Positions 1 through 64,000 of a stretch of 64,000 bases of DNA are shown in pieces. The stretch covers positions 186,001 to 250,000 of the forward strand of contig NZ_NQKY01000002.1 of NCBI RefSeq assembly GCF_002252675.1. The letters are read 5' to 3'. The position numbers were made by a program, and so were the translations under genes. The notes beneath the pieces are model-generated. The model searched no databases, was not told the DNA's origin, and worked only from the letters and a program-made list of their open reading frames with translations. This stretch comes from Synechococcus sp. BO 8801 (GTDB lineage: Bacteria; Cyanobacteriota; Cyanobacteriia; PCC-6307; Cyanobiaceae). Numbering within the stretch: the first letter of the stretch is position 1; each line of letters starts with the position of its first letter.

Positions 1-52
1 TGGTGCGGTTCAGCTCGACCGGCAGGTTGTTGGGGTTGGGATTGCGCTGCAT
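1..52 (-). CDS. psbL: Photosystem II protein PsbL, 5' part only
   Basis: Only the first 17 codons lie in the window; the gene runs off the left edge. The visible residues MQRNPNPNNLPVELNRT match the conserved N-terminus of PsbL, a single-helix subunit at the PSII dimer interface that supports the quinone-binding side. It lies 7 bp downstream of psbF on the minus strand, which is the usual cyanobacterial psbE-psbF-psbL-psbJ order. psbJ would be expected just beyond the edge. The transmembrane part is not visible, so the call rests on the N-terminus and gene order. Confidence 0.9.
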   Translation of the reverse strand, partial: MQRNPNPNNLPVELNRT

Positions 53-59
53 GGATGTC

Positions 60-197
60 TCAGCGACGGACGAACTGCATGGCCGCCAAGGCACCCAGGA
101 AGAAGACCGTGGGAATGCCGAGGGCGTGGACGGAAAGCCAGCGCACCGTGAAGATCGGATAGTTGCGCGGCGTGGTGGGGGCGGTGGACTGGGTCAT
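60..197 (-). CDS. psbF: Cytochrome b559 beta subunit PsbF
   Basis: A 45-residue protein with one membrane helix. PsbF pairs with PsbE to bind one haem between two histidines in the PSII core; the histidine here is His24 in [11 protein letters not shown], at the stromal end of the helix. The length and the C-terminal ending AAMQFVRR fit the family. The ATG overlaps the psbE stop by 4 bp (ATGA), so the two are probably translationally coupled. The gene is too short for many ORF callers. Confidence 0.97.
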
Positions 198-448
198 GGT
201 TCCTGGAGGCGCAGATCAAGGCTGCTCTTGCCCTCGTAACGCTGACTCACAACGGGAGCCTTGGTTTCCTGGGCCTGGAAGTAGGCATCCGGACGGGGCG
301 TGCCGAAGGCGTCGTAGGCCAGGCCGGTCGACACGAACAGGAAGCCCGCCAGGAAGATGGCCGGCAGGGTCACCGCATGGATGACCCAGTAGCGGATGCT
401 TGTGATGATCTCGAAGAACGGGCGTTCCCCTGTGGAGCCGGCAGCCAT
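194..448 (-). CDS. psbE: Cytochrome b559 alpha subunit PsbE
   Basis: 84 residues, normal for PsbE. It supplies the second haem ligand of cytochrome b559 (His24 in [11 protein letters not shown]), a component of the PSII reaction centre in the thylakoid membrane needed for assembly and photoprotection. One transmembrane helix spans about residues 20-40, followed by a lumenal tail containing the conserved [10 protein letters not shown] stretch. It is the first psb gene after ycf48 on the minus strand; the 99 bp between them may hold a promoter, but no clear motif was recognised. Confidence 0.98.
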
Positions 449-547
449 AGCAACAAGCGTTCAGCCAGGAGATCCTAGGGGTCGATCGGGGGGCTCCGCC
501 AGCCGGGCGGGGGGTTGGTTACAGAGGGATGCAGTTGCCCCCCGCCC

Positions 548-1588
548 TCAGCCCACCCAGCGCAGCAGCACGCCCCGCTCCCCCAGGACGAAGCCCTTGC
601 CATCGGGGGAGAAGACGATCCGGGAGAAGTTGGTGGGCTGCTCAGTGCCCACCGGATCCCGCTGCCAGCTGGCGCCGGCATCGTCGCTCACCAGCAGGGT
701 GCCGTTGCCGCCGCCGGTCCACACGGCGCCCCGGGGGTCCCAGGCCATGTCGAGGTAGCCATAGCCGTTGGTGATCGGGATCACGGGCTTGCTCCAGTCG
801 CCGCTCTCGGTGCTCTCGGCGGTGCTCGGGTCGCCGTCGAAACGCAGCTGGGCGCCCCGGGCCACCATCCAGAGGTGGCCGTCGGGCTGGAAGCCCATCG
901 ACTGCAGCCGCTGGCTGCTGACCCGCTGGTGCACCTGCCAGGCGGGCAGGCCCGGTTCCCAGGTGGCGAAGAAGTTCCCCAGGCTGCTGACGCTGACGTA
1001 GTCGCCCTCGGCGCTGCGGCGCAGGTCGCGGATGGCGCCGGCGGCATCCCCCACCAGGGCCTGCCAGCTGGAGCCGGCATCGGTGGTGCGGTAGACGGCA
1101 CCGACGTTGGTGGCCAGCTCCGCGGTCTTCGGCCCCAGGGCCGTCACCAGGTAGGGCTCGCCGGGCAGCTTGGTGTCGAGCAGCAGCCGGCTCCAGCTGC
1201 TGCCGGCATCGTCGCTGTGCAGCAGCAGGCCGGGCTGGCCCACGATCCAGCCCTCAGGGCCGTTGAAGTCGATGCTGATCAGCCGGAAGTTCTCCTCCTC
1301 CGGCAGGTCGAGGGCCCGTTCCTGCCAGCTGGCCCCAGCGTCGTCGGTTTCCATGATCAGCCGGTTGCTGCCCACCAGGAACCCGTGGTCGGCGCTGCTG
1401 AAGGCCACGTCGAGGGGATTGGAGCGGGTGTCCAGGGGGACCGCCTGCCAGGGGCTGGCGGCGGCGGTGGGCAATCCGGTGGTGACGCAGCCCGTGAGGC
1501 CGAGGGCGAGCACGAGCGAGATCGCCAGGCTGAGCAGGGGCCGCAGCGGGCGGAGCAAGGCCGGCAGGGCGGGAAGGGGCGCAGGCAT
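548..1588 (-). CDS. ycf48: Photosystem II assembly lipoprotein Ycf48 (HCF136)
   Basis: 346 residues from ATG 1588. Ycf48/HCF136 is a beta-propeller factor that binds precursor D1 and helps form the PSII reaction-centre complex on the lumenal side of the thylakoid. The N-terminus is a hydrophobic signal ending in a lipobox, LTGC with the modified Cys near residue 34. The rest shows repeated blades with the recurring DAGxSW motif (TDDAGASWQE, SDDAGSSWSR, TTDAGSSWQA, SDDAGASWQR). A TTG one codon upstream is an alternative start, but the ATG overlaps the rubA stop (TGATG) and is preferred. The rubA-ycf48-psbEFL order is the common cyanobacterial one. Confidence 0.97.
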   Translation of the reverse strand: MPAPLPALPALLRPLRPLLSLAISLVLALGLTGCVTTGLPTAAASPWQAVPLDTRSNPLDVAFSSADHGFLVGSNRLIMETDDAGASWQERALDLPEEENFRLISIDFNGPEGWIVGQPGLLLHSDDAGSSWSRLLLDTKLPGEPYLVTALGPKTAELATNVGAVYRTTDAGSSWQALVGDAAGAIRDLRRSAEGDYVSVSSLGNFFATWEPGLPAWQVHQRVSSQRLQSMGFQPDGHLWMVARGAQLRFDGDPSTAESTESGDWSKPVIPITNGYGYLDMAWDPRGAVWTGGGNGTLLVSDDAGASWQRDPVGTEQPTNFSRIVFSPDGKGFVLGERGVLLRWVG

Positions 1589-1998
1589 CAACGCAGGGAA
1601 TAGAGAGAGAGGAAGAAAGCGAAGGCGAGGGCGAACCCCCCGAAGATCAGGACGTTCTTCTGACCGGGGGTGAGGCGGTTCACCCCCAGGCCGAAGTTGA
1701 GGTTCTCCTCGAAGCCACTGGGCTTGTTGCGTGGGCCGATGTCCTTGAAGGCCCCCACCCGGCTGCGGCAGACCGGGCAGCGGAAACCGACCGGGTCGAG
1801 GTCGAGAAAGGAGGTGCCGGAGGGGATCCCCAGCTTCTTCACCCCCTCGGCCGGGTCATAGACGAAGCCGCAGCTGCGGCACTCGAAGCGGTGGCTGGAT
1901 GGATCCTCGGCGACGGTTTCGGCCGCCTCGCTGACGGCCCCGGCGGGCCCGGTGGGGACCTCTTCGGTGGGTGTCTCCGTCGGCGGTTCCGTGCTCAT
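1588..1998 (-). CDS. rubA: Membrane-anchored rubredoxin RubA
   Basis: 136 residues. A soluble rubredoxin domain with two CxxC pairs (about C40/C43 in [12 protein letters not shown] and C74/C77 in FRCPVCRSR) is followed by a linker and one C-terminal transmembrane helix (about residues 115-134). RubA is an iron-only electron-transfer protein needed for photosystem assembly in cyanobacteria and plastids. The first 35 residues are acidic, Pro/Thr-rich and probably disordered. A second ATG at 2013 would add five residues; 1998 is chosen because AGG lies a suitable distance upstream. It is the first gene of the rubA-ycf48-psb cluster, divergent from ndhC with about 140 bp between them for both promoters. 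Confidence 0.95.
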
Positions 1999-2141
1999 CC
2001 CGTGCCTGGCCATACGTGGGAACTCTATCGACGGCGACCCCGGGGCCCGCGGCTGCTCCGGCCATCCGGCCGCGCCGGTCGTCGCGGCGACCCCCGCCCC
2101 CGGAAGCAGGTGGCAGAATGCGCGCCAGGTTGGGTCCGCCG

Positions 2142-2504
2142 ATGTTTGTGCTCTCCGGCTACGACGCCTTTCTGGGCTTCCTGCTGATCTCGGCGGCGGT
2201 TCCGGTGCTGGCGCTGGTGGCCAACAAGCTGCTGGCGCCCAAGAGCCGCCAGGGGGAGCGTCAGCTCACCTACGAATCGGGCATGGAACCGATCGGCGGG
2301 GCCTGGATCCAGTTCAATATCCGCTACTACATGTTCGCCCTGGTCTTCGTCATCTTCGATGTCGAGACCGTGTTCCTCTATCCCTGGGCGGTGGCCTTCC
2401 ACCGGCTCGGGCTGCTGGCCTTCATCGAGGCTCTGATCTTCATCTCCATCCTGGTGCTGGCCCTGGCGTACGCCTGGCGCAAGGGCGCCCTCGAGTGGAG
2501 CTGA
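2142..2504 (+). CDS. ndhC: NAD(P)H-quinone oxidoreductase subunit 3 (NdhC)
   Basis: 120 residues with three predicted membrane helices, as expected of NdhC, the small membrane subunit of the NDH-1 complex for cyclic electron flow and respiration. The conserved loop between helices 1 and 2, with [12 protein letters not shown], and the [12 protein letters not shown] segment of helix 2 are both present. Upstream in-frame ATG codons (for example 2118) exist, but family members begin at MF(V/A)L.GYDAFLGF, which supports 2142. It is the first gene of ndhC-ndhK-ndhJ. Confidence 0.97.
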
Positions 2505-2517
2505 GCACCTCCCCACC

Positions 2518-3273
2518 ATGACCCTCACACCCCCTGCCGGCTCCCTCTCCGTCGATGCCCTGCGCGATATGCGCGAGGCCAGCTGCGGCCCCGTGGGCGC
2601 CCCCGGCGTCACCGCCGACCTGTCCGAGAACATCATTCTCACCAGCCTCGACGACCTCCACAACTGGGCCCGGCTCAGCAGCCTCTGGCCGCTGCTCTAC
2701 GGCACGGCCTGCTGCTTCATCGAGTTCGCGGCCCTGATCGGCTCCCGCTTCGACTTCGACCGCTTCGGCCTGGTGCCCCGCTCCAGCCCCCGTCAGGCCG
2801 ACCTGCTGATCGTGGCCGGCACCGTGACGATGAAGATGGGGCCGGCGCTGGTGCGGCTCTATGAGCAGATGCCGGAGCCCAAGTACGTGATCGCCATGGG
2901 GGCCTGCACCATCACCGGCGGCATGTTCTCCGCCGACTCCACCACGGCGGTGCGCGGGGTCGACAAGCTGATCCCCGTCGATCTCTACCTGCCCGGCTGC
3001 CCGCCCCGCCCCGAAGCGATCTTCGATGCGGTGATCAAGCTGCGCAAGAAGGTCGGCAACGAAGCCCTGGCCGAGCGTGGCAACCTGCGACCCACCCACC
3101 GCTACTGCACGATCCCCCACCAGATGAAGCGGATCGAGCCGATCGTCACCGGGGCCTACCTGCGGGCCGAAACCCAGCAGGCCGCCCTGGCCGCCGCAGC
3201 CGGTCTGCCGATGGGCGCCGCCGCTGACACTGCCACCGTCCCTGCCACCCCCGCCTCCACCACCGATGCCTGA
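2518..3273 (+). CDS. ndhK: NAD(P)H-quinone oxidoreductase subunit K (NdhK)
   Basis: 251 residues. NdhK (NuoB/PSST homologue) carries the terminal iron-sulfur cluster N2 that reduces plastoquinone. The four ligand cysteines are visible: the adjacent pair C65-C66 in [10 protein letters not shown]130 in MGACTITGG and C161 in [11 protein letters not shown]. The N-terminal 35 residues are variable, and the last 35 form an Ala/Thr-rich tail with no recognised domain. It starts 13 bp after ndhC and overlaps ndhJ by 8 bp. Confidence 0.98.
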
Positions 3274-3871
3274 GGAGTCCCCCGTCACCCCCGGCGCCTC
3301 GGACGCCAAGGAATCCGCCGATGCCGGTGCCCTCCAGGCCGCCGCCCCTGGCCCTGTGGCCACCTGGCTGAGCGGCCAGGGTTTCGATGCCGTCGCCCTG
3401 GGCCCGGACCACTCGGGTGTCGAACTGCTCGGGGTGGAGCCCGCGGCCCTGCCGCTGGTGGCCACGGCCCTGAAGGCGGCCGGCTTTGATTATCTCCAGT
3501 GCCAGGGGGGCTACGACGAGGGACCGGGGGGCCGGCTGGTGAGCTTCTACCACCTGGTCAAGTTGGCCTCCATGGTCGATCAGTTTTCGGCCATGGCCGA
3601 AGCCACCGGCCCCCTGCCGGCCGATGCGCGTCCGGAGGAAGTGCGTCTCAAGGTGTTCCTGCCCCGGGACGGTGCCCTCTCGATCCCCAGCCTCTATGGC
3701 CTGTTCCGCGGTGCGGACTGGCAGGAGCGCGAAACCTTCGACATGTATGGCATCTCCTACGAGGGCCATCCCCATCCCAAGCGGCTGCTGATGCCCGAGG
3801 ACTGGAAGGGCTACCCGCTGCGCAAGGACTATGTGCAGCCTGATTTCTATGAGATGCAGGATGCCTATTGA
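3266..3871 (+). CDS. ndhJ: NAD(P)H-quinone oxidoreductase subunit J (NdhJ)
   Basis: 201 residues. NdhJ is the NuoC-type 30 kDa subunit of the peripheral arm of NDH-1. The hallmark [31 protein letters not shown] segment lies at the C-terminal end (roughly residues 155-190). The N-terminal 30 residues are low-complexity. It overlaps the end of ndhK by 8 bp, closing the ndhCKJ operon, and faces the minus-strand glycosyltransferase with an 18 bp gap. Confidence 0.97.
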
Positions 3872-3889
3872 ACGTCTTCATGGAACGGC

Positions 3890-5026
3890 TCAGCCGCTGA
3901 GCGCAGCGAGCGTTTCTTTGAGGTAGCGGGTTCCCCAGCGCTGATCGGGTTCCAGGTGGTTCCCTTCTGCCCACTCGTTCCAGGCGTTGATGAAGACGAC
4001 CGGTTCAGGAAGACCGTAGTCAGGGAGGCGTTCCACCGTCTGCCTGAGCCAGTGGCCGTAGCGCTCCGGTGTCCCATCCTGGAGGATGATGCCCCCCCAG
4101 CGGCGGCGAGCCGTGTTGTCCCAGGAAGGGGTGACACAGGGAAAGCGGGGATAGGGGGGAGCTGGCCTGGCAAGGGCGGCTTGGCAGACCTTCTCGTAGT
4201 CGATGACCCGGTGGATCTTCTTGCCTGGAGACTCATTCTTGATGATCCCCTTGATCGTTTCACGAAGGCTGGGAGTCTGCGAGGGCAGCGTACCCAGCAT
4301 CGGCCAGCAGGGCTGAAATTCCACGGCGGCATCAAAGCCGAAGCTTTGGGGGTTGTTGATCTCCTCCTCTTTCGATTCAACGGAAACGAGATAGAGATCT
4401 CCAAGGCCATGGTCATGGGCGATCGAACGCCAGATTTCGGCCGTCCGGGCCGGCTGGGGCAGGGCGCTGGTGCGGTAGACCAGAAACAGCGGTTTGCCTT
4501 CGATCCTGATGTAGCGGGGATCCCTGAAGGCTGCCAACAAGGACATCAGGTGATCGCGATCGTCCTGCTCGCTGTAGATCTGCTCAAGAAGAATCTCATC
4601 ATCGGACCCGTCCCAGCGCCGGGTCCAGTTTTCATTGGCCCAGCAGAGGCAGAAGGGAAAGTCAGGCTCCCCTGAAGCCAGCACGTCTTCGAAGGGCCGT
4701 TGCAGGACCCTGCGGCCATTGAACCAGTAGTGGTAGTAGCAGAAGCCGTGGATTCCGAACGCCTGGGCCAGTTCCGCCTGGGCCTGGCGCGCTTCCGGCA
4801 GGCGAAGGTCGTAGAAGCCAAGATCCGCCGGCAGATGGGGTTGGTAATGATGGCGGAACAGGGAACGTGCCTTGGCTACGTTGCGCCATTCTGTGAAGCC
4901 TTTTCCCCACCAGGCATCGTTTTCAGGAATCGGGTGGTACTGGGGAAGATAGAAGGCGATGGCCTTGGGTAAGGGCACTGCTGCACGCGAGTCCGATGGA
5001 CGGATCCTAGTCTTGGAAACTCCCAT
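3890..5026 (-). CDS. WbsX-type glycosyltransferase / GH99-like protein
   Basis: 378 residues. Residues from about 22 onward match the WbsX glycosyltransferase family, related to glycoside hydrolase family 99-like folds: AIAFYLPQYHPIPEND.WWGKGFTEW near the start, CLCWANENWTRRWDG in the middle, and FINAWNEWAEGNHLEPD near the end. Members sit in O-antigen and capsule clusters, so a role in surface glycan synthesis or modification is inferred; substrate unknown. No signal peptide or membrane helix, so probably cytoplasmic. It begins the first glycan island, convergent with ndhJ and divergent from the GT2 gene. Confidence 0.85.
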   Translation of the reverse strand: MGVSKTRIRPSDSRAAVPLPKAIAFYLPQYHPIPENDAWWGKGFTEWRNVAKARSLFRHHYQPHLPADLGFYDLRLPEARQAQAELAQAFGIHGFCYYHYWFNGRRVLQRPFEDVLASGEPDFPFCLCWANENWTRRWDGSDDEILLEQIYSEQDDRDHLMSLLAAFRDPRYIRIEGKPLFLVYRTSALPQPARTAEIWRSIAHDHGLGDLYLVSVESKEEEINNPQSFGFDAAVEFQPCWPMLGTLPSQTPSLRETIKGIIKNESPGKKIHRVIDYEKVCQAALARPAPPYPRFPCVTPSWDNTARRRWGGIILQDGTPERYGHWLRQTVERLPDYGLPEPVVFINAWNEWAEGNHLEPDQRWGTRYLKETLAALSG

Positions 5027-5237
5027 GGGCCATTAGATGGTTGATCCCATGGAGTTCTGAGGCCTGCAGGCTTGTGAATGGACTCTTGCCTGAGACAATG
5101 ATAGGGCCGACGGAAAAGATCTGTCTCCGTGGGCAAGGCCATGCCGATAGCAAGGCATTCACTGGCACAGACTATTCTTCGCCGTGTACGATTGAGTTCC
5201 CCGGCTGAGGCTGTCTGTGGCGCTGGTTCCCTCGTCC

Positions 5238-6038
5238 ATGGGCATGACGCATGCACCTTTCTTCAGCATTGTTATCCCTACATACAATCCCCAGCTTGAT
5301 CGCTTCGCGAGGTGCTTGGAGAGTGTCTATAAGCAGAACTTCTCAGACTGGGAAATCATTATCATTGACTCACTCTCGGCCCGCAGCGACGATGTCAAAC
5401 GGCTGGTCGGAGAGTCTGCCCATGTTCGTTACATGCAGGATCTCGAGGCCAGTGGCATCTATCCAGCCATGAATATGGCTTTGGCTCAATCTACGGGGGC
5501 TTGGGTCTTGTTCCTTGGCCATGATGATCGGCTGGCCGACCCATCTGTGCTGAGGATCGTCAGGCAGCATATCCATGCATCCAGGCTTTGCTTTTGGAGG
5601 CAGGCATACTATGGGAATGTCTTGATTGACGGTGATGCAGGTTGGGCAAAAGGTGGGGCCATCTACGATGGTGAATTCAATCTGGCGAAGCTGCTGAGGC
5701 GCAATATCTGTCATCAAGCCATCTTCTACCGAGGCTGCCATGCACGCGGTGGTCGACCGCTCTATAACCCGGACTTCCAGGTGACGGCCGATTGGGACTA
5801 CAACCTACGAGCCTGGACGCGTGGGGGGTACGGATACATCCCATTGACGATCTCTGTCTTTTTGGGAGGGGGGACTTCATCCTCCATGAAAGCAGATGGG
5901 TTTTATGGCGCCTTGGCCTTGACGTGGGGCTATTGGAAGCGGAAGCGCCCAATGATCCTTGCCTTGATTACGCTTGTATACTGCAAAGTTGCTGCCTTAT
6001 TTCCGGAATCCACGCGTGAATCTGCTTCCAGAAGCTAA
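5238..6038 (+). CDS. Glycosyltransferase family 2
   Basis: About 266 residues from ATG 5238; ATG 5244 and GTG 5217 are alternatives. The N-terminus has the GT-A nucleotide-binding start FFSIVIPTYNPQLDRFARC, and the DxD-like metal site is LFLGHDDRLADPS. The middle has ASGIYPAMNMAL, common in WcaA-like GT2 enzymes. It probably transfers an activated sugar to a surface glycan at the cytoplasmic face of the membrane; donor and acceptor cannot be read from sequence. Base composition is clearly less GC-rich than in flanking housekeeping genes, suggesting transfer. The divergent 211 bp to the WbsX-like gene would hold both promoters. Confidence 0.88.
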   Translation: MGMTHAPFFSIVIPTYNPQLDRFARCLESVYKQNFSDWEIIIIDSLSARSDDVKRLVGESAHVRYMQDLEASGIYPAMNMALAQSTGAWVLFLGHDDRLADPSVLRIVRQHIHASRLCFWRQAYYGNVLIDGDAGWAKGGAIYDGEFNLAKLLRRNICHQAIFYRGCHARGGRPLYNPDFQVTADWDYNLRAWTRGGYGYIPLTISVFLGGGTSSSMKADGFYGALALTWGYWKRKRPMILALITLVYCKVAALFPESTRESASRS

Positions 6039-6320
6039 CGCGAACGGGACCGTCAGCGCAACGAAGGACCCCTGGGGATCCTGCTGTGGCGTTACGAAGT
6101 GGATGGGTTGAAGCGTGGCTTGCCGCTTGGGTTGAATCTGTCCATTCCTGTCCATGTGCACCGCTCAGCTTGGCAGAAGCCATGGGCTCGGACAAGTGCT
6201 TCGAAGAGAGGCGATTGGACACAGCCACCCCAAGGTGATCGGTTGTTGATCCGGCAGGCCCCAAGGGCCGGCCTGCAGTGCGCCTAACCTGCAGAAGCTG
6301 ACTGGGCCGATCCAGTTCCC
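6039..6320. other. Gap between convergent glycan genes
   Basis: 282 bp with no recognisable gene on either strand. It contains a perfect 7-bp inverted repeat (GCAGGCC at 6254-6260 and GGCCTGC at 6270-6276, 9-base spacer) that could help end transcription from both sides, but it lacks a T-run. Short open frames exist on both strands and resemble nothing I recognise. Confidence 0.4.
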
Positions 6321-7358
6321 TTATTCACGACTCTTTCCAGGCTTGAGTATTCTTTTGATGCCAAGATAGATCTTGATGGGACGCTCAAGTTCGCCGAGGC
6401 GCTTCTCCAGGTATTCAATCCTGCGCTTTGCGGACTCTTGCTTGTATTCGAATAGCTTGTTGGCCTCATTGAGCTGTCGAAGGGCGTGATCCAGCTTTTG
6501 TGATAGCAAAGCGACTTTCTTCCAGGTGCTGATTCCAGCGGGAGTTTCAGCTTCAAAGCTCTTTTCGTCGACCCAATCTCCCTCTAACAGCAGAGGCGGC
6601 AACGCTTTCACGTTTCTGTCGAGGTCCAAGGGCTGCGGCAGCAGTGGCTGGTAGGAGGCGCCTGGCTGACCCTGGTTCAAGCGATCGCGCCTGAGAAAGG
6701 TGAGTTCGATGACTCGCGGTATGACAAGACCTGAGCCTTCAATAGTTACTTCACCGCAGCAGTTGTTGGGATGGGCATGGACGCAGATGTGACTGTTGTC
6801 GAGCCTTCTGAGCAATGGGCCAAGCTCGTTTTCAAACTCTTCTGGATCATTGGCTGAATCAAGTCTATGCAGCTCAATCGCAATGATCCTGAAGCGGTTC
6901 AGTGTGCTTTGCTTGCAGGCAAGAAGATTCCTGTACTCGGCGCCTTCAATGTCCATTTGAAGGAGAAGATCGCCTTCCGGGTCTGGACATTCTTCTTCAA
7001 CCCATTCGTCAAGGTTGATGCTGTCTTTGCCATGGTCTATGTCCAGCCATTTCTTTTTGAATGTCTGCATGAACTCAACGAGTGGCGTCTCCAGGGCTTC
7101 CAAGTCGCTGGTGTAATCACAAAGGTGGCAGACGATCCCGTGAGTTATTGCCAATTCATCTTCGAAACTCTTTGTATTGTTCACTCCTGGAGAGAAGCAG
7201 GCTCTGATTCCTTGAAGATCGTCAGGAATCAGATACGCTCCATCTTCATCGCCTCCGATTCTGATCAGGGGGTATGGGCATCGCTTGGGCTTCATGATCA
7301 GGATGTCTCTGATCCTCTTCGCGAGCTCTTGCTCTTCTTTAGTCCGCGATGAAGGCAT
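6321..7358 (-). CDS. FkbM-like protein with C-terminal coiled coil
   Basis: 345 residues. The central motif LLLQMDIEGAEYRNLL matches the SAM-methyltransferase DIEGAE motif of the FkbM family. The N-terminal part has a G-rich segment, PLIRIGGDEDGAYLIPDD. Residues about 290-335 (LSQKLDHALRQLNEAN..) are predicted coiled coil and end in a basic tail. It therefore looks like a methyltransferase-fold protein of surface-glycan clusters, but an intact SAM-binding loop was not identified and catalysis is uncertain. Codon use and base composition are more AT-rich than the surroundings. It lies just downstream of a decayed FkbM gene on the same strand. Confidence 0.65.
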   Translation of the reverse strand: MPSSRTKEEQELAKRIRDILIMKPKRCPYPLIRIGGDEDGAYLIPDDLQGIRACFSPGVNNTKSFEDELAITHGIVCHLCDYTSDLEALETPLVEFMQTFKKKWLDIDHGKDSINLDEWVEEECPDPEGDLLLQMDIEGAEYRNLLACKQSTLNRFRIIAIELHRLDSANDPEEFENELGPLLRRLDNSHICVHAHPNNCCGEVTIEGSGLVIPRVIELTFLRRDRLNQGQPGASYQPLLPQPLDLDRNVKALPPLLLEGDWVDEKSFEAETPAGISTWKKVALLSQKLDHALRQLNEANKLFEYKQESAKRRIEYLEKRLGELERPIKIYLGIKRILKPGKSRE

Positions 7359-7677
7359 TGTTTAGGACATGCCCCATGACATAAGCTTGGCGACTGGCAC
7401 CTCAAGACCTCAGTCAAATTGAGATTATCCTAACAGGTAGATCCCTGAACTTCTCGCTCCCGCTGTCCATAAGTGTTGCCCATGGAAACCCGGGTGGACA
7501 ATGTCCTTGAGCATCGGCAGTGTCAGCTTGTACCTTCTGGCTTGGCCGATGCAGGATCTGGTTGGCTGGCGAGCCCTCATCCTGCATGGCCAATCTCGCC
7601 ATAGGCGTTTTCGGCCTGCAGTGAAGTTGACCCGATCGTACTTGTTTGCCCCTGGACATTTATCTGCTGCGATCGTG
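7359..7677. other. Gap without recognised gene
   Basis: 319 bp between the FkbM-like gene and the FkbM pseudogene. The first part is presumably the upstream region of the minus-strand FkbM-like gene. Short open frames on the minus strand (for example to a stop near 7430) show no family I can name; they may be further eroded coding sequence. Confidence 0.4.
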
Positions 7678-8383
7678 TCAGCGGGTAAACCTGCGGGCCT
7701 TGTAAACAATGTTGTAGTAGCTTCCTCCTTGTGCGCGTCGCGCGAATCTCGATCGACGGTATTCTTTGTATCCAAGCTGCGACATGAAGGCGTTCATGTC
7801 CTTTGGTTAGCAGCAGCCAGTGTAGGCCTCAAAATCTGGGACTTCTGTCTTGATGAATGGCAAAGCTTTCAGTACTGGAATGGCTCCCTTGAGGACAAGC
7901 AACTCTGATCCCTGGGTGTCCATGATCAGTGCTTGGTAATCTCTTTCATCCAGTTGATGCACTTTGAGCAGGGATGGCAGGGTTGTACTCTTCAGGCGAA
8001 TCGTGGTTGAGCAGTTGACTTCAGGTCAAATGTCCCTATGAAGATGTAGGTCGAGAATGGAGGAGGACTCGCCGCTGTTGTTAGAAATGAGAAACACATA
8101 CTCCTTGCCATCGACATCTGTGATCAAGGCGTTGATGGCTTTCTGCTTTGTAAGCTCTTCAGTATTCTTTTGAAGTTGTCTGAAGATTTCGGGGATCGGC
8201 TCAACCCAGGCAACTTTCAGGTCGTACTTGGCGTAGAGATTGCGCTCTTGCCTGGTATTTGCGCCGGTGAATGATGCCCGAAACTTCCTTTAGGAAGTCG
8301 TCCAGGCCTGATGGCTTTTTCGAGGTGGGCTCAGGATTGATCGAAGAGCTTTGATGATCATTGTCTTTCCTCAGTAACTTCAC
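7678..8383 (-). pseudogene. Decayed FkbM-family methyltransferase
   Basis: Read on the minus strand, the remnant gives an almost full FkbM-type SAM methyltransferase once three lesions are allowed. Segment one (8383 to about 8267) ends DDFLKEVSGIIH. A frameshift at about 8266, best explained by a 2-nt deletion in an expected HVGAN motif, leads to GANTRQERNLYAKYDLKVA, then VEPIPEIF and SNNSGESSSILDLHLH. A TGA (8028-8026) replaces the expected Trp in DIWPE, after which the same frame continues with IRLKSTTLPSLL, the DTQGSELLVLKGA motif and KTEVPDFEAYTGCC. A TAA (7809-7807), probably a CAA change, precedes PKDMNAFMSQLGYKEY, and the frame ends after GGSYYNIVYKARRFTR. Clearly non-functional as written. 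Confidence 0.85.
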
Positions 8384-8774
8384 CAGCGCTGCTCTTGACT
8401 TTATCGGCTTGAGGCCCTGTAAGGGCGTTGAAGGGGCCGTTCCCTTGTCGCGTCAGGACCCCGTAGCATTGCTGTGGCACCTATCGCCCGCAATGCCTGA
8501 TGTCTGGGGCGAGTGCGTTCGATCTGGCCTTCAGGGGTGGAATCGCTGCTAAAGCTCCATTTATTAATTGCTGGCAGGCGCGCCATGGGTTGGCCGAAAT
8601 GTGAACTCCCCACAGAATCCTCGTTTTTGTGTGGCTGCCCTGCAGGTCATGGGCATGCAATTCTCCTGCGTCCCAATCCTCAGGTCGTTTTCGGCCACCA
8701 CGCTGCTGTTCGACAACCCTTTGGGGCCATGGACCTAGGGATCAGCGGCTGCAGCGCTCATCGACGTTCAACTT
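8384..8774. other. Gap without recognised gene
   Basis: 391 bp between the FkbM pseudogene and yvcK. No RNA gene, terminator with T-run or recognisable coding sequence was found. Open frames (8361-8552 plus, 8401-8613 minus) have no recognisable motif. It is the right-hand edge of the first low-GC island; GC rises again at yvcK. Confidence 0.4.
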
Positions 8775-10091
8775 TCAATCCCTTTTGTGCTTGCGGTAGA
8801 ACCGGATCACCTCCTTGGCCACGCTGCGTGGTTCATGGCGCAGGGTGGCGCTGGGACGGGCCCCCTGCAGGGGCGCCAGGATCACCTCATAGCCCTGATC
8901 CCTGAGGACGGAGGCCTCGCACGTCACCGGTTCGGCGCCCCGCAACCGGTAGACGTCCAGCAGGCTGGAGTCGTCCAGTTCCTCCTGGGCCAGCACGGCC
9001 GTGAACAGGCGCTGCTCCACCCCCAGGCTCGCCAGCTGGGCTTCGATCGCCCGCAGGTGGCCGCCGACGTCCAGGCCGTCGGTCTCGCCGGGCTGGGTCA
9101 TCAGGTTGCAGATGTAGAGCCGCGGCGCCTTGCTGGCGCTGATGGCGCTCACCAGCTCCGGCACCAGCAGGTTGGGCAGCAGGGAGGTGTAGAGACTCCC
9201 CGGCCCCAGCACGATCAGTTCCGCGTTGGCGATCGCTTCCAGGGCCCGCGGCAGGGCCGGCGGCCGCTCCGGCGTGCAGCCCAGGCGCACGATCGGACAG
9301 GGGGCGTGGCCGATCTGGGATTCCCCCTCGATCCGCTCGCCGTTCTCCAGCTCCGCCCACAAGCGCACGTCGGCGTTGGTGGCAGGCACCACCTGCCCCT
9401 GCACCGCCAGCACCCGGCTGCTGGCGATGATCGCCGATTCCAGACTGCCCGTGATCGCCGTCAGGGCACTCAGGAACAGGTTGCCGAAGCTGTGGCCCTC
9501 CAGGCCGCTGCCGGCCTTGAAGCGGTATTGGAACAGGCGGGTGAGCAGGGGCTCCTCCCGTGCCAGGGCCGCCAGGCAGTTGCGGATGTCGCCGGGGGGC
9601 TGCACCCCCAGCTCCCGCCGCAGCACGCCGCTGCTGCCGCCGTCATCGGCCACCGTGACGATCGCGGTGAGGTTGCTGCTGTAACGCTTCAGGCCGCTCA
9701 GCAGGGTGGCCAGCCCCGTGCCGCCGCCGATGGCCACGATGGTGGGGCCGCGGTTCAGGCGCCGCTGGGCCAGCAGGGCATCCACCAGCAGGGTGTCCTT
9801 CTCCGGAGCCAGGGCCTGCTGGATGGCGCCGAAGCTGCGGCTCTGGCCGAGCCAGACCATGGCGGCGCCGATCAGCAGCACCAGCGGGCCGGTGATGCCC
9901 CGGGGCATCACCTGGGTGAGGCGATTGAGGCCCCAGCGGATCGTCTCCAGGGTCCAGTAGATCGGCTGCAGGTCGGCCCATACCGCCGCCCCCAGCAGGG
10001 CGATCACCAGGCCCAGGCCCGAGGTGATCATCCAGCGCTTCACCACCAGGCCCGGCTGCAGCCAGCGGGCCGCCCGCCGCGAGCGGCTCAT
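8775..10091 (-). CDS. yvcK: YvcK/CofD-family UDP-sugar-binding protein
   Basis: 438 residues from ATG 10091; a GTG at 10220 would add 43 Arg-rich residues. The family signature TIVAIGGGTGLATLLSGLK is followed by the conserved TVADDGGSSGVLRRELG and GDIRNCLAALA. In Bacillus and Mycobacterium YvcK binds UDP-GlcNAc and influences carbon metabolism and cell-wall synthesis; it is related to CofD but is not the F420 transferase. About 100 residues with two hydrophobic stretches precede the domain, so this cyanobacterial form is probably membrane-anchored. Divergent from the MlaF-like gene. Confidence 0.9.
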   Translation of the reverse strand: MSRSRRAARWLQPGLVVKRWMITSGLGLVIALLGAAVWADLQPIYWTLETIRWGLNRLTQVMPRGITGPLVLLIGAAMVWLGQSRSFGAIQQALAPEKDTLLVDALLAQRRLNRGPTIVAIGGGTGLATLLSGLKRYSSNLTAIVTVADDGGSSGVLRRELGVQPPGDIRNCLAALAREEPLLTRLFQYRFKAGSGLEGHSFGNLFLSALTAITGSLESAIIASSRVLAVQGQVVPATNADVRLWAELENGERIEGESQIGHAPCPIVRLGCTPERPPALPRALEAIANAELIVLGPGSLYTSLLPNLLVPELVSAISASKAPRLYICNLMTQPGETDGLDVGGHLRAIEAQLASLGVEQRLFTAVLAQEELDDSSLLDVYRLRGAEPVTCEASVLRDQGYEVILAPLQGARPSATLRHEPRSVAKEVIRFYRKHKRD

Positions 10092-10267
10092 CAGGTCCTG
10101 CTGACGCAGGTCGCCGCGGCCCACCCAGCGGGGGCGCCCCGGGCGGGAGCCGCCCCGGCGCCGACGGGCGTTCGCAGCGGAGCCTCGAACCGTCAAGGGC
10201 AGGGCGTGGCGACGCGGCACAGACCACCCGAACTGTACGGATGAAAAGCCCGTCCTGAACCGGCAGG

Positions 10268-11122
10268 ATGGGAGCCGGGCCTCCGGGGCCCCCTCGCCGT
10301 GGTTCCTTGGCCCTCAGTCAACTCGCGCTGAACGCTCCCCCGGCCATCCCACCGGTGGCCCAGATGGAGAGCCTCAGCATGCGCTGGGGCGAGACCCTGG
10401 TTCTCGATCGGGTCGACCTCAGCCTCACCCCGGGCGAGCGGCTGGTGGTGGTGGGCCCCTCGGGCTCGGGCAAATCCACCCTGCTGCGGCTGCTGGCCGG
10501 GCTGCAACTGCCCACCGATGGGCTGCTGCGCATCCACGGCGAACCCCAGACCTACCTGCGCCTGGACCAGCGCCACCCTCCGGACGTGCGCCTGGTGTTC
10601 CAGAACCCGGCCCTGCTGGCCTCGCTGTCGGTGCGCGAGAACGTCGGCTTCCTCCTCTACCGCTTCAGCGGCCTGGGGGAGCGGGAGATCGCCGAACGGG
10701 TGGACCAGGCCCTGCAGGCCGTGGGGCTGGCGGGCATCGCCGATCGCATGCCGGGCGAGCTCAGCGGCGGCATGCAGAAGCGGGTGAGCTTCGCCCGCGC
10801 CCTGATCGACGACCCCACCCTGGCCTCGGCCCGCACCCCCCTGCTGCTCTTCGACGAACCGACGGCCGGTCTGGACCCGGTGGCCTGCACCCGCATCGAG
10901 GACCTGATCGTGCGCACCTCCCGCATCGTCCACGCCTCCACCCTGGTGGTCAGCCACGTGATGAGCACGATCGACCGCTGCGCCGAGCGGGTGGCCCTCC
11001 TCTACGACGGCCGCTTCCGCTGGATCGGCTCGGTCGAGGACTTCCGCGTGAGCACCAATCCCTATGTGGTGCAGTTTCGGAGCGGTAGTCTGCACGGACC
11101 GATGCAGCCGGCCGAGAACTGA
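10268..11122 (+). CDS. MlaF-like ABC transporter ATP-binding protein
   Basis: 284 residues. ABC ATPase with Walker A GPSGSGKS (about 63-70), Q-loop LVFQNPALLA, signature LSGGMQKR, Walker B LLLFDEPTAGLD and switch His in VVSHVMSTI. GMQKR and the downstream MCE gene identify the MlaF/TrgD lipid-transport group rather than a solute importer. It would power glycerolipid movement between inner membrane and envelope. About 30 extra N-terminal residues precede the domain; an internal ATG (MESLSMRWGE) is a possible start. The mlaD-like gene follows after 4 bp; no MlaE permease is in this cluster. Confidence 0.9.
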   Translation: MGAGPPGPPRRGSLALSQLALNAPPAIPPVAQMESLSMRWGETLVLDRVDLSLTPGERLVVVGPSGSGKSTLLRLLAGLQLPTDGLLRIHGEPQTYLRLDQRHPPDVRLVFQNPALLASLSVRENVGFLLYRFSGLGEREIAERVDQALQAVGLAGIADRMPGELSGGMQKRVSFARALIDDPTLASARTPLLLFDEPTAGLDPVACTRIEDLIVRTSRIVHASTLVVSHVMSTIDRCAERVALLYDGRFRWIGSVEDFRVSTNPYVVQFRSGSLHGPMQPAEN

Positions 11123-11126
11123 GCCC

Positions 11127-12149
11127 ATGCGCCGGAGTGTCCGTGAAGCCCTGGTTGGATTCTCTCTGCTGGCGGCGATCGCCAGCGGGCTGGGTCTGTG
11201 GTTCTGGCTGCGGGGGATCTCCCTAGGAGGGAACACCTGGACGATCCGCGCCAGCTTCGCCGACGCCGCCGGCCTGGCCGACCGTTCTCCGGTCACCTTC
11301 CGGGGGGTGCTGGTCGGCAGCGTGCGCCGGGTCACCGTCACCGACGCGGCCGTGGTGGCCGACCTGGAGATCACCGACCCACGCCTGCGTCTGGCCCGGC
11401 CCCTGGTGGCCCGGGTCGGCAATGCCTCCCTGCTGGGAGGAGATGCCCAGGTGTCCCTGCTGGCCGGCGGTCCCCCCCTGCCGGCCAGCCTGCCGGGCCC
11501 TCGGGAGCGGGGCTGCGACAACACGCGCATGGTCTGCAACGGCGGCAAGGTGACCGGTGTCGCAGCGGCCAGCCTCGACACCGTCACCGAGACCGTCCAG
11601 GGCCTGCTCGACCAGGCGGAAAAGGAACAGCTCGTTCAGCAGATGGTGGCGGCCACGGCCGCCTTCTCCAAGACCGCCAGGGAGACCGAGCTGCTCACCA
11701 AGAGCGGCCAGGTCTTCCTGCGCGACGCCCAGGTGCTGGTCACCCAGCTGAACCGATCGGCGGGCAAGGTGGACCCGATCCTGAGCAACCTCAACCTCGC
11801 CAGCGCCGATGCCGCCCGGGCCTCCAAGCACGTTGGCAACCTGGCGGCGGCACTGGACAACCCCAAGACCGTGGCCGACCTGCAGGCCACCCTCACCAAC
11901 GCCAAGCAGCTGACCGACCGCTGGTCGGCTGTCGGCGGCGACGTGAGCAAGCTCACGGGTGATCCCAAGTTCCTCGACGGCATTCGCAGCGTCTCGATCG
12001 GCCTGGGCCGTTTCTTCGAGGAGCTCTACCCCGCCGAGGTGGATGCGGCCCGTGACCGCAAGGCCAGCCAGGACGCCCGCCAGCAGGAGGCGAAGGCCGC
12101 CCGCCAGGCCGCCCAGGACCGGCTGGCTCCCACCGTCAGAAACCGTTGA
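11127..12149 (+). CDS. MlaD-like MCE-domain protein
   Basis: 340 residues. One N-terminal membrane helix (about 8-28) is followed by an MCE domain (about 36-115) with the typical [23 protein letters not shown] start. The rest is a long helical region rich in Ala/Gln/Lys, ending in an [16 protein letters not shown] coiled coil. MCE proteins form hexameric rings or tunnels that carry lipids across the periplasm. It follows the ATPase after 4 bp, so the two form an operon. Its last 14 bp overlap the end of chlD on the opposite strand. Confidence 0.88.
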
Positions 12150-14247
12150 TCGCCTCCAGGGCGATGGCGGCGATGGCCTGGTCGCTCGCCTTGGGCAGCT
12201 GCACGTAGCGGCCGCCGGCCGCCTCGGCCAGCTCCTTGCCCATGCCGCTGCCGATGAACTTCCGCTCGGTGTCGATCACCAGCAGCCGCAGGCCGAGGCT
12301 CTGGTAGCGGCTCGCCACCTGCCGCAGCTCCTCCTTGAGGTCCACCGGTTCCTCCCCCTCCAGCACCGGCTGGCCCAGGGAACGGCTCAGGGGCACATTG
12401 CCGCGGCCGTCGGTGATGGCGACCACCACCACCTGGCCCAGATCGCCGGTGGCCAGGGCGTTCGCCCCCACCCGGGCCGCCTGGGCCAGGCCGTGGGCCA
12501 GGGGTGAGCCGCCGCCGCAGGGCATCGACTCCAGTCGGCGGCGGGCGGCGGTGATCGAGCGGGTGGGCGGCAGCAGCACCTCGGCCTGCTCGCCGCGGAA
12601 GGTGATCAGGGCCACCTCATCGCGGTTTTCGTAGGCCTCGGTGAGCAGGCGGATCACGGCCCCCTTGGCGCTCTGCATCCGATTCAGGGCCATCGAGCCG
12701 CTGGCATCGACCAGGAAGATCACCAGGGCGCCGGCCTTGCGCTGCAGCTGCTTGGCCCGCAGGTCCCCCTCCTCCACGATCACCTTGCGGTGCGGCTCCC
12801 TGGCGCGGCGGGCCTTCTGGTAAGGCGCGGCGGCCCGCAGGGTGGCGTCGATGGCGATGCGGCGCACGGGGCCCCGGGGCAGCATCGGCTTCACGTAGCG
12901 GCCGCGGCTGTCGCTGAACACCACCGCCCGGCTGCCGCTGCCGCCGCTCTTGGCTTTCGCCGAGGCGAACACCAGCAGGTCGGGGTCGATGGCGGTGGCC
13001 TCCGGATCGAGCAGGAATTCCTCCGGGATCTGGGGCGGGGCCTGGTCCTCGGGACTGTCGTCCTGGTCGTCGTCGTCCTGATCCTCAGGCTCCTCACTCT
13101 CAGGCTCCTGCTCCGGCGGCTCCGGTTCCTCGGGGGGCTGCTCCCCCTGGGGCGGTGGCGGCGGCGGCGGCTCCATGGGCTGGTCGGGATCCGGGGGCGG
13201 CAGCTGCAGGGCCCGCGGGGCGATCACCAGGCGCACCGCCACCTGCAGATCGTCTGCATCCACCCGGTCGCGGCCGGAGAGGGCCGCATGGGCCCGGGCC
13301 ACCCGCACGGCGTAGAGCTCGGCCCGGTGCCCCTCGACGCCGCCGCGGATGGCTTCGGTGACCAGGTAGCGGATCTGCTCCCGGTCGATGACCACATCCG
13401 GCAGCCATTGGCGGGCCAGCAGCAGCTGGGTGGCCAGGGCTTCGGTCTCCTCCTGAAAGCGGGCGCCGAAGGCGGCGCTGGAGGCGCCGTGGTCGAGGGC
13501 CGAGCGGGTGATCGCCACCCGCTGGTCGGTGTCGAGCAGCTGGTTGGCCGACAGGGCGATGGCGAAGCGGTCGAGCAGGTGGTCGCGCACCGCCCCCTCT
13601 TCCGGGTTGTAGGTGGCGATCAGCAGGCAGCGGCAGGGGTGCGACAGGCTCAGCCCCTCCCGTTCGATGCGGTTTTCGCCGGAGCCCACCGCCGCCAGCA
13701 GCAGGTTGGTGATGCCGTCATCCAGCAGGTTGAGCTCGTCGACGTACAGCACGCCCCGGTGGGCCTCCGCCAGCAGCCCGGGCTGGAACACCGGCGCCCC
13801 GGCCGTCAGGGAGGCGGCCACGTCCACCGAACCGATCAGCCGGTCTTCGGTGACGCCCAGGGGCACCTGGATGAAGGGGGCTGGAATCACCCGGGTGGGC
13901 AGCAGGGCGCCTGGATCGGTGCCGCTGGCATCACCGCCCAGTTCGGTGATGCGGCGCCGGGTGGCCCCGTCCCACTCGTCGGGCCGGGAGGGATCGGCCT
14001 GCCGCAGCCCCGGACCATCGGCCAGATCGATGACATCGATCGGCGGCAGCAGGGCATGGAGCCCCCGGGCCAGCACCGACTTGCCGGTGCCGCGACCGCC
14101 GGCGATCACCACGCCGCCCAGGCCGGGGTCCACGGCCGCCAGCAGCAGGGCCAGCTTCAGGGTGCCGTGGCCGGTGATGGCGGCCAGCGGAAAGCTGCCG
14201 GTGGGCGCGGCACCGGCGGGCGCGGCAGGGGACCCGCTGACGACCAT
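12136..14247 (-). CDS. chlD: Magnesium-protoporphyrin chelatase subunit D
   Basis: 703 residues, normal for ChlD. Order: AAA+ domain (about 20-320) with [20 protein letters not shown] at about 48-67 and [15 protein letters not shown]; a Pro/Glu/Asp-rich acidic linker (about 350-405); and a C-terminal von Willebrand A domain with the MIDAS motif DASGSMALN and TDGRGNVPL. ChlD works with ChlI and ChlH to insert Mg into protoporphyrin IX, the first committed step of chlorophyll synthesis. The P-loop here is a full GxxGxGKS, whereas most ChlD proteins carry a GRRGTAKS-like version. Convergent with mlaD, and divergent from the DOPA-dioxygenase-like gene. Confidence 0.97.
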
Positions 14248-14354
14248 GGGGCAGTGGCTGGGTGGGTTGGCCAGTCTCGCCGACCGGGTGGCAGCGGGTG
14301 GCGGCCCTCTGACCCCGATACCCTGCCTGGGTGTCAGGCCCCGGTCGGCCGCCG

Positions 14355-14702
14355 ATGACCCGCCGTCCCACCAACGTTCACGAGCGCTACCACGCCCACG
14401 TCTATTTCGGCGCCGCTGAAGCGGCGCAGGCCGGCGCCCTCTGTGGGGCCGCCGGAGCCCGTTTCGGCCTGCCGGTGGGCCGTCTCCACCTCGAGCCGGT
14501 GGGACCCCATCCGGTCGGCAGCTGCCAGATCAGCTTCAGCCAGGCGGACTTCGAGGCCCTGATCCCCTGGCTCGAGACCCACCGCGGCGGCCTCACGGTG
14601 CTGGTGCATGGCATCACCGGCCATGATCTGGCCGATCACACCGACCATGCCGCCTGGCTGGGGGAGCCCGTCCTCCTCAACCTGGCGGTCTTCGGCGGCT
14701 GA
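14355..14702 (+). CDS. DOPA 4,5-dioxygenase-like small protein
   Basis: 115 residues from ATG 14355; a GTG at 14331 is possible. It matches the small DOPA_dioxygen family, with YHAHVYFG at the start (the metal-binding His region), [26 protein letters not shown] in two blocks, and [21 protein letters not shown] near the end. Fungal members cleave L-DOPA; in cyanobacteria the substrate is unknown and a catechol-type ring cleavage is only inferred. No membrane segment. folK begins 4 bp after its stop, so the two are co-transcribed. Confidence 0.85.
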
Positions 14703-14706
14703 GCCG

Positions 14707-15324
14707 ATGCCTCCCACCCCGGCTCCACCACCGTCTGGCCCCTCTGCGTCCAGCCTGGCCATCGCCATCGGGGCCAACCTCGGTGATCCCGTCGCCACCT
14801 TCACGGCCGTGCGGCCGCGGCTGGAGGCCGAGCTGCGGGCCTGGGCGGCGGCCCCCCTGCAGCTGAGCTGGTCGCCCCGGTTCCGCACCCAGCCGGTGGG
14901 GGGGCCGCCGGGACAGCCGCCGTACCTCAACGCGGTCCTGCTGGCGCGGCTCGCGTCTGCGCCGGTGCCGGCGGCGCCCTGGCCTGATCCCACCGGGCTG
15001 CTGGCGCGGCTTCTGCAGCTGGAGGCGGCGTTCGGCCGGGAGCGCCGCGAGCGCTGGGGACCCCGTCGTCTCGACCTCGACCTGCTCTGGTGCGGGGCCA
15101 TGGCCTGCCCAGGCCCGGAGCTGGTGCTGCCCCACCCGCGCCTGGGGGAGCGGGCCTTCGTGCTGGCCCCGCTGGCGGCGATCGATCCGGACCTTCCCCT
15201 TCCCCTGGCGCCCGCCGGTCCCCCCCGCACGGCCTCCGCAGGCCTGGCGGCCCTGCCGCGGGCCGCCCTGGAGCCGCCCCCCCAGGTGCTGCCTGGAACG
15301 ACGGGCTGGCCGGAAGGGCCCTGA
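14707..15324 (+). CDS. folK: Dihydropteridine pyrophosphokinase FolK
   Basis: 205 residues. FolK (HPPK) transfers pyrophosphate from ATP to 6-hydroxymethyl-dihydropterin in folate synthesis. Family marks: LAIAIGANLGDP at the start, FRTQPVGGPPGQPPYLNAV, and the ATP/pterin signature ERRERWGPRRLDLDLLW, followed by LVLPHPRLGERAFVLAPLA. The last 40 residues are Pro/Ala-rich and variable. ATG 14707 is chosen over upstream in-frame starts because it just clears the preceding stop codon. Confidence 0.95.
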   Translation: MPPTPAPPPSGPSASSLAIAIGANLGDPVATFTAVRPRLEAELRAWAAAPLQLSWSPRFRTQPVGGPPGQPPYLNAVLLARLASAPVPAAPWPDPTGLLARLLQLEAAFGRERRERWGPRRLDLDLLWCGAMACPGPELVLPHPRLGERAFVLAPLAAIDPDLPLPLAPAGPPRTASAGLAALPRAALEPPPQVLPGTTGWPEGP

Positions 15325-15365
15325 ACCGCGCCCACCGGCCCCCGCCCGTCACACTGGGGGCCCCA

Positions 15366-15938
15366 ATGGCCCGCCCCATGGCTCCCCTGCCGCCCCCCGA
15401 GCCCAGCACCCATCTGGAGACCACCGCCGCCCTGCAGGCCCGCAAGGTGCGTTTCGAGCTCAACCGGGTGGTGCTGCCGATCGGCATCGAGGGCACCTAC
15501 GGCGTGATCCGCCATCCGGGCGCCTCCCTGGCGGTGCCGGTGCTCGAGGACGGCCGGGTGGTGATCCTGCGCCAGTACCGCTTCGCCGTGGCCGGGCGGC
15601 TGCTGGAGTTCCCGGCCGGAACCCTGGAGGAGGGGGAGGAGCCCCTGGGCTCGATGCGGCGGGAGCTGGAGGAGGAGACCGGCTACAGCGCCAGCCGCTG
15701 GGACCCCCTTGGGGCCATGTACCCCTGCCCCGGCTACTCCGACGAGGTGATCCACCTCTTCCTGGCCCGCGATCTCACCCTGCTGCAGGACCGCCCCCCC
15801 GGCGATGACGACGAGGACATGGAGGTGCTGCTGCTCGAGCCGGCCCAGCTGGATGCGCTCCTGGCCAGCGGCGACGAGGCCCTGGACGGCAAAACGGTCA
15901 CGGCCTGGTACCGCGCCCGTCAGCTGCTCGGACTCTGA
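15366..15938 (+). CDS. Nudix hydrolase, ADP-ribose pyrophosphatase-like
   Basis: 190 residues. A complete Nudix box GTLEEGEEPLGSMRRELEEE (followed by TGY) fits Gx5Ex7REUxEExGU, with the upstream FPAG typical of the ADP-ribose/nucleoside-diphosphate-sugar group. It would hydrolyse a nucleoside diphosphate linked to another group; the exact substrate is unknown. The gene follows folK and its stop overlaps the photolyase start by one base (TGATG), so folK, the Nudix gene and the photolyase gene look like one unit. Confidence 0.9.
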   Translation: MARPMAPLPPPEPSTHLETTAALQARKVRFELNRVVLPIGIEGTYGVIRHPGASLAVPVLEDGRVVILRQYRFAVAGRLLEFPAGTLEEGEEPLGSMRRELEEETGYSASRWDPLGAMYPCPGYSDEVIHLFLARDLTLLQDRPPGDDDEDMEVLLLEPAQLDALLASGDEALDGKTVTAWYRARQLLGL

Positions 15939-17440
15939 TGGCCCCGGAGCGCTGGCTGTTCTGGCATCGCCGCGACCTGCGCCTGGCCGACAACCTGGGC
16001 CTGGCGGCGGCCGCCGCCGCTACCCCGGCGGTCACCGGCCTCTACGTGCTGGATCCGGCGATCCTCTCGGACCCGCTCATGGCGCCGGCCCGGGCCTGGT
16101 TCCTCTGCGAGAGCCTGCGGGAGCTGGCGGCCCGCTGGCGGGCGGCCGGCAGCCGGCTGCTGATCCTTCAGGGCGAGCCGACCGCCCTGGTGCCCCTGGC
16201 GGCCCGGGCGGCAGGCGCCGCGGTGGTGGCCTGGAACCGGGAGGTGGAGCCCTACGGCCGCGAGCGCGACCGGAAGGTGGCGGCGGCGCTGCAGGGCCAG
16301 GGCACCCGGGTGCTGGTGGACTGGGACCAGCTGCTGGTGGCACCGGAGGTGATCCGCACCGGCGCCGGCGAGCCCTACCGGGTCTATGGCCCCTTCCTGC
16401 GCAACTGGCGCGGCCAGGTGGAGGGGCGGGCCGGGCTCGGTGCCGGATCGGCCGGCGGCCTGGAGCCGGTGGCGGCGCCAAGCGCTCTGCGGGATCTCGA
16501 TCCCGGCGCCCTGCCGGCGGAGCGCGCTTCCTTGTGGGAGGCCCTGCCCAGGCTGGACACCGTGCCCAGCGCCGAGGAGCTGGGCTTTCTTTTCAGCGGC
16601 GCCGATCTCTGCCCCTGCCGCCCCGGGGAGGCGGCGGCCCTGGCCCAGCTGCAGGCCTTCGCCGACGGTGGCGTCAACGGCGGTCCCCTGGCGGCCTACG
16701 AGCCGGGTCGCAACCTGCCGGGGGAGGCCGGCACCTCCGGGCTGTCCGCCGCCTTGAGCGTCGGCACCCTCAGCCCCCGCCAGGCCTGGGCCGCCGCCCA
16801 GGAGGCCCGCGCCCTCGCCCGCAGCACCGAGGCCCTCACTTCCATTGGCGTCTGGGAGCAGGAGCTGGCCTGGCGCGAGTTCTACCAGCAGGCCCTGTTC
16901 CATTTCCCCGAGCTGGCCGACGGCCCCTACCGCCCCCAGTGGCGCCACTTCCCCTGGGAGAACGACCCCGAGCGGCTGCGGGCCTGGGAGGAGGGGCTCA
17001 CCGGCCTGCCGATCATCGATGCCGCCATGCGCCAGCTGAACGAGAGCGGCTGGATGCACAACCGCTGCCGCATGGTCGTGGCGTCCTACCTCGTCAAGGA
17101 CCTGATCATCGACTGGCGCCATGGCGAAAAGGCCTTCATGGTCCGCCTGGTGGACGGCGATCTGGCGGCCAACAACGGCGGCTGGCAGTGGAGCGCCAGC
17201 AGCGGCATGGATCCACGCCCCCTGCGCATCTTCAATCCCTCCACCCAGGCGGCGAAGTTCGATCCGGAGGCCACCTACATCCGCCGCTGGCTGCCGGAGC
17301 TGGCCCATGTGGCCACCGCCGACCTGATCAGCGGCGAGATTGCGCCGCTGGAACGGCGCGGCTACCCGGCGCCGATCGTCAGCCACAAGGTCCAGCAGGC
17401 CCGCTTCAAGGCCCTCCACGCCGCCCTGCCCCGGGGCTAG
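15938..17440 (+). CDS. phrA: Deoxyribodipyrimidine photolyase
   Basis: 500 residues, normal for class I CPD photolyases. N-terminal antenna domain starts LFWHRRDLRLADN; the C-terminal FAD domain has WEQELAWREFYQQ, MRQLNESGWMHNRCRMV, the DWRHGEKAF region and the signature NNGGWQWSASSGMDPRPLR followed by IFNPSTQAAKFDPE. It repairs UV-induced cyclobutane pyrimidine dimers using blue light and FADH. Cryptochrome-like function cannot be ruled out from sequence, but all photolyase hallmarks are intact. Convergent with the DegT aminotransferase gene with 12 bp between. Confidence 0.95.
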   Translation: MAPERWLFWHRRDLRLADNLGLAAAAAATPAVTGLYVLDPAILSDPLMAPARAWFLCESLRELAARWRAAGSRLLILQGEPTALVPLAARAAGAAVVAWNREVEPYGRERDRKVAAALQGQGTRVLVDWDQLLVAPEVIRTGAGEPYRVYGPFLRNWRGQVEGRAGLGAGSAGGLEPVAAPSALRDLDPGALPAERASLWEALPRLDTVPSAEELGFLFSGADLCPCRPGEAAALAQLQAFADGGVNGGPLAAYEPGRNLPGEAGTSGLSAALSVGTLSPRQAWAAAQEARALARSTEALTSIGVWEQELAWREFYQQALFHFPELADGPYRPQWRHFPWENDPERLRAWEEGLTGLPIIDAAMRQLNESGWMHNRCRMVVASYLVKDLIIDWRHGEKAFMVRLVDGDLAANNGGWQWSASSGMDPRPLRIFNPSTQAAKFDPEATYIRRWLPELAHVATADLISGEIAPLERRGYPAPIVSHKVQQARFKALHAALPRG

Positions 17441-17452
17441 GCGGGGGCTGTC

Positions 17453-18655
17453 TCAGGCGACGACCGCTTCGGCCCCCACCAGGCTGCGCACGGCGGCGAT
17501 GACGCTGTCCTGCTGCTCGGCAGTGAGTTCCGGGAAGATCGGCAGGCTGAGCACTTCGGCGCAGAGCCGTTCGGTGATCGGCAGGCTGCCGGGTCCGTAG
17601 CCGAGGGAGGCGTAGGCCGGTTGCCGGTGGATGGGGATCGGGTAGTAGATGATCGTCGTGACGCCCGCCTCCTGGAGCTGCTGCTTGAGCCAGTCGCGGC
17701 AGCAGGCCTCGGGCAGTCCGTAGCTGGCGCTGTCGGCGGCCGGGGTGCAGCGTCCCCCGCAGGCGCTGGTGGCGGCGGGGCAGCGGGGCACCCGCACCAC
17801 GAACTGGTTCCAGCTGTGGCCCTCCGGTCCGGGCGCAGCCGGCACCAGGCCCGGCAGGCCCGCCAGTTCCCGCTGGTAGCGCTCGGCGATGGCTCGACGC
17901 CGCTCCACCCAGCCGGGCAGGTGGGGCAGCTTCACCATCAGGACGGCGGCCTGCATGGCATCGAGGCGGCTGTTGTAGCCCAGATCGGTGTGCAGGTAGC
18001 GGCGGGGCATGCCGTGCACGGCCAGCTCCCGGATCCGCTGGGCCAGCTCGGCGTCACCGCAGACCACCATGCCGCCGTCGCCCGCGGCGCCGAGGTTCTT
18101 GGTGGGGAAGAAGCTGAAGCAGCCGGCGTCGCCCCAGCCGCCCACCGGCCGGCCGGCCCAGCTGGCGCCGCTGGCCTGGGCGCAGTCCTCGATCACCCGC
18201 AGGCCGTGGGCGGAGGCGATGGATGTGATCCGCTCCATGTCCACCGGCCGGCCGAACAGGTGCACGGGCATCAGGGCCCTGGTGGCGGGGGTGATGGCGG
18301 CCTCGATCGCCTCCGGATCGATCAGGTAGGTGTCCGGGTCCACGTCCACGAACACCGGCGTGGCCCCCACGGCGCTGATTGCTTCGGCGGTGGCGAAGAA
18401 GCTGAAGGAGCTGGTGATCACCTCGTCGCCGGCGCCGATCCCCAGGGCGCGCAGCGCCAGGACCAGGGCATCGGTGCCGCTGTTGCAGCCGATGGCATGG
18501 GGCACGCCGCAGGCCTCGGCGAAGGCGGCCTCAAAGCCGTTGATCGTGCTCCCCCCGATGTACTGGCCACTGCGCAGGACGTCCAGGACGGCCTGGTCGA
18601 GGGCGTCTCCGAGCTGGTGCAGTTGCTCGCTGAGACTGAAGGGGGGCACATGCAT
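17453..18655 (-). CDS. DegT/DnrJ/EryC1/StrS-type sugar aminotransferase
   Basis: 400 residues. PLP-dependent fold type I enzyme of nucleotide-sugar metabolism: GSTINGFEAAFA, CNSGTDALVLALRALG, HLFGRPVDM, EDCAQASGA and the Schiff-base lysine K186 in SFFPTKNLGAAGDGG. It probably makes an amino sugar for surface glycans. A stretch at about residues 291-319, between FVVRVP and RDWLKQQL, carries five cysteines (292, 299, 303, 318, 319) and looks like an insertion relative to the usual family fold. No other sugar-pathway gene is adjacent, so the product sugar cannot be named. Confidence 0.92.
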   Translation of the reverse strand: MHVPPFSLSEQLHQLGDALDQAVLDVLRSGQYIGGSTINGFEAAFAEACGVPHAIGCNSGTDALVLALRALGIGAGDEVITSSFSFFATAEAISAVGATPVFVDVDPDTYLIDPEAIEAAITPATRALMPVHLFGRPVDMERITSIASAHGLRVIEDCAQASGASWAGRPVGGWGDAGCFSFFPTKNLGAAGDGGMVVCGDAELAQRIRELAVHGMPRRYLHTDLGYNSRLDAMQAAVLMVKLPHLPGWVERRRAIAERYQRELAGLPGLVPAAPGPEGHSWNQFVVRVPRCPAATSACGGRCTPAADSASYGLPEACCRDWLKQQLQEAGVTTIIYYPIPIHRQPAYASLGYGPGSLPITERLCAEVLSLPIFPELTAEQQDSVIAAVRSLVGAEAVVA

Positions 18656-18709
18656 GGCGGCAACATTAAGCCTGCGGATCCGACCGCCGCCGCCGCCACC
18701 CTGGAAGAG

Positions 18710-19294
18710 TCAGCCGCTGAACCAGGGGGGCTCGGCACCGGCCCGCCACTTGATGTTGCAGCCGATCGCCGGCCGCTGCGGTTCCGGCACCGGCCGCCCC
18801 TCCAGCAGGGCCGCCAGGGCCGCCCGCAGATCCCGCCCATCGCAGGGCTCACCGCCGGGACGGCTGCCATCCAGCTGGCCCCGGTAGGCGAGCCGGTGGG
18901 CCCGATCGAAGAGAAAGACGTCCGGGGTGCAGGCGGCCCGGAAGGCCTGGGCCACGCTCTGGTCGGGGTCCTGCAGGTAGGGGAAGGTCCAGCCCCGGGC
19001 CGCGGCCTGGGCCGCCATCCCCGCCGGCCCGTCCTGGGGATGGCTGGCGGTGCTGTTGCTGCAGAGGCCGATCAGGCCCGCCCGCCCCTCCAGGTCGCCC
19101 TGCAGCCGGGTGAGTTCCGCCTCCACATGCTTCACGAACGGGCAGTGGGGGCACAGGAACAGCACCAGCACGGGGCTGCCGAACGGCGCGGCGGCTTCGA
19201 GCGGGCCACCCGTGACGGGCCGCAGCGCGGCCCGCATGGCGTCCAGCGGCAGCGGCGTGCCGAGGGGCAGCATGGTGGAGCTCGTGAGAACCAT
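18710..19294 (-). CDS. Thioredoxin-like redoxin protein
   Basis: 194 residues from ATG 19294. A thioredoxin-fold AhpC/TSA-like protein: MLPLGTPLPL at the start, then the redox motif LFLCPHCPFVKHVEAEL (CPHC), GLCSNSTASHPQDGP, and FRAACTPDVFLFDRAHRLAYRGQLD. The CxxC in place of a single peroxidatic Cys suggests a disulfide reductase or thiol-dependent oxidoreductase. No signal peptide, so cytoplasmic. In-frame codons upstream of 19294 extend towards the divergent lipoprotein gene and are not needed. Confidence 0.82.
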   Translation of the reverse strand: MVLTSSTMLPLGTPLPLDAMRAALRPVTGGPLEAAAPFGSPVLVLFLCPHCPFVKHVEAELTRLQGDLEGRAGLIGLCSNSTASHPQDGPAGMAAQAAARGWTFPYLQDPDQSVAQAFRAACTPDVFLFDRAHRLAYRGQLDGSRPGGEPCDGRDLRAALAALLEGRPVPEPQRPAIGCNIKWRAGAEPPWFSG

Positions 19295-19373
19295 GGCTGT
19301 GCTGCCGCCCTTGCTGCAGAGCGGATGGGGGAGAGCGGGCAAGGATCATCGCCGCCACCGAGCCATCCCCGCC

Positions 19374-19940
19374 GTGTCGCCACCGTGCCGTCTGCTGGTG
19401 CTGCCGCTTCTGGCGGCCGTGCTCACCGGCTGTGTGCCCGCTGATCAGCGTCCCAGCGGCCGGGTGTATCCCCTGCCGAGACACCAGCCCAACGACGGCC
19501 TCGCCGTGGTGAGCCGGCCCGGCGGCGAAGGCCTGCACATCTGGATCGAGACCGACACCGCGCGCCCCGGTGTCTGCCGGCCGCGCTGGCTTCCGGACGC
19601 CGCCCGGCTGCGCGGCGGCAACGGCCCCCAGCCCACCAGCTTCGGGCTGGCCCCGCGGGAGGAGTTCTTCCAGGCCCTGGACCGGGGCACGGTGCGTCTG
19701 GCCCTGCGCCGCCAGATGGAGGCGCTCTGCCGCCAGCGGGCCCCTGGCAGCACCTTCCTGTGGGAGCCGCCCCCGCGGACCGCGGCCGAGCACCGGCCGC
19801 CGGTCCTGCCCCTGCTGGAGGAACCCGATCTGCTCAGCGACCCGCGGGCGATCCGGCGGGCTGAAAAGCAGCTGCTGGGTCTGCCCCTCACCCCCGAGGA
19901 CCTTGAGGAGCCCGGGGCAATGGACCACGGGGGCTGGTGA
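19374..19940 (+). CDS. Hypothetical lipoprotein
   Basis: 188 residues from GTG 19374; no ATG is available in frame near the signal peptide. The N-terminus RLLVLPLLAAVLTGC ends in a lipobox (LTGC), so it should be a membrane-anchored envelope lipoprotein. The mature part is Pro/Arg-rich, with SRPGGEGLHIWIETDTARPG and RRQMEALCRQRAPGSTFLWE. I do not recognise a named domain. Its last 53 bp overlap the opposite-strand phosphopantetheinyl transferase gene, a sizeable convergent overlap. Confidence 0.7.
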   Translation: MSPPCRLLVLPLLAAVLTGCVPADQRPSGRVYPLPRHQPNDGLAVVSRPGGEGLHIWIETDTARPGVCRPRWLPDAARLRGGNGPQPTSFGLAPREEFFQALDRGTVRLALRRQMEALCRQRAPGSTFLWEPPPRTAAEHRPPVLPLLEEPDLLSDPRAIRRAEKQLLGLPLTPEDLEEPGAMDHGGW

Positions 19941-20685
19941 CGGCCGTCGCCTCAGCGGCTGAGGCCAGGGCCGCGGCGCCCACGTACCCCTCCGGCAGCA
20001 CGAGGGGCCAGACCTCCGGCTCCGGATCCCCCGGGGTCGGCGGCGGGCCGAACAGACCCATTCCCCTGGCCTTGAGGCCCGCCTCCAGCCGGCACCAGGC
20101 GGCCAGGAAAGCCTGCTCGCGCTGCTGCTGCGGCAGGGTGCCGATGGCGCTCCATTCCCCCGGCGGCAGACAGCGGCGGGCGATGCTCTCCCACTCCGGC
20201 ACCGGCCGACCCTGCTCCACATCCACCCCCACCGGCCGACGGGGGTGAAAGCCCAGCAGGATCAGGTCCCCCGAATGGGAGACGTTGAAGCGGGGAGGCG
20301 GCTCCCCCCCGTCCGACGGCGGCAGCAGTTCCGGCTTGCCATGGGGACCTGCCCCCAGCACGAGGCCGGCGGGGTCGCACCCCAGCCAGCTCCCCAGAAT
20401 CAACCGCAGGGCGCCGCGACCGAGCAGGAAGCGTTCGCCATCCCCCTCGCCCCGGAGCCGGTGCAGGCGTTGCCGTTCGCCTGCCTGCAGCAGATCCCCC
20501 AGGGGGGTGAGCAGGGCCCGGACGTCCGGATCTCGGCGATCGATCAGCAGCAGCAGGGGAGGCCCGTCGGACCCGGCGGGGGGCCAGGGCGGCGGAGCCA
20601 GGGCAGGGGCCGTCCGGGGCGGCCAGCGCTGAGGCCGGAGCAGCCAGGGCCCCCCCGCGGGTGGGGGAGAATCTCCGGACTGCAT
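19888..20685 (-). CDS. 4'-phosphopantetheinyl transferase (Sfp/HetI type)
   Basis: About 265 residues from ATG 20685; ATG 20715 is also in frame but would overlap the fabI start. Sfp-type hallmarks: FNVSHSGDLILLGF, the Mg-binding VGVDVEQGRPVPEWESIARR, and AFLAAWCRLEAGLKARGMGL in place of the usual W..KEA.xKa. It attaches phosphopantetheine to acyl or peptidyl carrier proteins; in cyanobacteria one such enzyme serves fatty-acid synthesis as well as PKS/NRPS. It is divergent from fabI with 28 bp between start codons, a pairing that fits fatty-acid metabolism. Confidence 0.88.
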   Translation of the reverse strand: MQSGDSPPPAGGPWLLRPQRWPPRTAPALAPPPWPPAGSDGPPLLLLIDRRDPDVRALLTPLGDLLQAGERQRLHRLRGEGDGERFLLGRGALRLILGSWLGCDPAGLVLGAGPHGKPELLPPSDGGEPPPRFNVSHSGDLILLGFHPRRPVGVDVEQGRPVPEWESIARRCLPPGEWSAIGTLPQQQREQAFLAAWCRLEAGLKARGMGLFGPPPTPGDPEPEVWPLVLPEGYVGAAALASAAEATAVTSPRGPLPRAPQGPRG

Positions 20686-20713
20686 TCCTTCGCCCTCCGG
20701 CGCCCTGTTCCCC

Positions 20714-21496
20714 ATGCTCCTTGATCTGCGCGGCAAGAAGGCTCTCGTCACCGGCATCGCCAACAACCGCTCGATCGCCTGGGGCATCGCCCAGCAGCTG
20801 GCGGCGGCGGGTTGCGAACTGGGCATCACCTACCTCCCGGACGACCGGGGTCGCTTCGAGGGCAAGGTGCGCGAACTCACCGCCCCCCTGAACCCCACCC
20901 TGTTCGAGCCCCTCGACGTGCAGAACCCTGCCCAGATCGAGGCCCTGTTCCAGCGCATCGCCGAGCAGTGGGGAACGCTGGATGTGCTGATCCACTGCCT
21001 GGCCTTCGCCGGCAAGGACGAGCTGGTGGGAGATTTCAGCGCCATCAGTCCAGAGGGCTTCGCCCGGGCGCTGGAGGTGAGCGCCTATTCCCTGGCGCCC
21101 CTCTGCCGCCACGCCAAGCCCCTGTTCAGCCCGGGGGCCAGCGTGATCACCCTGAGCTACCTGGGGGCCGAGCGGGCGATCCCCAACTACAACGTCATGG
21201 GGGTGGCCAAGGCGGCCCTGGAGGCCTCGGTCCGCTACCTGGCGGCGGAGCTGGGCCCCGAGCAGCAGGTGCGGGTGAACGCCATCAGCGCCGGCCCGAT
21301 CCGCACCCTGGCCAGCTCGGCCATCGGCGGCATCCTTGACATGATCCACAACGTCGAGGAGAAGGCCCCCCTGCGCCGCACCGTCACCCAGGACGAGGTG
21401 GGCGCCACCGCCGCCTTCCTGGCCAGCCCCCTGGCCAGCGGTATCACCGGCCAGGTGATCTACGTGGATGCCGGGTACTGCATCACGGGGATGTGA
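20714..21496 (+). CDS. fabI: Enoyl-[acyl-carrier-protein] reductase FabI
   Basis: 260 residues. Short-chain dehydrogenase fold: KKALVTGIANNRSIAWGIA (NAD-binding loop), HCLAFAGKDEL, and active-site Tyr/Lys in YNVMGVAKAALEASVR, followed by ISAGPIRTLASSAIGG. FabI catalyses the last reduction of each fatty-acid elongation cycle with NAD(P)H. The start at 20714 gives the family's usual MLLDLRGKKALVTG opening. It ends just before a decayed glycan region. Confidence 0.97.
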   Translation: MLLDLRGKKALVTGIANNRSIAWGIAQQLAAAGCELGITYLPDDRGRFEGKVRELTAPLNPTLFEPLDVQNPAQIEALFQRIAEQWGTLDVLIHCLAFAGKDELVGDFSAISPEGFARALEVSAYSLAPLCRHAKPLFSPGASVITLSYLGAERAIPNYNVMGVAKAALEASVRYLAAELGPEQQVRVNAISAGPIRTLASSAIGGILDMIHNVEEKAPLRRTVTQDEVGATAAFLASPLASGITGQVIYVDAGYCITGM

Positions 21497-21545
21497 GCCA
21501 GCCCTGTCTTCTGTCGGCCAGAGGGTGCTCGGCACTGGAGAGTCC

Positions 21546-21686
21546 TTGAGCGACCCCACGCAGCGAACGATTGTCGATAAGGGAGTTGCGGGGCTTGGCA
21601 ATCGCCTTCAGGCCCTGGGCCATTGCTGTGATCTCTCCAGACGATTCAACGCTTTTCTGTGTGTTGACTGGACCCATAACTCATGA
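21546..21686 (+). pseudogene. Head fragment of a fucosyltransferase-like gene
   Basis: A 46-codon open frame (possible start TTG 21546) ending at TGA 21684-21686. It includes GVAGLGNRLQALGHCCDLSR and then AFLCVDWTHNS. The pattern GLGNRLQAL...LCVDW is the N-terminal signature of NodZ-like and O-fucosyltransferase-like GDP-fucose enzymes, which are about 300 residues long; only the first about 40 remain. The rest is missing, replaced 17 bp later by the C-terminal part of another glycosyltransferase, so a deletion probably joined two genes. Recognition is by motif only. Confidence 0.55.
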
Positions 21687-21702
21687 TCCGCGAATCGGAG
21701 CC

Positions 21703-22348
21703 ATGGCCGACCTCATCGCCGTCATCTCGAAGGTGAATGAGGAAAAGTTTTCGCCCCAGGCTCCCTGTGTCCGGATCGATCAGGCCGTGAGTTCGGCTTT
21801 TCTGGCGCAGGCCTCTGAGTTCAGGCCCGCCGGCCCCCAGACGGTTCTGGGCTATGTCGGCACGTTCTGGGATCGCACGGACATCGATCTGCAGCGCATG
21901 ATCGCCCTGGAGCGGCCCCACTGCCGGCTTCTGCTGGTGGGTCCCGAACTCAACCGGCGCCTGTCGGACTCCGGCCTGCTCGGCCTCGGCAATGTGGAGT
22001 GGCTGGGGAGTCTGCCCAACGATCAGGTGCCGGCCCAGTTGAAGCGGATGAATCTCTGCCCGATTCCCCATCTCGATACGCCCTTCTCGCGGTTGATGGG
22101 TCCGCTGAAACCCCTTTCAATACATCGCCAGTGGCATGCCGGTGGTCTCCTCCGCCGTGGAGGGACTGGAGCTGGCCGGTGCCCTGATCCGGATCGAAAA
22201 GGATCCCGACCGCTTCCTGCAGGCCATCGATGAGGAGCTGGCTTCCGACGGCCCGGAGAAGTTCCTTGCGCGGGTGGCCTTCGCCCGGGCCCAGACCTGG
22301 GAAAGCCGGGTGGAACGGATCCTGGCGGCCCTGCCCACTCAGCCCTGA
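21703..22348 (+). pseudogene. Truncated, frameshifted glycosyltransferase
   Basis: The C-terminal half of a GT4/TuaH-like glycosyltransferase. Frame one (from ATG 21703) reads ADLIAVISKVNEEKF, then the GT-B C-domain LGYVGTFWDRTDIDLQRMIA, CRLLLVGPELNRRL, LGNVEWLGSLPNDQVPAQLK and PIPHLDTPFSRLMGPLKP. At a CCCC run near 22110 one extra C shifts the frame; the next frame continues FQYIASGMPVVSSAVEGLE and ends at TGA 22348. The N-terminal acceptor domain (about 150 residues) is absent. Both lesions make it non-functional as written. Confidence 0.85.
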
Positions 22349-22941
22349 GGCATCGGCATCAGGGCCCCCATCCACTCGATGCTGGTGGTGTGCAGGTTGT
22401 AGTAAGCCGCCTCCACCTGCAGCCGGCCCGAGCGCAGCCTGTCGGTGAGCATCACGCTGGAATCGACGAGGTTGCGGGCGGCGTTGAGGGTGTGACGGCG
22501 GCAGGCCTCCTCCAGGTTGTGTTCTCCGCCGAGGCTGAACAGCTCCATGCGCAGCTGGCCCACCACCTGGGCCAGGCTCGGGGTCAGGTTGAGTTCCCGG
22601 TCGAAGGCGGCCGCCACCGCCCCGCAGGCGGCGTGGCCGAGCACCACGATCACCGGCACCTCCAGATGGCTCACGGCGTATTCGAGCGAGGCGATCGCGG
22701 CCACGGTGCTCATCGTGCCGGCGTTGCGCACCACGAACAGATCGCCGAAGCCCGTGTCGAACAGCAGCTCCACCGGCACCCGCGAGTCGGCGCAGCCCAG
22801 GACCGCCGCCACGGGAGTCTGGCCCGCTTCCACCTCCAGCATCCGCAGGCGATCGCTGTGGGGGTGGAGCACATGGCCGTCGAGAAAGCGCTGGTGCCCG
22901 GCGCGCAGCTGATCGAGGACGGCACCCGGACGTTCATGCAT
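22339..22941 (-). CDS. Beta-class carbonic anhydrase
   Basis: 200 residues from ATG 22941; GTG 22950 adds three. Zinc ligands and dyad are intact: C50 with D52/R54 (GCADSRVP), H103 and C106 (GHAACGAV). Also typical: [12 protein letters not shown] and [17 protein letters not shown]. It interconverts CO2 and bicarbonate. It is not the carboxysomal CsoS3/CsoSCA type, and with no signal peptide it should be cytoplasmic, where its activity would affect carbon concentrating. It ends 10 bp inside the opposite-strand GT pseudogene and is divergent from hisB. Confidence 0.92.
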
Positions 22942-23053
22942 GGCACTCACCCCACCACCCCTGGCGGCCCGCCGCCGTAGCGCTGCACACCATGGGCACC
23001 CCGATCGCCATGGGCGCATCGGACCGCCGGAACACGGCCCCGGGGGCTTTGGC

Positions 23054-23728
23054 ATGATTCAGGTCCGGCCCGTCGCCTTCGCTCGCGTGTCCATCAGCCC
23101 TCCACGCACCGGCCCCCAGCGCACCGGCGAAGTCCATCGCGTCACCGGTGAAACCGACGTGCACGTGGCCCTCGATCTCGACGGCACCGGCCGCTGCCAG
23201 GTGGCCACCGGCGTCCCGTTCCTCGACCACATGCTTCACCAGATCGCCAGCCACGGCCTGCTGGATCTGGAGATCACCGCCCGGGGCGACACCCACATCG
23301 ACGACCACCACACCAATGAGGACGTGGGCATCGCCCTGGGCCAGGCCCTCGCCCAGGCCCTGGCCGACCGCCGGGGCATCCGCCGCTTCGGCCACTTCCT
23401 CGCCCCCCTCGATGAGGCCCTGGTGCAGGTGGCACTCGACTGCTCCGGCCGGCCCCACCTCAGCTACGACCTGGCCATCCCCGCCCAGCGCATCGGCACC
23501 TACGACACTGAACTGGTGCGGGAATTCTTCGTGGCGGTGGCCAACAACGCCGGCCTCACCCTCCACATCCGCCAGCTGGCGGGGGTGAATTCCCATCACA
23601 TCGTCGAGGCCGGATTCAAGGCGTTCGCCCGCGCCCTCGACCAGGCGGTGGAGATCGATCCCCGCCGCGGTGGGGCCGTGCCCAGCAGCAAGGGGGTGCT
23701 GGAGCGTGCCGGCCACGCCGGTGCCTGA
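23054..23728 (+). CDS. hisB: Imidazoleglycerol-phosphate dehydratase HisB
   Basis: 224 residues. Monofunctional dehydratase of histidine synthesis. Two Mn-binding histidine-rich motifs are present: [13 protein letters not shown] with [20 protein letters not shown], and later [19 protein letters not shown]. The C-terminal end PSSKGVL is the family ending. ATG 23054 gives a normal length; upstream in-frame codons run into the carbonic anhydrase promoter region and are not used. Confidence 0.97.
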
Positions 23729-23770
23729 CCGGTGCGTGGCGACTAGCATCAGGTGATCTGCGTACGCGCC

Positions 23771-23929
23771 ATGCGTCCTCTCCTTCTGCTGGTGGCCGGT
23801 TTCACGGCCGCCCTTGCCGTGGCTGCCCCCGCCCGTGCCGCCGACTGCCTGCCGAGCCAGGTCCAGGCGGCCCCCTGTGTCGTGTCCCAGCCCCCCTGCC
23901 CGGTGGTGGAGCTGCCCTGCGAGGCCTGA
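23771..23929 (+). CDS. Small Cys-rich secreted peptide (hypothetical)
   Basis: 52 residues. A classical signal peptide (MRPLLLLVAGFTAALAVAAP, then ARA as the likely cleavage site) is followed by a mature peptide of about 30 residues, ADCLPSQVQAAPCVVSQPPC and then PVVELPCEA, with four cysteines and many prolines. The spacing would allow two disulfides in the periplasm. It stands between hisB (42 bp upstream) and the carotenoid oxygenase gene (86 bp downstream), both on the same strand. I know no family for it; coding status is inferred from the signal peptide and Cys pattern. Confidence 0.55.
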   Translation: MRPLLLLVAGFTAALAVAAPARAADCLPSQVQAAPCVVSQPPCPVVELPCEA

Positions 23930-24015
23930 GGGCGGGACGGCCGCCCACGCCTTCACACTCCGTTACGTGATAATCGGGACAGCGCACTGCGCTGTTCTTC
24001 CCGTGGGCTGATTCG

Positions 24016-25497
24016 ATGACCGTTGCCTTCCCCGCCGCTGCGGCCTCGCCTGCCTACGACCGCGCCGACTGGGCCAGCTCCTTCTGCAACGTCAGCGTCG
24101 AGCTCAGCGACGAGCCCCTCGTCGCCGCCCGTGGCGCCATCCCGGCCGAGCTGAGGGGCACCCTCTACCGCAACGGCCCCGGCCGGCTTGAGCGCGGTGG
24201 CCACTGGGTCCATCACCCCTTCGATGGCGACGGGATGATCACGGCCCTGCGCTTCTCCGAGGGTGGCGCCCGGCTCAGCAACCGCTTCGTGCGCACCGAG
24301 GGCTGGCTCGCCGAGGAAAAGGCCGGCACGGTGCTCTACCGGGGCGTGTTCGGCACCCCCAAGCCCGGCGGCCCGCTGGCCAACGCCTTCGATCTGCGGC
24401 TTAAGAACATCGCCAACACCCATGTGGTGCGACTCGGCGACCAGCTGCTCGCCCTCTGGGAGGCCAGCTCCCCCCATGCCCTCGATCCCCTCAGCCTCGA
24501 GACCCGCGGCCTGACCCTGCTGGACGGGGTGCTCAAGCCGGGTGAGGCCTTCAGTGCCCACCCCCGCTTCGATCCCGGCCACCACGGCGCTCCCCGGATG
24601 GTCACCTTCGGTGTCAAGGCCGGCCCCCGCAGCACGGTGCGCCTGATGGAGTTCGCCGCCGACGGCCCCGGGGCCGGCACCCTGCTGGCCGACTCCAGCC
24701 ACAGCTTCGGTGGCTTCGCCTTCCTGCACGATTTCGCCATCACCCCCAACTGGGCGGTGTTCCTGCAGAACGCCATCGACTTCAACCCCCTCCCCTACGT
24801 GCTCGGCCGCAAAGGGGCCGCACAATGCCTGAAGTCCCGGGCCGGTGCCCGCGGCCAGTTCTGGCTGATTCCGCGCCAGGACGGCGCCTTCGCCGGCCAG
24901 GAGCCGCGGGTGCTGGAGGCTCCGGAAGGCTTCGTGTTCCACCACCTCAACGCCTGGGAGGACGGCGATGCGGTGGTGGTCGACAGCATCTTCTACGCCG
25001 ATTTCCCCTCCATCGGCCCTGACCAGGACTACAAGGAGGTCGATTTCGACCGCATCCCCGAGGGCCTGCTGGAGCGCTGCCGTCTCGACCTGGCCAGCGG
25101 CACGGTCACGGCCACGCGGCTGAGTGAGCGCACCTGTGAATTCGCCATGGTGGCGCCGGCCCGGGTGGGGCTCGAGAGCCGCTACGGCTGGATGGCGGTG
25201 GCCGAACGGGAGCGCGGCAATGACCCCCTGCAGGCCCTGATGAAGCTCGATCTCGCCAGCGGCGAGTCCCGGGTCTGGAGTGCGGCGCCCCGCGGTTTCG
25301 TCAGTGAACCGATCATGGTGCCCCGTCCCGGCGCCACGGCCGAGGACGACGGCTGGGTGCTCGGCCTGGTCTGGAACGGTGCCCGCAGCGCCAGCGATCT
25401 GGTCGTCCTCGATGCCGCCTCGATGGGCGAGGTGGCCGTGCTGGAGCTTCCCCTGGCCATCCCCCATGGCCTGCATGGCAGCTGGGTGGCTGCCTGA
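24016..25497 (+). CDS. Carotenoid oxygenase (apocarotenoid cleaving)
   Basis: 493 residues. Carotenoid oxygenase family, seven-bladed propeller with four Fe-binding histidines: candidates H182 (SAHPRFDP), H238 (FLHDFAIT), H309/H310 (FVFHHLNAWEDGD) and H484/H487 (HGLHGSWVAA). The spacing matches Synechocystis ACO, which cleaves apocarotenals to retinal. Conserved LRGTLYRNGPGRLERGG and HPFDGDGM are also present. No signal peptide; it probably acts at the membrane surface. Whether it makes retinal or another apocarotenoid cannot be told from sequence. Confidence 0.93.
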   Translation: MTVAFPAAAASPAYDRADWASSFCNVSVELSDEPLVAARGAIPAELRGTLYRNGPGRLERGGHWVHHPFDGDGMITALRFSEGGARLSNRFVRTEGWLAEEKAGTVLYRGVFGTPKPGGPLANAFDLRLKNIANTHVVRLGDQLLALWEASSPHALDPLSLETRGLTLLDGVLKPGEAFSAHPRFDPGHHGAPRMVTFGVKAGPRSTVRLMEFAADGPGAGTLLADSSHSFGGFAFLHDFAITPNWAVFLQNAIDFNPLPYVLGRKGAAQCLKSRAGARGQFWLIPRQDGAFAGQEPRVLEAPEGFVFHHLNAWEDGDAVVVDSIFYADFPSIGPDQDYKEVDFDRIPEGLLERCRLDLASGTVTATRLSERTCEFAMVAPARVGLESRYGWMAVAERERGNDPLQALMKLDLASGESRVWSAAPRGFVSEPIMVPRPGATAEDDGWVLGLVWNGARSASDLVVLDAASMGEVAVLELPLAIPHGLHGSWVAA

Positions 25498-25527
25498 GGT
25501 TGCGCCAATCTGCCGGCGGCTGAAGGA

Positions 25528-26421
25528 TCAGCGCCGCAGCAGCCCTCGGACCCGGCGCGCCACCTTCCGGGTCAGGTTGAGCAGGGGCCAGAGCAGGGAG
25601 AGGGGAAAGGGCTGGCGAACCAGCGGGGTTTCGGCCTTCCGGTAATCCTTGTAGAGCCGACGATGGGCGTTCGGGTCTGCCGAGCCATCGAAGACGCTGT
25701 ACTGCAGACCGATCTCCTCGCTGCCGACCAGGCGCCGGTGGGGATGGGCCGCCAGGATCCGGTGGATGCTCTGGGTGTAGACGACCGGGCCGGTGGTGCA
25801 GATCACCGCCTCCCAGGGATTGGTGAAGGCGAAGGGATTGAAGCGATCGATGTTGCTGAGTACCGCAGCGATCACGGCGGCCAGATACGGATGGCCCGGA
25901 GAGGCGATGACGTGCCACTGCTGGAATTCGCCGCCCGGGATTCCGGCCAGTCGCCGGTGGGTGCCCCAGCCGGCATGGGGACTGCCGGCCCCATGGTCCC
26001 ACTGGCTCAGCAGGAAGGCATCATCGTCGCGCAGCCCCTCGGAGAGCGGCCGGGTGACGCCGACCTTGACGTCCAGATAGACACCGCCGAAGTGGTAGAT
26101 GCACAGATAGCGGAACAGATCGGCCCGGGCGGCACCGTAGGCAGGATCGATTCGCTGATAGCGGGCCAGGATCGCCTCGCCGTAGGTGTCGCCGATGAAG
26201 CGCTCACGATCGTGATCGTCGTAGAAGCGATAGCTGAAGTCCGGGTTGAGGGCTTCGATCGCGCGGCAGTTCTGTTCCAGCACGGCCGGCATCCGGCTCC
26301 TGGTGCTGAAGGTCTGGTGGATGATCCTGGGGATGCCGCGGCTGGCCGGAGGATGGGAGGCCAGGGACGCCCCTGAAAGCAGCCACGCGCTGGCTCGGTT
26401 CACCCCGCTCCGCCCCTGCAT
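25528..26421 (-). CDS. DXD-motif glycosyltransferase (OCH1-like)
   Basis: 297 residues from ATG 26421, preceded by GGGGGAGA; ATG 26433 is an alternative. The family of sugar-binding-region/DXD glycosyltransferases is shown by PRIIHQTFSTRSRMP, NPDFSYRFYDDHDRERFI, and ARADLFRYLCIYHFGGVYLD followed by VKV (the DxD site). Later FTNPWEAVICTTGP fits too. It probably adds a hexose to a surface glycan. It opens the third glycan island, directly after the carotenoid oxygenase gene (convergent, 30 bp). Confidence 0.85.
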   Translation of the reverse strand: MQGRSGVNRASAWLLSGASLASHPPASRGIPRIIHQTFSTRSRMPAVLEQNCRAIEALNPDFSYRFYDDHDRERFIGDTYGEAILARYQRIDPAYGAARADLFRYLCIYHFGGVYLDVKVGVTRPLSEGLRDDDAFLLSQWDHGAGSPHAGWGTHRRLAGIPGGEFQQWHVIASPGHPYLAAVIAAVLSNIDRFNPFAFTNPWEAVICTTGPVVYTQSIHRILAAHPHRRLVGSEEIGLQYSVFDGSADPNAHRRLYKDYRKAETPLVRQPFPLSLLWPLLNLTRKVARRVRGLLRR

Positions 26422-26462
26422 CGTCTCCCCCATCGTCCAGCCGTGACAGGACCGCGCCGGCC

Positions 26463-26627
26463 TCAGCCGCGCGAGAAACGGGTGAAGGTGGCGGGGGAGA
26501 AGAGATGACCTTCGGAAAGGGCGATGGCGACCACGGCATCGGCGTCGGCGGCTGCATCCACACGGGCCTTGAGGGCCGGATCGGCGGCCACCTTGGCGAG
26601 GAAAGCGTTGAGCTGGGATTTGGACAT
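26463..26627 (-). CDS. Nif11-like leader peptide protein
   Basis: 54 residues: MSKSQLNAFLAKVAADPALK, then an ADADAVVAIALSEGHLFSP core, ending RFSRG. The start and the ADADAVVAIA..G.xxS pattern are the Nif11 signature, the leader type of cyanobacterial lanthipeptide and other RiPP precursors. Typical precursors end the leader with Gly-Gly followed by a core of 20-40 residues; here the protein stops at SRG with no core. It could be a stand-alone Nif11 protein or a precursor that lost its core. No lanthionine synthetase or peptidase is in the window. It sits 41 bp upstream of the DXD glycosyltransferase start, same strand. Confidence 0.75.
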   Translation of the reverse strand: MSKSQLNAFLAKVAADPALKARVDAAADADAVVAIALSEGHLFSPATFTRFSRG

Positions 26628-26709
26628 GGGACCATCGACTACTGACTCTCTCTGTCCTACTCCATTCCGGAGCGCGGCCCGGAGCCTGATCTCTCGTTCC
26701 GTTCCTGCC

Positions 26710-27006
26710 ATGGCCTGGTTCATCAAGACCGAGACCTTCCGGCTCCCCCATGATGCGGTGATTGCTCACCTGCAGGAGCACCGCCTCTGGGTAGAGCGGC
26801 TGCGCTTGGAGGGCTGCAGGATCAGCAGCGGGTATCTGGTGGACGACCAGGGGCGGCCCGGCGGCGGCGGCCTGCTGCTGCTCGAGGCCCCCGACCATGC
26901 AGCCGCCCTCGCCCTGGTGCTGCAGGATCCGATGGTGATCGCCGGTTGCGCCCACTGGCAGCTGCAGGGATGGCGGCCGGCGGTGGGGGACTTGGAGGTG
27001 CGCTGA
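26710..27006 (+). CDS. YciI-like (YCII-related) protein
   Basis: 98 residues. Ferredoxin-like small protein resembling the YCII family: MAWFIKTETFRLPHDAVIAH, then GYLVDDQGRPGGGGLLLLEA and DPMVIAGCAHWQLQGWRP. The GCAHW..QGWRP ending resembles the conserved DPF...G.....EI.P region of YciI proteins. The function is unknown; the fold suggests a small-molecule enzyme or ligand-binding role. It is divergent from the Nif11-like gene (82 bp) and convergent with the next glycosyltransferase (8 bp). Confidence 0.7.
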   Translation: MAWFIKTETFRLPHDAVIAHLQEHRLWVERLRLEGCRISSGYLVDDQGRPGGGGLLLLEAPDHAAALALVLQDPMVIAGCAHWQLQGWRPAVGDLEVR

Positions 27007-27014
27007 CAAGCGCA

Positions 27015-28301
27015 CTAGCGATCCATGCTGGAACGGTCCAGCCCAAGAGCCTGAGCAAGTGCTTCTCTTGATTGCATGTTGATTGACTCCGCTGTTTTTG
27101 TCGCCAGCGAACCATCCTTCATAGCTGCGATCGGATCCGCAAGTCTGGAGATCACGCCCTCGGCAAACTCTTCCTTTGAATTTGCGATCAGAATTCCTTG
27201 GCCATGATAAGCATCAAGACCGCTGGAGCCGCATGTTGTTGAAACGACGGAGCGTCCGAATGACAAAGCTTCAACCGTCTTGATCTTCAAGCCAGTTCCC
27301 AGGCGTATGGGATTGATAGCGAAGAGGATCTGTGAATAGAATTGGGACAGTGATGGAACATTCCCAACGGGCTTCACGCTTGCACTTTCAGGGATTTCAT
27401 TGCCGGCAGAACCTGCAATCAAGAAAACAGCATTGGGTTGCTTGGCTCTGATGAGCGGCCAGACGTCGCGCAAAAACCAATGCAGACTTTCCAGATTGGC
27501 CGAGCTGTCGGAGGCAATGTAGCCAAAGGTGCTGATGGCGTCTGGAAGAAAATCCAATGGGCGGATGTCTGTGAAATGTCCCACGGTGAAGACGGACCGC
27601 TTGCCATGGGTAAGCCTGGCAAAGAATTCGGATTCTTCGTGTTGAATTCCCAGAATATGGTTGGCTCTGAGGAGGCCTCTGCGTTCGTCTGCTTTGTAAA
27701 TGGAGTACCACCAGGACTTTGATTCTTCATTGCTTGCGATATCGTTTCTGCAGGTGAAGATGTCGTGGCAATCGAGAATCTTTAATGTTCTCGCCGGAAA
27801 AGCGTCCAAAAAGCCAGATGCGAACACATAGGCGGCAACAACTCGCGTGTAGTTCTGTTGCTTCTGAAGCCTCTTGGCCTGTTTCGTCCAGTCGGGATGA
27901 AACCACCCATCCAGACGGTGAATTCCTTGGCTGTGTCTTTCCCGGCCTCTGCGAGTAAGTCGTAGTAGAAGGTGTCTGGCTTTGCTGAGAGTCACACTCC
28001 ATCTGTTGGCCGTTCGTTCATTCCAAAGAAAGTCCTGGGCCCATTGGTCAACAAACGTGTGAGTTACCTCCCTTGCCTCGGGAGAAAGTCGTGCCCAGGT
28101 TGTTTCATCTGGAATCTGAGCCCAGGCAAAATGCACCTCCAGCCCCATGCGCCTGAATTCTTGCAGAAGGGTTTGTAATCTTGTTCTGTTTCCGCTATGC
28201 GGTGGTCCGCACCCAATCGGAGAGATTACAAGCACACGACGATCAGAGTTGGAGCCAGGCTCAGCTGGGCTGATGCGCCTTCTGATCAATGGAGGAGTCA
28301 T
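27015..28301 (-). CDS. Glycosyltransferase, GT4-like
   Basis: 428 residues. GT-B glycosyltransferase: N-domain starts RRVLVISPIGCGPPHSGNRT, with LKILDCHDIFTCRND, and the C-domain runs FTDIRPLDFLPDAISTFGYI to NPIRLGTGLKIKTVEALSFG followed by RSVVSTTCGSSGL. That last block is the nucleotide-sugar binding region. It presumably extends a surface polysaccharide. Base composition is well below that of housekeeping genes (AT-rich codons such as AAA, GAA, ATT are common), suggesting transfer. GGAGGA precedes the ATG, a clear ribosome-binding site (on the minus strand the bases are less ideal). Confidence 0.83.
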   Translation of the reverse strand: MTPPLIRRRISPAEPGSNSDRRVLVISPIGCGPPHSGNRTRLQTLLQEFRRMGLEVHFAWAQIPDETTWARLSPEAREVTHTFVDQWAQDFLWNERTANRWSVTLSKARHLLLRLTRRGRERHSQGIHRLDGWFHPDWTKQAKRLQKQQNYTRVVAAYVFASGFLDAFPARTLKILDCHDIFTCRNDIASNEESKSWWYSIYKADERRGLLRANHILGIQHEESEFFARLTHGKRSVFTVGHFTDIRPLDFLPDAISTFGYIASDSSANLESLHWFLRDVWPLIRAKQPNAVFLIAGSAGNEIPESASVKPVGNVPSLSQFYSQILFAINPIRLGTGLKIKTVEALSFGRSVVSTTCGSSGLDAYHGQGILIANSKEEFAEGVISRLADPIAAMKDGSLATKTAESINMQSREALAQALGLDRSSMDR

Positions 28302-28386
28302 TGAACGATGAGTCCCGCGAATGACATTTTAGTGGCCACTGGAGGTGCATGGAGCTGTCGACTAAATCGATTGTGATCATATGTCT

Positions 28387-29619
28387 CTAGCATGGGTGGA
28401 AAAATCGTTCAAGCTTTAATCTGAGGATGTCTATGGGGACAATGATGTCCGCACGCTTAATGGGTACCCAAGTGGATAGCGGCCCAGGCTCTCTACCCAT
28501 GACTCGAGCGTAATTCAGTTGGCATACTTTTGCAAGACCACTGAAATAGGGAGGAGAGTAGTTTCGAGGAGTCAGCTCCAAAAGGGTTGTGCCGGGCGCG
28601 CTGAATACCGCATTGGCGAGGCTGGCACCGTGAATACCTAGCAGGAGATTTGCGGAGGAAGCAAGGCGAACCTGATCAGAAAAGGAAAGGGAGCCACAAT
28701 CGATGCATTGAATTCCATAGCTCTCTAGAACAGAATAAACCTCCTCCGCGTTCACTATTCTTCTCGTGGCAGGGAAGTGACGATCAAAAAAGATCGGCGA
28801 TGAAGGAGTCGTCTGTGGTTTTCGAAGCTGACGCAGGAAGTCAATGGCCCATGGAGTGTAGGTGCGATTTGCACAGGGTATGGTGGTCAACACAAGTTCT
28901 TCGGCCAAGTAGTTCTTGCCTGGGCTGATCCCGATGATTTTCTGGGGGGGGATGCCTAGGAGAGATAGTGACTCGGATTGAAATGGCTTGATCGGACCTT
29001 TGACGAGAACATTGTCGATCTCATCCATGCGGATGCATTCGCCAGCGATTCTCAGAATTGGAAGGTACTGAAATAGCCAGTGATAGTAATTGTCGCTCCA
29101 CGGCCCAGTGAGGCACAGAGAGCGTCCATTGATGATGACGGACTCACCATGAATGTCATCACGAAGCTGGGCCTCATTGTGATAATCAATCTCTGTGGAC
29201 TCAATGGTATGACCATCTGAGCGCTCACGCCATCTCCCACAAAGGTAGTGCCCGTGATGAAGAATGGAATCTCCGCTATTGACGAGCACTCCGTCCTGGA
29301 TGATTATCTGACCCTGAATGGATTCAGCATCGGCGTGGAGAACGCGATCTTTAGGTCCGATGCCTGCTGCAGGGCCACGGTTCGTAGCTTGGAGTCGTAC
29401 AGCGTTGAAGATCACCTGTTCGCAGGGCGGGTCACTAGAGTTGAGCTTCTTTTTTCGGCGTACCAATTCTCCAAGGTACGCGTATGCATGCATCGTGTAG
29501 ATAGTCAGGAGAAACTTATATCCATGGGACTGTTCCTGGCTGGCTCTCCAGAGCGATGCCCAGAGCCGACGAAGGATGGCCCGGGGTAGACGGACAAGGT
29601 TGGCAAGGGTTGACATCAT
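28387..29619 (-). CDS. Glycosyltransferase family 61 protein
   Basis: 410 residues. The GT61 (formerly DUF563) pattern is clear in the C-terminal half: LTGPWSDNYYHWLFQYLPIL, the PLTT-like LVLTTIPCANRTYTPWAIDF, and LLGIHGASLANAVFSAPGTT followed by LLELTPRNY. GT61 enzymes add xylose, GlcNAc or related sugars; the substrate here is unknown. About 60 N-terminal residues are helical with no clear signal peptide. Two ATG codons (29619, 29616) start it. AT-richer than average, in the third glycan island, same strand as the GT4-like gene 85 bp downstream. Confidence 0.85.
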   Translation of the reverse strand: MMSTLANLVRLPRAILRRLWASLWRASQEQSHGYKFLLTIYTMHAYAYLGELVRRKKKLNSSDPPCEQVIFNAVRLQATNRGPAAGIGPKDRVLHADAESIQGQIIIQDGVLVNSGDSILHHGHYLCGRWRERSDGHTIESTEIDYHNEAQLRDDIHGESVIINGRSLCLTGPWSDNYYHWLFQYLPILRIAGECIRMDEIDNVLVKGPIKPFQSESLSLLGIPPQKIIGISPGKNYLAEELVLTTIPCANRTYTPWAIDFLRQLRKPQTTPSSPIFFDRHFPATRRIVNAEEVYSVLESYGIQCIDCGSLSFSDQVRLASSANLLLGIHGASLANAVFSAPGTTLLELTPRNYSPPYFSGLAKVCQLNYARVMGREPGPLSTWVPIKRADIIVPIDILRLKLERFFHPC

Positions 29620-29968
29620 GGCCGTTGCAACGCTGATTCGGCTACCTGACTGCTTAAGCTGCTTTTCGACAAGGTTTACGGGGTTGGCGATACCCTCGTT
29701 TGCCGGGCTTATCCAGTGGAATTTATCATGAAATGTTCGGTTCGGGCGTTCTGTGCATCCCTTCTGCTGATGACTGCCAGTGTGTTGCTTTCTCTGCAGT
29801 TACTCTGAAGGCTTCGCCTGGCAATGCGGCGAGCCCGCTCGCGGAATGTTGTCTTTGGTGCCGAAGAAAGATATCCGCGCCCAACACTCTTCCGAAAATC
29901 TCATTGTCAATCCTTGGACGTCAGGTTAGGATCGCAATGAATGGCGATTCTGGCGGGCATTGGTAAGT
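29620..29968. other. Gap with a possible eroded reading frame
   Basis: 349 bp between divergent glycan genes. On the plus strand ATG 29728 opens a 25-codon hydrophobic frame, with RAFCASLLLMTASVLLSLQL, that stops at a TGA. Skipping one base near 29806 lets it continue EGFAWQCGEPARGMLSLVPK and QHSSENLIVNPWTSG to a TAG near 29928. This looks like an eroded gene for a membrane-anchored protein, but I recognise no family, and it may be chance. The region should also hold the promoter of the minus-strand GT61 gene. Confidence 0.3.
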
Positions 29969-31180
29969 ATGATTCAATCGGCTCAATCGGCCAGGAATCA
30001 GCAGCCTGCGCTCCAATCAGGACAGGGGTATTCGCCGCGAGGTGACGGCAGCAATTCGACATCTCCGCTTCGCCGTGTTTTTGTGGTCGGTCTGGTGGGC
30101 CCATCTCGGCTTGCATGCTTTGAGGCCTTGCGTGGGTTTTGTGATGTCACCGTCATCTCCCCTGCCCTGACGCTGGCCGGCTGGATCCCGTTCGCGCTGC
30201 CATGGCGCAGGGGCCGATGCGAGCTGCCGCGCGGTGCCTTTTCCCACCGTCGCTGGCTCGTCTGACTTTTGGCTCCTTTGGTGGGCCATCGTCTTGAAAA
30301 GTTCTACGGCCGTGGTGACGTCGTCATCATCGCCAATCCATCTTTCTGGCCATTTGCTATCCACTACCGACGGCTAGCTCCTGTTGTTGCGTATCATGTC
30401 TTTGATAACTATGCCGCCTATCCCTTTATTCGATTGGACCAGGAGGTGTTTGTCGCGAAGCATGTCGATCTTGTGTTCGCCGTTTCCCGAGGAATTGTCG
30501 ATGCTCTGCAGCGACGATGCGGATTTCAGCTCCCCTCTGTCCATGTCATTCCCAACGGCTTTCCTGGCTCGTGGCTTCCACCGTCCATCCCCTCAGAAAG
30601 GCAGAGGTTGCCTGACCGGTTATCGGAAGACTTTCGGCCATTGATTGGCGTCATTGGGGTCATCAGTTCACGCGTCGATCTACTGCCAATCCTGGCAGCC
30701 CATGATGCCCTTCCAGCCTTGCGCTGGCTCTTCATCGGGCCCGTCTACAGGGAAGTTCCCGGTCTTGCTGAATTGCAGAGCAGCCCACGCTGCCGCTTTC
30801 TTGGCGCCCTGCCCTACGAGACGCTTCAGCCCTATTTCGCCACCCTCGACGCGGCCTTGCTGCCCCTCACAGACGATGACATCAACCCCTGCAGCAGCCC
30901 CGTCCGCTTCTTCTCCCAGCTACCCACCGGTCAGCCGATTCTCTACACCGGCACCTGCGCCCAGATCGCTGAAACTCCCTCTCTGGCTTATCACTGCGCC
31001 GATGGCCAGGCGCTTACAGCCACCCTCAAGAACCTGGCCGCCACCGGCTTCGATGACGGCCGCGCGGAAGAGCGCCATCGCTTCGCCATGGGATGCACCT
31101 GGGATCAACGGGCTGCGGCGATCGCCCAGGCCCTGGAGGCGGTGCTGGAGGCCCGCTCCCGCACCCCCGCAGCCCGCTAA
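29969..31180 (+). pseudogene. Glycosyltransferase gene with in-frame TGA
   Basis: One continuous frame of about 403 codons, broken only by TGA at 30263-30265. Before it: RRVFVVGLVGPSRLACFEAL and GWIPFALPWRRGRCELPRGA, a GT-B N-domain. After it: GDVVIIANPSFWPFAIHYRR, VVAYHVFDNYAAYPF, VHVIPNGFPGSW, RPLIGVIGVISSRVDLLPIL and FARLD-like ATLDAALLPLTDDDINPCSS, typical of GT4/TuaH-type enzymes. No frame change occurs at the TGA, so a single substitution (CGA or TGG to TGA) would explain it. It could also be a sequencing error, or restart at TTG 30269 may make a shortened protein. The last 4 bp overlap rdgB. Confidence 0.75.
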
Positions 31181-31839
31181 GGATCTGTCGGTGTTGCTCC
31201 AGTCCTGCCCAGCAGCTCCCTCAGTCCCGGCGCCAGCCGAGTGAAGGCACGCCCCCGGTGACCGAGTTGGCCCTTGAGGCCCTTGTCCATCTCCGCGTAG
31301 CTGAGGCCCGCCTCCGGCACGAGGAACACCGGGTCGTAGCCGAAGCCGCCGCTGCCCCGCGTGGCCTCCAGGATCTCTCCGTCGCAGCGGCCCTCCACCT
31401 CCAGGCGGATCGCCCCGCTCGGGTCGGCCACGGCCAGGGCGGCCACGAAGGCCGCCCGCCGGTCCGGCCCCAGGCCCTGAGCGCAGCGCGCCTGGTCCGC
31501 ATCCCCCAGCTCCCGCAGCAGGCGGGCGATCCGGGCGGGGTCGCTGTCGGCGTAGCGGGCCGAATGGACCCCGGGGGCGCCGCCCAGGGCCGCCACCGCC
31601 AGGCCCGAGTCGTCGGCCAGGGCCCACTGGCCGGTCGCCCGGGCCACCGCCTCGGCCTTCAGCCGGGCATTGGCGGCGAACGTGGTGCCCGTTTCCTCCA
31701 CCTCCAGGCCCTCCGGCTGGGGCCGCACCTCCAGGGGCAGGGAGGCCAGCAGGTGGGAGAACTCCCGGATCTTGCCGGCGTTGCCGCTGGCGATCACCAG
31801 CACGGTGGGCGCCACCCCGGGCTCCGATGGGGCGGCCAT
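31177..31839 (-). CDS. rdgB: Non-canonical purine NTP pyrophosphatase (RdgB/HAM1)
   Basis: 220 residues. Family marks: VLVIASGNAGKIREF at the start (the SGNxgKxxE motif), TGTTFAANARLKAEAVA, ALADDSGLAVAALGGAPGVH and GSGGFGYDPVFLVPEAGLSY. It hydrolyses dITP, ITP and XTP to monophosphates, keeping deaminated purines out of DNA and RNA. Its ATG overlaps the phosphohexomutase stop by one base (TGATG), suggesting translational coupling. GC-rich like housekeeping genes, marking the end of the third glycan island. Confidence 0.95.
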   Translation of the reverse strand: MAAPSEPGVAPTVLVIASGNAGKIREFSHLLASLPLEVRPQPEGLEVEETGTTFAANARLKAEAVARATGQWALADDSGLAVAALGGAPGVHSARYADSDPARIARLLRELGDADQARCAQGLGPDRRAAFVAALAVADPSGAIRLEVEGRCDGEILEATRGSGGFGYDPVFLVPEAGLSYAEMDKGLKGQLGHRGRAFTRLAPGLRELLGRTGATPTDP

Positions 31840-33308
31840 CAGATGCTCTCCGCCAGCTGGCGGGCCCAGGCCAGCACCGCCTGCACCCGGTCGGCGTCGG
31901 GGGCTTCGCAGTAGAGCCGCAGCAGGGGCTCGGTGCCGGAGAAGCGCAGCATCAGCCAGTGGCTGGGGCCCATCCGCAGCTTGACGCCATCGGTGCGGTT
32001 CACCTCCAGCACCGTCGCTCCGGCCACCTGCTGCGGCGGATCCTGGGCCAGCAGGGCCTCCAGCCGGCGGCGGCTGGCCATGTCCGGCAGGCGCAGGTCG
32101 AGGCGGTCGTAGACGCTGGCGCCACCGCAGCGCTCCTGCAGGGCCGCCAGCCGGGCCCCGAGGGGCAGTCCCCCTTCCACCAGGGCCTCGATCAGCAGCA
32201 GGGCTGCGAACAGGGCATCCCGCTCCGGCAGATGGATGCCGAAGCCCACCCCGCCCGATTCCTCTCCCCCCACCAGCACCTCGCTGCTGAGCATCTCGGC
32301 GGCGATGTACTTGAACCCCACCGGCATCTCGATCACCTCCCGGCCCAGGTCGGCTGCCACCAGGGCCATCAAGTCGGAGCCGCTCACGGTCTTGACGACA
32401 CGGCCCCCCAGCCCGCGGGCCCGGGCCAGGTGGTCGATCAGCAGGGGCATCAGCAGCTGGGTGCTGCAGAAGCGGCCCTGCTCGTCCACCGCGGCGATGC
32501 GGTCACCGTCGCCATCGAAGACGATGCCCACCGCCGGCCGGCCGGACGCCGTGGCCTGGCGCACCTCGGCGATCAGCTGCTCCAGGTAGGGGGCCAGGGG
32601 TTCGGGCGGGTGGCCGCCGAAGAGGGGATCCCGCTCCCCCCGGATCTCCCGGATCACGCCCGCGGCCCCCCCCGCCTCCCCCAGCAGGGCCGGCAGTCCG
32701 CCGGCGGCCGAGCCGTGCATCGGGTCCACGATCACCTGCAGGCCGGCGGCGGCCAGGCCCTCCACCAGGGCCGCGGCGTCGACCTTGGCGCCGAGACCCG
32801 CCAGGTAGGTGCCCATGGCATCGAAACGTTCGGTGTCGCCGGGGATCGGCACCGTCAGGCCCCCGGCCGCCAGGCGCCGCTCCACCCGGGCGGTGAAGTC
32901 CCCCTCCACCGAGCCGCCGAAGGGTCCCTTGATCTTGAGGCCCAGCCATTCCGGCGGGTTGTGGCTGGCTGTGATGACGAGCGCGCCCAGGGCCCTGCGC
33001 TCCACCACCGCCCAGCTGCAGGCCGGGGTGGGCACGGGGGTGGCCGCCAGCAGGGGCACCAGATCGGCCCCCCTCACGGCGGCGGCGATGGCCTCGGCCA
33101 GCTCCGGGGCCAGGAAGCGCCGGTCGTAGCCGATCACCACCTCCCGGCTGGCGAGGCCCTCCGGGGCGCTGGCGGCCAGTTCCCGGGCGGCGGCGGCGGC
33201 CACCGGCAGCAGCCGCTCCATGGTGATGTCCACCCCGAGGATGCCCCGCCAGCCATCGGTGCCGAAGAGGATCGGTCCGGCCTCGAGGGGCAGGGGGGCG
33301 GAGGCCAT
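31839..33308 (-). CDS. Phosphoglucomutase/phosphomannomutase
   Basis: 489 residues from ATG 33308. Alpha-D-phosphohexomutase superfamily: FGTDGWRGILGVDIT, active serine in VITASHNPPEWLGLKIKGP, metal loop VFDGDGDRIAAVDE, sugar loop LVGGEESGGVGF and phosphate-binding LRFSGTEPLLRLY. It interconverts hexose-1- and -6-phosphates and so feeds glycogen or nucleotide-sugar synthesis; preference for glucose or mannose cannot be assigned. Its frame is open much further upstream, but that part is only the reverse of the next gene. Confidence 0.93.
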   Translation of the reverse strand: MASAPLPLEAGPILFGTDGWRGILGVDITMERLLPVAAAAARELAASAPEGLASREVVIGYDRRFLAPELAEAIAAAVRGADLVPLLAATPVPTPACSWAVVERRALGALVITASHNPPEWLGLKIKGPFGGSVEGDFTARVERRLAAGGLTVPIPGDTERFDAMGTYLAGLGAKVDAAALVEGLAAAGLQVIVDPMHGSAAGGLPALLGEAGGAAGVIREIRGERDPLFGGHPPEPLAPYLEQLIAEVRQATASGRPAVGIVFDGDGDRIAAVDEQGRFCSTQLLMPLLIDHLARARGLGGRVVKTVSGSDLMALVAADLGREVIEMPVGFKYIAAEMLSSEVLVGGEESGGVGFGIHLPERDALFAALLLIEALVEGGLPLGARLAALQERCGGASVYDRLDLRLPDMASRRRLEALLAQDPPQQVAGATVLEVNRTDGVKLRMGPSHWLMLRFSGTEPLLRLYCEAPDADRVQAVLAWARQLAESI

Positions 33309-33422
33309 GGGCGGCGCGGAGGCGATGGAGGGGCAGGCCGGTCGTAGCAGGCCGGCCGCTCCGGATGGCTGCGGCGGGTGCCGGCCTGATGGCAGGCCAC
33401 CGGTCCCCCTAGCCTGCATCCC

Positions 33423-34967
33423 ATGCCCCAGAACCCGGACGCCGCCTCCCCCGGATCCCCCGTCCTCACCGACCGCCTGCTGCGCAGCTGGGTGCGCTGC
33501 CGGCGGCGGGCCTGGCTCGATCGCCACGGTGCGCCCCAGGAGCGGCAGTGGAGTGCCCACCGCGCCCTGGCCCTCGATGACCAGCTGCGCAGCTTCCAGA
33601 GCCTGCTGCCCCAGCGCCCCGGCCACGGGGAGGCCGCCTGCCGCGACGGGGCGCCCGGTGTGGTGGGGCTCAGGCTCGCGGGAACGGGCCCCCGGGGCCT
33701 GCGCCTGGAGGCCCACCCGAGCCTGCTGGAGCGGGTCGAGGAGCCCAGCCGCTGGGGCGCCCACAGCTACCGGCCGGTGCTGGCCCGCCAGGGCCGGCGC
33801 CTCACCCGGGAGCACCGCCTGCAGCTGGCCCTGTGGGGGCGGCTGCTGGAGGAGCACCAGCGGGCCCCCGTGCCCCATGGGCTGGTGGTGGCCGGCGCCG
33901 ACCGGGGGCTGGAGCGGGAACGGCTCGCCCTCGGCTCTTCCCTGCAGCGCCAGCTCGACGAGAGCCTGGAGCGCCTGGCCCTCGACCTGGCCCGCAGCGA
34001 GCCGCCGCCCCTGGTCAGCGACCGCAAGAAATGCACCCTCTGCAGCTGGCGCGGCGCCTGCGATCGGGTCGCGGCCGCTGAGGGGCACCTCAGCGAGGTG
34101 AGCGGCATCGGCGGCAAGCGCCGCGAGCTGCTGCTGGAGCTGGGCATCACCAGCCTCGACCAGCTGGCGGCGGCCGATCCGGACCGGCTGGCCGAGGACC
34201 TGGCCGTCCACAGCGAGCAGCACCGCGAGGTGGCCCCCAAGCTGGTGGCCCAGGCCAGGGTGCAGCAGCAGGGCACCCCCCGACGCAGCGGCGATGGGGC
34301 CGGCCCTGCCCTGCCGGAGCTCGCGGCGGCGCCCGGGGTGCTGCTCTACGACATCGAATCCGACCCCGATGCCCGCGACGACTTCCTCCATGGCCTGGTG
34401 CGGCTGGAGCGCGGCGCGGACGGCCTCTGGCCCGGCGCGCCTGGGCCGGGGGAGGACCTGGGGAGCTACCAGCCCCTGCTCGCCCTGCAGGAGCACGGCG
34501 AGGCCCTGCTCTGGCGGCGCCTGAGCACGCTGCTGGCCCGCTATCCCGACTGGCCCGTGCTGCACTACGGCGAGACCGAGTCGGTCGCCCTGCTGCGGCT
34601 GGCCGAGCGCCAGGGGGCCAGCGAGCGGGAGCGGGAACGGCTGCGGGCCCGGCTGGTGGACGTGCACCAGCGGCTGCGGCGCCACTGGCTGCTGCCGGTC
34701 AACAGCTACGGGCTCAAGGCCGTCGCCGGCTGGCGGGGCTTCACCTGGAGCCAGAAGGGGGTTGACGGCGCCCGTTGCCTGCTGTGGTGGCGCCAGTGGC
34801 GGAAGGGCTCCGGCGGCCCGCGGCGTCCGAGCCGGCGGGCCCTGGGCCGCAAGCTGCAGCGGATCTTCCGCTACAACCAGGACGACAGCCTGGCCACCTG
34901 GGCGGTGGTCCGCTGGCTGCTCGATCAGGACGCGGCCTTGCCCCCCGGCCCCAGCGGCGGCGGCTGA
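33423..34967 (+). CDS. TM0106-family RecB-like putative nuclease
   Basis: 514 residues. The arrangement fits the TM0106 family of RecB-like nucleases: N-terminal LRSWVRCRRRAWLDRHG (an iron-sulfur Cys region in relatives), the cysteine cluster SDRKKCTLCSWRGACDR at about 200-216, a helix-hairpin-helix-like segment VSGIGGKRRELLLELGITSL, then an RNase H-like C-terminal part with LLYDIESDPDARDDFLHGLV, LHYGETESVALLRLA, and FRYNQDDSLATWAVVRWLL. The function is unproven; a DNA-processing nuclease is inferred. It is divergent from the phosphohexomutase gene and overlaps ygfZ convergently by 43 bp. Confidence 0.8.
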   Translation: MPQNPDAASPGSPVLTDRLLRSWVRCRRRAWLDRHGAPQERQWSAHRALALDDQLRSFQSLLPQRPGHGEAACRDGAPGVVGLRLAGTGPRGLRLEAHPSLLERVEEPSRWGAHSYRPVLARQGRRLTREHRLQLALWGRLLEEHQRAPVPHGLVVAGADRGLERERLALGSSLQRQLDESLERLALDLARSEPPPLVSDRKKCTLCSWRGACDRVAAAEGHLSEVSGIGGKRRELLLELGITSLDQLAAADPDRLAEDLAVHSEQHREVAPKLVAQARVQQQGTPRRSGDGAGPALPELAAAPGVLLYDIESDPDARDDFLHGLVRLERGADGLWPGAPGPGEDLGSYQPLLALQEHGEALLWRRLSTLLARYPDWPVLHYGETESVALLRLAERQGASERERERLRARLVDVHQRLRRHWLLPVNSYGLKAVAGWRGFTWSQKGVDGARCLLWWRQWRKGSGGPRRPSRRALGRKLQRIFRYNQDDSLATWAVVRWLLDQDAALPPGPSGGG

Positions 34968-35890
34968 AACGCCTCCGGCAGCGACAGGCACAGGGGCACG
35001 CCCGGGGCCGCCCCGGCCAGCAGCTGGCTCTCCGGCAGCCAGGCCTTGCGCACCAGGGCCAGGCCGATCCAGCCCCCGTCACCGGGCAGTTCCAGGCTGG
35101 AGGTGATCACCCCGGCGCGGCCCCCGGCCCCGTCCTGCAGGGGTGTGCTGACTGCGACGGCCCCGTCGGGGACAGCCGTGGCCCACCAGCGGCGCAGCTG
35201 CTGCTTCACCCCGTCGTAGGTGGCCAGCTTGGCCAGGGTCTCCTGGCCCACGTAGCAGCCCTTGCTCAGGCTCACCCGCCCCGCCAGCCCCAGCTCGAAG
35301 GGGTTGATCTCCTCGTTGATCTCCCCCGGCGCCGCCGGCAGGCCCTGCTGGAGCCGCCAGCGTTCCGCCTCCAGCGGCTCCAGGGGGCGCCGGGCGGCCA
35401 GTGCCGGGGGCAAGGGGGCGTCGGCCGGAAGCAGCAGGGCCTCCCCCAGCCGCCAGCCCGGCGAGCCCTCGAGCGGCGCCCAGGTGCCGGCCGGCAGGGC
35501 CTCCGGCTCCGGTGCCCCCAGCGGCTGGTGCAGGACGGCTGCCGTCACCGGACCCAGCCGCACCTTGTCGGCGGGGAACAGCACCCGGTCGAGGGCGGTG
35601 CGCACGGCCCCGGGATCTCCGTCGACGATCACCAGCCAGGCCCCGGCGTCATCCACCAGCACCTCCGCCACCGCCCGCAGCCGGGCCGTGGGGCTGATGC
35701 AGCAGGTGCCGAGCCACTGGCCAGGGCGGGCCCCTTCGAGGGCCTGGCTGGTCTGGCCGTGCAGCACCCGCAGGGTGTCGGGACCGTCGAGCCGCAGCAG
35801 GCCCACCGGCCGCGACCAGCGGCTCCCCTCCGGCGGCGTCCACTGCCAGGGATCGGCCGCAGCCGGTGTCGGGTCGGGGGAGGGGGCCAT
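34925..35890 (-). CDS. ygfZ: Folate-binding protein YgfZ
   Basis: 321 residues from ATG 35890. GcvT-like fold with the diagnostic motif LSKGCYVGQETLAKLATYDG (K-G-C-Y-x-G-Q-E). YgfZ/IBA57 proteins bind folate and help repair or assemble iron-sulfur enzymes such as MiaB. N-terminal WSRPVGLLRLDGPDTLRVLH followed by GQTSQALEG also fits. Downstream of pyrE on the minus strand with 37 bp between; its 3' end overlaps the TM0106-like gene. Confidence 0.9.
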   Translation of the reverse strand: MAPSPDPTPAAADPWQWTPPEGSRWSRPVGLLRLDGPDTLRVLHGQTSQALEGARPGQWLGTCCISPTARLRAVAEVLVDDAGAWLVIVDGDPGAVRTALDRVLFPADKVRLGPVTAAVLHQPLGAPEPEALPAGTWAPLEGSPGWRLGEALLLPADAPLPPALAARRPLEPLEAERWRLQQGLPAAPGEINEEINPFELGLAGRVSLSKGCYVGQETLAKLATYDGVKQQLRRWWATAVPDGAVAVSTPLQDGAGGRAGVITSSLELPGDGGWIGLALVRKAWLPESQLLAGAAPGVPLCLSLPEAFQPPPLGPGGKAAS

Positions 35891-35927
35891 GGCAGAGTGC
35901 GTCGCGGGGTTCAGCCTGTCGCGGGGC

Positions 35928-36521
35928 TCAGCCTGCCGCGCCGTCCAGCCCAGCGGCCGTGGCGGCCACCTCCTCGAGCAGGAACAGGCTGCGAAGGTCG
36001 AGGCCCGCTTCCTCCATCGCCTCGGCACCCCCCTCCTGGCGATCGACGATCGCCACCACCCGCTCCACGGCGTAGCCCGCCTCCTGCAGCTGGGCCACGG
36101 CCTTGAGGGCCGAGCCGCCGGTGGTGACCACGTCCTCCAGGACCGTGATCTGGCTCCCGGCCGGCGGCAGGGGGCCTTCGAGCCAGGCGCCGGTGCCATG
36201 GCCCTTGGCCTCCTTGCGCACGATCAGCGCATCGAGGTCGCGGCCGGCCAGGGCGGCCTGCAGGGCCACCGCGCTCACCAGCGGATCGGCCCCCAGGGTC
36301 AGCCCCGCCACCGCGGCGGCTTCGTCTTCCACCAGCTCCAGCATCAGGCGGCCCAGCAGGGCCAGGCCGATGCCGCTCAGGCTCACCGGCTTGCAGTTGA
36401 CGTAGTGCGGGCTGCGGCGCCCCGAGGCCAGGGTGAAGTCACCCAGCCGGTAGGCCCGCTCCGCCAGCAGGGCGAGCAGGGCGGAACGCTGTTGGCTGGG
36501 GCTGGAGGGCAGGGAGACCAT
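35928..36521 (-). CDS. pyrE: Orotate phosphoribosyltransferase PyrE
   Basis: 197 residues. PRTase fold: [33 protein letters not shown], the catalytic [11 protein letters not shown] and the PRPP loop [20 protein letters not shown]. It converts orotate and PRPP to OMP in pyrimidine synthesis. ATG 36521 gives the usual length. Transcription towards ygfZ suggests a two-gene unit; divergent from the secreted hypothetical protein gene. Confidence 0.96.
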
Positions 36522-36651
36522 GGACGTTGGGGAAGCGGCGTTGGGGAGGCGCGTTGCGGAAGCGGCCGGTGCGGCGGGCCATGGATGGGCGAGAGCGTCA
36601 GAGGTCGCTAACCTGCGCACATATCGCCCCGAGGCTGGGCCTGTAGACCCC

Positions 36652-37221
36652 ATGACAGCACCGATCCTGGCAGTGCCTGCCCCCCTCGCCGCCCGTCTCA
36701 CAGCCCGCCTGTCGGCCCGCCTCGCTGCCGGCGTCACAGCCCTGCTGCCCCTGGTTGTCCTGGCCCCCGCCCTGGCCGGCCCGGTCCTGTGCACCACCAC
36801 CCTCGAAGCCCCCATCCCCGGCTCGGCCGGCACGGGGCCGGTGGAGGTCACCCGCTGCGGCGTGACGCGCTCCGCCCCCGAGCTGATGGAGCAGCGCTTC
36901 TACAGCTTTTCGGCTCCCTTCGCCCAGGGCGTCAACCTGCTCCACCAGATCACCGATCCCCTCGGTCTCTCGATCCCCGGCCGCGATGGCGGCAGGATCG
37001 TCGCCTTCGGTTTCCCCGACCAGAACATCATCTGGGACGGCACCGCCATCGAGAACACCGCGTCGGTGATGCTGACCGATCAGAGCGGTCTGATGCCCCA
37101 GCGCACCGCCGACATCACCAACGGCTTCAGCACCAGCCTCGGGGCTGGGGCCGCCACCCCCACCTACGTCCGGCCGTCGGCCGCCACCACCTGGACCCCG
37201 CCGATCCGGGGCCTCTGGTGA
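36652..37221 (+). CDS. Secreted hypothetical protein
   Basis: 189 residues. A long N-terminal signal region (Ala/Leu-rich to about residue 44, likely cleavage after APALA) precedes a compact domain with [46 protein letters not shown] and [20 protein letters not shown]. Two cysteines (LCTTT and TRCG) could pair in the periplasm. Similar short proteins are common in picocyanobacteria as far as I recall, but no function is known to me. The TMTAPIL start at ATG 36652 is chosen because it opens the signal peptide. Confidence 0.72.
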
Positions 37222-37251
37222 CGCCTCCGCCCAGCCGGTGGCCCGTCCCCC

Positions 37252-37324
37252 GGGGGTCTAGCAATCTGGTGAATGCAGCGAACTCATAATTCGCCTTAGG
37301 CGAGTTCGATCCTCGCGACCCCCA
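37252..37324 (+). tRNA. tRNA with CAU anticodon (Met or Ile2)
   Basis: 73 nt folding as a full cloverleaf: acceptor GGGGGTC/GACCCCC (37252-37258 with 37317-37323), D stem GCA/TGC, anticodon stem GCGAA/TTCGC with loop CTCATAA (anticodon CAT at 37285-37287), variable CTTAG, T stem GCGAG/CTCGC with TTCGATC loop, and discriminator A. No CCA is encoded. The CTCATAA loop fits elongator tRNA-Met or tRNA-Ile2 whose C34 would be modified to lysidine by TilS; the initiator is unlikely because the anticodon stem lacks the G-C run. Which one cannot be settled here. Confidence 0.9.
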
Positions 37325-37330
37325 TCCGCC

Positions 37331-37996
37331 TCACTCGCCCCACATCCGCAGCAGGTTGGCGTAGCTGCGGCTGAGCAGATCGAAGATCTCGTCCTTGCCC
37401 TGCTCCTGGAAGAGGGCGCGCCGGGCGGTGTCGAGCTCGAACAGCAGTTCGCGCCGGTCGCTGCGGCGCACCCTGCTCTGGATCCAGCCCACGGCAACCA
37501 GCCGTTCACCCCGCGTCACCGGCTCCACCCGATGCAGCAGGGAGCTCGGATACACCAGGGCATGGCCGGCGGGCAGCCGCAGGGGGCTCTCACCGCCGGG
37601 ATCCTCCAGCACCAGGGCGCCACCGTCGTACTGATCGGCTTCGCTCAGGAACAGGGTGAAGGAGAGGTCGGAGCGGCCGCCGGCCATGAAGGCATTGTCG
37701 ACGTGACGGCCGTAGCCCTCGCCGACGCCGCAGCGGCTGAAGCGCAGGTTGTGCAGCCGCACCGGCAGGGCCGCCGCCTGGAGCAGCGGATGCTGGAGCA
37801 GGCGGTCGCTGAGGGCGGAGGCGAGGGTCTGGTGCAGGGAGGACCCCGGGTCCAGCTGGCGGTTGCGCTTCACGGCCCGGGCATGCCATCCGGCCGTTTC
37901 GGCCCCGTCCCGCCAGGGGACGTCCTCCGCCAGCAGGGCCTGCCGCAGCTCGTCGACCTGACCGGCACTCAGCAGGGGTTCGAGACGGAACTGCAT
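37331..37996 (-). CDS. Fe(II)/2-oxoglutarate PKHD-type hydroxylase
   Basis: 221 residues from ATG 37996. PiuC/PKHD hydroxylase family: the iron site HxD in YGRHVDNAFMAGGRSDLSFT, the distal His in YPSSLLHRVEPVTRGERLVA (with the 2-oxoglutarate Arg), and the C-terminal WIQSRVRRSDRRELLFELD common to this family. PiuC-type proteins are linked to iron uptake in other bacteria, but no transporter is adjacent here. It ends 7 bp after the tRNA, on the opposite strand. Confidence 0.92.
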   Translation of the reverse strand: MQFRLEPLLSAGQVDELRQALLAEDVPWRDGAETAGWHARAVKRNRQLDPGSSLHQTLASALSDRLLQHPLLQAAALPVRLHNLRFSRCGVGEGYGRHVDNAFMAGGRSDLSFTLFLSEADQYDGGALVLEDPGGESPLRLPAGHALVYPSSLLHRVEPVTRGERLVAVGWIQSRVRRSDRRELLFELDTARRALFQEQGKDEIFDLLSRSYANLLRMWGE

Positions 37997-38051
37997 TCTC
38001 CGGCTGTCCGCTGCGCCACAATTCTCCCCCCACCCCACCACGGTGCATGCC

Positions 38052-38273
38052 ATGGCCCGATCCAGCATCGCCCTGTTCCTGGTCACCACCGGCCTGATCA
38101 CGGCCACGATGGGCTGCGCCCAGGCCCCCGAAGCGAAGGACCAGGAGGGCGGCGAGAATGGCATCAGCGCCCCGGCCGAGGAACGGCCGGCCCCCGGGGC
38201 GCCGGATGGGGCCGGCAAGGACGGCGACAAGGACGGTGACGGTGGCGAGGGCGGCGAAGGCGGCGAAGGCTGA
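38052..38273 (+). CDS. Small acidic lipoprotein-like protein
   Basis: 73 residues from ATG 38052; GTG 38043 is possible. An N-terminal hydrophobic stretch SSIALFLVTTGLITATMGCA ends with a weak lipobox (TMGC), followed by an acidic, Gly/Glu/Asp-rich tail with KDGDKDGDGG and a GEGGEGGEG repeat. It would be an envelope lipoprotein with a disordered, negatively charged tail, perhaps binding cations; that is speculative. Two genes on, the CNNM/CBS gene begins 42 bp downstream on the same strand. Confidence 0.55.
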   Translation: MARSSIALFLVTTGLITATMGCAQAPEAKDQEGGENGISAPAEERPAPGAPDGAGKDGDKDGDGGEGGEGGEG

Positions 38274-38315
38274 GCCGGGCCGCGGGGCCTAACCTTCAGC
38301 CACGACACCCCACCG

Positions 38316-39590
38316 ATGCGCTTCCTGGTTCTGGCGATCCTGTTGGCCCTGCTGGCCTTCTTCGCTGCCGGGGAGCTTGCGTTGATCCGTCTGCGGCCCA
38401 GCCGCGTCCAGCAGCTCGAAGAGGCGGAGGAGCCCGGCGCCCGTTCCGTGGCCCGGCTTCAGCACCGGATGCGCAGCGTCCTGGTGGCCACCCAGCTGGG
38501 TCTGGTGCTGGCGCTGCTGGCCATGGGCTGGCTGGCCCGGGGCCTGGCGGAGCAGGTGGCCGGCTGGATGGGCCGGGGCGAGCAGGCCTGGATCGATGCC
38601 GGGGTCTTCCTGGTGCTGGCCCTGCTGGCCACCCTCCTGGGCGGGCTGGTGCCCAAGGCCTGGGTGCTGCACCGTCCCGAGGGCTCGGCCCTGCGGCTGG
38701 CGCCGCTGCTGGAGTCCCTCACCCGCACCCTGGCGCCGCTGCTTCTGGTGATCGAGCGCTTCAGCGGCGGGCTGCTGCGGCTGCTGGGCCTGCCGCGCAA
38801 CTGGGATGAGCTGGTGCCGGTGCTGTCGGCCGGTGAGCTGGAGACGCTCATCGAGAGCGGCAGTGTCACCGGCCTGATGCCCGACGAGCGCAGCATCCTC
38901 GAGGGGGTGTTCTCCCTGCGGGACACGCTGGTGCGCGAGGTGATGATGCCGCGCTCCGGCATGGTCACCCTGCCGCTGGATGTCACCTTCGCCCAGATGA
39001 TGGAAGCGGTGCATGCCAGCCAGCACGCCCGCTTCCCGGTGATCGGCAGCTCCCTCGACGACGTGCGCGGCATGCTCGACCTGCGGCGGCTGGCCGAGCC
39101 GATCGCCCGGGGCCAGCTGCACCCCGACACGGCCCTGGCCCCCTGGATCCTGCCGGTGGCCCAGGTGCAGGAAAGCGCCTCCCTGGCCGATCTTCTGCCG
39201 CTGATCCGCAGCGGCCAGCCCCTGCTGGTGGTGGTGGATGAACACGGCGGCACGGAGGGGCTGGTCACCGTGGCCGACCTCACCGGCGAGATCGTCGGCG
39301 AGGACGAGAACCCCCTGGAGACGGCCCAGGACCTGCTGCCCCTCGTCGACGGCAGCTGGTCGGCGGCGGGGGACCTGGAGATCGTCGAGCTCAACCGCCA
39401 GCTGGGCCTGCAGCTGCCCGAGGCGGACGGCCACCACACCCTGGCCGGTTTCGTTCTGGAACGGCTCCAGCACATCCCTTCCCCTGGGGAGGGTCTCCGC
39501 TGGCAGGGCGTCCGCATCGACGTTCTCACCATGGACGGCCCCCGCATCGAGCGGGTTCAGATCACCCTCGCCAGCACGGACGGAACCTGA
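38316..39590 (+). CDS. CNNM/CorC-type membrane protein with CBS domains
   Basis: 424 residues. An N-terminal DUF21/CNNM membrane domain with about four hydrophobic segments (residues 1-150), then a CBS pair (VREVMMPRSGMVTLPLDVTF, ARFPVIGSSLDDVRGMLDL, LLVVVDEHGGTEGLVTVADL), then a C-terminal CorC/HlyC transporter-associated domain (LEIVELNRQLGLQLPE, HHTLAGFVLERLQHIP). CNNM proteins handle Mg2+ or other divalent cations, by efflux or regulation. The CBS pair would sense ATP-Mg. A substrate cannot be given. Confidence 0.9.
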   Translation: MRFLVLAILLALLAFFAAGELALIRLRPSRVQQLEEAEEPGARSVARLQHRMRSVLVATQLGLVLALLAMGWLARGLAEQVAGWMGRGEQAWIDAGVFLVLALLATLLGGLVPKAWVLHRPEGSALRLAPLLESLTRTLAPLLLVIERFSGGLLRLLGLPRNWDELVPVLSAGELETLIESGSVTGLMPDERSILEGVFSLRDTLVREVMMPRSGMVTLPLDVTFAQMMEAVHASQHARFPVIGSSLDDVRGMLDLRRLAEPIARGQLHPDTALAPWILPVAQVQESASLADLLPLIRSGQPLLVVVDEHGGTEGLVTVADLTGEIVGEDENPLETAQDLLPLVDGSWSAAGDLEIVELNRQLGLQLPEADGHHTLAGFVLERLQHIPSPGEGLRWQGVRIDVLTMDGPRIERVQITLASTDGT

Positions 39591-39625
39591 TCATCGATAA
39601 TGCGGCCACCTGCTCTGCCCCTGCC

Positions 39626-40618
39626 ATGAACCCAGTGCGCGTGGGTGTCATCGGCATCGGCAACATGGGCTGGCACCACGCCCGGGTGCTGAGCCTGCTC
39701 CGCGATGCCGAACTGGTGGGTGTCGCCGACCCCGACGAGGCCCGCGGCCGGCTGGCGGTGGAGCAGTTCGACTGCCGCTGGTTCCCCGCCTACGAAGATC
39801 TGCTCGGCGAGGTGGAGGCCGTCTGCATCGCCGTTCCCACCCTGCTGCACCACCGGGTCGGCATGGCCTGCCTGCAGGCGGGGGTGCACGTGCTGATCGA
39901 GAAGCCGATCGCCGCCACCCAGGAGGAGGCCGCCGACCTGATCGGCGCCGCCGAGGCGGCCGGACGCCTGCTGCAGGTGGGCCACATCGAGCGGTTCAAC
40001 CCCGCCTTCCGGGAGCTGCTGCGGGTGGTGGCCAACGAGGAGGTGGTGGTGCTCGAGGCACGGCGCCACAGCCCCAACGCCGACCGGGCCAACGACGTGT
40101 CGGTGGTGCTCGATCTGATGATCCACGACATCGATCTGGTGCTCGAACTGGCCGCCTCCCCGGTGGTGCGGCTGGCGGCGGCCGGCGGCCGCAGCTCCGA
40201 TGGCCCGATCGACTACGTCAACGCCACCCTGGGCTTCGCCAACGGCGTGGTGGCCAGCCTCACGGCCAGCAAGATGGCCCACCGCAAGATCCGCAGCCTC
40301 AGCGCCCACTGCCGCAGCAGCCTGATGGAGACGGATTTCCTCAACCGCAATCTGCGCATCCACCGGCGCTCCCATGAATCGGTCAGCGCCGACCACGGCG
40401 AGCTGCTTTACCGCAACGACGGCTTCATCGAAGAGGTGAGCACCACCTCGATCGAACCCCTCTACGCCGAACTCGAGCACTTCCTCCAGTGCGTGCGTGG
40501 TCGGGAGACCCCGGCCGTGGATGGCCTGCAGGCCTCCCGGGCCCTGCAGCTGGCCGATCTGATCGAGCAGTGCGTCGAGCAGCCCAACCTCTGCATGGCC
40601 CTGGAGGCCCCGATCTAG
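39626..40618 (+). CDS. Gfo/Idh/MocA-family oxidoreductase
   Basis: 330 residues. An N-terminal Rossmann fold with VGVIGIGNMGWHHARVLSLL and VHVLIEKPIAATQEEAADLI (the EKP motif), then a C-terminal domain with LDLMIHDIDLVLELA. Gfo/Idh/MocA enzymes oxidise or reduce sugars and nucleotide sugars with NAD(P). Closest relatives of this look are UDP-N-acetylglucosamine 3-dehydrogenase-like proteins, but that is inference. Its last 4 bp overlap the GH15 gene, convergently. Confidence 0.9.
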   Translation: MNPVRVGVIGIGNMGWHHARVLSLLRDAELVGVADPDEARGRLAVEQFDCRWFPAYEDLLGEVEAVCIAVPTLLHHRVGMACLQAGVHVLIEKPIAATQEEAADLIGAAEAAGRLLQVGHIERFNPAFRELLRVVANEEVVVLEARRHSPNADRANDVSVVLDLMIHDIDLVLELAASPVVRLAAAGGRSSDGPIDYVNATLGFANGVVASLTASKMAHRKIRSLSAHCRSSLMETDFLNRNLRIHRRSHESVSADHGELLYRNDGFIEEVSTTSIEPLYAELEHFLQCVRGRETPAVDGLQASRALQLADLIEQCVEQPNLCMALEAPI

Positions 40619-43600
40619 ACACCCGCCGCCGGGATCATCGCGGCAGGGGCCGCGTCCCTGTCGGCCAGCTCCTGCAGGGCCAGCAGCTGCCAGCGGCGGC
40701 AGTCGGCCGGGGAGGAGCGGTAGAAGAGATCCCAGGCCTCAGCCTTGTGTCGGCCGTAGGCCTCGCTCGGCACCTCGGGATGGCGCTGCTGCCAGCCCAC
40801 CCGCACGGCGTGGCCGATCACCACGTCCAGGGCCAGGTCATCGTCGAACTGGACCTGGGGGTTGGCGGCCACGAAGGCCATCAGGGTGAGCAGGGTCTCG
40901 ATGCAGAGCCGGCGGTACTCCGGCGCTTCGATCTTGCTCAGCAGGTGCTCCACCAGGATCGCGAAGTTCTTTTCCCCCGGTGTCTTCTCGCGCAGCAGGG
41001 GGGCGCTCTCCAGCCGGTTGCGCCGTTCCAGCTTGTCGCCGATCACCAGGCCCCGGCAGTGGTGCAGCAGGTCCCAGATGCCCGGGTAGAAGTCCTTCGG
41101 CACCCGTTGCAGCGCCCCGAGCCGCATGCGGTGCTGCAGCCAGCTGCCGTCCTTGGGCAGTTCCGCCAGGGGGTCGGGCACCTCCCAGCGCACCCGCCCG
41201 CGCAGGTGCAGCTGCTCCTTGCGCTGCAGGGAGGCCCGGGCGTGCTCCACGTCCGCCAGCACGGCCCGCAGCCGGCGGCGGATGGCGTGGGGCGGCAGGG
41301 CGCAGAGGGCCTCGAAGGCCTCACTGGGGCTGAGGTTGGCCTCCGCCGCCAGCTCGCCGGTGAGCAGCAGCAGGAACTGACCCAGCTGCAGGGTGAGGCT
41401 GCCGCTGAGCAGATCCACGTCCGAGCGGGCCAGGGCGTCGATGGCCAGCAGCAGCTCCTGCTGCAGCATCCATTCCCGGCCGTCCTCGCCGCTGAAGCGG
41501 CGCACCATCGCCGCGATCGCCAGGCTGCCCTCCGGATGGCCGAGCAGCGAATCGCGCGTGTAGTTGCGGCCCACCACCACCTGCTTCTGGCGCAGCAGCA
41601 GGTCGGTGAGGGCATCCTCCAGCTGGGGGTGCACCAGGCCCATGGCGCCGGCGGCCCGGCGCACCACGCTCCAGTCGGCGTCGGCGAGGCCGCGGCGGTA
41701 GACCTCCTCCAGCAGCACCATCAGCCGCACCCCCGGGCCGCTGCGGGGTCCCTGCAGGCGGGCATTGGGGCCGAGCCGGCGGCTCAGCAGCTCCAGCACC
41801 TCGGCCTGCTCCTCCAGGGAGCGGCTGGCCCAGAGCCTGTCCACCAGGTGGGCCAGCGGCACGTCCTCCAGCTCCTGCTCCTGGCGGGCGGTGAGCGGCT
41901 GGTGGCTGGCGCTGGGCGGCAGCAGGGTGTGGCCGTCCGGCACCAGATCGCAGGCCGCCAGCGCCTGGGGCGGCAGGTCGATCAGGCTGGCGAGCGGCAC
42001 CAGCGCCTCCAGCGACACCAGCCGCACCGGCACCGAGCCCAGCTGGCCCTGCTGCAGATCGCGGCCCAGGTTCAGGAAGGCGTCCGGGTCGCGGCGGAAG
42101 GGGCCAGCGGCGACCGGCACGAGCAGCAGCGGGGCGCCGGAGCCCCGCCAGTGGCGCTGCAGCACCCGCACCTCGGTTGCCACCGTGTCCACCAGCACCT
42201 GGGCATCGTCGGCCAGGTAGAAGGTGTCCTCCTCCAGCACCGCCGGCAGGAAGCCGATCAGTTCGCCGTCGTGGCGGTAGAGCCGGGCGGTGGCCTGGGT
42301 CTCCATGCGCACCGGCGGGTGGCCCGAGAGGCCCAGGCGGCCGTTGGCGCCCACCGTCGCCAGGCGCCGGGCCAGCTCGCTGGAACTGGCCACCCGCAGG
42401 GGGGACGTCCCGTCCGAGGGCCGCCGCACCGGCAGGCCGGCCTCCGCCAGGGCCGCGGCGATGCTGTCGTCGGCCGGAGCCAGGGCCACCAGCACCTCCT
42501 CGGCCCCCGGGGGGTTGGGGTGACGGCGCCCGCAGGGGTCGAGATCCTCGGCGGTGATCAGGCCGTGCAGCAGCAGATCCGACAGCCAGGTGAGGCTCTG
42601 GGTCCAGAGCAGGGGCACGTTCTCGTTGGGGACGCGGGTCTGGCTGCCGGGCTGGCGGCGCTCGGCCTCGATCAGCCGCTCCGGCACCAGGTAGAGCTCC
42701 GGCAGCAGGGCCTCCCCGTCGACCGACACGCTCAGCTCCGCCAGCTGCTCCCGCCAGCGGCGGGCTTCCTCCCAGCGGCCCTCGCAGCAGGCGGTGATCA
42801 GCTCGTAGGCCAGGAACAGGGGCCACTCGGATTCGATGTGCTCGAACTGGGCCAGCTCCTCCCGTTCGTAGTGGAGCCGGGTCACGTCCTCCAGCACCGT
42901 CTGGTGGCCATCGCGCCGGAATCGCTTGTAGCCGTAGGACCCGGCCAGCTCGCTGCGGATCTTCTCCCGGGTGCGCTCCACCAGCGCCGGATCCTCCACG
43001 GCCCAGGCGGGGTAGCCGATCACCGACAGGCAGGCGCTGTCCACCTCCTTGCTGGCCGATTCCCTCGGCAGCAGGCCGCGCAGGGCACGCCGCAGCCGGA
43101 CGATGGCGTCATGGGGGATGGTCAGGCAGCAGCTGCCGTCGCCCTGGGGGCCGTAGAGATCCAGACCCACGAGGGTCTCGAGGGCGGCCTTCACCATGCC
43201 GATCGAGCTGGCGTTGCGCTCCGGCTGGCCGTGGTTGCCCTTGTCGCCCCGCTCCCAGATGCCGTAGTCGGCCACCCGGTAGGCCCGGGCCACGTAGTAG
43301 ACGAGGTTCTGGAGGAAATCGCGTTCGTGGCTGGTCTGCACGATCACCAGGCCCGAGCGGGTGAGCTGGGCGAGCTGCAGCAGGAACAGGGCCGTGGCGT
43401 CGAGCTGCAGATGGCCCCAGCCGTCGTCGTCCACCACCGGATCGCCCGTGGCGGTGTCGAACTTGGCGTGGATGGCGTCGAGGCGCTCGAGGCTGGTCTT
43501 GAAGCGCTCCACCTTCGCCGACTGGCGCATCATCGAGCGCATCAGCCCCCGCATCAGCTGCAGCACCCGCTGCTCCAGTTCGAAGCTGCGGCGGCAGGGT

Positions 43601-43869
43601 CCCTGCAGCCGACGGTGGGCCAGGGCCAGCCCCCAGACGCACTGGATGGAGTAGACGCAGTCCCGCACCCAGGCATCGCCGTAGTTGCCGTGCACGGTGC
43701 TGGCGGTGCTGGCGGGCAGCAGACCCGTGATCGGATGCTGGCGCCGCAGGACGACGTGCTCGATGCCGCGGTCGAGCCGTTCCAGGAGCTCTCTGGCCTC
43801 CGCCTCGCCGGTGGAAGGGGCTGGCGGATCGATCACGCCCCTGTCGCCATTGCTCGCCGTGCTCATCAT
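40615..43869 (-). CDS. Glycoside hydrolase family 15-related protein
   Basis: 1084 residues. Large cyanobacterial protein related to GH15 and the phosphorylase kinase alpha/beta subunits: STVHGNYGDAWVRDCVYSIQ near residue 60, WGHLQLDATALFLLQLAQL, NASSIGMVKAALETL, DSACLSVIGYPAWAVED and NENVPLLWTQSLTWLSDLLL in the (alpha/alpha)6 region (to about 480). The rest is long and specific, ending in a region like the phosphorylase kinase C-terminal part (YPGIWDLLHHCRGLVIGDKL). Whether it hydrolyses an alpha-glucan or regulates glycogen metabolism is unknown. ATG 43869/43866 both fit. Divergent from the WecB/TagA gene by 79 bp. Confidence 0.88.
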   Translation of the reverse strand: MMSTASNGDRGVIDPPAPSTGEAEARELLERLDRGIEHVVLRRQHPITGLLPASTASTVHGNYGDAWVRDCVYSIQCVWGLALAHRRLQGPCRRSFELEQRVLQLMRGLMRSMMRQSAKVERFKTSLERLDAIHAKFDTATGDPVVDDDGWGHLQLDATALFLLQLAQLTRSGLVIVQTSHERDFLQNLVYYVARAYRVADYGIWERGDKGNHGQPERNASSIGMVKAALETLVGLDLYGPQGDGSCCLTIPHDAIVRLRRALRGLLPRESASKEVDSACLSVIGYPAWAVEDPALVERTREKIRSELAGSYGYKRFRRDGHQTVLEDVTRLHYEREELAQFEHIESEWPLFLAYELITACCEGRWEEARRWREQLAELSVSVDGEALLPELYLVPERLIEAERRQPGSQTRVPNENVPLLWTQSLTWLSDLLLHGLITAEDLDPCGRRHPNPPGAEEVLVALAPADDSIAAALAEAGLPVRRPSDGTSPLRVASSSELARRLATVGANGRLGLSGHPPVRMETQATARLYRHDGELIGFLPAVLEEDTFYLADDAQVLVDTVATEVRVLQRHWRGSGAPLLLVPVAAGPFRRDPDAFLNLGRDLQQGQLGSVPVRLVSLEALVPLASLIDLPPQALAACDLVPDGHTLLPPSASHQPLTARQEQELEDVPLAHLVDRLWASRSLEEQAEVLELLSRRLGPNARLQGPRSGPGVRLMVLLEEVYRRGLADADWSVVRRAAGAMGLVHPQLEDALTDLLLRQKQVVVGRNYTRDSLLGHPEGSLAIAAMVRRFSGEDGREWMLQQELLLAIDALARSDVDLLSGSLTLQLGQFLLLLTGELAAEANLSPSEAFEALCALPPHAIRRRLRAVLADVEHARASLQRKEQLHLRGRVRWEVPDPLAELPKDGSWLQHRMRLGALQRVPKDFYPGIWDLLHHCRGLVIGDKLERRNRLESAPLLREKTPGEKNFAILVEHLLSKIEAPEYRRLCIETLLTLMAFVAANPQVQFDDDLALDVVIGHAVRVGWQQRHPEVPSEAYGRHKAEAWDLFYRSSPADCRRWQLLALQELADRDAAPAAMIPAAGV

Positions 43870-43948
43870 GGTCGCGTCAGGACGGGGCGTGCCGGTGGTG
43901 GCGGCCGTGGAACCAGGCCATAGATTCTCCCCGCCGTCGTTCCTTCCC

Positions 43949-44677
43949 ATGGCAGCCCTCGCGACCACGCCGGTCCGTGCCCGCGTCCTGGGCATTCCTG
44001 TGAATGTAAGCAACGACGTCTTCCGGGACGCCGTGGCCCTGCACGCGGCCGGCGGTGGCCAGATCGTCACCCTCAATGCGGAGATGACGATGGCGGCCCT
44101 GGCGGATCCCGCCCTGGGGGCGGCGATCGAGGCGGCCCGGATGGTCATCCCCGATGGGGCCGGCGTGGTCTGGGCCCTGGGCCGCCAGTCGCACCGGGTG
44201 CGCCGGGCTCCGGGCATCGAGCTGGCCCGCCGCCTGCTCGACCATGCGGCCGCCAGCGGTTGGCGGGTGGCCCTGGTGGGGGCGAGTCCGGCGGTGATGG
44301 ATCAGCTGCGCGATCGCCTCGCCCACGACCTTCCTGGGCTGAAGCTCGTCTTCAGCGTCCACGGCTACCAGAGCGCGGATGCCTGGCCCGGGCTCGAGCG
44401 TCAGCTGCTGCAGTGCCGCCCGGATCTGGTGCTGGTGGCCCTGGGGGTGCCGCGCCAGGAGACCTGGATCCAGGAGCAGCCCGGACCCCGCAGCGGCCTC
44501 TGGATGGGGGTGGGCGGCAGCTTCGACATCTGGGCCGGCGCCAAGAAGCGGGCCCCCGCCTGGATGGGAGCCCTGCACATCGAGTGGCTCTACCGGCTGA
44601 TCAAGGAGCCCAGCCGCTGGCGGCGCATGCTCTCGCTGCCGGCCTTCGCCTGGGCTGTGCTGCGCGAACGCCGCTGA
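43949..44677 (+). CDS. WecB/TagA/CpsF-type glycosyltransferase
   Basis: 242 residues. Family marks: RVLGIPVNVSNDVFRDAV, IVTLNAEMTMAALADPAL, MVIPDGAGVVWALGR, RVALVGASPAVMDQL, DLVLVALGVPRQETWIQEQP and WMGVGGSFDIWAGAKKRAPA, plus C-terminal LHIEWLYRLIKEPSRWRRM that binds the membrane. WecB/TagA enzymes add ManNAc(A)-like sugars to undecaprenyl-linked GlcNAc. It could act after the WecA-like transferase of this window (60.6 kb), which is inferred. Confidence 0.93.
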   Translation: MAALATTPVRARVLGIPVNVSNDVFRDAVALHAAGGGQIVTLNAEMTMAALADPALGAAIEAARMVIPDGAGVVWALGRQSHRVRRAPGIELARRLLDHAAASGWRVALVGASPAVMDQLRDRLAHDLPGLKLVFSVHGYQSADAWPGLERQLLQCRPDLVLVALGVPRQETWIQEQPGPRSGLWMGVGGSFDIWAGAKKRAPAWMGALHIEWLYRLIKEPSRWRRMLSLPAFAWAVLRERR

Positions 44678-44704
44678 ACGGTGGTGCTCAGTGAACGCCG
44701 CTGA

Positions 44705-44863
44705 TCAGCGGAAGCCGACGGAGGCCTGCCAGACGAAGGCCAGCAGCAGGAAGAACAGGGGAATGATCGGCAGGATGTCCACCAGGGGGCCGAAGGCTTG
44801 GTACGCCTCGGGCAGCTGGGCGAGGGTATGGGGCGCGTAGCTGGCCAGCAGGGAGAGAGCCAT
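44705..44863 (-). CDS. psbK: Photosystem II protein PsbK
   Basis: 52 residues. A cleavable leader is followed by the mature subunit beginning near [16 protein letters not shown] and continuing through one transmembrane helix [20 protein letters not shown]. PsbK is a small PSII subunit near CP43. It lies 32 bp downstream of tgt, a conserved cyanobacterial pairing. The gene is short and easily missed; the ending WQASVGFR is diagnostic. Confidence 0.96.
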
Positions 44864-44895
44864 GCCTGGGGGAGAACCGTTGCAATGGCCGGAAC

Positions 44896-46116
44896 CTACC
44901 ACGTGTGGGCGGCCGGGGAGTCTGGCTCCCAGGGAGCGAAATCCTCTGAAAAACATCCCTCGCCGATGGCCTGGGCCATGGCGGTCGTGAAGCGCAGCAG
45001 GGTGGTGAGGTTGTGGAGGCTCAGCAGGGTGCGGCCCAGCAGTTCGTCGCTGCGGAACAGGTGGTGCAGGTAGCTGCGGCTGTGGTGCCGGCAGGCCAGG
45101 CAACCGCAGCTGGGGTCGAGGGGGCCGTGGTCGTGGCGGAAGCGGGCATTGCGCAGGTTCCAGCGCTCGCCCCCCACCAGGGCGGTGCCGTGCCGGCCCA
45201 GCCGGGTGGGCAGCACGCAGTCGAACAGGTCGAAGCCGTTGGCGACCGCGATCGCCATCTCCCGCAGGCTGCCCACCCCCATCAGGTAGTGGGGACGCTC
45301 CTGGGGCAGCAGGGGACCCACCTGGCGCACCACCCGGTGCATCTCCTCGACGGGCTCGCCCACGCTCACGCCCCCGACGGCGATGCCGGGCAGGTCCATC
45401 GCCGCCACCACCCGGGCCGAGGCCTCGCGCAGATGGGGGAAGCAGCCCCCCTGCACGATCCCGAACAGGGCCTGGTCGCCGCCGCCGTGGCAGGCGACGC
45501 AGCGCTCCAGCCAGCGGTGGGTGCGCCGGCAGGCCTCGGCCACCGCCGCTTCGCTGGCGGGATAGGGCGGGCACTGGTCGAAGGCCATGGCCACATCGGC
45601 CCCCAGGGCCCGCTGGATGGCCATGGAGCGCTCGGGGGTCAGGTCGATCCGCGAGCCGTCGCGAGGGGAGCGGAACACCACGCCGTCGTCGTCGATCCGG
45701 TTGATGGCGTCGAGGCTGAACACCTGGAAGCCGCCCGAGTCGGTCAGCAGGGGGCCGTCCCAGCCCATGAAGCGATGCAGCCCGCCGGCCTCCGCCACCA
45801 CCGGCTCCCCCGGCTGCAGATGCAGATGGAAGGTGTTGGCCAGGACCATCTGGGCCCCGGTCTCCCGCAGCTGGGGCGTGCTGACGCCCTTGACGGTGGC
45901 GGCGGTGCCCACCGGCATGAACCGGGGCGTGTGGACGGGGCCGTGGGGGGTGGTGAAGCAGCCGCAGCGGGCCCGGGTCCGCGGGCAACGGGCGGTGATC
46001 GTGAAGTCGAAGGCGATGACGCCGCAGCGGCTCAGCGCTGACGCTAGGCGCCGCTGCTGCGACGCTACCCGGGGTTCCACCTCCACCTGCACCGCCGCCT
46101 CCAACGCCCTGCCCAT
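44896..46116 (-). CDS. tgt: tRNA-guanine transglycosylase (queuine/preQ1)
   Basis: About 406 residues if begun at ATG 46116. TIM-barrel TGT: nucleophile region [58 protein letters not shown], and the zinc site [19 protein letters not shown]. It exchanges G34 for preQ1 in GUN tRNAs. Homologues start near [15 protein letters not shown], so 46116 probably adds about 30 residues; a GTG (around 46080) inside is a likely alternative. The ATG at 46116 is head-to-head with the cobS ATG, sharing two bases. Confidence 0.95.
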
Positions 46117-46885
46117 GCCCCGCCTGAGCGCTCCACCGTGGCTGCGGGATCTCGCCGGGGCCTGGATCTTCTATTCGGTGCTGCCGGCCTGGCCGGCGCC
46201 GGCGCCCCGCTTCGAGCGGATCGCCCGCTTCGCCCCCTGGATCGGTGCCGTTCTCGGTGTGCTGCAGGGGCTGCTCTGGTGGGCCCTGGAGGGGCGGGTG
46301 CCCCTGGTGGCCCAGGTGGCGCTGGTGCTGGCGCTCGGGCTGTGGCTGAGCGGCGGCCTGCACATGGACGGCGTCATGGACAGCGCCGATGGCCTGGCGG
46401 CGGGGGACCGCTGCCTGGAGGCGATGGCCGACAGCCGGGTGGGGGCGAGCGGCGTGCAGGCCCTCGTGCTGGTGCTGCTGCTGCGGGCCGGGGCCCTGGC
46501 GATGCTGGGGCCGGCGGCGCCGGTGGCGCTGGTGTGGGCCGCGGTCTGCGGCCGGGTGGCGCCCCTGCCCGCCATGGCCTGGTTCCCCTACCTGCGGCCC
46601 GGCGGCAGCGCCGCCTTCCATCGCGCCCACGGGGCCGGCCTGGCGGCGGAGCTGCGGCCCGCCCTGCTGCTGCTGCCGCCCCTGCTGCTGCTGCCCTGGC
46701 CGGGCCTGGCCACCTGGCCCGTCCCCATCGGAGCGCTGGCCCTGCTGCCGGCCCTGCTGGTTCCGGTGGTCCTGGGTCGCCGCCTCGGCGGCCACAGCGG
46801 CGACAGCTACGGCGCCTGTGTGGAGTGGAGCGAATCGCTGGGCCTGCTGCTCATCGCCGCGGTGCTGACGGCCTGGGCAGGCTGA
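46115..46885 (+). CDS. cobS: Adenosylcobinamide-GDP ribazoletransferase CobS
   Basis: 256 residues, polytopic membrane protein (about six to eight helices). CobS joins adenosylcobinamide-GDP and alpha-ribazole in cobalamin synthesis. The Mg-binding motif [20 protein letters not shown], followed by [12 protein letters not shown], is diagnostic, as is [20 protein letters not shown] near the C-terminus. In these organisms the lower ligand may be adenine, giving pseudocobalamin, which is known for Synechococcus. It overlaps the histidine kinase gene by 35 bp convergently. Confidence 0.95.
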
Positions 46886-47975
46886 GCCGGAAGGCGTTGC
46901 CCTCCTCCGGGAGCGCCTCGGCCACGGTCCGGGGCGGCACCACGAGCGCCAGTTCGCCGCCCAGGCTGCGGGCCAGATCACGGCCGAGGGCCAGCCCCAG
47001 GCCGGTGCCGGGCAGGTCCTGGCCCCGGGTTCCCCGCACCCCCCGCCCGAAGATCGTTTCCCGCTCGGCGGCGGCAATGGCCGGCCCGCCGTCCCAGACC
47101 GTGAGCTGCAGCCCGCCGTCGTCGCTGGCCCAGTGCAGGCCCACGGCGGCGCCTGGGGGGCTGTAGCGGAAAGCGTTCTCCAGCAGGTTGGCCAGGATCT
47201 CCGCCACCGATCCGCTGTCGCCGCTCCAGTCCGGCAGGGTCCGGGGGCCGTGCCACTCCCGCCCCTGCAGGGTCGCGGTGGCGGCCGCCCGCTGCAGCAG
47301 CGGTTCCAGCAGCCCGGCCAGGGGCTGGCCCTCGGGTCCGCTCAGCAGGGGCGGCAGCAGCAGGGGCTGGGGGGAGGCGGGGGCGGCGAGCTGCCCTTCC
47401 GGGTGGACCAGGGCGCTGATGGCCTCCACATAACGGTTGATCTGGCGCTCCTCGGCCAGCAGGCCCTGCACCAGGGAGCGGTCGTTGTGGTCGGGGCCGA
47501 GGCGCCGCAGCAGCAGCTGCCCGAAGGTGCGCAGGGCCGTGAGCGGGTTGCGCAGCTGGTGCAGCAGCAGTCCCAGCTGCTCCTCCCGCTCCGAGAGCCG
47601 CTGCCGCAGCTCCCCGCCCTCCAGATCCAGCCGCAGGGCTTCGGTGAGGGCCAGGGCCACGGCCTGGAGCCGCTGGGCGAGCGGCTCGGGCCAGGGGTTG
47701 CGGGCGGCCTCCACCTGCAGGGCACCGAGCAGGCGCTGGCCATCCCGCAGGGGCAGCCAGCGCCGCTGCTCCGCCGGCACCCGCAGCCGGCTGACGCTGT
47801 CCACCGCCGGCAGGGCCCGCTCGTCCGGGGGCCAGTGGCCGACCGGCAGCAGGCTGGGCTGGCCCGTTTCCCCCTGATGGGTGACGTAGACCACCAGGGA
47901 CCGGACCTCAGGGCAGTCGACGAACTGGCCCAGCTGAAACCCCACCAGGGCCAGAAACCGTTGCGAGACAGGCAT
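46851..47975 (-). CDS. Sensor histidine kinase, possibly Hik2/CSK-like
   Basis: 374 residues from ATG 47975. An N-terminal region resembling a GAF domain (about 1-110) has one cysteine (C21) and few other marks. It is followed by a DHp helix with His139 in [20 protein letters not shown] and an ATPase domain with [15 protein letters not shown] (N box), VWDGGPAIA (G1) and [20 protein letters not shown] (G2). No transmembrane segment, so soluble. [14 protein letters not shown] resembles Hik2 and the chloroplast sensor kinase CSK, which sense redox state; this link is by memory of the motif. No response regulator is adjacent. Confidence 0.72.
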
Positions 47976-48387
47976 CACCAGCCGCGGACCGGATCCGTCC
48001 GGGAAATTTTCGGGAGAGGCGTGTCGAAACGCAAAAAAAGTTTTAAGATCTTGGTAACGACCACTACTTCGCAGTCCTCGGACGGGCGGAAAGTTGCAGT
48101 CGTAACGGCCAGCGTTGCGCTTTGCTCGCAACCAAGGCTACAGCAGAGGCAGCTGCGCACCGCCTCTGTACCGGCCATGACCTCCTCCGGGAGCCGGCCG
48201 GCGTTACCGACGGTGATCCTCTCCGACCAGCCCCAGGTCGACAGTCGTATGGACGTGGACCCGCCACCCCTGGGTGGTCGGTCCTCTCTGCCGTTCGTCG
48301 CCGGCTCCGGCCGCTATCGCACGTCTGCAGCCCCCCCCCCCCCCCCCCAACTCCACCTTTCGGTCTCCCTTCACCGGGATCCATGCC
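47976..48387. other. Long divergent spacer with 18-C run
   Basis: 412 bp between the divergent kinase gene and the conserved hypothetical gene. The left part has an A/T-rich stretch (48016-48045, with an A-run and TTTTAAGAT) unusual for this GC-rich genome and likely a promoter region. The right part contains a homopolymer of 18 C at 48331-48348. No coding sequence is convincing here; an ORF extending the kinase to 48131 lacks support. Confidence 0.5.
48331..48348. repeat. Poly-C tract, 18 bases
   Basis: Eighteen consecutive C residues 39 bp upstream of the start codon of the conserved hypothetical gene at 48388. Such long C runs are prone to slippage, so length may vary between cells and could alter promoter spacing or leader structure. 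It may also be a length artefact in sequencing or assembly. Confidence 0.9.
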
Positions 48388-48759
48388 ATGTCCAAGAAGC
48401 GCAAGCGGATCAGTCGCCGTCGTCTCGCAGGCCAGCGGGTCCTCGCCCATGTCCCGACCTTCAACCTCGAAACCGGCTCCCACAAACCGGTGACGGCAGC
48501 CCGCCGCTACATCGCCGAAACGGAGCTGACGGCTCCGGCGATCCTCAACGTGCGCCGCAACGAGCACACCACCGACCGCTTCTTCTGGGGGGAGAAGGGC
48601 CTGTTCAGCGCCCAGTACGCCGAAGAGAACCATTTCCTGTTCCCGTCCCTGCGGCTGATCGTCGACAGCATCGGCGAAGAGGTGCTCTTCGAGGGCCTCG
48701 AAGCCCTCGCCTCCGACGACTGGGAGGAGATGGAGGAGTACGAGTACGCCTTCGTCTGA
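48388..48759 (+). CDS. Conserved cyanobacterial hypothetical protein
   Basis: 123 residues: a strongly basic start MSKKRKRISRRRLAGQRVLA, then HVPTFNLETGSHKPVTAARR, NVRRNEHTTDRFFWGEKGLF, and an acidic end LASDDWEEMEEYEYAFV. The opposed basic and acidic ends suggest a small nucleic-acid or protein-binding factor, but nothing is known. I recognise the same sequence pattern as a conserved protein in marine Synechococcus; no function assigned. The start is ATG 48388; a shifted ATG at 48383 is out of frame. Confidence 0.75.
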   Translation: MSKKRKRISRRRLAGQRVLAHVPTFNLETGSHKPVTAARRYIAETELTAPAILNVRRNEHTTDRFFWGEKGLFSAQYAEENHFLFPSLRLIVDSIGEEVLFEGLEALASDDWEEMEEYEYAFV

Positions 48760-48780
48760 TTCCCGCTTCGCGGCTCCTGG

Positions 48781-49458
48781 TCAGCGTGCTTCCCAGCCCC
48801 TGACCAGGAACTCCCGCACCGGGGCGATCAACTCGGGATCGATGCTGTGGCCGCCTGGAAAGGTGATCCGCCGCACCGAGCCACCGGCCTCCGCGAGCGA
48901 TCGTTCCAGCGCCGCACTGGCCGCAAAGGGCACCACAGGATCCTGCTCGCCATGGGTGAGCAGGATGTCCGTGCGTGGCGTCCGGGGCTGCCAGTCGGGA
49001 TGGGGGTAGCCGCTGCAGGCCACCAGCCCCGCCAGTGGCAGGGCCTCGCTGGCGTCCGGGCCGCAGCCCGTGGCCACATCGATGGCCATGGCCGCCCCCT
49101 GGGAGAAGCCCAGCAGGCAGGTGTGCTCCAGCGGCACGGAGGCGCCCAGGGCCAGCAGCCGGCGCCGCAGCGCCCGGCGGGCCTCGGGCAGCTGGGGCCA
49201 CTCGGGCTGCTGCAGGTCGTACCACTGGCGGCCCATGCCGGCCGGATGGGGCAGGGGCGCCCGCAGGGCGACCACGCTCAGGCCGATGGCGGCGGGATCG
49301 GCGTCCAGGAGCACCGCCCCCAGATCCAGCAGGTCATCGGCGTCGGCGCCCCAGCCGTGCAGCAGCACCAGCCGTCTTTCGGCCTGGCGCGGGCCCGCGA
49401 ACAGGGCGGTGGCGTCGTCTTCGATCGGCGGCACTTCGGCGAGGGGATCCGTGGGCAC
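48781..49458 (-). CDS. Alpha/beta hydrolase, phospholipase/carboxylesterase type
   Basis: 225 residues from GTG 49458. The alpha/beta hydrolase fold of the phospholipase/carboxylesterase family: RRLVLLHGWGADADDLLDLG (oxyanion region), GRQWYDLQQPEW, nucleophile LLGFSQGAAMA, acid site LLTHGEQDPVVP and catalytic histidine in FPGGHSIDPELI. It would hydrolyse short acyl esters; the substrate is unknown. It lies on the opposite strand from purH with 56 bp between starts. Confidence 0.9.
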   Translation of the reverse strand: MPTDPLAEVPPIEDDATALFAGPRQAERRLVLLHGWGADADDLLDLGAVLLDADPAAIGLSVVALRAPLPHPAGMGRQWYDLQQPEWPQLPEARRALRRRLLALGASVPLEHTCLLGFSQGAAMAIDVATGCGPDASEALPLAGLVACSGYPHPDWQPRTPRTDILLTHGEQDPVVPFAASAALERSLAEAGGSVRRITFPGGHSIDPELIAPVREFLVRGWEAR

Positions 49459-49514
49459 GGTGACGTTCGGCTGTTGCTGCGTAGGTTGGCTCCTCCTCCG
49501 CCCTTTCCGCCGTC

Positions 49515-51059
49515 ATGGCTGCCACGGCCCTTCTGAGTGTGTCCGACAAGCGGGGCCTGGTGCCGCTGGCGGAGGGGCTGCTGGCTCAGGGCTACGCGTT
49601 GCTCTCCAGCGGCGGCACCGCCGCGGCCCTGGCCGCCGCCGGCCTGCCGGTGACGAAGGTGGCGGAGCACACCGGTGCTCCCGAGATCCTCGGCGGCCGG
49701 GTCAAGACCCTCCATCCCCGCATCCACGGCGGCATCCTGGCCCGCCGGGACGATCCCGTCCACCGCGCCGACCTGGAGGCCCAGGGGATCACCACCATCG
49801 ATGTGGTGGTGGTCAACCTCTATCCCTTCCGCGCCACCGTGGCCGACCCCGCCGTGAGCTGGGAAACGGCCATCGAGACCATCGACATCGGTGGCCCGGC
49901 GATGGTGCGGGCCGCCGCCAAGAACCACGCCGACGTGGCGGTGCTCACCGATCCCGACCAGTACCCGGCCTTTCTGGAGGCCCTGGCGGCCGGCCAGGTC
50001 GACGGGAGCCTGCGGCGCCGGCTCGCCCTGGCGGCCTTCGCCCACACCGCCGCCTACGACGCCGCCATCGCCACCTGGATCGATGGCCGCCTCGCCGATG
50101 AACCGGGCCAGCCCCTGCGGCTGGAGCTGCCCCTGCGGCAGGTGCTCCGTTACGGCGAGAACCCCCACCAGGGCGCCCGCTGGTTCGGCGAAGCCGGCGT
50201 GGGCTGGGGGGCGGCCCGCCAGCTCCAGGGCAAGGAACTCAGCTACAACAACCTGATCGACCTGGAGGCGGCCCTCACCACGGTGGCGGCCTTCGGCTAC
50301 GGCCCCGGCGCCGAGCCGGCGGCGGTGGTGATCAAGCACACCAACCCCTGCGGCGTCGCCATCGGCGCCGACACCGCCGAGGCCCTGCTGCGGGCCCTGG
50401 ATGCCGACCGGGTCTCCGCCTTCGGGGGCATCGTCGCCCTCAACGGGCCGGTGGACCGGGCGGCTGCCGAGCACCTGGCGGGGCTGTTCCTGGAATGCGT
50501 CGTGGCGCCGTCGTTCTCCGAGGAGGCCCGCCAGCGGCTGGCGGCGAAGACCAACCTGCGCCTGCTGGAGCTCGATCCCGGCGCCGTGGCGGGGGCCGCC
50601 GGAGCCCTGCAGCTGCGCAGCGTGCTCGGAGGGGTGCTGGCCCAGCAGGCGGACGACGGCCCCGCCGATCCCGATGCCTGGCAGGTGGTGAGCGAGCGCC
50701 AGCCCAGCGCCCAGGAATGGCAGGATCTGCGCTTCGCCTGGCAGGTGGTGCGCCATGTGCGCTCCAACGCCATCCTGGTGGCCCGCGATGGCCGCACCCT
50801 CGGCGTCGGGGCGGGCCAGATGAACCGGGTGGGCTCGGCCCGGCTGGCCCTCGAGGCGGCCGGCGCAGCCGCCCGGGGGGCCGTGCTGGCCAGCGACGGC
50901 TTCTTCCCCTTCGATGACACGGTGCTGCTGGCGGCGGAGCACGGCATCCGGGCGGTGATCCAGCCCGGCGGCAGCAAGCGCGACCCGGATTCGATCGCCG
51001 CCTGCAACGCCAACGGCATGGTGATGGTGATCACCGGCCGTCGTCACTTTCTGCACTGA
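49515..51059 (+). CDS. purH: AICAR formyltransferase/IMP cyclohydrolase PurH
   Basis: 514 residues, bifunctional. N-terminal IMP cyclohydrolase (about 1-195): LLSVSDKRGLVPLAEGLLAQ, GRVKTLHPRIHGGILARRD, DIGGPAMVRAAAKNHADV. C-terminal AICAR transformylase: LRYGENPHQGARWFG, ELSYNNLIDLEAAL, VVIKHTNPCGVAIG, GGSKRDPDSIAACNANGMVM. Together they finish de novo purine synthesis by making IMP. Normal length. Confidence 0.98.
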   Translation: MAATALLSVSDKRGLVPLAEGLLAQGYALLSSGGTAAALAAAGLPVTKVAEHTGAPEILGGRVKTLHPRIHGGILARRDDPVHRADLEAQGITTIDVVVVNLYPFRATVADPAVSWETAIETIDIGGPAMVRAAAKNHADVAVLTDPDQYPAFLEALAAGQVDGSLRRRLALAAFAHTAAYDAAIATWIDGRLADEPGQPLRLELPLRQVLRYGENPHQGARWFGEAGVGWGAARQLQGKELSYNNLIDLEAALTTVAAFGYGPGAEPAAVVIKHTNPCGVAIGADTAEALLRALDADRVSAFGGIVALNGPVDRAAAEHLAGLFLECVVAPSFSEEARQRLAAKTNLRLLELDPGAVAGAAGALQLRSVLGGVLAQQADDGPADPDAWQVVSERQPSAQEWQDLRFAWQVVRHVRSNAILVARDGRTLGVGAGQMNRVGSARLALEAAGAAARGAVLASDGFFPFDDTVLLAAEHGIRAVIQPGGSKRDPDSIAACNANGMVMVITGRRHFLH

Positions 51060-51130
51060 GGGCACGGAGAAGTTGTAACTTCGGTGCACTCGCAGCCGGC
51101 CGCCCTGGCCCGGTGGAGTTCCAACGCGTC

Positions 51131-51607
51131 ATGTTCGCCGCCCTTCCCGCTTCGATCGCCTTCGCCCTCAACTTCGCCCACCCCCTGCTGATGTGGGTGC
51201 TGCTGGGCCTCGCGGCCTACGCGATGTTCCTGGGCATCAAGGCCAAGAAGACCCGCACGGCCACGGCCGAGGATCGCAAGGAGCTCATCAAGGGGCAGTT
51301 CGCCAAGCGCCATTACCTCATGGGCAGCCTCGTGCTGGCCGTCCTCGTGCTCGGCTTCGTCGGTGGCATGGCCGTCACCTACATCAACAACGGCAAGCTG
51401 TTCGTCGGTCCCCACCTGCTGGTGGCGCTGGGGATGGTGTGCCTGATCGCCCTGGCGGCGGCCCTCTCGCCGCTGATGCAGGCCGGCAACCTGATCGCCC
51501 GCAAGGTGCACGTGGGCCTCAACATGACCCTGATGACCCTGTTCCTGTGGCAGGCCGTCACCGGCATGCAGATCGTCAACAAGATCCTCACCGCTCCCGC
51601 TCCCTGA
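51131..51607 (+). CDS. DUF4079 membrane protein
   Basis: 158 residues from ATG 51131; GTG 51113 adds six. Four predicted membrane helices: FALNFAHPLLMWVLLGLAAY, the LMGSLVLAVLVLGFVGGMAV, LLVALGMVCLIALAAALSPL, and NMTLMTLFLWQAVTGMQIVN. The KR-rich loop KAKKTRTATAEDRKELIKGQ lies between the first two. The histidines NFAHPLLMW and KVHVGLNM could be haem ligands, as in cytochrome b561-like folds, which is a guess. Conserved in cyanobacteria; function unknown. Followed by a convergent hairpin. Confidence 0.82.
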   Translation: MFAALPASIAFALNFAHPLLMWVLLGLAAYAMFLGIKAKKTRTATAEDRKELIKGQFAKRHYLMGSLVLAVLVLGFVGGMAVTYINNGKLFVGPHLLVALGMVCLIALAAALSPLMQAGNLIARKVHVGLNMTLMTLFLWQAVTGMQIVNKILTAPAP

Positions 51608-51635
51608 GCACCCCCCCCTGAGGGAGGGGGGTCAG
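51604..51635. terminator. Convergent hairpin, likely bidirectional terminator
   Basis: ACCCCCC at 51610-51616 pairs with GGGGGGT at 51626-51632, and outer CTGA/TCAG extends the stem. There is no T-run on either side. It sits exactly between DUF4079 and the convergent DUF1997 gene, whose stop codon lies inside it. Confidence 0.55.
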
Positions 51636-52309
51636 AACTGGGCCCGGCGCCGCGGCGGGCAGGGGATGCCGTGGCTGGCGTGGAAATCCTCCTGGACCTT
51701 CCAGGTGAGCCGGCGGGAGATCTGCCGCACGATCTGACGCAGCAGGTGGTCGCCGCTGCTCTGGACCAGGTGTTCGGGCAGCAGGGAGAGCATGCCGGGC
51801 AGCCGCAGCCACACGGCCAGGTCGAGCTGCCAGCGCACCAGGGTGTGGAGCATCACCCCATCCACCTCCTCGTGGGACACCTCGGAGCCGCTGGCCTCGT
51901 CGAGGCACAGGGAGGCCGCGAATTCGACGTCGTAGAGCCCCCGCAGGGCCGCGTCGGAGTGGGGCAGGGGCACGGTGACGATGCGGTAGATCCCGGCGGC
52001 CTGGGGAAGCAGCTCCAGGCCGATGGTGGGCTCCACCTCGAAGCCGAAGTTGCCGAAGCGGCCCAGGGTCAGCACATACCCCTGGCTGCCGATGGGCTCC
52101 ACCGTCATCGGGGCGGCGCAGCGGCGGAACCAGCCCTCGTGGCGGTCGAGGTAGGAGCCCACCACGGCGGCCGGCGCCCGCATCTCCATCAGATCGGCGA
52201 AGGTGCTGGCGTAGCGGCGGATGGCAGGGTCCGTCCTGTCGCGCAGGGGTTCGCTCGCGGTGGCCCCGGCGTCGTCGGGATCCTGTTGCAGGGAGGAGCC
52301 TGCCGCCAT
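51632..52309 (-). CDS. DUF1997-family protein
   Basis: 225 residues. The cyanobacterial/plastid DUF1997 pattern: RYASTFADLMEMRAPAAVVG, YLDRHEGWFRRCAAPMTVEP, LTLGRFGNFGFEVEPTIGLE, and LRQIVRQISRRLTWKVQEDF followed by HASHGIP. The START/SRPBCC-like fold may bind a hydrophobic ligand. Plastid homologues exist, so a photosynthesis role is possible. No signal peptide. It runs towards DUF4079, ending inside the shared hairpin. Confidence 0.85.
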   Translation of the reverse strand: MAAGSSLQQDPDDAGATASEPLRDRTDPAIRRYASTFADLMEMRAPAAVVGSYLDRHEGWFRRCAAPMTVEPIGSQGYVLTLGRFGNFGFEVEPTIGLELLPQAAGIYRIVTVPLPHSDAALRGLYDVEFAASLCLDEASGSEVSHEEVDGVMLHTLVRWQLDLAVWLRLPGMLSLLPEHLVQSSGDHLLRQIVRQISRRLTWKVQEDFHASHGIPCPPRRRAQF

Positions 52310-52430
52310 CGTGGTCTGGGGCGTGCGGTGGGTCAGAGGGGAACGGCCAGAAAGGACGGGGGTTCTGATCTCCCGGGCGGCCCTGGAGGGAGGAAAACCT
52401 TTCGTGAATGTAAAGCCACCGGGTGGTGGT

Positions 52431-53639
52431 TCACTCCTCGCTGAGACCCACCAGGCGCTCGATCACGTCCTCCACGACCCGGTCGGGGGTGGAGGCGCCG
52501 GAGGTGATGCCCACCCGCACCGGCCCCTCCGGCAGGAAGGGCTCCAGGGTCTCCAGCTCGCCCCCCAGGGGCTTGTGCTCGATGCGGTTGCCCGGTCCGA
52601 TCCGCTCGGGGGTGTCGATGTGGAAAGAGCGGATGCCGCGGCTGACGGCGATCTCCTGCAGGTGGGTGGTGTTGGAGGAGTTGTAGCCGCCGATGACCAC
52701 CATCAGGTCGAGGGGCTCGTCCACCAGGGCGAACATGGCGTCCTGGCGCTCCTGGGTGGCGTCGCAGATGGTGTTGAAGGCCAGGAAGTGCTCGTCGAGC
52801 TCGGCGGGGCCGTAGCGCTGCAGCATGGTGCGCTCGAACAGGCGGCCGATCTCCTCGGTCTCGCTCTTGAGCATGGTGGTCTGGTTGGCGACGCCGACCC
52901 GCACCAGGTCCCGGTCGGGATCGAAGCCGGGGGAGCAGGCATTGGCGAAATGGCTCATGAAGGCCTCACGGTCGGTGGCCCCCTGGCCCCGCTCGAGGAT
53001 GAAGTCGCTGACCATGCGGGCCTCGGCCAGGTCGAGCACCACCAGGTAGGTGCCGGCGAAGGAACTCGTGGCCAGGGTCTCCTCGTGCTTCACCTTGCCG
53101 TGGATGATCGAGGTGAAGGCGTGTTTCTTGTGCTTCTCGACGGTGTTCCACACCTTCGAGACCCAGGGGCAGGTGGTGTCGACGATGTGGCAGCCCCGTT
53201 CGTTGAGCAGCTGCATCTCCTGCACGGTGGCGCCGAAGGCGGGCAGGATCACCACGTCCCCGGTGCCCACCTCGGAGAAGTCCTTGACGTCGTCGTCGAC
53301 CGGGATGAAGCGGACGTCCATCTGGCGCAGATGGGCGTTGACCGAGGGGTTGTGGATGATCTCGTTGGTGATCCAGATCCGCTCACTGGGGTAGTGGCGG
53401 CGGGTTTCGTAGGCCATGGCCACCGCCCGCTCCACCCCCCAGCAGAAGCCGAAGGCCTCCGCCAGGCGGATCTTGAGACGCCCGCGCTGCAGGACGTGGC
53501 CGTTCTCCCGCAGGCTGGCGATCAGGTTGCTCTGGTAGGCCTGCTCCAGGCTGCCCGCGACCTCGTCGCCCAGGCCGAAGCCGCGGCGGTTGTAGCGATC
53601 CGAGTGGTGCAGGGAGCGCTTGAAGGCACGGGTGTCCAC
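52431..53639 (-). CDS. ispH: 4-hydroxy-3-methylbut-2-enyl diphosphate reductase
   Basis: 402 residues from GTG 53639; cyanobacterial IspH has this long form. It makes IPP and DMAPP in the last step of the MEP isoprenoid pathway, which feeds carotenoid and chlorophyll tails. The three 4Fe-4S cysteines are C66 ([11 protein letters not shown]), C157 ([10 protein letters not shown]) and C292 ([11 protein letters not shown]); catalytic KHEET and HGKVKH are visible. The cyanobacterial insert [15 protein letters not shown] is also present. The gene lies downstream of amt, separated by a terminator. Confidence 0.97.
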
Positions 53640-53690
53640 AGGCAGGTACCGGGTTGTGCCGACTCTATGGGGGTCGGCGGTGGGACGGGC

Positions 53691-53718
53691 GAAAAAAAAC
53701 CGCGGCCGGAGCCGCGGT
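53691..53718 (-). terminator. Rho-independent terminator of amt
   Basis: On the minus strand ACCGCGGC and GCCGCGGT (53711-53718 and 53699-53706) form an 8-bp stem with loop TCCG, followed by TTTTTTTT (53692-53699). It lies 26 bp after the amt stop codon and before ispH, so it should end amt transcripts. Confidence 0.9.
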
Positions 53719-53744
53719 CGAAAAGGGAAACCGGATCCGGGGGA

Positions 53745-55112
53745 TCAGTTGGAGGCGGACACGAAGTCGGGGTAGGCCTCCATGCCGTGCTCGCCGATGT
53801 CGAGACCCTGGACCTCTTCATGCTCCTCGACGCGGATGCCGCCGGAGACGGCACTGAGGATGCTCCAGACGATCCAGGAGGTGACGATCGTGAAGACGGA
53901 GAAGACGAAGGATCCCAGGATCTGGATGCCCAGCTGGCTGAAGCCACCGCCCATCAGCAGACCCTTGTCGGCGTTGAACAGGCCCACCGCCAGGGTGCCC
54001 CAGATGCCGCCGATGCCGTGGACCGAGAAGGCACCCACGGGATCGTCGATGCCGATCGAGTCGATGAAGCTGACAACGTAGACGACGATGGCGCCGCCGA
54101 TGAAGCCCACGACCCAGGAGGCCCACATCGGGAAGCCGTCGCAGCCGGCGGTGATGCCCACCAGACCGGCAAGGATGCCGTTGATGGTCATCGTCAGGTC
54201 GGGCTTGCCGGAGTGGATCTGGGAGAACAGGGTGCCGGCGATGCCGCCGCCTGCGGCGCCCAGGGTGGTGGTGACGGCCACGTAGGGGACCAGCTCATTC
54301 ATCGCCAGGACGGAACCGGGGTTGAAGCCGTACCAGCCGAGCCAGAGGATCAGGCAGCCGAGGGTGGCGATGGCCAGGTTGTGACCGGGGATGGCCTGGG
54401 GCTTGCCGTCGATGTACTTGCCGATGCGGGGGCCGAGGATCATGGCGCCCACCAGACCGGCCCAGCCGCCGACGGTGTGGACGACGGTGGATCCGGCGAA
54501 GTCGATGAAGCCGAGTTTGTTCAGCCAGCCTTCACCCACGTTCCACTGCCAGGAACCGGCGATCGGGTAGATGACGCCGACAAGAACCAGGGAGAAGATG
54601 ACGAACTCGTTGAACTTGATGCGTTCGGCCACCAGGCCGGAGACGATCGTGGCGGCGGTTCCGGCGAAGGCCACCTGGAAGAGGAAGTCGACACTGGGGA
54701 CGAGCTTGCCTTCGGTCACCATTTCAGCGGTGACGGTGGGGTCGAAGAAGAAACCGCCGAACTTGAAGACGCCGGGGATCACCCACGAAGCGTTGTACAT
54801 GATCTTGTAGCCGATGAACCAGTACGCCGTGGCCGCCAAGGCGAAGACGATCAGGTTCTTGGCCAGGATGTTGACGGCGTTCTTCTGGCGGCAGAGACCG
54901 GCTTCCACCATGGCGAAGCCGGCGTTCATGAAGATCACCAGGAAGGCCGCGATCGACAACCAGAGGTTGTTGATCAGGAAGGCGGGGGTGAGCTCGGGCA
55001 GGTCGGCCGCGTGGGCGGAGAGGTTGAACAGGCCCAGGATGAACAGGGCCAGAGGCACACAGGCGAACCAGGTGAGGCTGGTGCGGGAGGAGAGACCACG
55101 AACCTTGCGCAT
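53745..55112 (-). CDS. amt1: Ammonium transporter Amt
   Basis: 455 residues from ATG 55112; the open frame continues upstream but [20 protein letters not shown] followed by the signal-like helix is a proper start. Amt/MEP/Rh family: about 11 membrane helices, [20 protein letters not shown] (the conserved A-G-F-A-M-V-E-A-G), [20 protein letters not shown] (conserved twin-His site region), [14 protein letters not shown] and [15 protein letters not shown]. The C-terminal tail ends [20 protein letters not shown]. It takes up ammonium across the plasma membrane and is likely controlled by NtcA and PII. Confidence 0.97.
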
Positions 55113-55256
55113 TAACAGCCCCGGTGCCTCAAGCAGGCTGGCTTCGCTGAGGCTTCTCGGCGGTCGAACCTTGTGCGGGTGACTTGAATCGATCATGGAT
55201 CGTGGTTGAAGAGAACGTTCGTCTTCTGACGCCGGGGTAGGCATCAACAAGCTCCG

Positions 55257-55298
55257 ACTATCCATGACGGGCATCGGTTCCAATGTCTGATTCGCTAC
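55257..55298 (-). promoter_or_regulatory. NtcA-type promoter of amt
   Basis: On the minus strand, GTAGCGAATCAGAC (55298-55285) fits the NtcA site GTA-N8-TAC with one mismatch (GAC). Exactly 22 bases later lies GATAGT (55262-55257), close to the -10 form TAN3T. This is the layout of an NtcA-activated class II promoter. It would place the start of transcription about 140 bp before the amt ATG. Nitrogen control of amt is known in cyanobacteria; binding here is inferred. Confidence 0.7.
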
Positions 55299-55458
55299 CA
55301 AATGAGTCCGAGGCCACCGCCCGGCCCGGCCCGGCGGCGGAGGGCCCCGCCCTGAAGAGATGCAAAGAGTTTTCAGAAGTGTTCACTATGGACAGTGCAG
55401 AGGCGCTAGACATGCATCAGGGAAGCCTTCTGGCCTCCCCATCTCTGCCTTTGTCGCC

Positions 55459-55653
55459 ATGGCCCGTTCCGCCCTCTGCTATCGCGGTCTCCCCTACGAC
55501 CACTCCCACGACGCGTCTCCCTCCCCCGCCCCGATCGACCACGTCTACCGCGGTCACCACTACGACGCGCCGCTGCGGCACGAGCCGTCCCCGGTGGATG
55601 GGGCCCTTGATCTCGTCTATCGCGGCACCCACTACCACCATCACCAGGCCTGA
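55459..55653 (+). CDS. DUF4278-family small protein
   Basis: 64 residues. It has three copies of the DUF4278 motif YRGxxY: ALCYRGLPYDHSHD, DHVYRGHHYDAPLR and DLVYRGTHYHHHQA, the last followed by a His-rich end. Small proteins of this family are widespread in cyanobacteria; function unknown, metal binding by the histidines is a guess. It is divergent from amt and overlaps sfsA by 13 bp at the convergent end. Confidence 0.78.
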   Translation: MARSALCYRGLPYDHSHDASPSPAPIDHVYRGHHYDAPLRHEPSPVDGALDLVYRGTHYHHHQA

Positions 55654-56399
55654 GCGGCCAGGCCCAGCCACGTCACGGACGCCGCATCGAAGCTGTAGCG
55701 GCAGGGGAGCACCTCCACCCCTGCCGCCGCAGCGGCCCTGAACAGTTCCCCGTAGCGGGGGTCGGCGCTGTCGCCCGGCGCGAAGCGCGTCACGTCGCCG
55801 CGGCTCAGGCACGGCACCAGCACCGCCCGGGTCCCGGGCACCAGGGCCGTGAGCTCCACCAGGTGCTTCTGGCCCCGTTCGGTGACCGTGTCCGGGAACA
55901 GGGCCAGATCGCCGTCGCTCCAGGTCGTGTTCTTCACCTCCACATAGATCGGACGGGGATCGGCGGCGCCTTCGGCGGGTGTCAGCAGCAGGTCGATCCG
56001 GCTGCGGCGCCCCTCGCCGTAGGGCACCTCGGCGCGGATGCTGCCGATGGGGCCCAGCCAGGGCTCCAGGCAACCCGCCTCGATCGTGGCCCGCACCAGC
56101 CGGTTGGGCAGGGCCGTGTTGACCCCCACCCAGACCGGCTCGCCGCCATGGCCGCCGACCTGCGCCTGCTCCCAGGTCCAGGCCAGCTTGCGGCTGGGTG
56201 AGGGGTCGTGGCGCAGGCGCACCCGTCCTCCCGGCAGCAGCACCCCGGTCATCGGCCCGGTGTTGGGGCAGTGGGCCGTCACCGTCCGGCCATCGTCCAG
56301 CTGCACGTCGGCCAGGAAGCGCTTGTAGCGCTTCAGCAGCACCCCCTCCTCCAGGGGGCCGGTGGACAGCACGGGCACGGCAATGGTCGCTGGGGCCAT
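55641..56399 (-). CDS. sfsA: SfsA family protein
   Basis: 252 residues. SfsA marks: EGVLLKRYKRFLADVQLDDG, TVTAHCPNTGPMTGVLLPGG, TWEQAQVGGHGGEPVWVGVN, IYVEVKNTTWSDGDLALFPD and TVTERGQKHLVELTAL. The fold is PD-(D/E)xK-nuclease-like with an OB-type N-domain. It was linked to maltose metabolism in E. coli, but its real role, perhaps RNA or DNA binding or cleavage, is unclear. Divergent from murJ. Confidence 0.93.
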   Translation of the reverse strand: MAPATIAVPVLSTGPLEEGVLLKRYKRFLADVQLDDGRTVTAHCPNTGPMTGVLLPGGRVRLRHDPSPSRKLAWTWEQAQVGGHGGEPVWVGVNTALPNRLVRATIEAGCLEPWLGPIGSIRAEVPYGEGRRSRIDLLLTPAEGAADPRPIYVEVKNTTWSDGDLALFPDTVTERGQKHLVELTALVPGTRAVLVPCLSRGDVTRFAPGDSADPRYGELFRAAAAAGVEVLPCRYSFDAASVTWLGLAAQAW

Positions 56400-56465
56400 G
56401 GGGTCGGCTGCCCGAAGGGGGAGGGCCATACTGCCGTGCGTTCCGATGGGCAGTGCCCCGCCGCC

Positions 56466-58070
56466 ATGGCCCGATCCCTGCGCCGGATTGCCCTGATCGT
56501 GGGGGCGGCCACGGCCCTCAGCAAGGTGGCCGGCCTGCTGCGCCAGCAGGTGATCGCCGCCGCCTTCGGCGTGGGCGCGGCCTATGACGCCTACAACTAC
56601 GCCTACGTGCTGCCAGGGTTCCTGCTGATCCTGCTCGGCGGCATCAACGGGCCCTTCCACAGCGCCATGGTGAGCGTGCTGGCCCGGCGGCCGCGCCATG
56701 AGGGCGCCCACGTGCTTGCCAGCATCAACACCCTGGTGGGGGCGGGGCTGATCGTCGTCACCCTGCTGCTGCTGGTGGCCGCCGATCCGCTCATCGACCT
56801 GGTGGGTCCCGGCCTCGACCCGGAACGCCACGCCCTGGCCGTGCTGCAGCTGCGCTGGATGGCGCCGATGGCCCTGTTCGCCGGCCTGATCGGCCTCGGC
56901 TTCGGGGCCCTCAACGCCGCCGACGTGTTCTGGCTGCCCTCGGTGAGTCCCCTGCTCTCCAGCGTCGCTGTCATCGGCGGCATCGGCCTGCTCTGGTGGC
57001 AGCTGGGCAGCACCATCACCCTGCCAGCCACGGCGGTGATCGGCGGCGTGGTGCTGGCCGCCAGCACCACGGTGGGGGCGATCCTGCAGTGGCTGATCCA
57101 GCTGCCGGCCCTGGCCAAGGAGGGCCTCAACCGGCTGCAGCTGGTCTGGGACTGGCGCGATCCGGGGGTGCGGGAGGTGCTGCAGGTGATGGGGCCGGCC
57201 ACCCTCTCCTCCGGCATGCTCCAGATCAACGTCTTCGTGTCGCTGTTCTTCGCCTCGGGGATGCCGGCGGCGGCGGCGGGCCTGGGCTACGCCAACCTGC
57301 TGGTGCAGACGCCCCTGGGCCTGCTCTCCAATGTCCTGCTGGTGCCGCTGCTGCCCGTCTATGCCCGGCTGACGGCACCGGAGGACCGGCCCGAGCTGGT
57401 CACGCGCATCCGCCAGGGCCTGATGCTCTCCAACGCCACCATGCTGCCCCTGGGGGCACTGATGGTGGCCCTGGCCGTGCCGATCGTGGCCCTCATCTAC
57501 CAGCGCGGCGCCTTCGATCACACCGCCGCCGACCTGGTGGGCCAGCTGCTGATGGCCTACGGGATCGGCATGCCGGCCTACCTGGGCCGCGACGTGCTGG
57601 TGCGCGTCTTCTATGCCCTCGGCGACGGCAACACCCCCTTCCGCTGGTCCCTGGGCGGCATCGGCCTCAACGCGGTGTTCTGCTGGGCCTTCACCGGCGG
57701 CCCCACCCCGGCCTGGGGCCTCCAGCTGCCGATGCTCAACGCCGGCGCCGCCGGCCTGGTGCTGGCCACCGTGGCGGTGAACCTGATCACCTGCTCCGGC
57801 CTGGTGCTGGCCCTCAGCCGCCGGCTGGGGGGCCTGCCCCTGCGGCTCTGGGCCGCCGACAGCGGCAAGCTGCTGCTGGCCGCCCTGGTCGGAGGGGGGG
57901 CCTGCTGGTGGCTGTCGCTGGCGGTGGCCTGGCCTCCGGGCCTGGTGGGGCTGCTGCTCCAGAACACGATCTGCGCCGGCCTGGCGGTGGGGCTCTACGG
58001 ACTGCTGGCGAGCCTCGCCGGCGTACCCGAGGCGGGCCAGCTGCTGCGGATGGTGCGCCGCCGGGCCTAA
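56466..58070 (+). CDS. murJ: Lipid II flippase MurJ (MviN)
   Basis: 534 residues, about 14 membrane helices. The MOP-superfamily flippase for lipid II in peptidoglycan synthesis. Marks: LSKVAGLLRQQVIAAAFGVG (the conserved N-terminal loop), INGPFHSAMVSVLARR, RVFYALGDGNTPFRWSL and YQRGAFDHTAADLV (the conserved Arg-Gly of the flippase). Its start at ATG 56466 opens the conserved MARSLRRIALIVG. The end overlaps the next minus-strand gene by 4 bp. Confidence 0.96.
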   Translation: MARSLRRIALIVGAATALSKVAGLLRQQVIAAAFGVGAAYDAYNYAYVLPGFLLILLGGINGPFHSAMVSVLARRPRHEGAHVLASINTLVGAGLIVVTLLLLVAADPLIDLVGPGLDPERHALAVLQLRWMAPMALFAGLIGLGFGALNAADVFWLPSVSPLLSSVAVIGGIGLLWWQLGSTITLPATAVIGGVVLAASTTVGAILQWLIQLPALAKEGLNRLQLVWDWRDPGVREVLQVMGPATLSSGMLQINVFVSLFFASGMPAAAAGLGYANLLVQTPLGLLSNVLLVPLLPVYARLTAPEDRPELVTRIRQGLMLSNATMLPLGALMVALAVPIVALIYQRGAFDHTAADLVGQLLMAYGIGMPAYLGRDVLVRVFYALGDGNTPFRWSLGGIGLNAVFCWAFTGGPTPAWGLQLPMLNAGAAGLVLATVAVNLITCSGLVLALSRRLGGLPLRLWAADSGKLLLAALVGGGACWWLSLAVAWPPGLVGLLLQNTICAGLAVGLYGLLASLAGVPEAGQLLRMVRRRA

Positions 58071-58324
58071 GGGAGCCGCACCTGGCGCTCCTCTCTTACC
58101 TGCACGGGAATCTCCAGATGGGAGCGGCCGATCATCTGGGGGCCGTCGATCGAGAAGATGCGGGCCTCGATGCCGAAGTCCCGGAAGGCACTCTCCAGTT
58201 CCTGGATCAGGGCCTTCTCCACCTGGGCCTCCGCATCCACCACCTTGCCGATCAGACGCCCGCCGAGTCGGCCGATGCGCTGGCGGACCACGTCACGGGC
58301 ATTGGTGACTTCGATGACCAGCAC
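58067..58324 (-). CDS. Conserved small hypothetical protein
   Basis: 85 residues from GTG 58324: MLVIEVTNARDVVRQRIGRL, then GGRLIGKVVDAEAQVEKALI, and IPVQVREERQVRLP at the end. An even number of charged residues, no membrane helix or cysteine. The beta-alpha pattern suggests a small alpha/beta domain. I do not recognise a named family. It follows DUF3181 on the minus strand, 56 bp downstream. Confidence 0.65.
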   Translation of the reverse strand: MLVIEVTNARDVVRQRIGRLGGRLIGKVVDAEAQVEKALIQELESAFRDFGIEARIFSIDGPQMIGRSHLEIPVQVREERQVRLP

Positions 58325-58380
58325 GACCAGCCTGCGTGGGGCGTCACCCTATCCGCAGAACGGCCGTCCGGCCGCAGGCT

Positions 58381-58668
58381 TCAGCAAAAGGGTTGCAGCA
58401 CGTCTTCCAGATCACGCAGCTGGCCGGCGGGCACCAGCCGTGCCAGGGGCAGGCGCGTCGCCCCGCCGCCGATCGGCACCTGCACCGCCTCCAGGGCCTG
58501 GCGGGCGCAGACCTCGGCGCCCTGGTCGAGCCGGGCGGCGCATTCGATCGCCAGGATCTGGGCCAGGCCCGCATCGCCCAGGTAGAGGTGCCAGCCGGCC
58601 ACCTGCACGTACAGCCGGTCGGCGATCGCCCGGGTCAGTTCCTCGAGATCGGCGGCGGCAAGCGTCAT
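58381..58668 (-). CDS. DUF3181-family protein
   Basis: 95 residues. The cyanobacterial DUF3181 pattern: LEELTRAIADRLYVQVAGWH, LYLGDAGLAQILAIECAARL and a C-terminal LPLARLVPAGQLRDLEDVLQ. Function unknown; no membrane helix. Its ATG overlaps the stop of the 2TM gene by 4 bp (ATGA), so they are co-translated. It is one of three small minus-strand genes between murJ and the tRNA-Arg. Confidence 0.8.
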   Translation of the reverse strand: MTLAAADLEELTRAIADRLYVQVAGWHLYLGDAGLAQILAIECAARLDQGAEVCARQALEAVQVPIGGGATRLPLARLVPAGQLRDLEDVLQPFC

Positions 58669-58904
58669 GGCTGGGGCTCGGGGCGTTGCAGCACCACCAC
58701 GCTGCCATGGACCAGCAGCACGGCGGCCCAGCCGATCGTCAGCCAGCCCAGGTGGGCCCAGGGGTGGCGCAGGCCCTGGACGAACCAGAGGCCGCTGTTG
58801 ACGGCGGCGAACAGGGCGGCATGGAGCGTGAGGTTCACGATCCGCTCGAAGTGCCGATAGGTGGGATCGTCGGGATCGGCGGGGCCGTACCAGCGGATCG
58901 GCAT
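58665..58904 (-). CDS. 2TM-domain membrane protein
   Basis: 79 residues with two hydrophobic helices: LTLHAALFAAVNSGLWFVQG and HLGWLTIGWAAVLLVHGSVV. The N-terminal PTYRHFERIVNLTLH and following helices match the small 2TM domain found alone or in histidine kinases. Function unknown. Its stop overlaps the DUF3181 start. Confidence 0.75.
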   Translation of the reverse strand: MPIRWYGPADPDDPTYRHFERIVNLTLHAALFAAVNSGLWFVQGLRHPWAHLGWLTIGWAAVLLVHGSVVVLQRPEPQP

Positions 58905-58978
58905 GGGGGGAAGACCGCCGCAGGCGGTGGTTGGGCTCTGCTGCGGACCCTATCGGGCCGGGGGCGGCGGGGGCGTTG

Positions 58979-59009
58979 TTGACGGATCGGCACCCCGTGG
59001 GGTGAGAAT
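58979..59009 (+). promoter_or_regulatory. Possible promoter of tRNA-Arg
   Basis: TTGACG at 58979-58984 and GAGAAT at 59004-59009 lie 19 bp apart and end 10 bp before the tRNA. The -35 is good, the spacing is slightly long, and the -10 is weak; tentative. Confidence 0.4.
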
Positions 59010-59019
59010 GTCGGGGCAG

Positions 59020-59093
59020 GCGCTTGTAGCTCAGCGGATTAGAGCATCTGACTACGGATCAGAGGGTCGGGAGTTCGAATCTCTCCAGGCGCG
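59020..59093 (+). tRNA. tRNA-Arg (ACG)
   Basis: 74 nt with full cloverleaf: acceptor GCGCTTG/CAGGCGC, D arm with AGCTCAGCGGATTAGAGC, anticodon stem TCTGA/TCAGA with loop CTACGGA (anticodon ACG at 59054-59056), T arm with GTTCGAATC, and discriminator G. CCA is not encoded. A34 would be deaminated to inosine by TadA to read CGU, CGC and CGA. A strong terminator follows. Confidence 0.96.
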
Positions 59094-59104
59094 TTCCTTC
59101 CCAC

Positions 59105-59128
59105 ACCGCCCTTCGGGGCGGTTTTTTT
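59105..59128 (+). terminator. Rho-independent terminator after tRNA-Arg
   Basis: ACCGCCC (59105-59111), loop TTCG, GGGCGGT (59116-59122), then a run of T to 59128. A stable stem with a UUCG tetraloop 11 bp after the tRNA. Confidence 0.93.
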
Positions 59129-59219
59129 ATGGCTGTCACGGGGATGCAGGGGCCTGCACGCCCGAGGCCGGTCAGGCCTGCGGCGTTTGCCTACGATCGG
59201 TTTCACACTGAGTAGCCCC

Positions 59220-60530
59220 ATGGCGGACCGAGCGGATCACGGCCCCACGCAGCCTGCAGCCTCCATCGACAGCCCCCTGGCCAGCGGCGATCCGGCCATC
59301 GCTGCCCTGATCGAGAAGGAGCTGCGGCGCCAGCAGACCCACCTCGAGCTGATCGCCAGCGAGAACTTCGCCTCCCGGGCGGTGATGGAGGCCCAGGGCT
59401 CGGTGCTCACCAACAAGTACGCCGAGGGCCTGCCCCACAAGCGCTACTACGGCGGCTGCGAGCACGTCGACATCATCGAGGACCTGGCCATCGCGCGGGC
59501 CAAGCAGCTGTTCGGCGCGGCCTGGGCCAACGTCCAGCCCCACAGCGGCGCCCAGGCCAACTTCGCCGTGTTCCTGGCGCTGCTGCAGCCCGGCGACACG
59601 ATCCTGGGCATGGATCTCTCCCACGGCGGCCACCTCACCCACGGCTCGCCGGTGAACGTGTCCGGCAAGTGGTTCAAGGCCGTCCACTACGGCGTCGACC
59701 CCGAGACCCACCAGCTCAACTTCGACACCATCCGCCAGCTCGCCCTTGAGCACCGGCCCAAGCTGATCATCTGCGGCTACTCCGCCTACCCCCGCACGAT
59801 CGACTTCGCCGCCTTCCGGGCCATCGCCGACGAGGTGGGGGCCTACCTGCTGGCCGACATGGCCCACATCGCCGGCCTGGTGGCCTCCGGCGTGCACCCC
59901 AGCCCGGTGCCCCACTGCCACGTGGTCACCACCACCACCCACAAGACCCTGCGGGGCCCCCGCGGTGGCCTGATCCTCTGCAACGACGAGACCTTCGGCC
60001 GCCAGTTCGACAAGGCCGTCTTCCCCGGCTCCCAGGGTGGGCCGCTCGAGCACGTGATCGCCGCCAAGGCCGTGGCCTTCGGCGAAGCGCTGCAGCCCAG
60101 CTTCCGCACGTACAGCCAGCAGGTGGTGCGCAATGCCCAGGCCCTGGCCGAGCGGATCCAGGAGCGGGGCATCGCCGTCGTCTCCGGCGGCACCGACAAC
60201 CACCTGGTGCTGCTCGACCTGCGCTCCATCGGCCTGACCGGCAAGGTGGCCGACCGCCTGGTGAGCGACGTCAACATCACCGCCAACAAGAACACGGTGC
60301 CCTTCGATCCGGAGTCGCCGTTCGTGACCAGCGGCCTGCGCCTGGGCAGCGCTGCCCTCACCACCCGCGGCTTCGATGCCGAGGCCTTTCGTGAGGTGGC
60401 CGATGTGATCGCCGACCGCCTGCTGCACCCGGACGATGCCGCCGTCGAGCTCCGCTGCCGTGAGCGGGTGGCCTCCCTCTGCGGCCGCTTCCCCCTCTAT
60501 GGACGCCAACGTGAGCTCCAGCACGCCTGA
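59220..60530 (+). CDS. glyA: Serine hydroxymethyltransferase GlyA
   Basis: 436 residues from ATG 59220; upstream in-frame codons are not needed. PLP enzyme converting serine and tetrahydrofolate to glycine and methylene-THF, and important in the photorespiratory cycle. Marks: [59 protein letters not shown], and the Schiff-base lysine in [21 protein letters not shown]-terminal [20 protein letters not shown] also fits. Confidence 0.98.
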
Positions 60531-60588
60531 CGGCCCCGTTCACCCGTAACGTGTCGCCTACAGGACCGCACTCTTCCGGCCCGCCGTT

Positions 60589-61671
60589 GTGACCCTCGCC
60601 TACAGCCCCAACGCGGCGGCCCTGCTCACGGCCACTGCGGCGGCCCTGCTCACGGCGCTGATCGTGCCTGTGGTGCGGAGGCTCGGTCTGCGCTGGGGGC
60701 TGGTGGACCCGCCCGATGACCGCAAGCAGCACACCGGCCCCATGGTGCGGCTCGGGGGGGTGGGCATCGTTGTGGGATTCAGCCTCTCGCTGGCCTGCAC
60801 CTGGACCTTCGGCGGCTTCGCCGACCTGCCGCCGGACAAGGACCAGCTGATCTGGACCACCCTGGCGGGGGCCCTCTGCTTCTTCGTGATCGGCCTGGCG
60901 GACGACCTGTTCGCCCTGCCGCCCCTGCCCCGCCTCTGCGGCCAGGTGCTCGTGGCCGCGGCGGTTTGGAACCAGGGGGTGCGCATCGGCAGCATCGACC
61001 TGCCCTTCGGCCTGGGGCATTCCGTCGCCGGGCTGCCGCTGCCGGAGGGGCTGAGCCTGCTGGCCACGGTGGTCTGGCTGGTGGGGATCACCAACGCGAT
61101 CAACTGGCTCGATGGCCTCGACGGGCTGGCGGCGGGGGTGAGCGGCATCGCCGCCGTGGGGCTGCTCTCGGTGAGCTTCAGCCTCAGCCAGCCCGCCGCC
61201 GGCCTGCTGGCGGCGGCCCTGGCCGGCAGCTGCCTGGGCTTCCTGCGCCACAACTTCAACCCGGCCCGCATCTTCATGGGCGACGGGGGTTCCTATTTCC
61301 TCGGCTTCGCCCTGGCGGCGATCAGCATCGTCGGCCCGGCCAAGCGCCTCACCAGCGTCAGCCTGCTGTTGCCGCTGATGATCCTGTCCCTGCCCCTGGC
61401 TGACATGTCGGCGGTGATCATGGGCCGCCTCCGGGCCGGCCGCTCGCCCTTCTACCCGGATCGCCGCCACCTGCACCACCGCCTGCTGCGGGCCGGCTTC
61501 AGCCACCGCCGCACCGTGGTGCTGATCTACGCCTTCACCCAGTGGCTGGCCTCCATCGCCCTGGTGCTGGCCAATGCCGAGATGCGCTTCCTCTGGCTGG
61601 CGCTGGCCACGGCGGTGCTGATCGCCGTGCTGGTGGTCTGCCGCCGCCAGATGCAGGAGGAGGCCAAGTGA
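60589..61671 (+). CDS. WecA-like polyprenyl-phosphate sugar-1-P transferase
   Basis: 360 residues from GTG 60589. MraY/WecA family membrane enzyme with about 11 helices: [20 protein letters not shown] (GGGxD-like cytoplasmic loop region), [19 protein letters not shown] (the DD motif), [40 protein letters not shown], and the C-terminal [20 protein letters not shown]. WecA-type enzymes load GlcNAc-1-P on undecaprenyl phosphate, starting surface-polysaccharide synthesis. The His-rich HLHHRLL is of the WecA type, not MraY. Its stop overlaps the cinA start (GTGA). Confidence 0.93.
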
Positions 61672-62942
61672 GCGGCCCCCCCGGCGCCGCCGGGGTGGAG
61701 GTGCTCTGCATCGGCACCGAGCTGCTGCTGGGCAACATCGTCAACGGCAATGCCCGCTGGCTGGCCGAACAGCTGGCCGCCCTCGGGGTGGTGCATCACC
61801 GCCAGCAGGTGGTGGGCGACAACCGGGAGCGGCTGATCGAGGCGGTGCGGCAGGCGGCGGGCCGCTGCCGGGTGCTGGTCACCACCGGCGGCCTGGGGCC
61901 CACCCCCGACGACCTCACCACCGAGGCGATCGCGGCGGCCTTCGGCGCCGACCTGGTGGAACACGGCGAGATCTGGGCGGCGATCCAGGCCCGGATCACG
62001 GCCCGGGGCCGCACCGTCGCCCCCTCCAACCGCAAGCAGGCCCTGCTGCCCCGGGGGGCCGCCGTGCTGCCCAACCCCACCGGCACGGCCCCCGGGATGA
62101 TCTGGACCCCGGTGCCGGGGTTCACCGTGCTCACCTTCCCTGGCGTTCCCAGCGAGCTGCGGGCCATGTGGGAGGCCACCGCGGCCCCCTGGCTGCGGGA
62201 GGCGGGCCTGGCGGGCGGGGTGTTCGCCAGCCGCATGCTGCGCTTCTGGGGGGTGCCCGAGTCCGATCTGGCCGAGCGGGTGCACGACCTGCTGGCCCTG
62301 GAGAACCCCACCGTGGCGCCCTACGCCGGCGCCGGCGAGGTGAAGCTGCGGGTCACGGCCCGGGCCGGCGACGCGGCCGCCGCCGCCGCCCTGCTGGCCC
62401 CGGTGGAGGCGGAACTGCGTCGCCGCACCGGCACCAGTTGCTTCGGCGCCGACGGCGACAGCCTGGCCTCGGTGGTGCTGGCGGCCCTGCGCCGCCGGGG
62501 CGAGACCCTCGCGGTGGCCGAGTCGTGCACCGGCGGCGGCCTCGGGGCCGCCCTGGTGGCGGTGCCGGGGGCGTCGGAGGTGTTCCTCGGTGGCGTGATC
62601 GCCTATGCCAACGCCGTCAAGCAGGCGGTGCTGGGGGTGCCGGCGGCGGTGCTCGAGCGCCATGGGGCGGTGAGCGATCCGGTGGCCGAGGCGATGGCGG
62701 AGGGGGTGCGGCGTCTCACGGGGGCCACCTGGGCCCTGGCGGTCACGGGCATCGCCGGACCCGGTGGCGGCACGGCCGAGAAGCCGGTGGGGCTGGTGCA
62801 CATCGCCGTGGCCGGGCCCGATGGCTGCCGCAGCGAGGCGGTGCGCTTCGGCAGCGGCCGCGAGCGTGGCTGGATCCAGACGCTGACGGTGGGGGAAAGC
62901 CTGAACCGTCTGCGGTTACAGCTGAACATTGGGACGATCTGA
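61668..62942 (+). CDS. cinA: CinA-family protein
   Basis: 424 residues from GTG 61668. N-terminal MoCF-like/COG1058 pyrophosphatase domain: [54 protein letters not shown]-terminal CinA (nicotinamide-nucleotide amidase, PncC) domain: [37 protein letters not shown] and [20 protein letters not shown]. It recycles NMN by deamidation and hydrolyses related dinucleotides. Translationally coupled to the WecA-like gene. Confidence 0.95.
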
Positions 62943-63298
62943 GCCGGCCTGATCGGAACATCTGCTGCCGCGGCCGCCATCGATCACGAATCCTGAGGCA
63001 TGGACTTTTCCCCCCGACCTGGCCCTTTTCCCCCGAAAGCAGGGGCGTTTTCCACAGGTGGCGGCGGTCGGCCCGAGCTGCCGGAGGGGTCCTGGCTCGG
63101 CGCTGCGGGAAAGGCCTCTCCCCCTTGACCACGCCGCCCGGCGGGTACCGCAGCAGCGGCCACCCCCGGGCGGCGGCCGGGAAGCCGCCCTGCGCCGGGA
63201 TTCTCAGCGGCGGTCCCTTGGGACCGGCCCGGTGGGGGTCGCTTTGACGCGGGGGGCGGCCCCATGGCCTGATGGGGGGGACCGACGACCAGCGCCGT
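62943..63298. other. Gap without gene; one DnaA-box match
   Basis: 356 bp between cinA and the DUF2811 gene. No convincing gene or RNA was found; open frames are shadow-like. It holds TTTTCCACA (63048-63056), a perfect DnaA-box (TTWTNCACA), but only one, so it is not evidence of an origin. Several C-runs flank it. The DUF2811 promoter should lie here. Confidence 0.45.
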
Positions 63299-63577
63299 AT
63301 GAGCCAGATTCCCGACCACGCTCCCCGCACCGTGAGCATCGAGAACCAGATGCCGGAGGACCTGTTCGAGGCGATGCGGGAGTTCATCCGGGTGCACCCC
63401 CAGTGGGACCAGTACCGCCTGATGCAGGCCGCGCTGGCCGGTTTCCTGGTCCAGCACGGCAGCCACGACCGCGCCGTGGCCCGCCATTACCTCAACGGCC
63501 TGTTCCGCCGCGAGCCCGCACCGGTGGAACACCCTCCTTCTAGGGTGGTTTCTGACCGTCTCGATCCTTCCTCTTGA
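63299..63577 (+). CDS. DUF2811-family protein
   Basis: 92 residues. The DUF2811 pattern: [40 protein letters not shown] and [21 protein letters not shown] small, soluble cyanobacterial protein of unknown function, with an uncharacterised helical fold. Its TGA stop overlaps the leuC TTG start (TTGA), which implies coupled translation. ATG 63299 is the first good start after the gap. Confidence 0.82.
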
Positions 63578-64000
63578 GCGCCGGCACCCTCTACGACAAG
63601 GTCTGGGAGCTGCACCGCGTCGCCGATCTCCCGGGCGGAGCCACCCAGCTGTTCATCGGGCTGCACCTGATCCACGAGGTCACCAGCCCCCAGGCCTTCG
63701 CCGCCCTCGACGATCTGGGCCTGTCGGTGCGCCACCCCGAACGCACGGTCGCCACGGTCGACCACATCGTTCCCACCACCTCCCAGGCCCGGCCCTTCGC
63801 CGACCCCCTGGCCGAGGAGATGCTCGCCACCCTGGAGGCCAACTGCGCCCGGCACGGCATCACCCTCCATGGCCTCGGCAGCGGCCGCCAGGGGATCGTG
63901 CACGTGATCGCCCCGGAGCTGGGGCTCACCCAGCCCGGCATGACCGTGGCCTGCGGCGATTCCCACACCTCCACCCACGGCGCCTTCGGTGCCATCGCCT
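63574..64000 (+). CDS. leuC: 3-isopropylmalate dehydratase large subunit, 5' part
   Basis: 142 codons visible; it continues past the right edge. The large subunit of the leucine-pathway aconitase-like isomerase (4Fe-4S). Visible marks: [80 protein letters not shown] and [16 protein letters not shown]. The Cys of [13 protein letters not shown] is near the active site. The start is TTG 63574, overlapping the DUF2811 stop; no ATG or GTG gives the conserved LYDKVWE opening. leuD is not in view. Confidence 0.95.

Follow-up and report, generated by a model that had tools for sequence, protein, structure and literature searches.

Identification of a 54-codon Nif11-domain gene

The analysed window (the whole stretch of 64,000 nucleotides from Synechococcus sp. 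BO 8801, contig NZ_NQKY01000002.1, positions 186,001 to 250,000) carries a short Nif11-domain gene on the minus strand, extending from 26627 to 26463, with an ATG start codon at 26627-26625 and a TGA stop codon at 26465-26463. The translation of 26463-26627 (minus strand) is MSKSQLNAFLAKVAADPALKARVDAAADADAVVAIALSEGHLFSPATFTRFSRG, a protein of 54 amino acids. The features considered in this study, with positions in the window, were as follows:

26463..26627, minus strand: 54-codon Nif11-domain gene, stop codon included (translation; Pfam E-value 7e-14; genus orthologs in 36/42 genomes)
26463..26495, minus strand: C-terminal end, residues 45-54 and the stop codon, with R50, R53 and a predicted fourth helix at 45-53 (50 copies; AlphaFold2)
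26657..26659, minus strand: TAG triplet, promoter-like, located 32 bases ahead of the ATG (footprint test with shuffles)
25528..26421, minus strand: DXD glycosyltransferase gene, downstream, strain-variable, judged to be outside the system (Pfam Gly_transf_sug, 5.3e-8)
26710..27006, plus strand: YCII-domain gene, divergent, next to the Nif11 gene in only some genomes of the genus, judged to be outside the system (Pfam YCII, 1.1e-6)

The Pfam scan of the protein returned Nif11 as the sole family. The PF07862 match covered residues 1-45 of the 54 and scored 52.3 bits (E-value 7e-14; curated cut-off 23.8). The NCBIfam model TIGR03798 ('leader_Nif11') was matched with 42.5 bits (cut-off 32.3), residues 1-44 being aligned to model positions 1-44 of 68. 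As the match was confined to these positions, the Gly-Gly part of the model, i.e., the cleavage segment, remained uncovered. The C-terminus of the protein reads ...RFSRG, without a Gly-Gly motif and without a core. These results bore out the preliminary description of the locus, which had reported a 54-residue Nif11-like peptide at 26463-26627 that ends at SRG and carries no Gly-Gly core peptide. A longer reading from a TTG start (an ORF of 87 amino acids) was also considered and disfavoured, since the upstream triplet described below would lie inside the extension and the sequences preceding the ATG differ widely among loci.

Distribution and selection

Orthologs extending to residue 53 or 54 were found in 36 of the 42 genomes of the genus, the window's own included, with scores of at least 48.3 bits and E-values of at most 3.2e-12; the next match reached 38.2 bits. 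The 54-codon ORF is a real gene, as full-length orthologs in so many same-genus genomes place it far beyond chance. The ortholog was missing from the remaining six genomes, three of which are at least 90% complete, and the gene is thus dispensable to the genus. In a sample of 300 genomes of the family, 88 carried a full-length ortholog scoring at least 73.6 bits, each as a single copy and spread over 13 of 59 genera, and a clear gap separated this ortholog floor from the next match (58.6 bits). In a phylum sample of 386 genomes, in which the same family was included, 17 had a match at an E-value of 1e-12 or lower, and every one of them belonged to the same family; 11 of these matches scored at least 79 bits across at least residues 2-53. 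A tblastn search for a phage origin among 50,697 phage records gave zero matches at an E-value of 0.01. The 54-residue family is therefore clade-restricted, and it is new among the known but uncharacterised core-less Nif11 proteins. No account of it was found in the open-licence literature (subscription journals were outside the scope).

The gene is under purifying selection. The dN/dS values against the window copy ranged from 0.02 to 0.37 across 21 named relatives, with L093 excluded from the comparison owing to a one-residue deletion. In nine near copies, pN was 0.058 and pS 0.487 for residues 1-44, and pN was 0.148 and pS 0.336 for residues 45-54. Both parts are thus constrained, the C-terminal ten residues less so. 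The peptide is neither absent from close relatives nor random in them, being conserved in 36 of the 42 genomes.

The C-terminal end and the predicted fold

The end of the protein was studied in 50 distinct full-length copies, a set drawn from a part of the loci and not from all 88 family-sample orthologs. Forty-eight copies were 54 amino acids long, one was 53 and one 55, and no extra copies appeared when the length limit was widened from 40-70 to 40-300 amino acids. The pattern used to collect the copies fixed S2, K/R3, Q5, L6, F9, G40, F43, S44 and A46, so that invariance at these positions is uninformative, and permitted four residues at position 41; it left R50 and R53 free. Both arginines were nevertheless present in 50/50 distinct copies, unconstrained by the pattern. 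Among the 48 copies of 54 amino acids, 73% ended in Gly and one contained Cys. Gly-Gly was found in 0/50 copies, while GA or AG pairs were present in some, their starts confined to positions 14-39, inside the domain. Excerpts of PMC2887384 describe Nif11 precursors with a ELSDEELEAVAGG-like segment and a Gly-Gly cleavage motif. In the protein studied here, a Gly-Gly type cleavage motif after a ELSDEELEAVAGG-like segment is absent and the chain terminates at residue 54. A Cys/Ser/Gly-rich low-complexity core is likewise absent, the part following the domain consisting of a short conserved end.

The AlphaFold2 model of the protein had a mean pLDDT of 89.8 (79 for residues 51-54) and contained helices at 3-15, 17-25, 29-38 and 45-53. 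Based on these predicted helices, together with the invariant arginines, the near-fixed length and the lack of Gly-Gly, the C-terminal end is most likely the fourth helix of the fold and not a core. The suggestion in the preliminary description that the peptide is a reduced RiPP precursor is unlikely, given the two invariant arginines, the near-fixed length and the purifying selection at the end.

The top fold match in the PDB was the Nif11 leader of MppE (9zn4, determined by NMR), with a TM-score of 0.57 by query length; the match was weak (Foldseek E-value 1.4). In a second fold comparison, 9zn4 gave a Z-score of 3.9 (rmsd 2.7, 49 aligned residues), on a par with an arginine-repressor chain (3.8), and a sequence profile matched 9zn4 with an E-value of 3.1e-4. 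The other fold matches (nucleosome, CRISPR-complex, arginine-repressor and osteocalcin chains) were weak and unrelated. The TAL-effector repeats among the PDB profile matches were dismissed, as they were sums of many short sub-threshold matches.

The same data raise the main rival to a protein-binding role, namely a small nucleic-acid-binding regulator, in which the arginine pair of the last helix of the bundle would contact DNA or RNA instead of a protein. The presence of R50 and R53 in all 50 distinct copies would fit this reading, as would the second fold match, to arginine-repressor residues 16-62, which with its Z-score of 3.8 was tied with the Nif11 leader match. However, such low Z-scores are common by chance among small helical bundles, Pfam shows Nif11 alone, and the net charge of the protein is near neutral, with six Lys/Arg versus five Asp/Glu. 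We consider a nucleic-acid-binding function unlikely, although it deserves more weight than the other alternatives discussed below.

Gene neighbourhood and the upstream element

Five neighbouring genes were scanned with Pfam and NCBIfam: an RPE65-type carotenoid oxygenase (plus strand), the DXD glycosyltransferase (minus), a weakly matched YCII-domain protein (plus) and two glycosyltransferases (minus). None of the five (0/5) is a RiPP enzyme, in agreement with the earlier remark that no modifying enzyme lies nearby. The region from 25528 to 29619 in the window was seen as a strain-variable glycosyltransferase block between the RPE65 and RdgB genes.

The DXD glycosyltransferase gene begins 41 bases past the stop codon of the Nif11 gene, on the same strand, and this arrangement would suit a member of a glycan (exopolysaccharide) locus that is co-transcribed with the glycosyltransferase and serves it. 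A homologue also lies close downstream in L074, L075, L076 and L082. Across the 22 named ortholog loci, however, the glycosyltransferase was matched in seven and unmatched in 15 within the stretches covered (some of them short); of the remaining matches, that in L086 is more distant, and those in L087 and L088 are on the opposite side, beyond YciI. As the gene is unmatched in 15/22 loci and misplaced in others, the glycan genes form a variable insert beside a stable Nif11 gene, and a role in the glycan locus is very improbable.

YciI, in turn, was examined in the 36 genomes with an ortholog: it was adjacent in 19, within 6 kb in five, on another contig in nine and unmatched in three. It was also present in five genus genomes from which the ortholog is missing. 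In nine named loci, YciI and the Nif11 gene are direct neighbours. YciI as an obligate partner was rejected, the adjacency in only 19/36 genomes indicating a neighbourhood shared in part of the genus. The possible relationship of the peptide to the adjacent DXD glycosyltransferase and to the YciI-like gene, which had been raised in the preliminary description, was thus not upheld: next to the orthologs the glycan genes vary or are lacking, and YciI is frequently located elsewhere. In nine other named loci, a glycine-rich protein is encoded near the Nif11 gene (in L094 it was recognised only via matches of the others), which we take, from its RRM-like sequence, to be an RNA-binding protein. This arrangement is another sub-clade neighbourhood. 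The neighbours of the Nif11 gene switch between sub-clades, and the 54-residue family has no link to any fixed gene.

A short element is retained upstream of the gene. A TAG or TAT triplet starting between -38 and -26 was present in 22/23 loci, versus a mean of 4.9 and a maximum of 14 in 2000 base shuffles, a difference that is indicative only and overstated in strength, as the range of positions was picked post hoc, the shuffles were plain base shuffles and the loci are related. In the remaining 13-base upstream intervals, TAG or TAT was found in 0 to 6 of the 23 loci. The triplet was kept despite differing neighbours, in loci with YciI and RPE65 and also in those encoding the glycine-rich RRM-like protein. 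The natural reading of the triplet would be a -10-like promoter element, and the 54-codon gene probably has its own promoter.

RiPP machinery in the genome and the genus

The possibility that the protein is a RiPP precursor was examined against the enzymes encoded by the window's genome, which is 99.7% complete. The searches for YcaO, PqqD and SPASM covered this genome, while those for LanC and C39 covered the 42 genomes of the genus. No LanC-like match was detected in the window's genome at an E-value of 0.001, with one control genome and four genus genomes positive. At an E-value of 0.01, there was no match in this genome to YcaO (control positive in five genomes) or to PqqD/RRE (control positive in three). 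The LanM dehydratase PF13575 also gave no match, but zero control genomes were positive either and this result carries no weight. A single C39 match (24.6 bits versus a cut-off of 22) was located in a 1032-residue HlyB-type ABC protein of the type-I secretion kind. The C39-like domain lacks the Cys motif, as seen by eye in a MAFFT alignment with three Cys-motif C39 domains from relatives. The ABC protein (L101:757-3855) also has a cNMP-binding-like N-terminus ahead of the Cys-motif-less C39-like domain, by eye, and an ORF with RTX-like glycine-aspartate repeats (likewise by eye) is located near its gene.

One SPASM protein exceeded its Pfam cut-off and a second SPASM match fell under it. The former was under the cut-off of each of the best 25 of 84 matched NCBIfam models, several peptide maturases included; against the 'nif11-class peptide radical SAM maturase 3' model it scored 61.3 bits, with a cut-off of 725. 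In the segment L102:2040-5605, a pair of adjacent radical-SAM genes is accompanied by an ORF that is glutathione-transferase-like by eye. The third-position G+C of these ORFs is 0.38-0.41 versus 0.66-0.96 in the other listed ORFs, and the segment looks like a recently acquired island, to judge from its composition.

The ortholog was present in 3/4 genus genomes with LanC and in 33/38 without it, as well as in 16/18 genus genomes without a C39 match. Being about equally common with or without LanC, and present without C39, the peptide is independent of the LanM or C39 machinery. A lanthipeptide or prochlorosin substrate was rejected on the basis of the LanC-like, YcaO, PqqD and C39 genome searches. 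The earlier proposal that the peptide is the substrate of an enzyme encoded elsewhere was not supported: LanC-like, YcaO and PqqD/RRE proteins were not detected in the genome, the recommended search for LanM/ProcM and C39 genes yielding zero LanC-like matches and the one 24.6-bit domain without the Cys motif. RiPP machinery of most of the classes searched was thus not detected in the genome, and its radical-SAM/SPASM protein could be placed in no family.

A RiPP precursor reading would have to take the last ten residues as the core, and its maker would be another enzyme class, the radical-SAM proteins of the genome or an enzyme in the small part missing from the assembly. Such an arrangement could draw on the TIGR03798 leader model exceeding its cut-off, on the Ser and Thr residues in the C-terminal end, and on the radical-SAM/SPASM protein, which weakly matches several peptide maturases and lies beside a second radical-SAM protein. 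It is opposed by the lack of a LanC, YcaO or PqqD match or a Cys-motif C39 in a 99.7% complete genome, by an ortholog distribution over the 42 genomes that does not follow LanC or C39, and by the occurrence of Gly-Gly in none of the 50 copies and of Cys in one of 48. Moreover, the end is conserved, in contrast to the non-conserved core which, with a Gly-Gly motif, is described for prochlorosin precursors in excerpts of PMC10783134. We regard a RiPP precursor as quite improbable.

Comparison with other Nif11 proteins

Among the other Nif11 proteins of the window's genome, none has a Gly-Gly motif followed by a core. A second core-less Nif11 protein, of 71 amino acids and ending VTVTKQDIPGEYN (GEYN), is encoded at L001 (G000:C1:217880-218023, minus strand); its FSGDELLR segment is common to 28/29 Nif11 tree rows that are neither precursors nor orthologs. 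At L106:5529-5783 (G000:C3:67528 onward, plus strand), the region between the genes for an FtsH-type protease and a DUF427 protein encodes an 84-residue Nif11 peptide that contains a leader-like LSDEELQARAGA segment and has a short end. The peptide resembles a precursor whose cleavage site is degenerate. The genome also encodes a Nif11/cupin protein (TIGR03890, C35:64186, 218.7 bits) and a further weak Nif11 protein, the frame of which ends in GG with nothing beyond. In each of two related loci, L096 and L097, at least two Nif11 precursors bearing AGG motifs occur, and their cores differ; an in-frame stop interrupts the L097 match.

A tree built from 54 rows and 50 columns separated the 23 ortholog copies from the other Nif11 rows with 99/94 support, one long-branch row being misplaced; with so few columns and an unsettled bootstrap, only this main split is quotable. 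The L097 precursor was omitted from the tree because of its in-frame stop, L014 and L033 were missed by the search pattern, and L098, on a very long branch, was misgrouped.

The presence of Gly-Gly Nif11 precursors in L096 and L097 and the degenerate cleavage region of the peptide at C3:67528 could suggest that the 54-codon gene is a decaying relic of a RiPP leader after core loss. The purifying selection, near-fixed length, invariant arginines, kept triplet and single copy in 13 genera are the opposite of decay, however, and this origin is scarcely credible, even less so than membership of a glycan locus.

The protein shares its N-terminal Nif11 domain with the Nif11-like RiPP leaders (TIGR03798; ProcA, MppE), and its helical nucleus is weakly similar to theirs according to the predicted model. 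It differs from these leaders in lacking a disordered acidic segment, Gly-Gly and a variable core, and in having a conserved, predicted C-terminal helix with R50 and R53; its host genome has no match to LanC, YcaO or a Cys-bearing C39. PMC10783134 describes a 'group F' of Nif11 peptides from marine Synechococcus, which have a conserved GEYH/N end and a function stated there to be unknown. They resemble the 54-residue family as Nif11 peptides with a conserved end, and by eye the L001 protein is of this type, but the family is on a separate branch of the Nif11 tree and has another end. For marine Synechococcus, PMC3877281 also reports Unk10, a protein of 107-118 amino acids whose gene lies in the chromatic-acclimation island together with phycobilisome and chromatic-acclimation genes. 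On that account, it is similarly a Nif11-domain protein kept beside non-RiPP genes, but the 54-residue family is shorter (54 versus 107-118 amino acids) and linked to no fixed gene. The Nif11/cupin protein TIGR03890 is likewise a conserved Nif11 protein of the same genome, fused to a cupin whereas the family studied here is a bare domain.

Discussion

The evidence points to a Nif11 'structured nucleus' that stands on its own: a small protein of four helices, which would work as docking adaptor or regulator of a partner protein within the cytosol; we give this reading roughly an even chance. The proposal draws on the Nif11 leader of MppE, which, according to excerpts of PMC12715784, consists of a structured nucleus with a hydrophobic cavity and a disordered segment. 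In the same excerpts, the prenyltransferase MppC is modelled as inserting Phe340 and Trp336 into the MppE cavity, and changing both residues to Ala reduced its activity, with Phe340 as the main contributor. On the predicted fold, the 54-residue protein would correspond to the MppE-type nucleus alone, and a free docking domain is therefore proposed, one that would bind its partner via the cavity and the arginine pair. The Nif11 helical bundle would present a hydrophobic cavity, and the partner protein would place an aromatic side chain into it by analogy with MppC and the MppE leader, from which the cavity contact is borrowed. The additional C-terminal helix with R50 and R53 would provide a second, charged contact. 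With no disordered leader segment, cleavage site or core, nothing would be modified or exported. From the features described above, we infer that the triplet acts as a promoter element, that a partner protein exists and is contacted through the cavity, that the protein is cytosolic and that its role is regulatory. Of the preliminary suggestion of a stand-alone regulator, the stand-alone part was supported and the regulatory part is plausible.

These observations bear on the annotation of Nif11 proteins, which in 2010 were said, in the passages concerned of PMC2887384, to have no known function. In the picocyanobacterial genomes mined for one survey, the clusters with Nif11-related precursors, procA/syncA not included, numbered 206 (PMC10783134). 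As the 54-residue protein scores over the TIGR03798 cut-off, automatic annotation would be expected to list it among the RiPP precursors, and the family is probably mis-labelled in this way. The presence of such a conserved, core-less family in a genome lacking matches to LanC, YcaO, PqqD and a Cys-bearing C39 suggests that some precursor calls are wrong. The single-copy gene also offers a means to probe the function of the Nif11 domain without a core. More tentatively, and with rather less confidence than in the docking role itself, Nif11 may be an ancestral protein-docking module of cyanobacterial housekeeping from which the RiPP leaders were derived. The 54-residue family would then be a living non-RiPP member that controls a core enzyme of Cyanobium-type cyanobacteria through the same aromatic-binding cavity and its Arg-x-x-Arg end.
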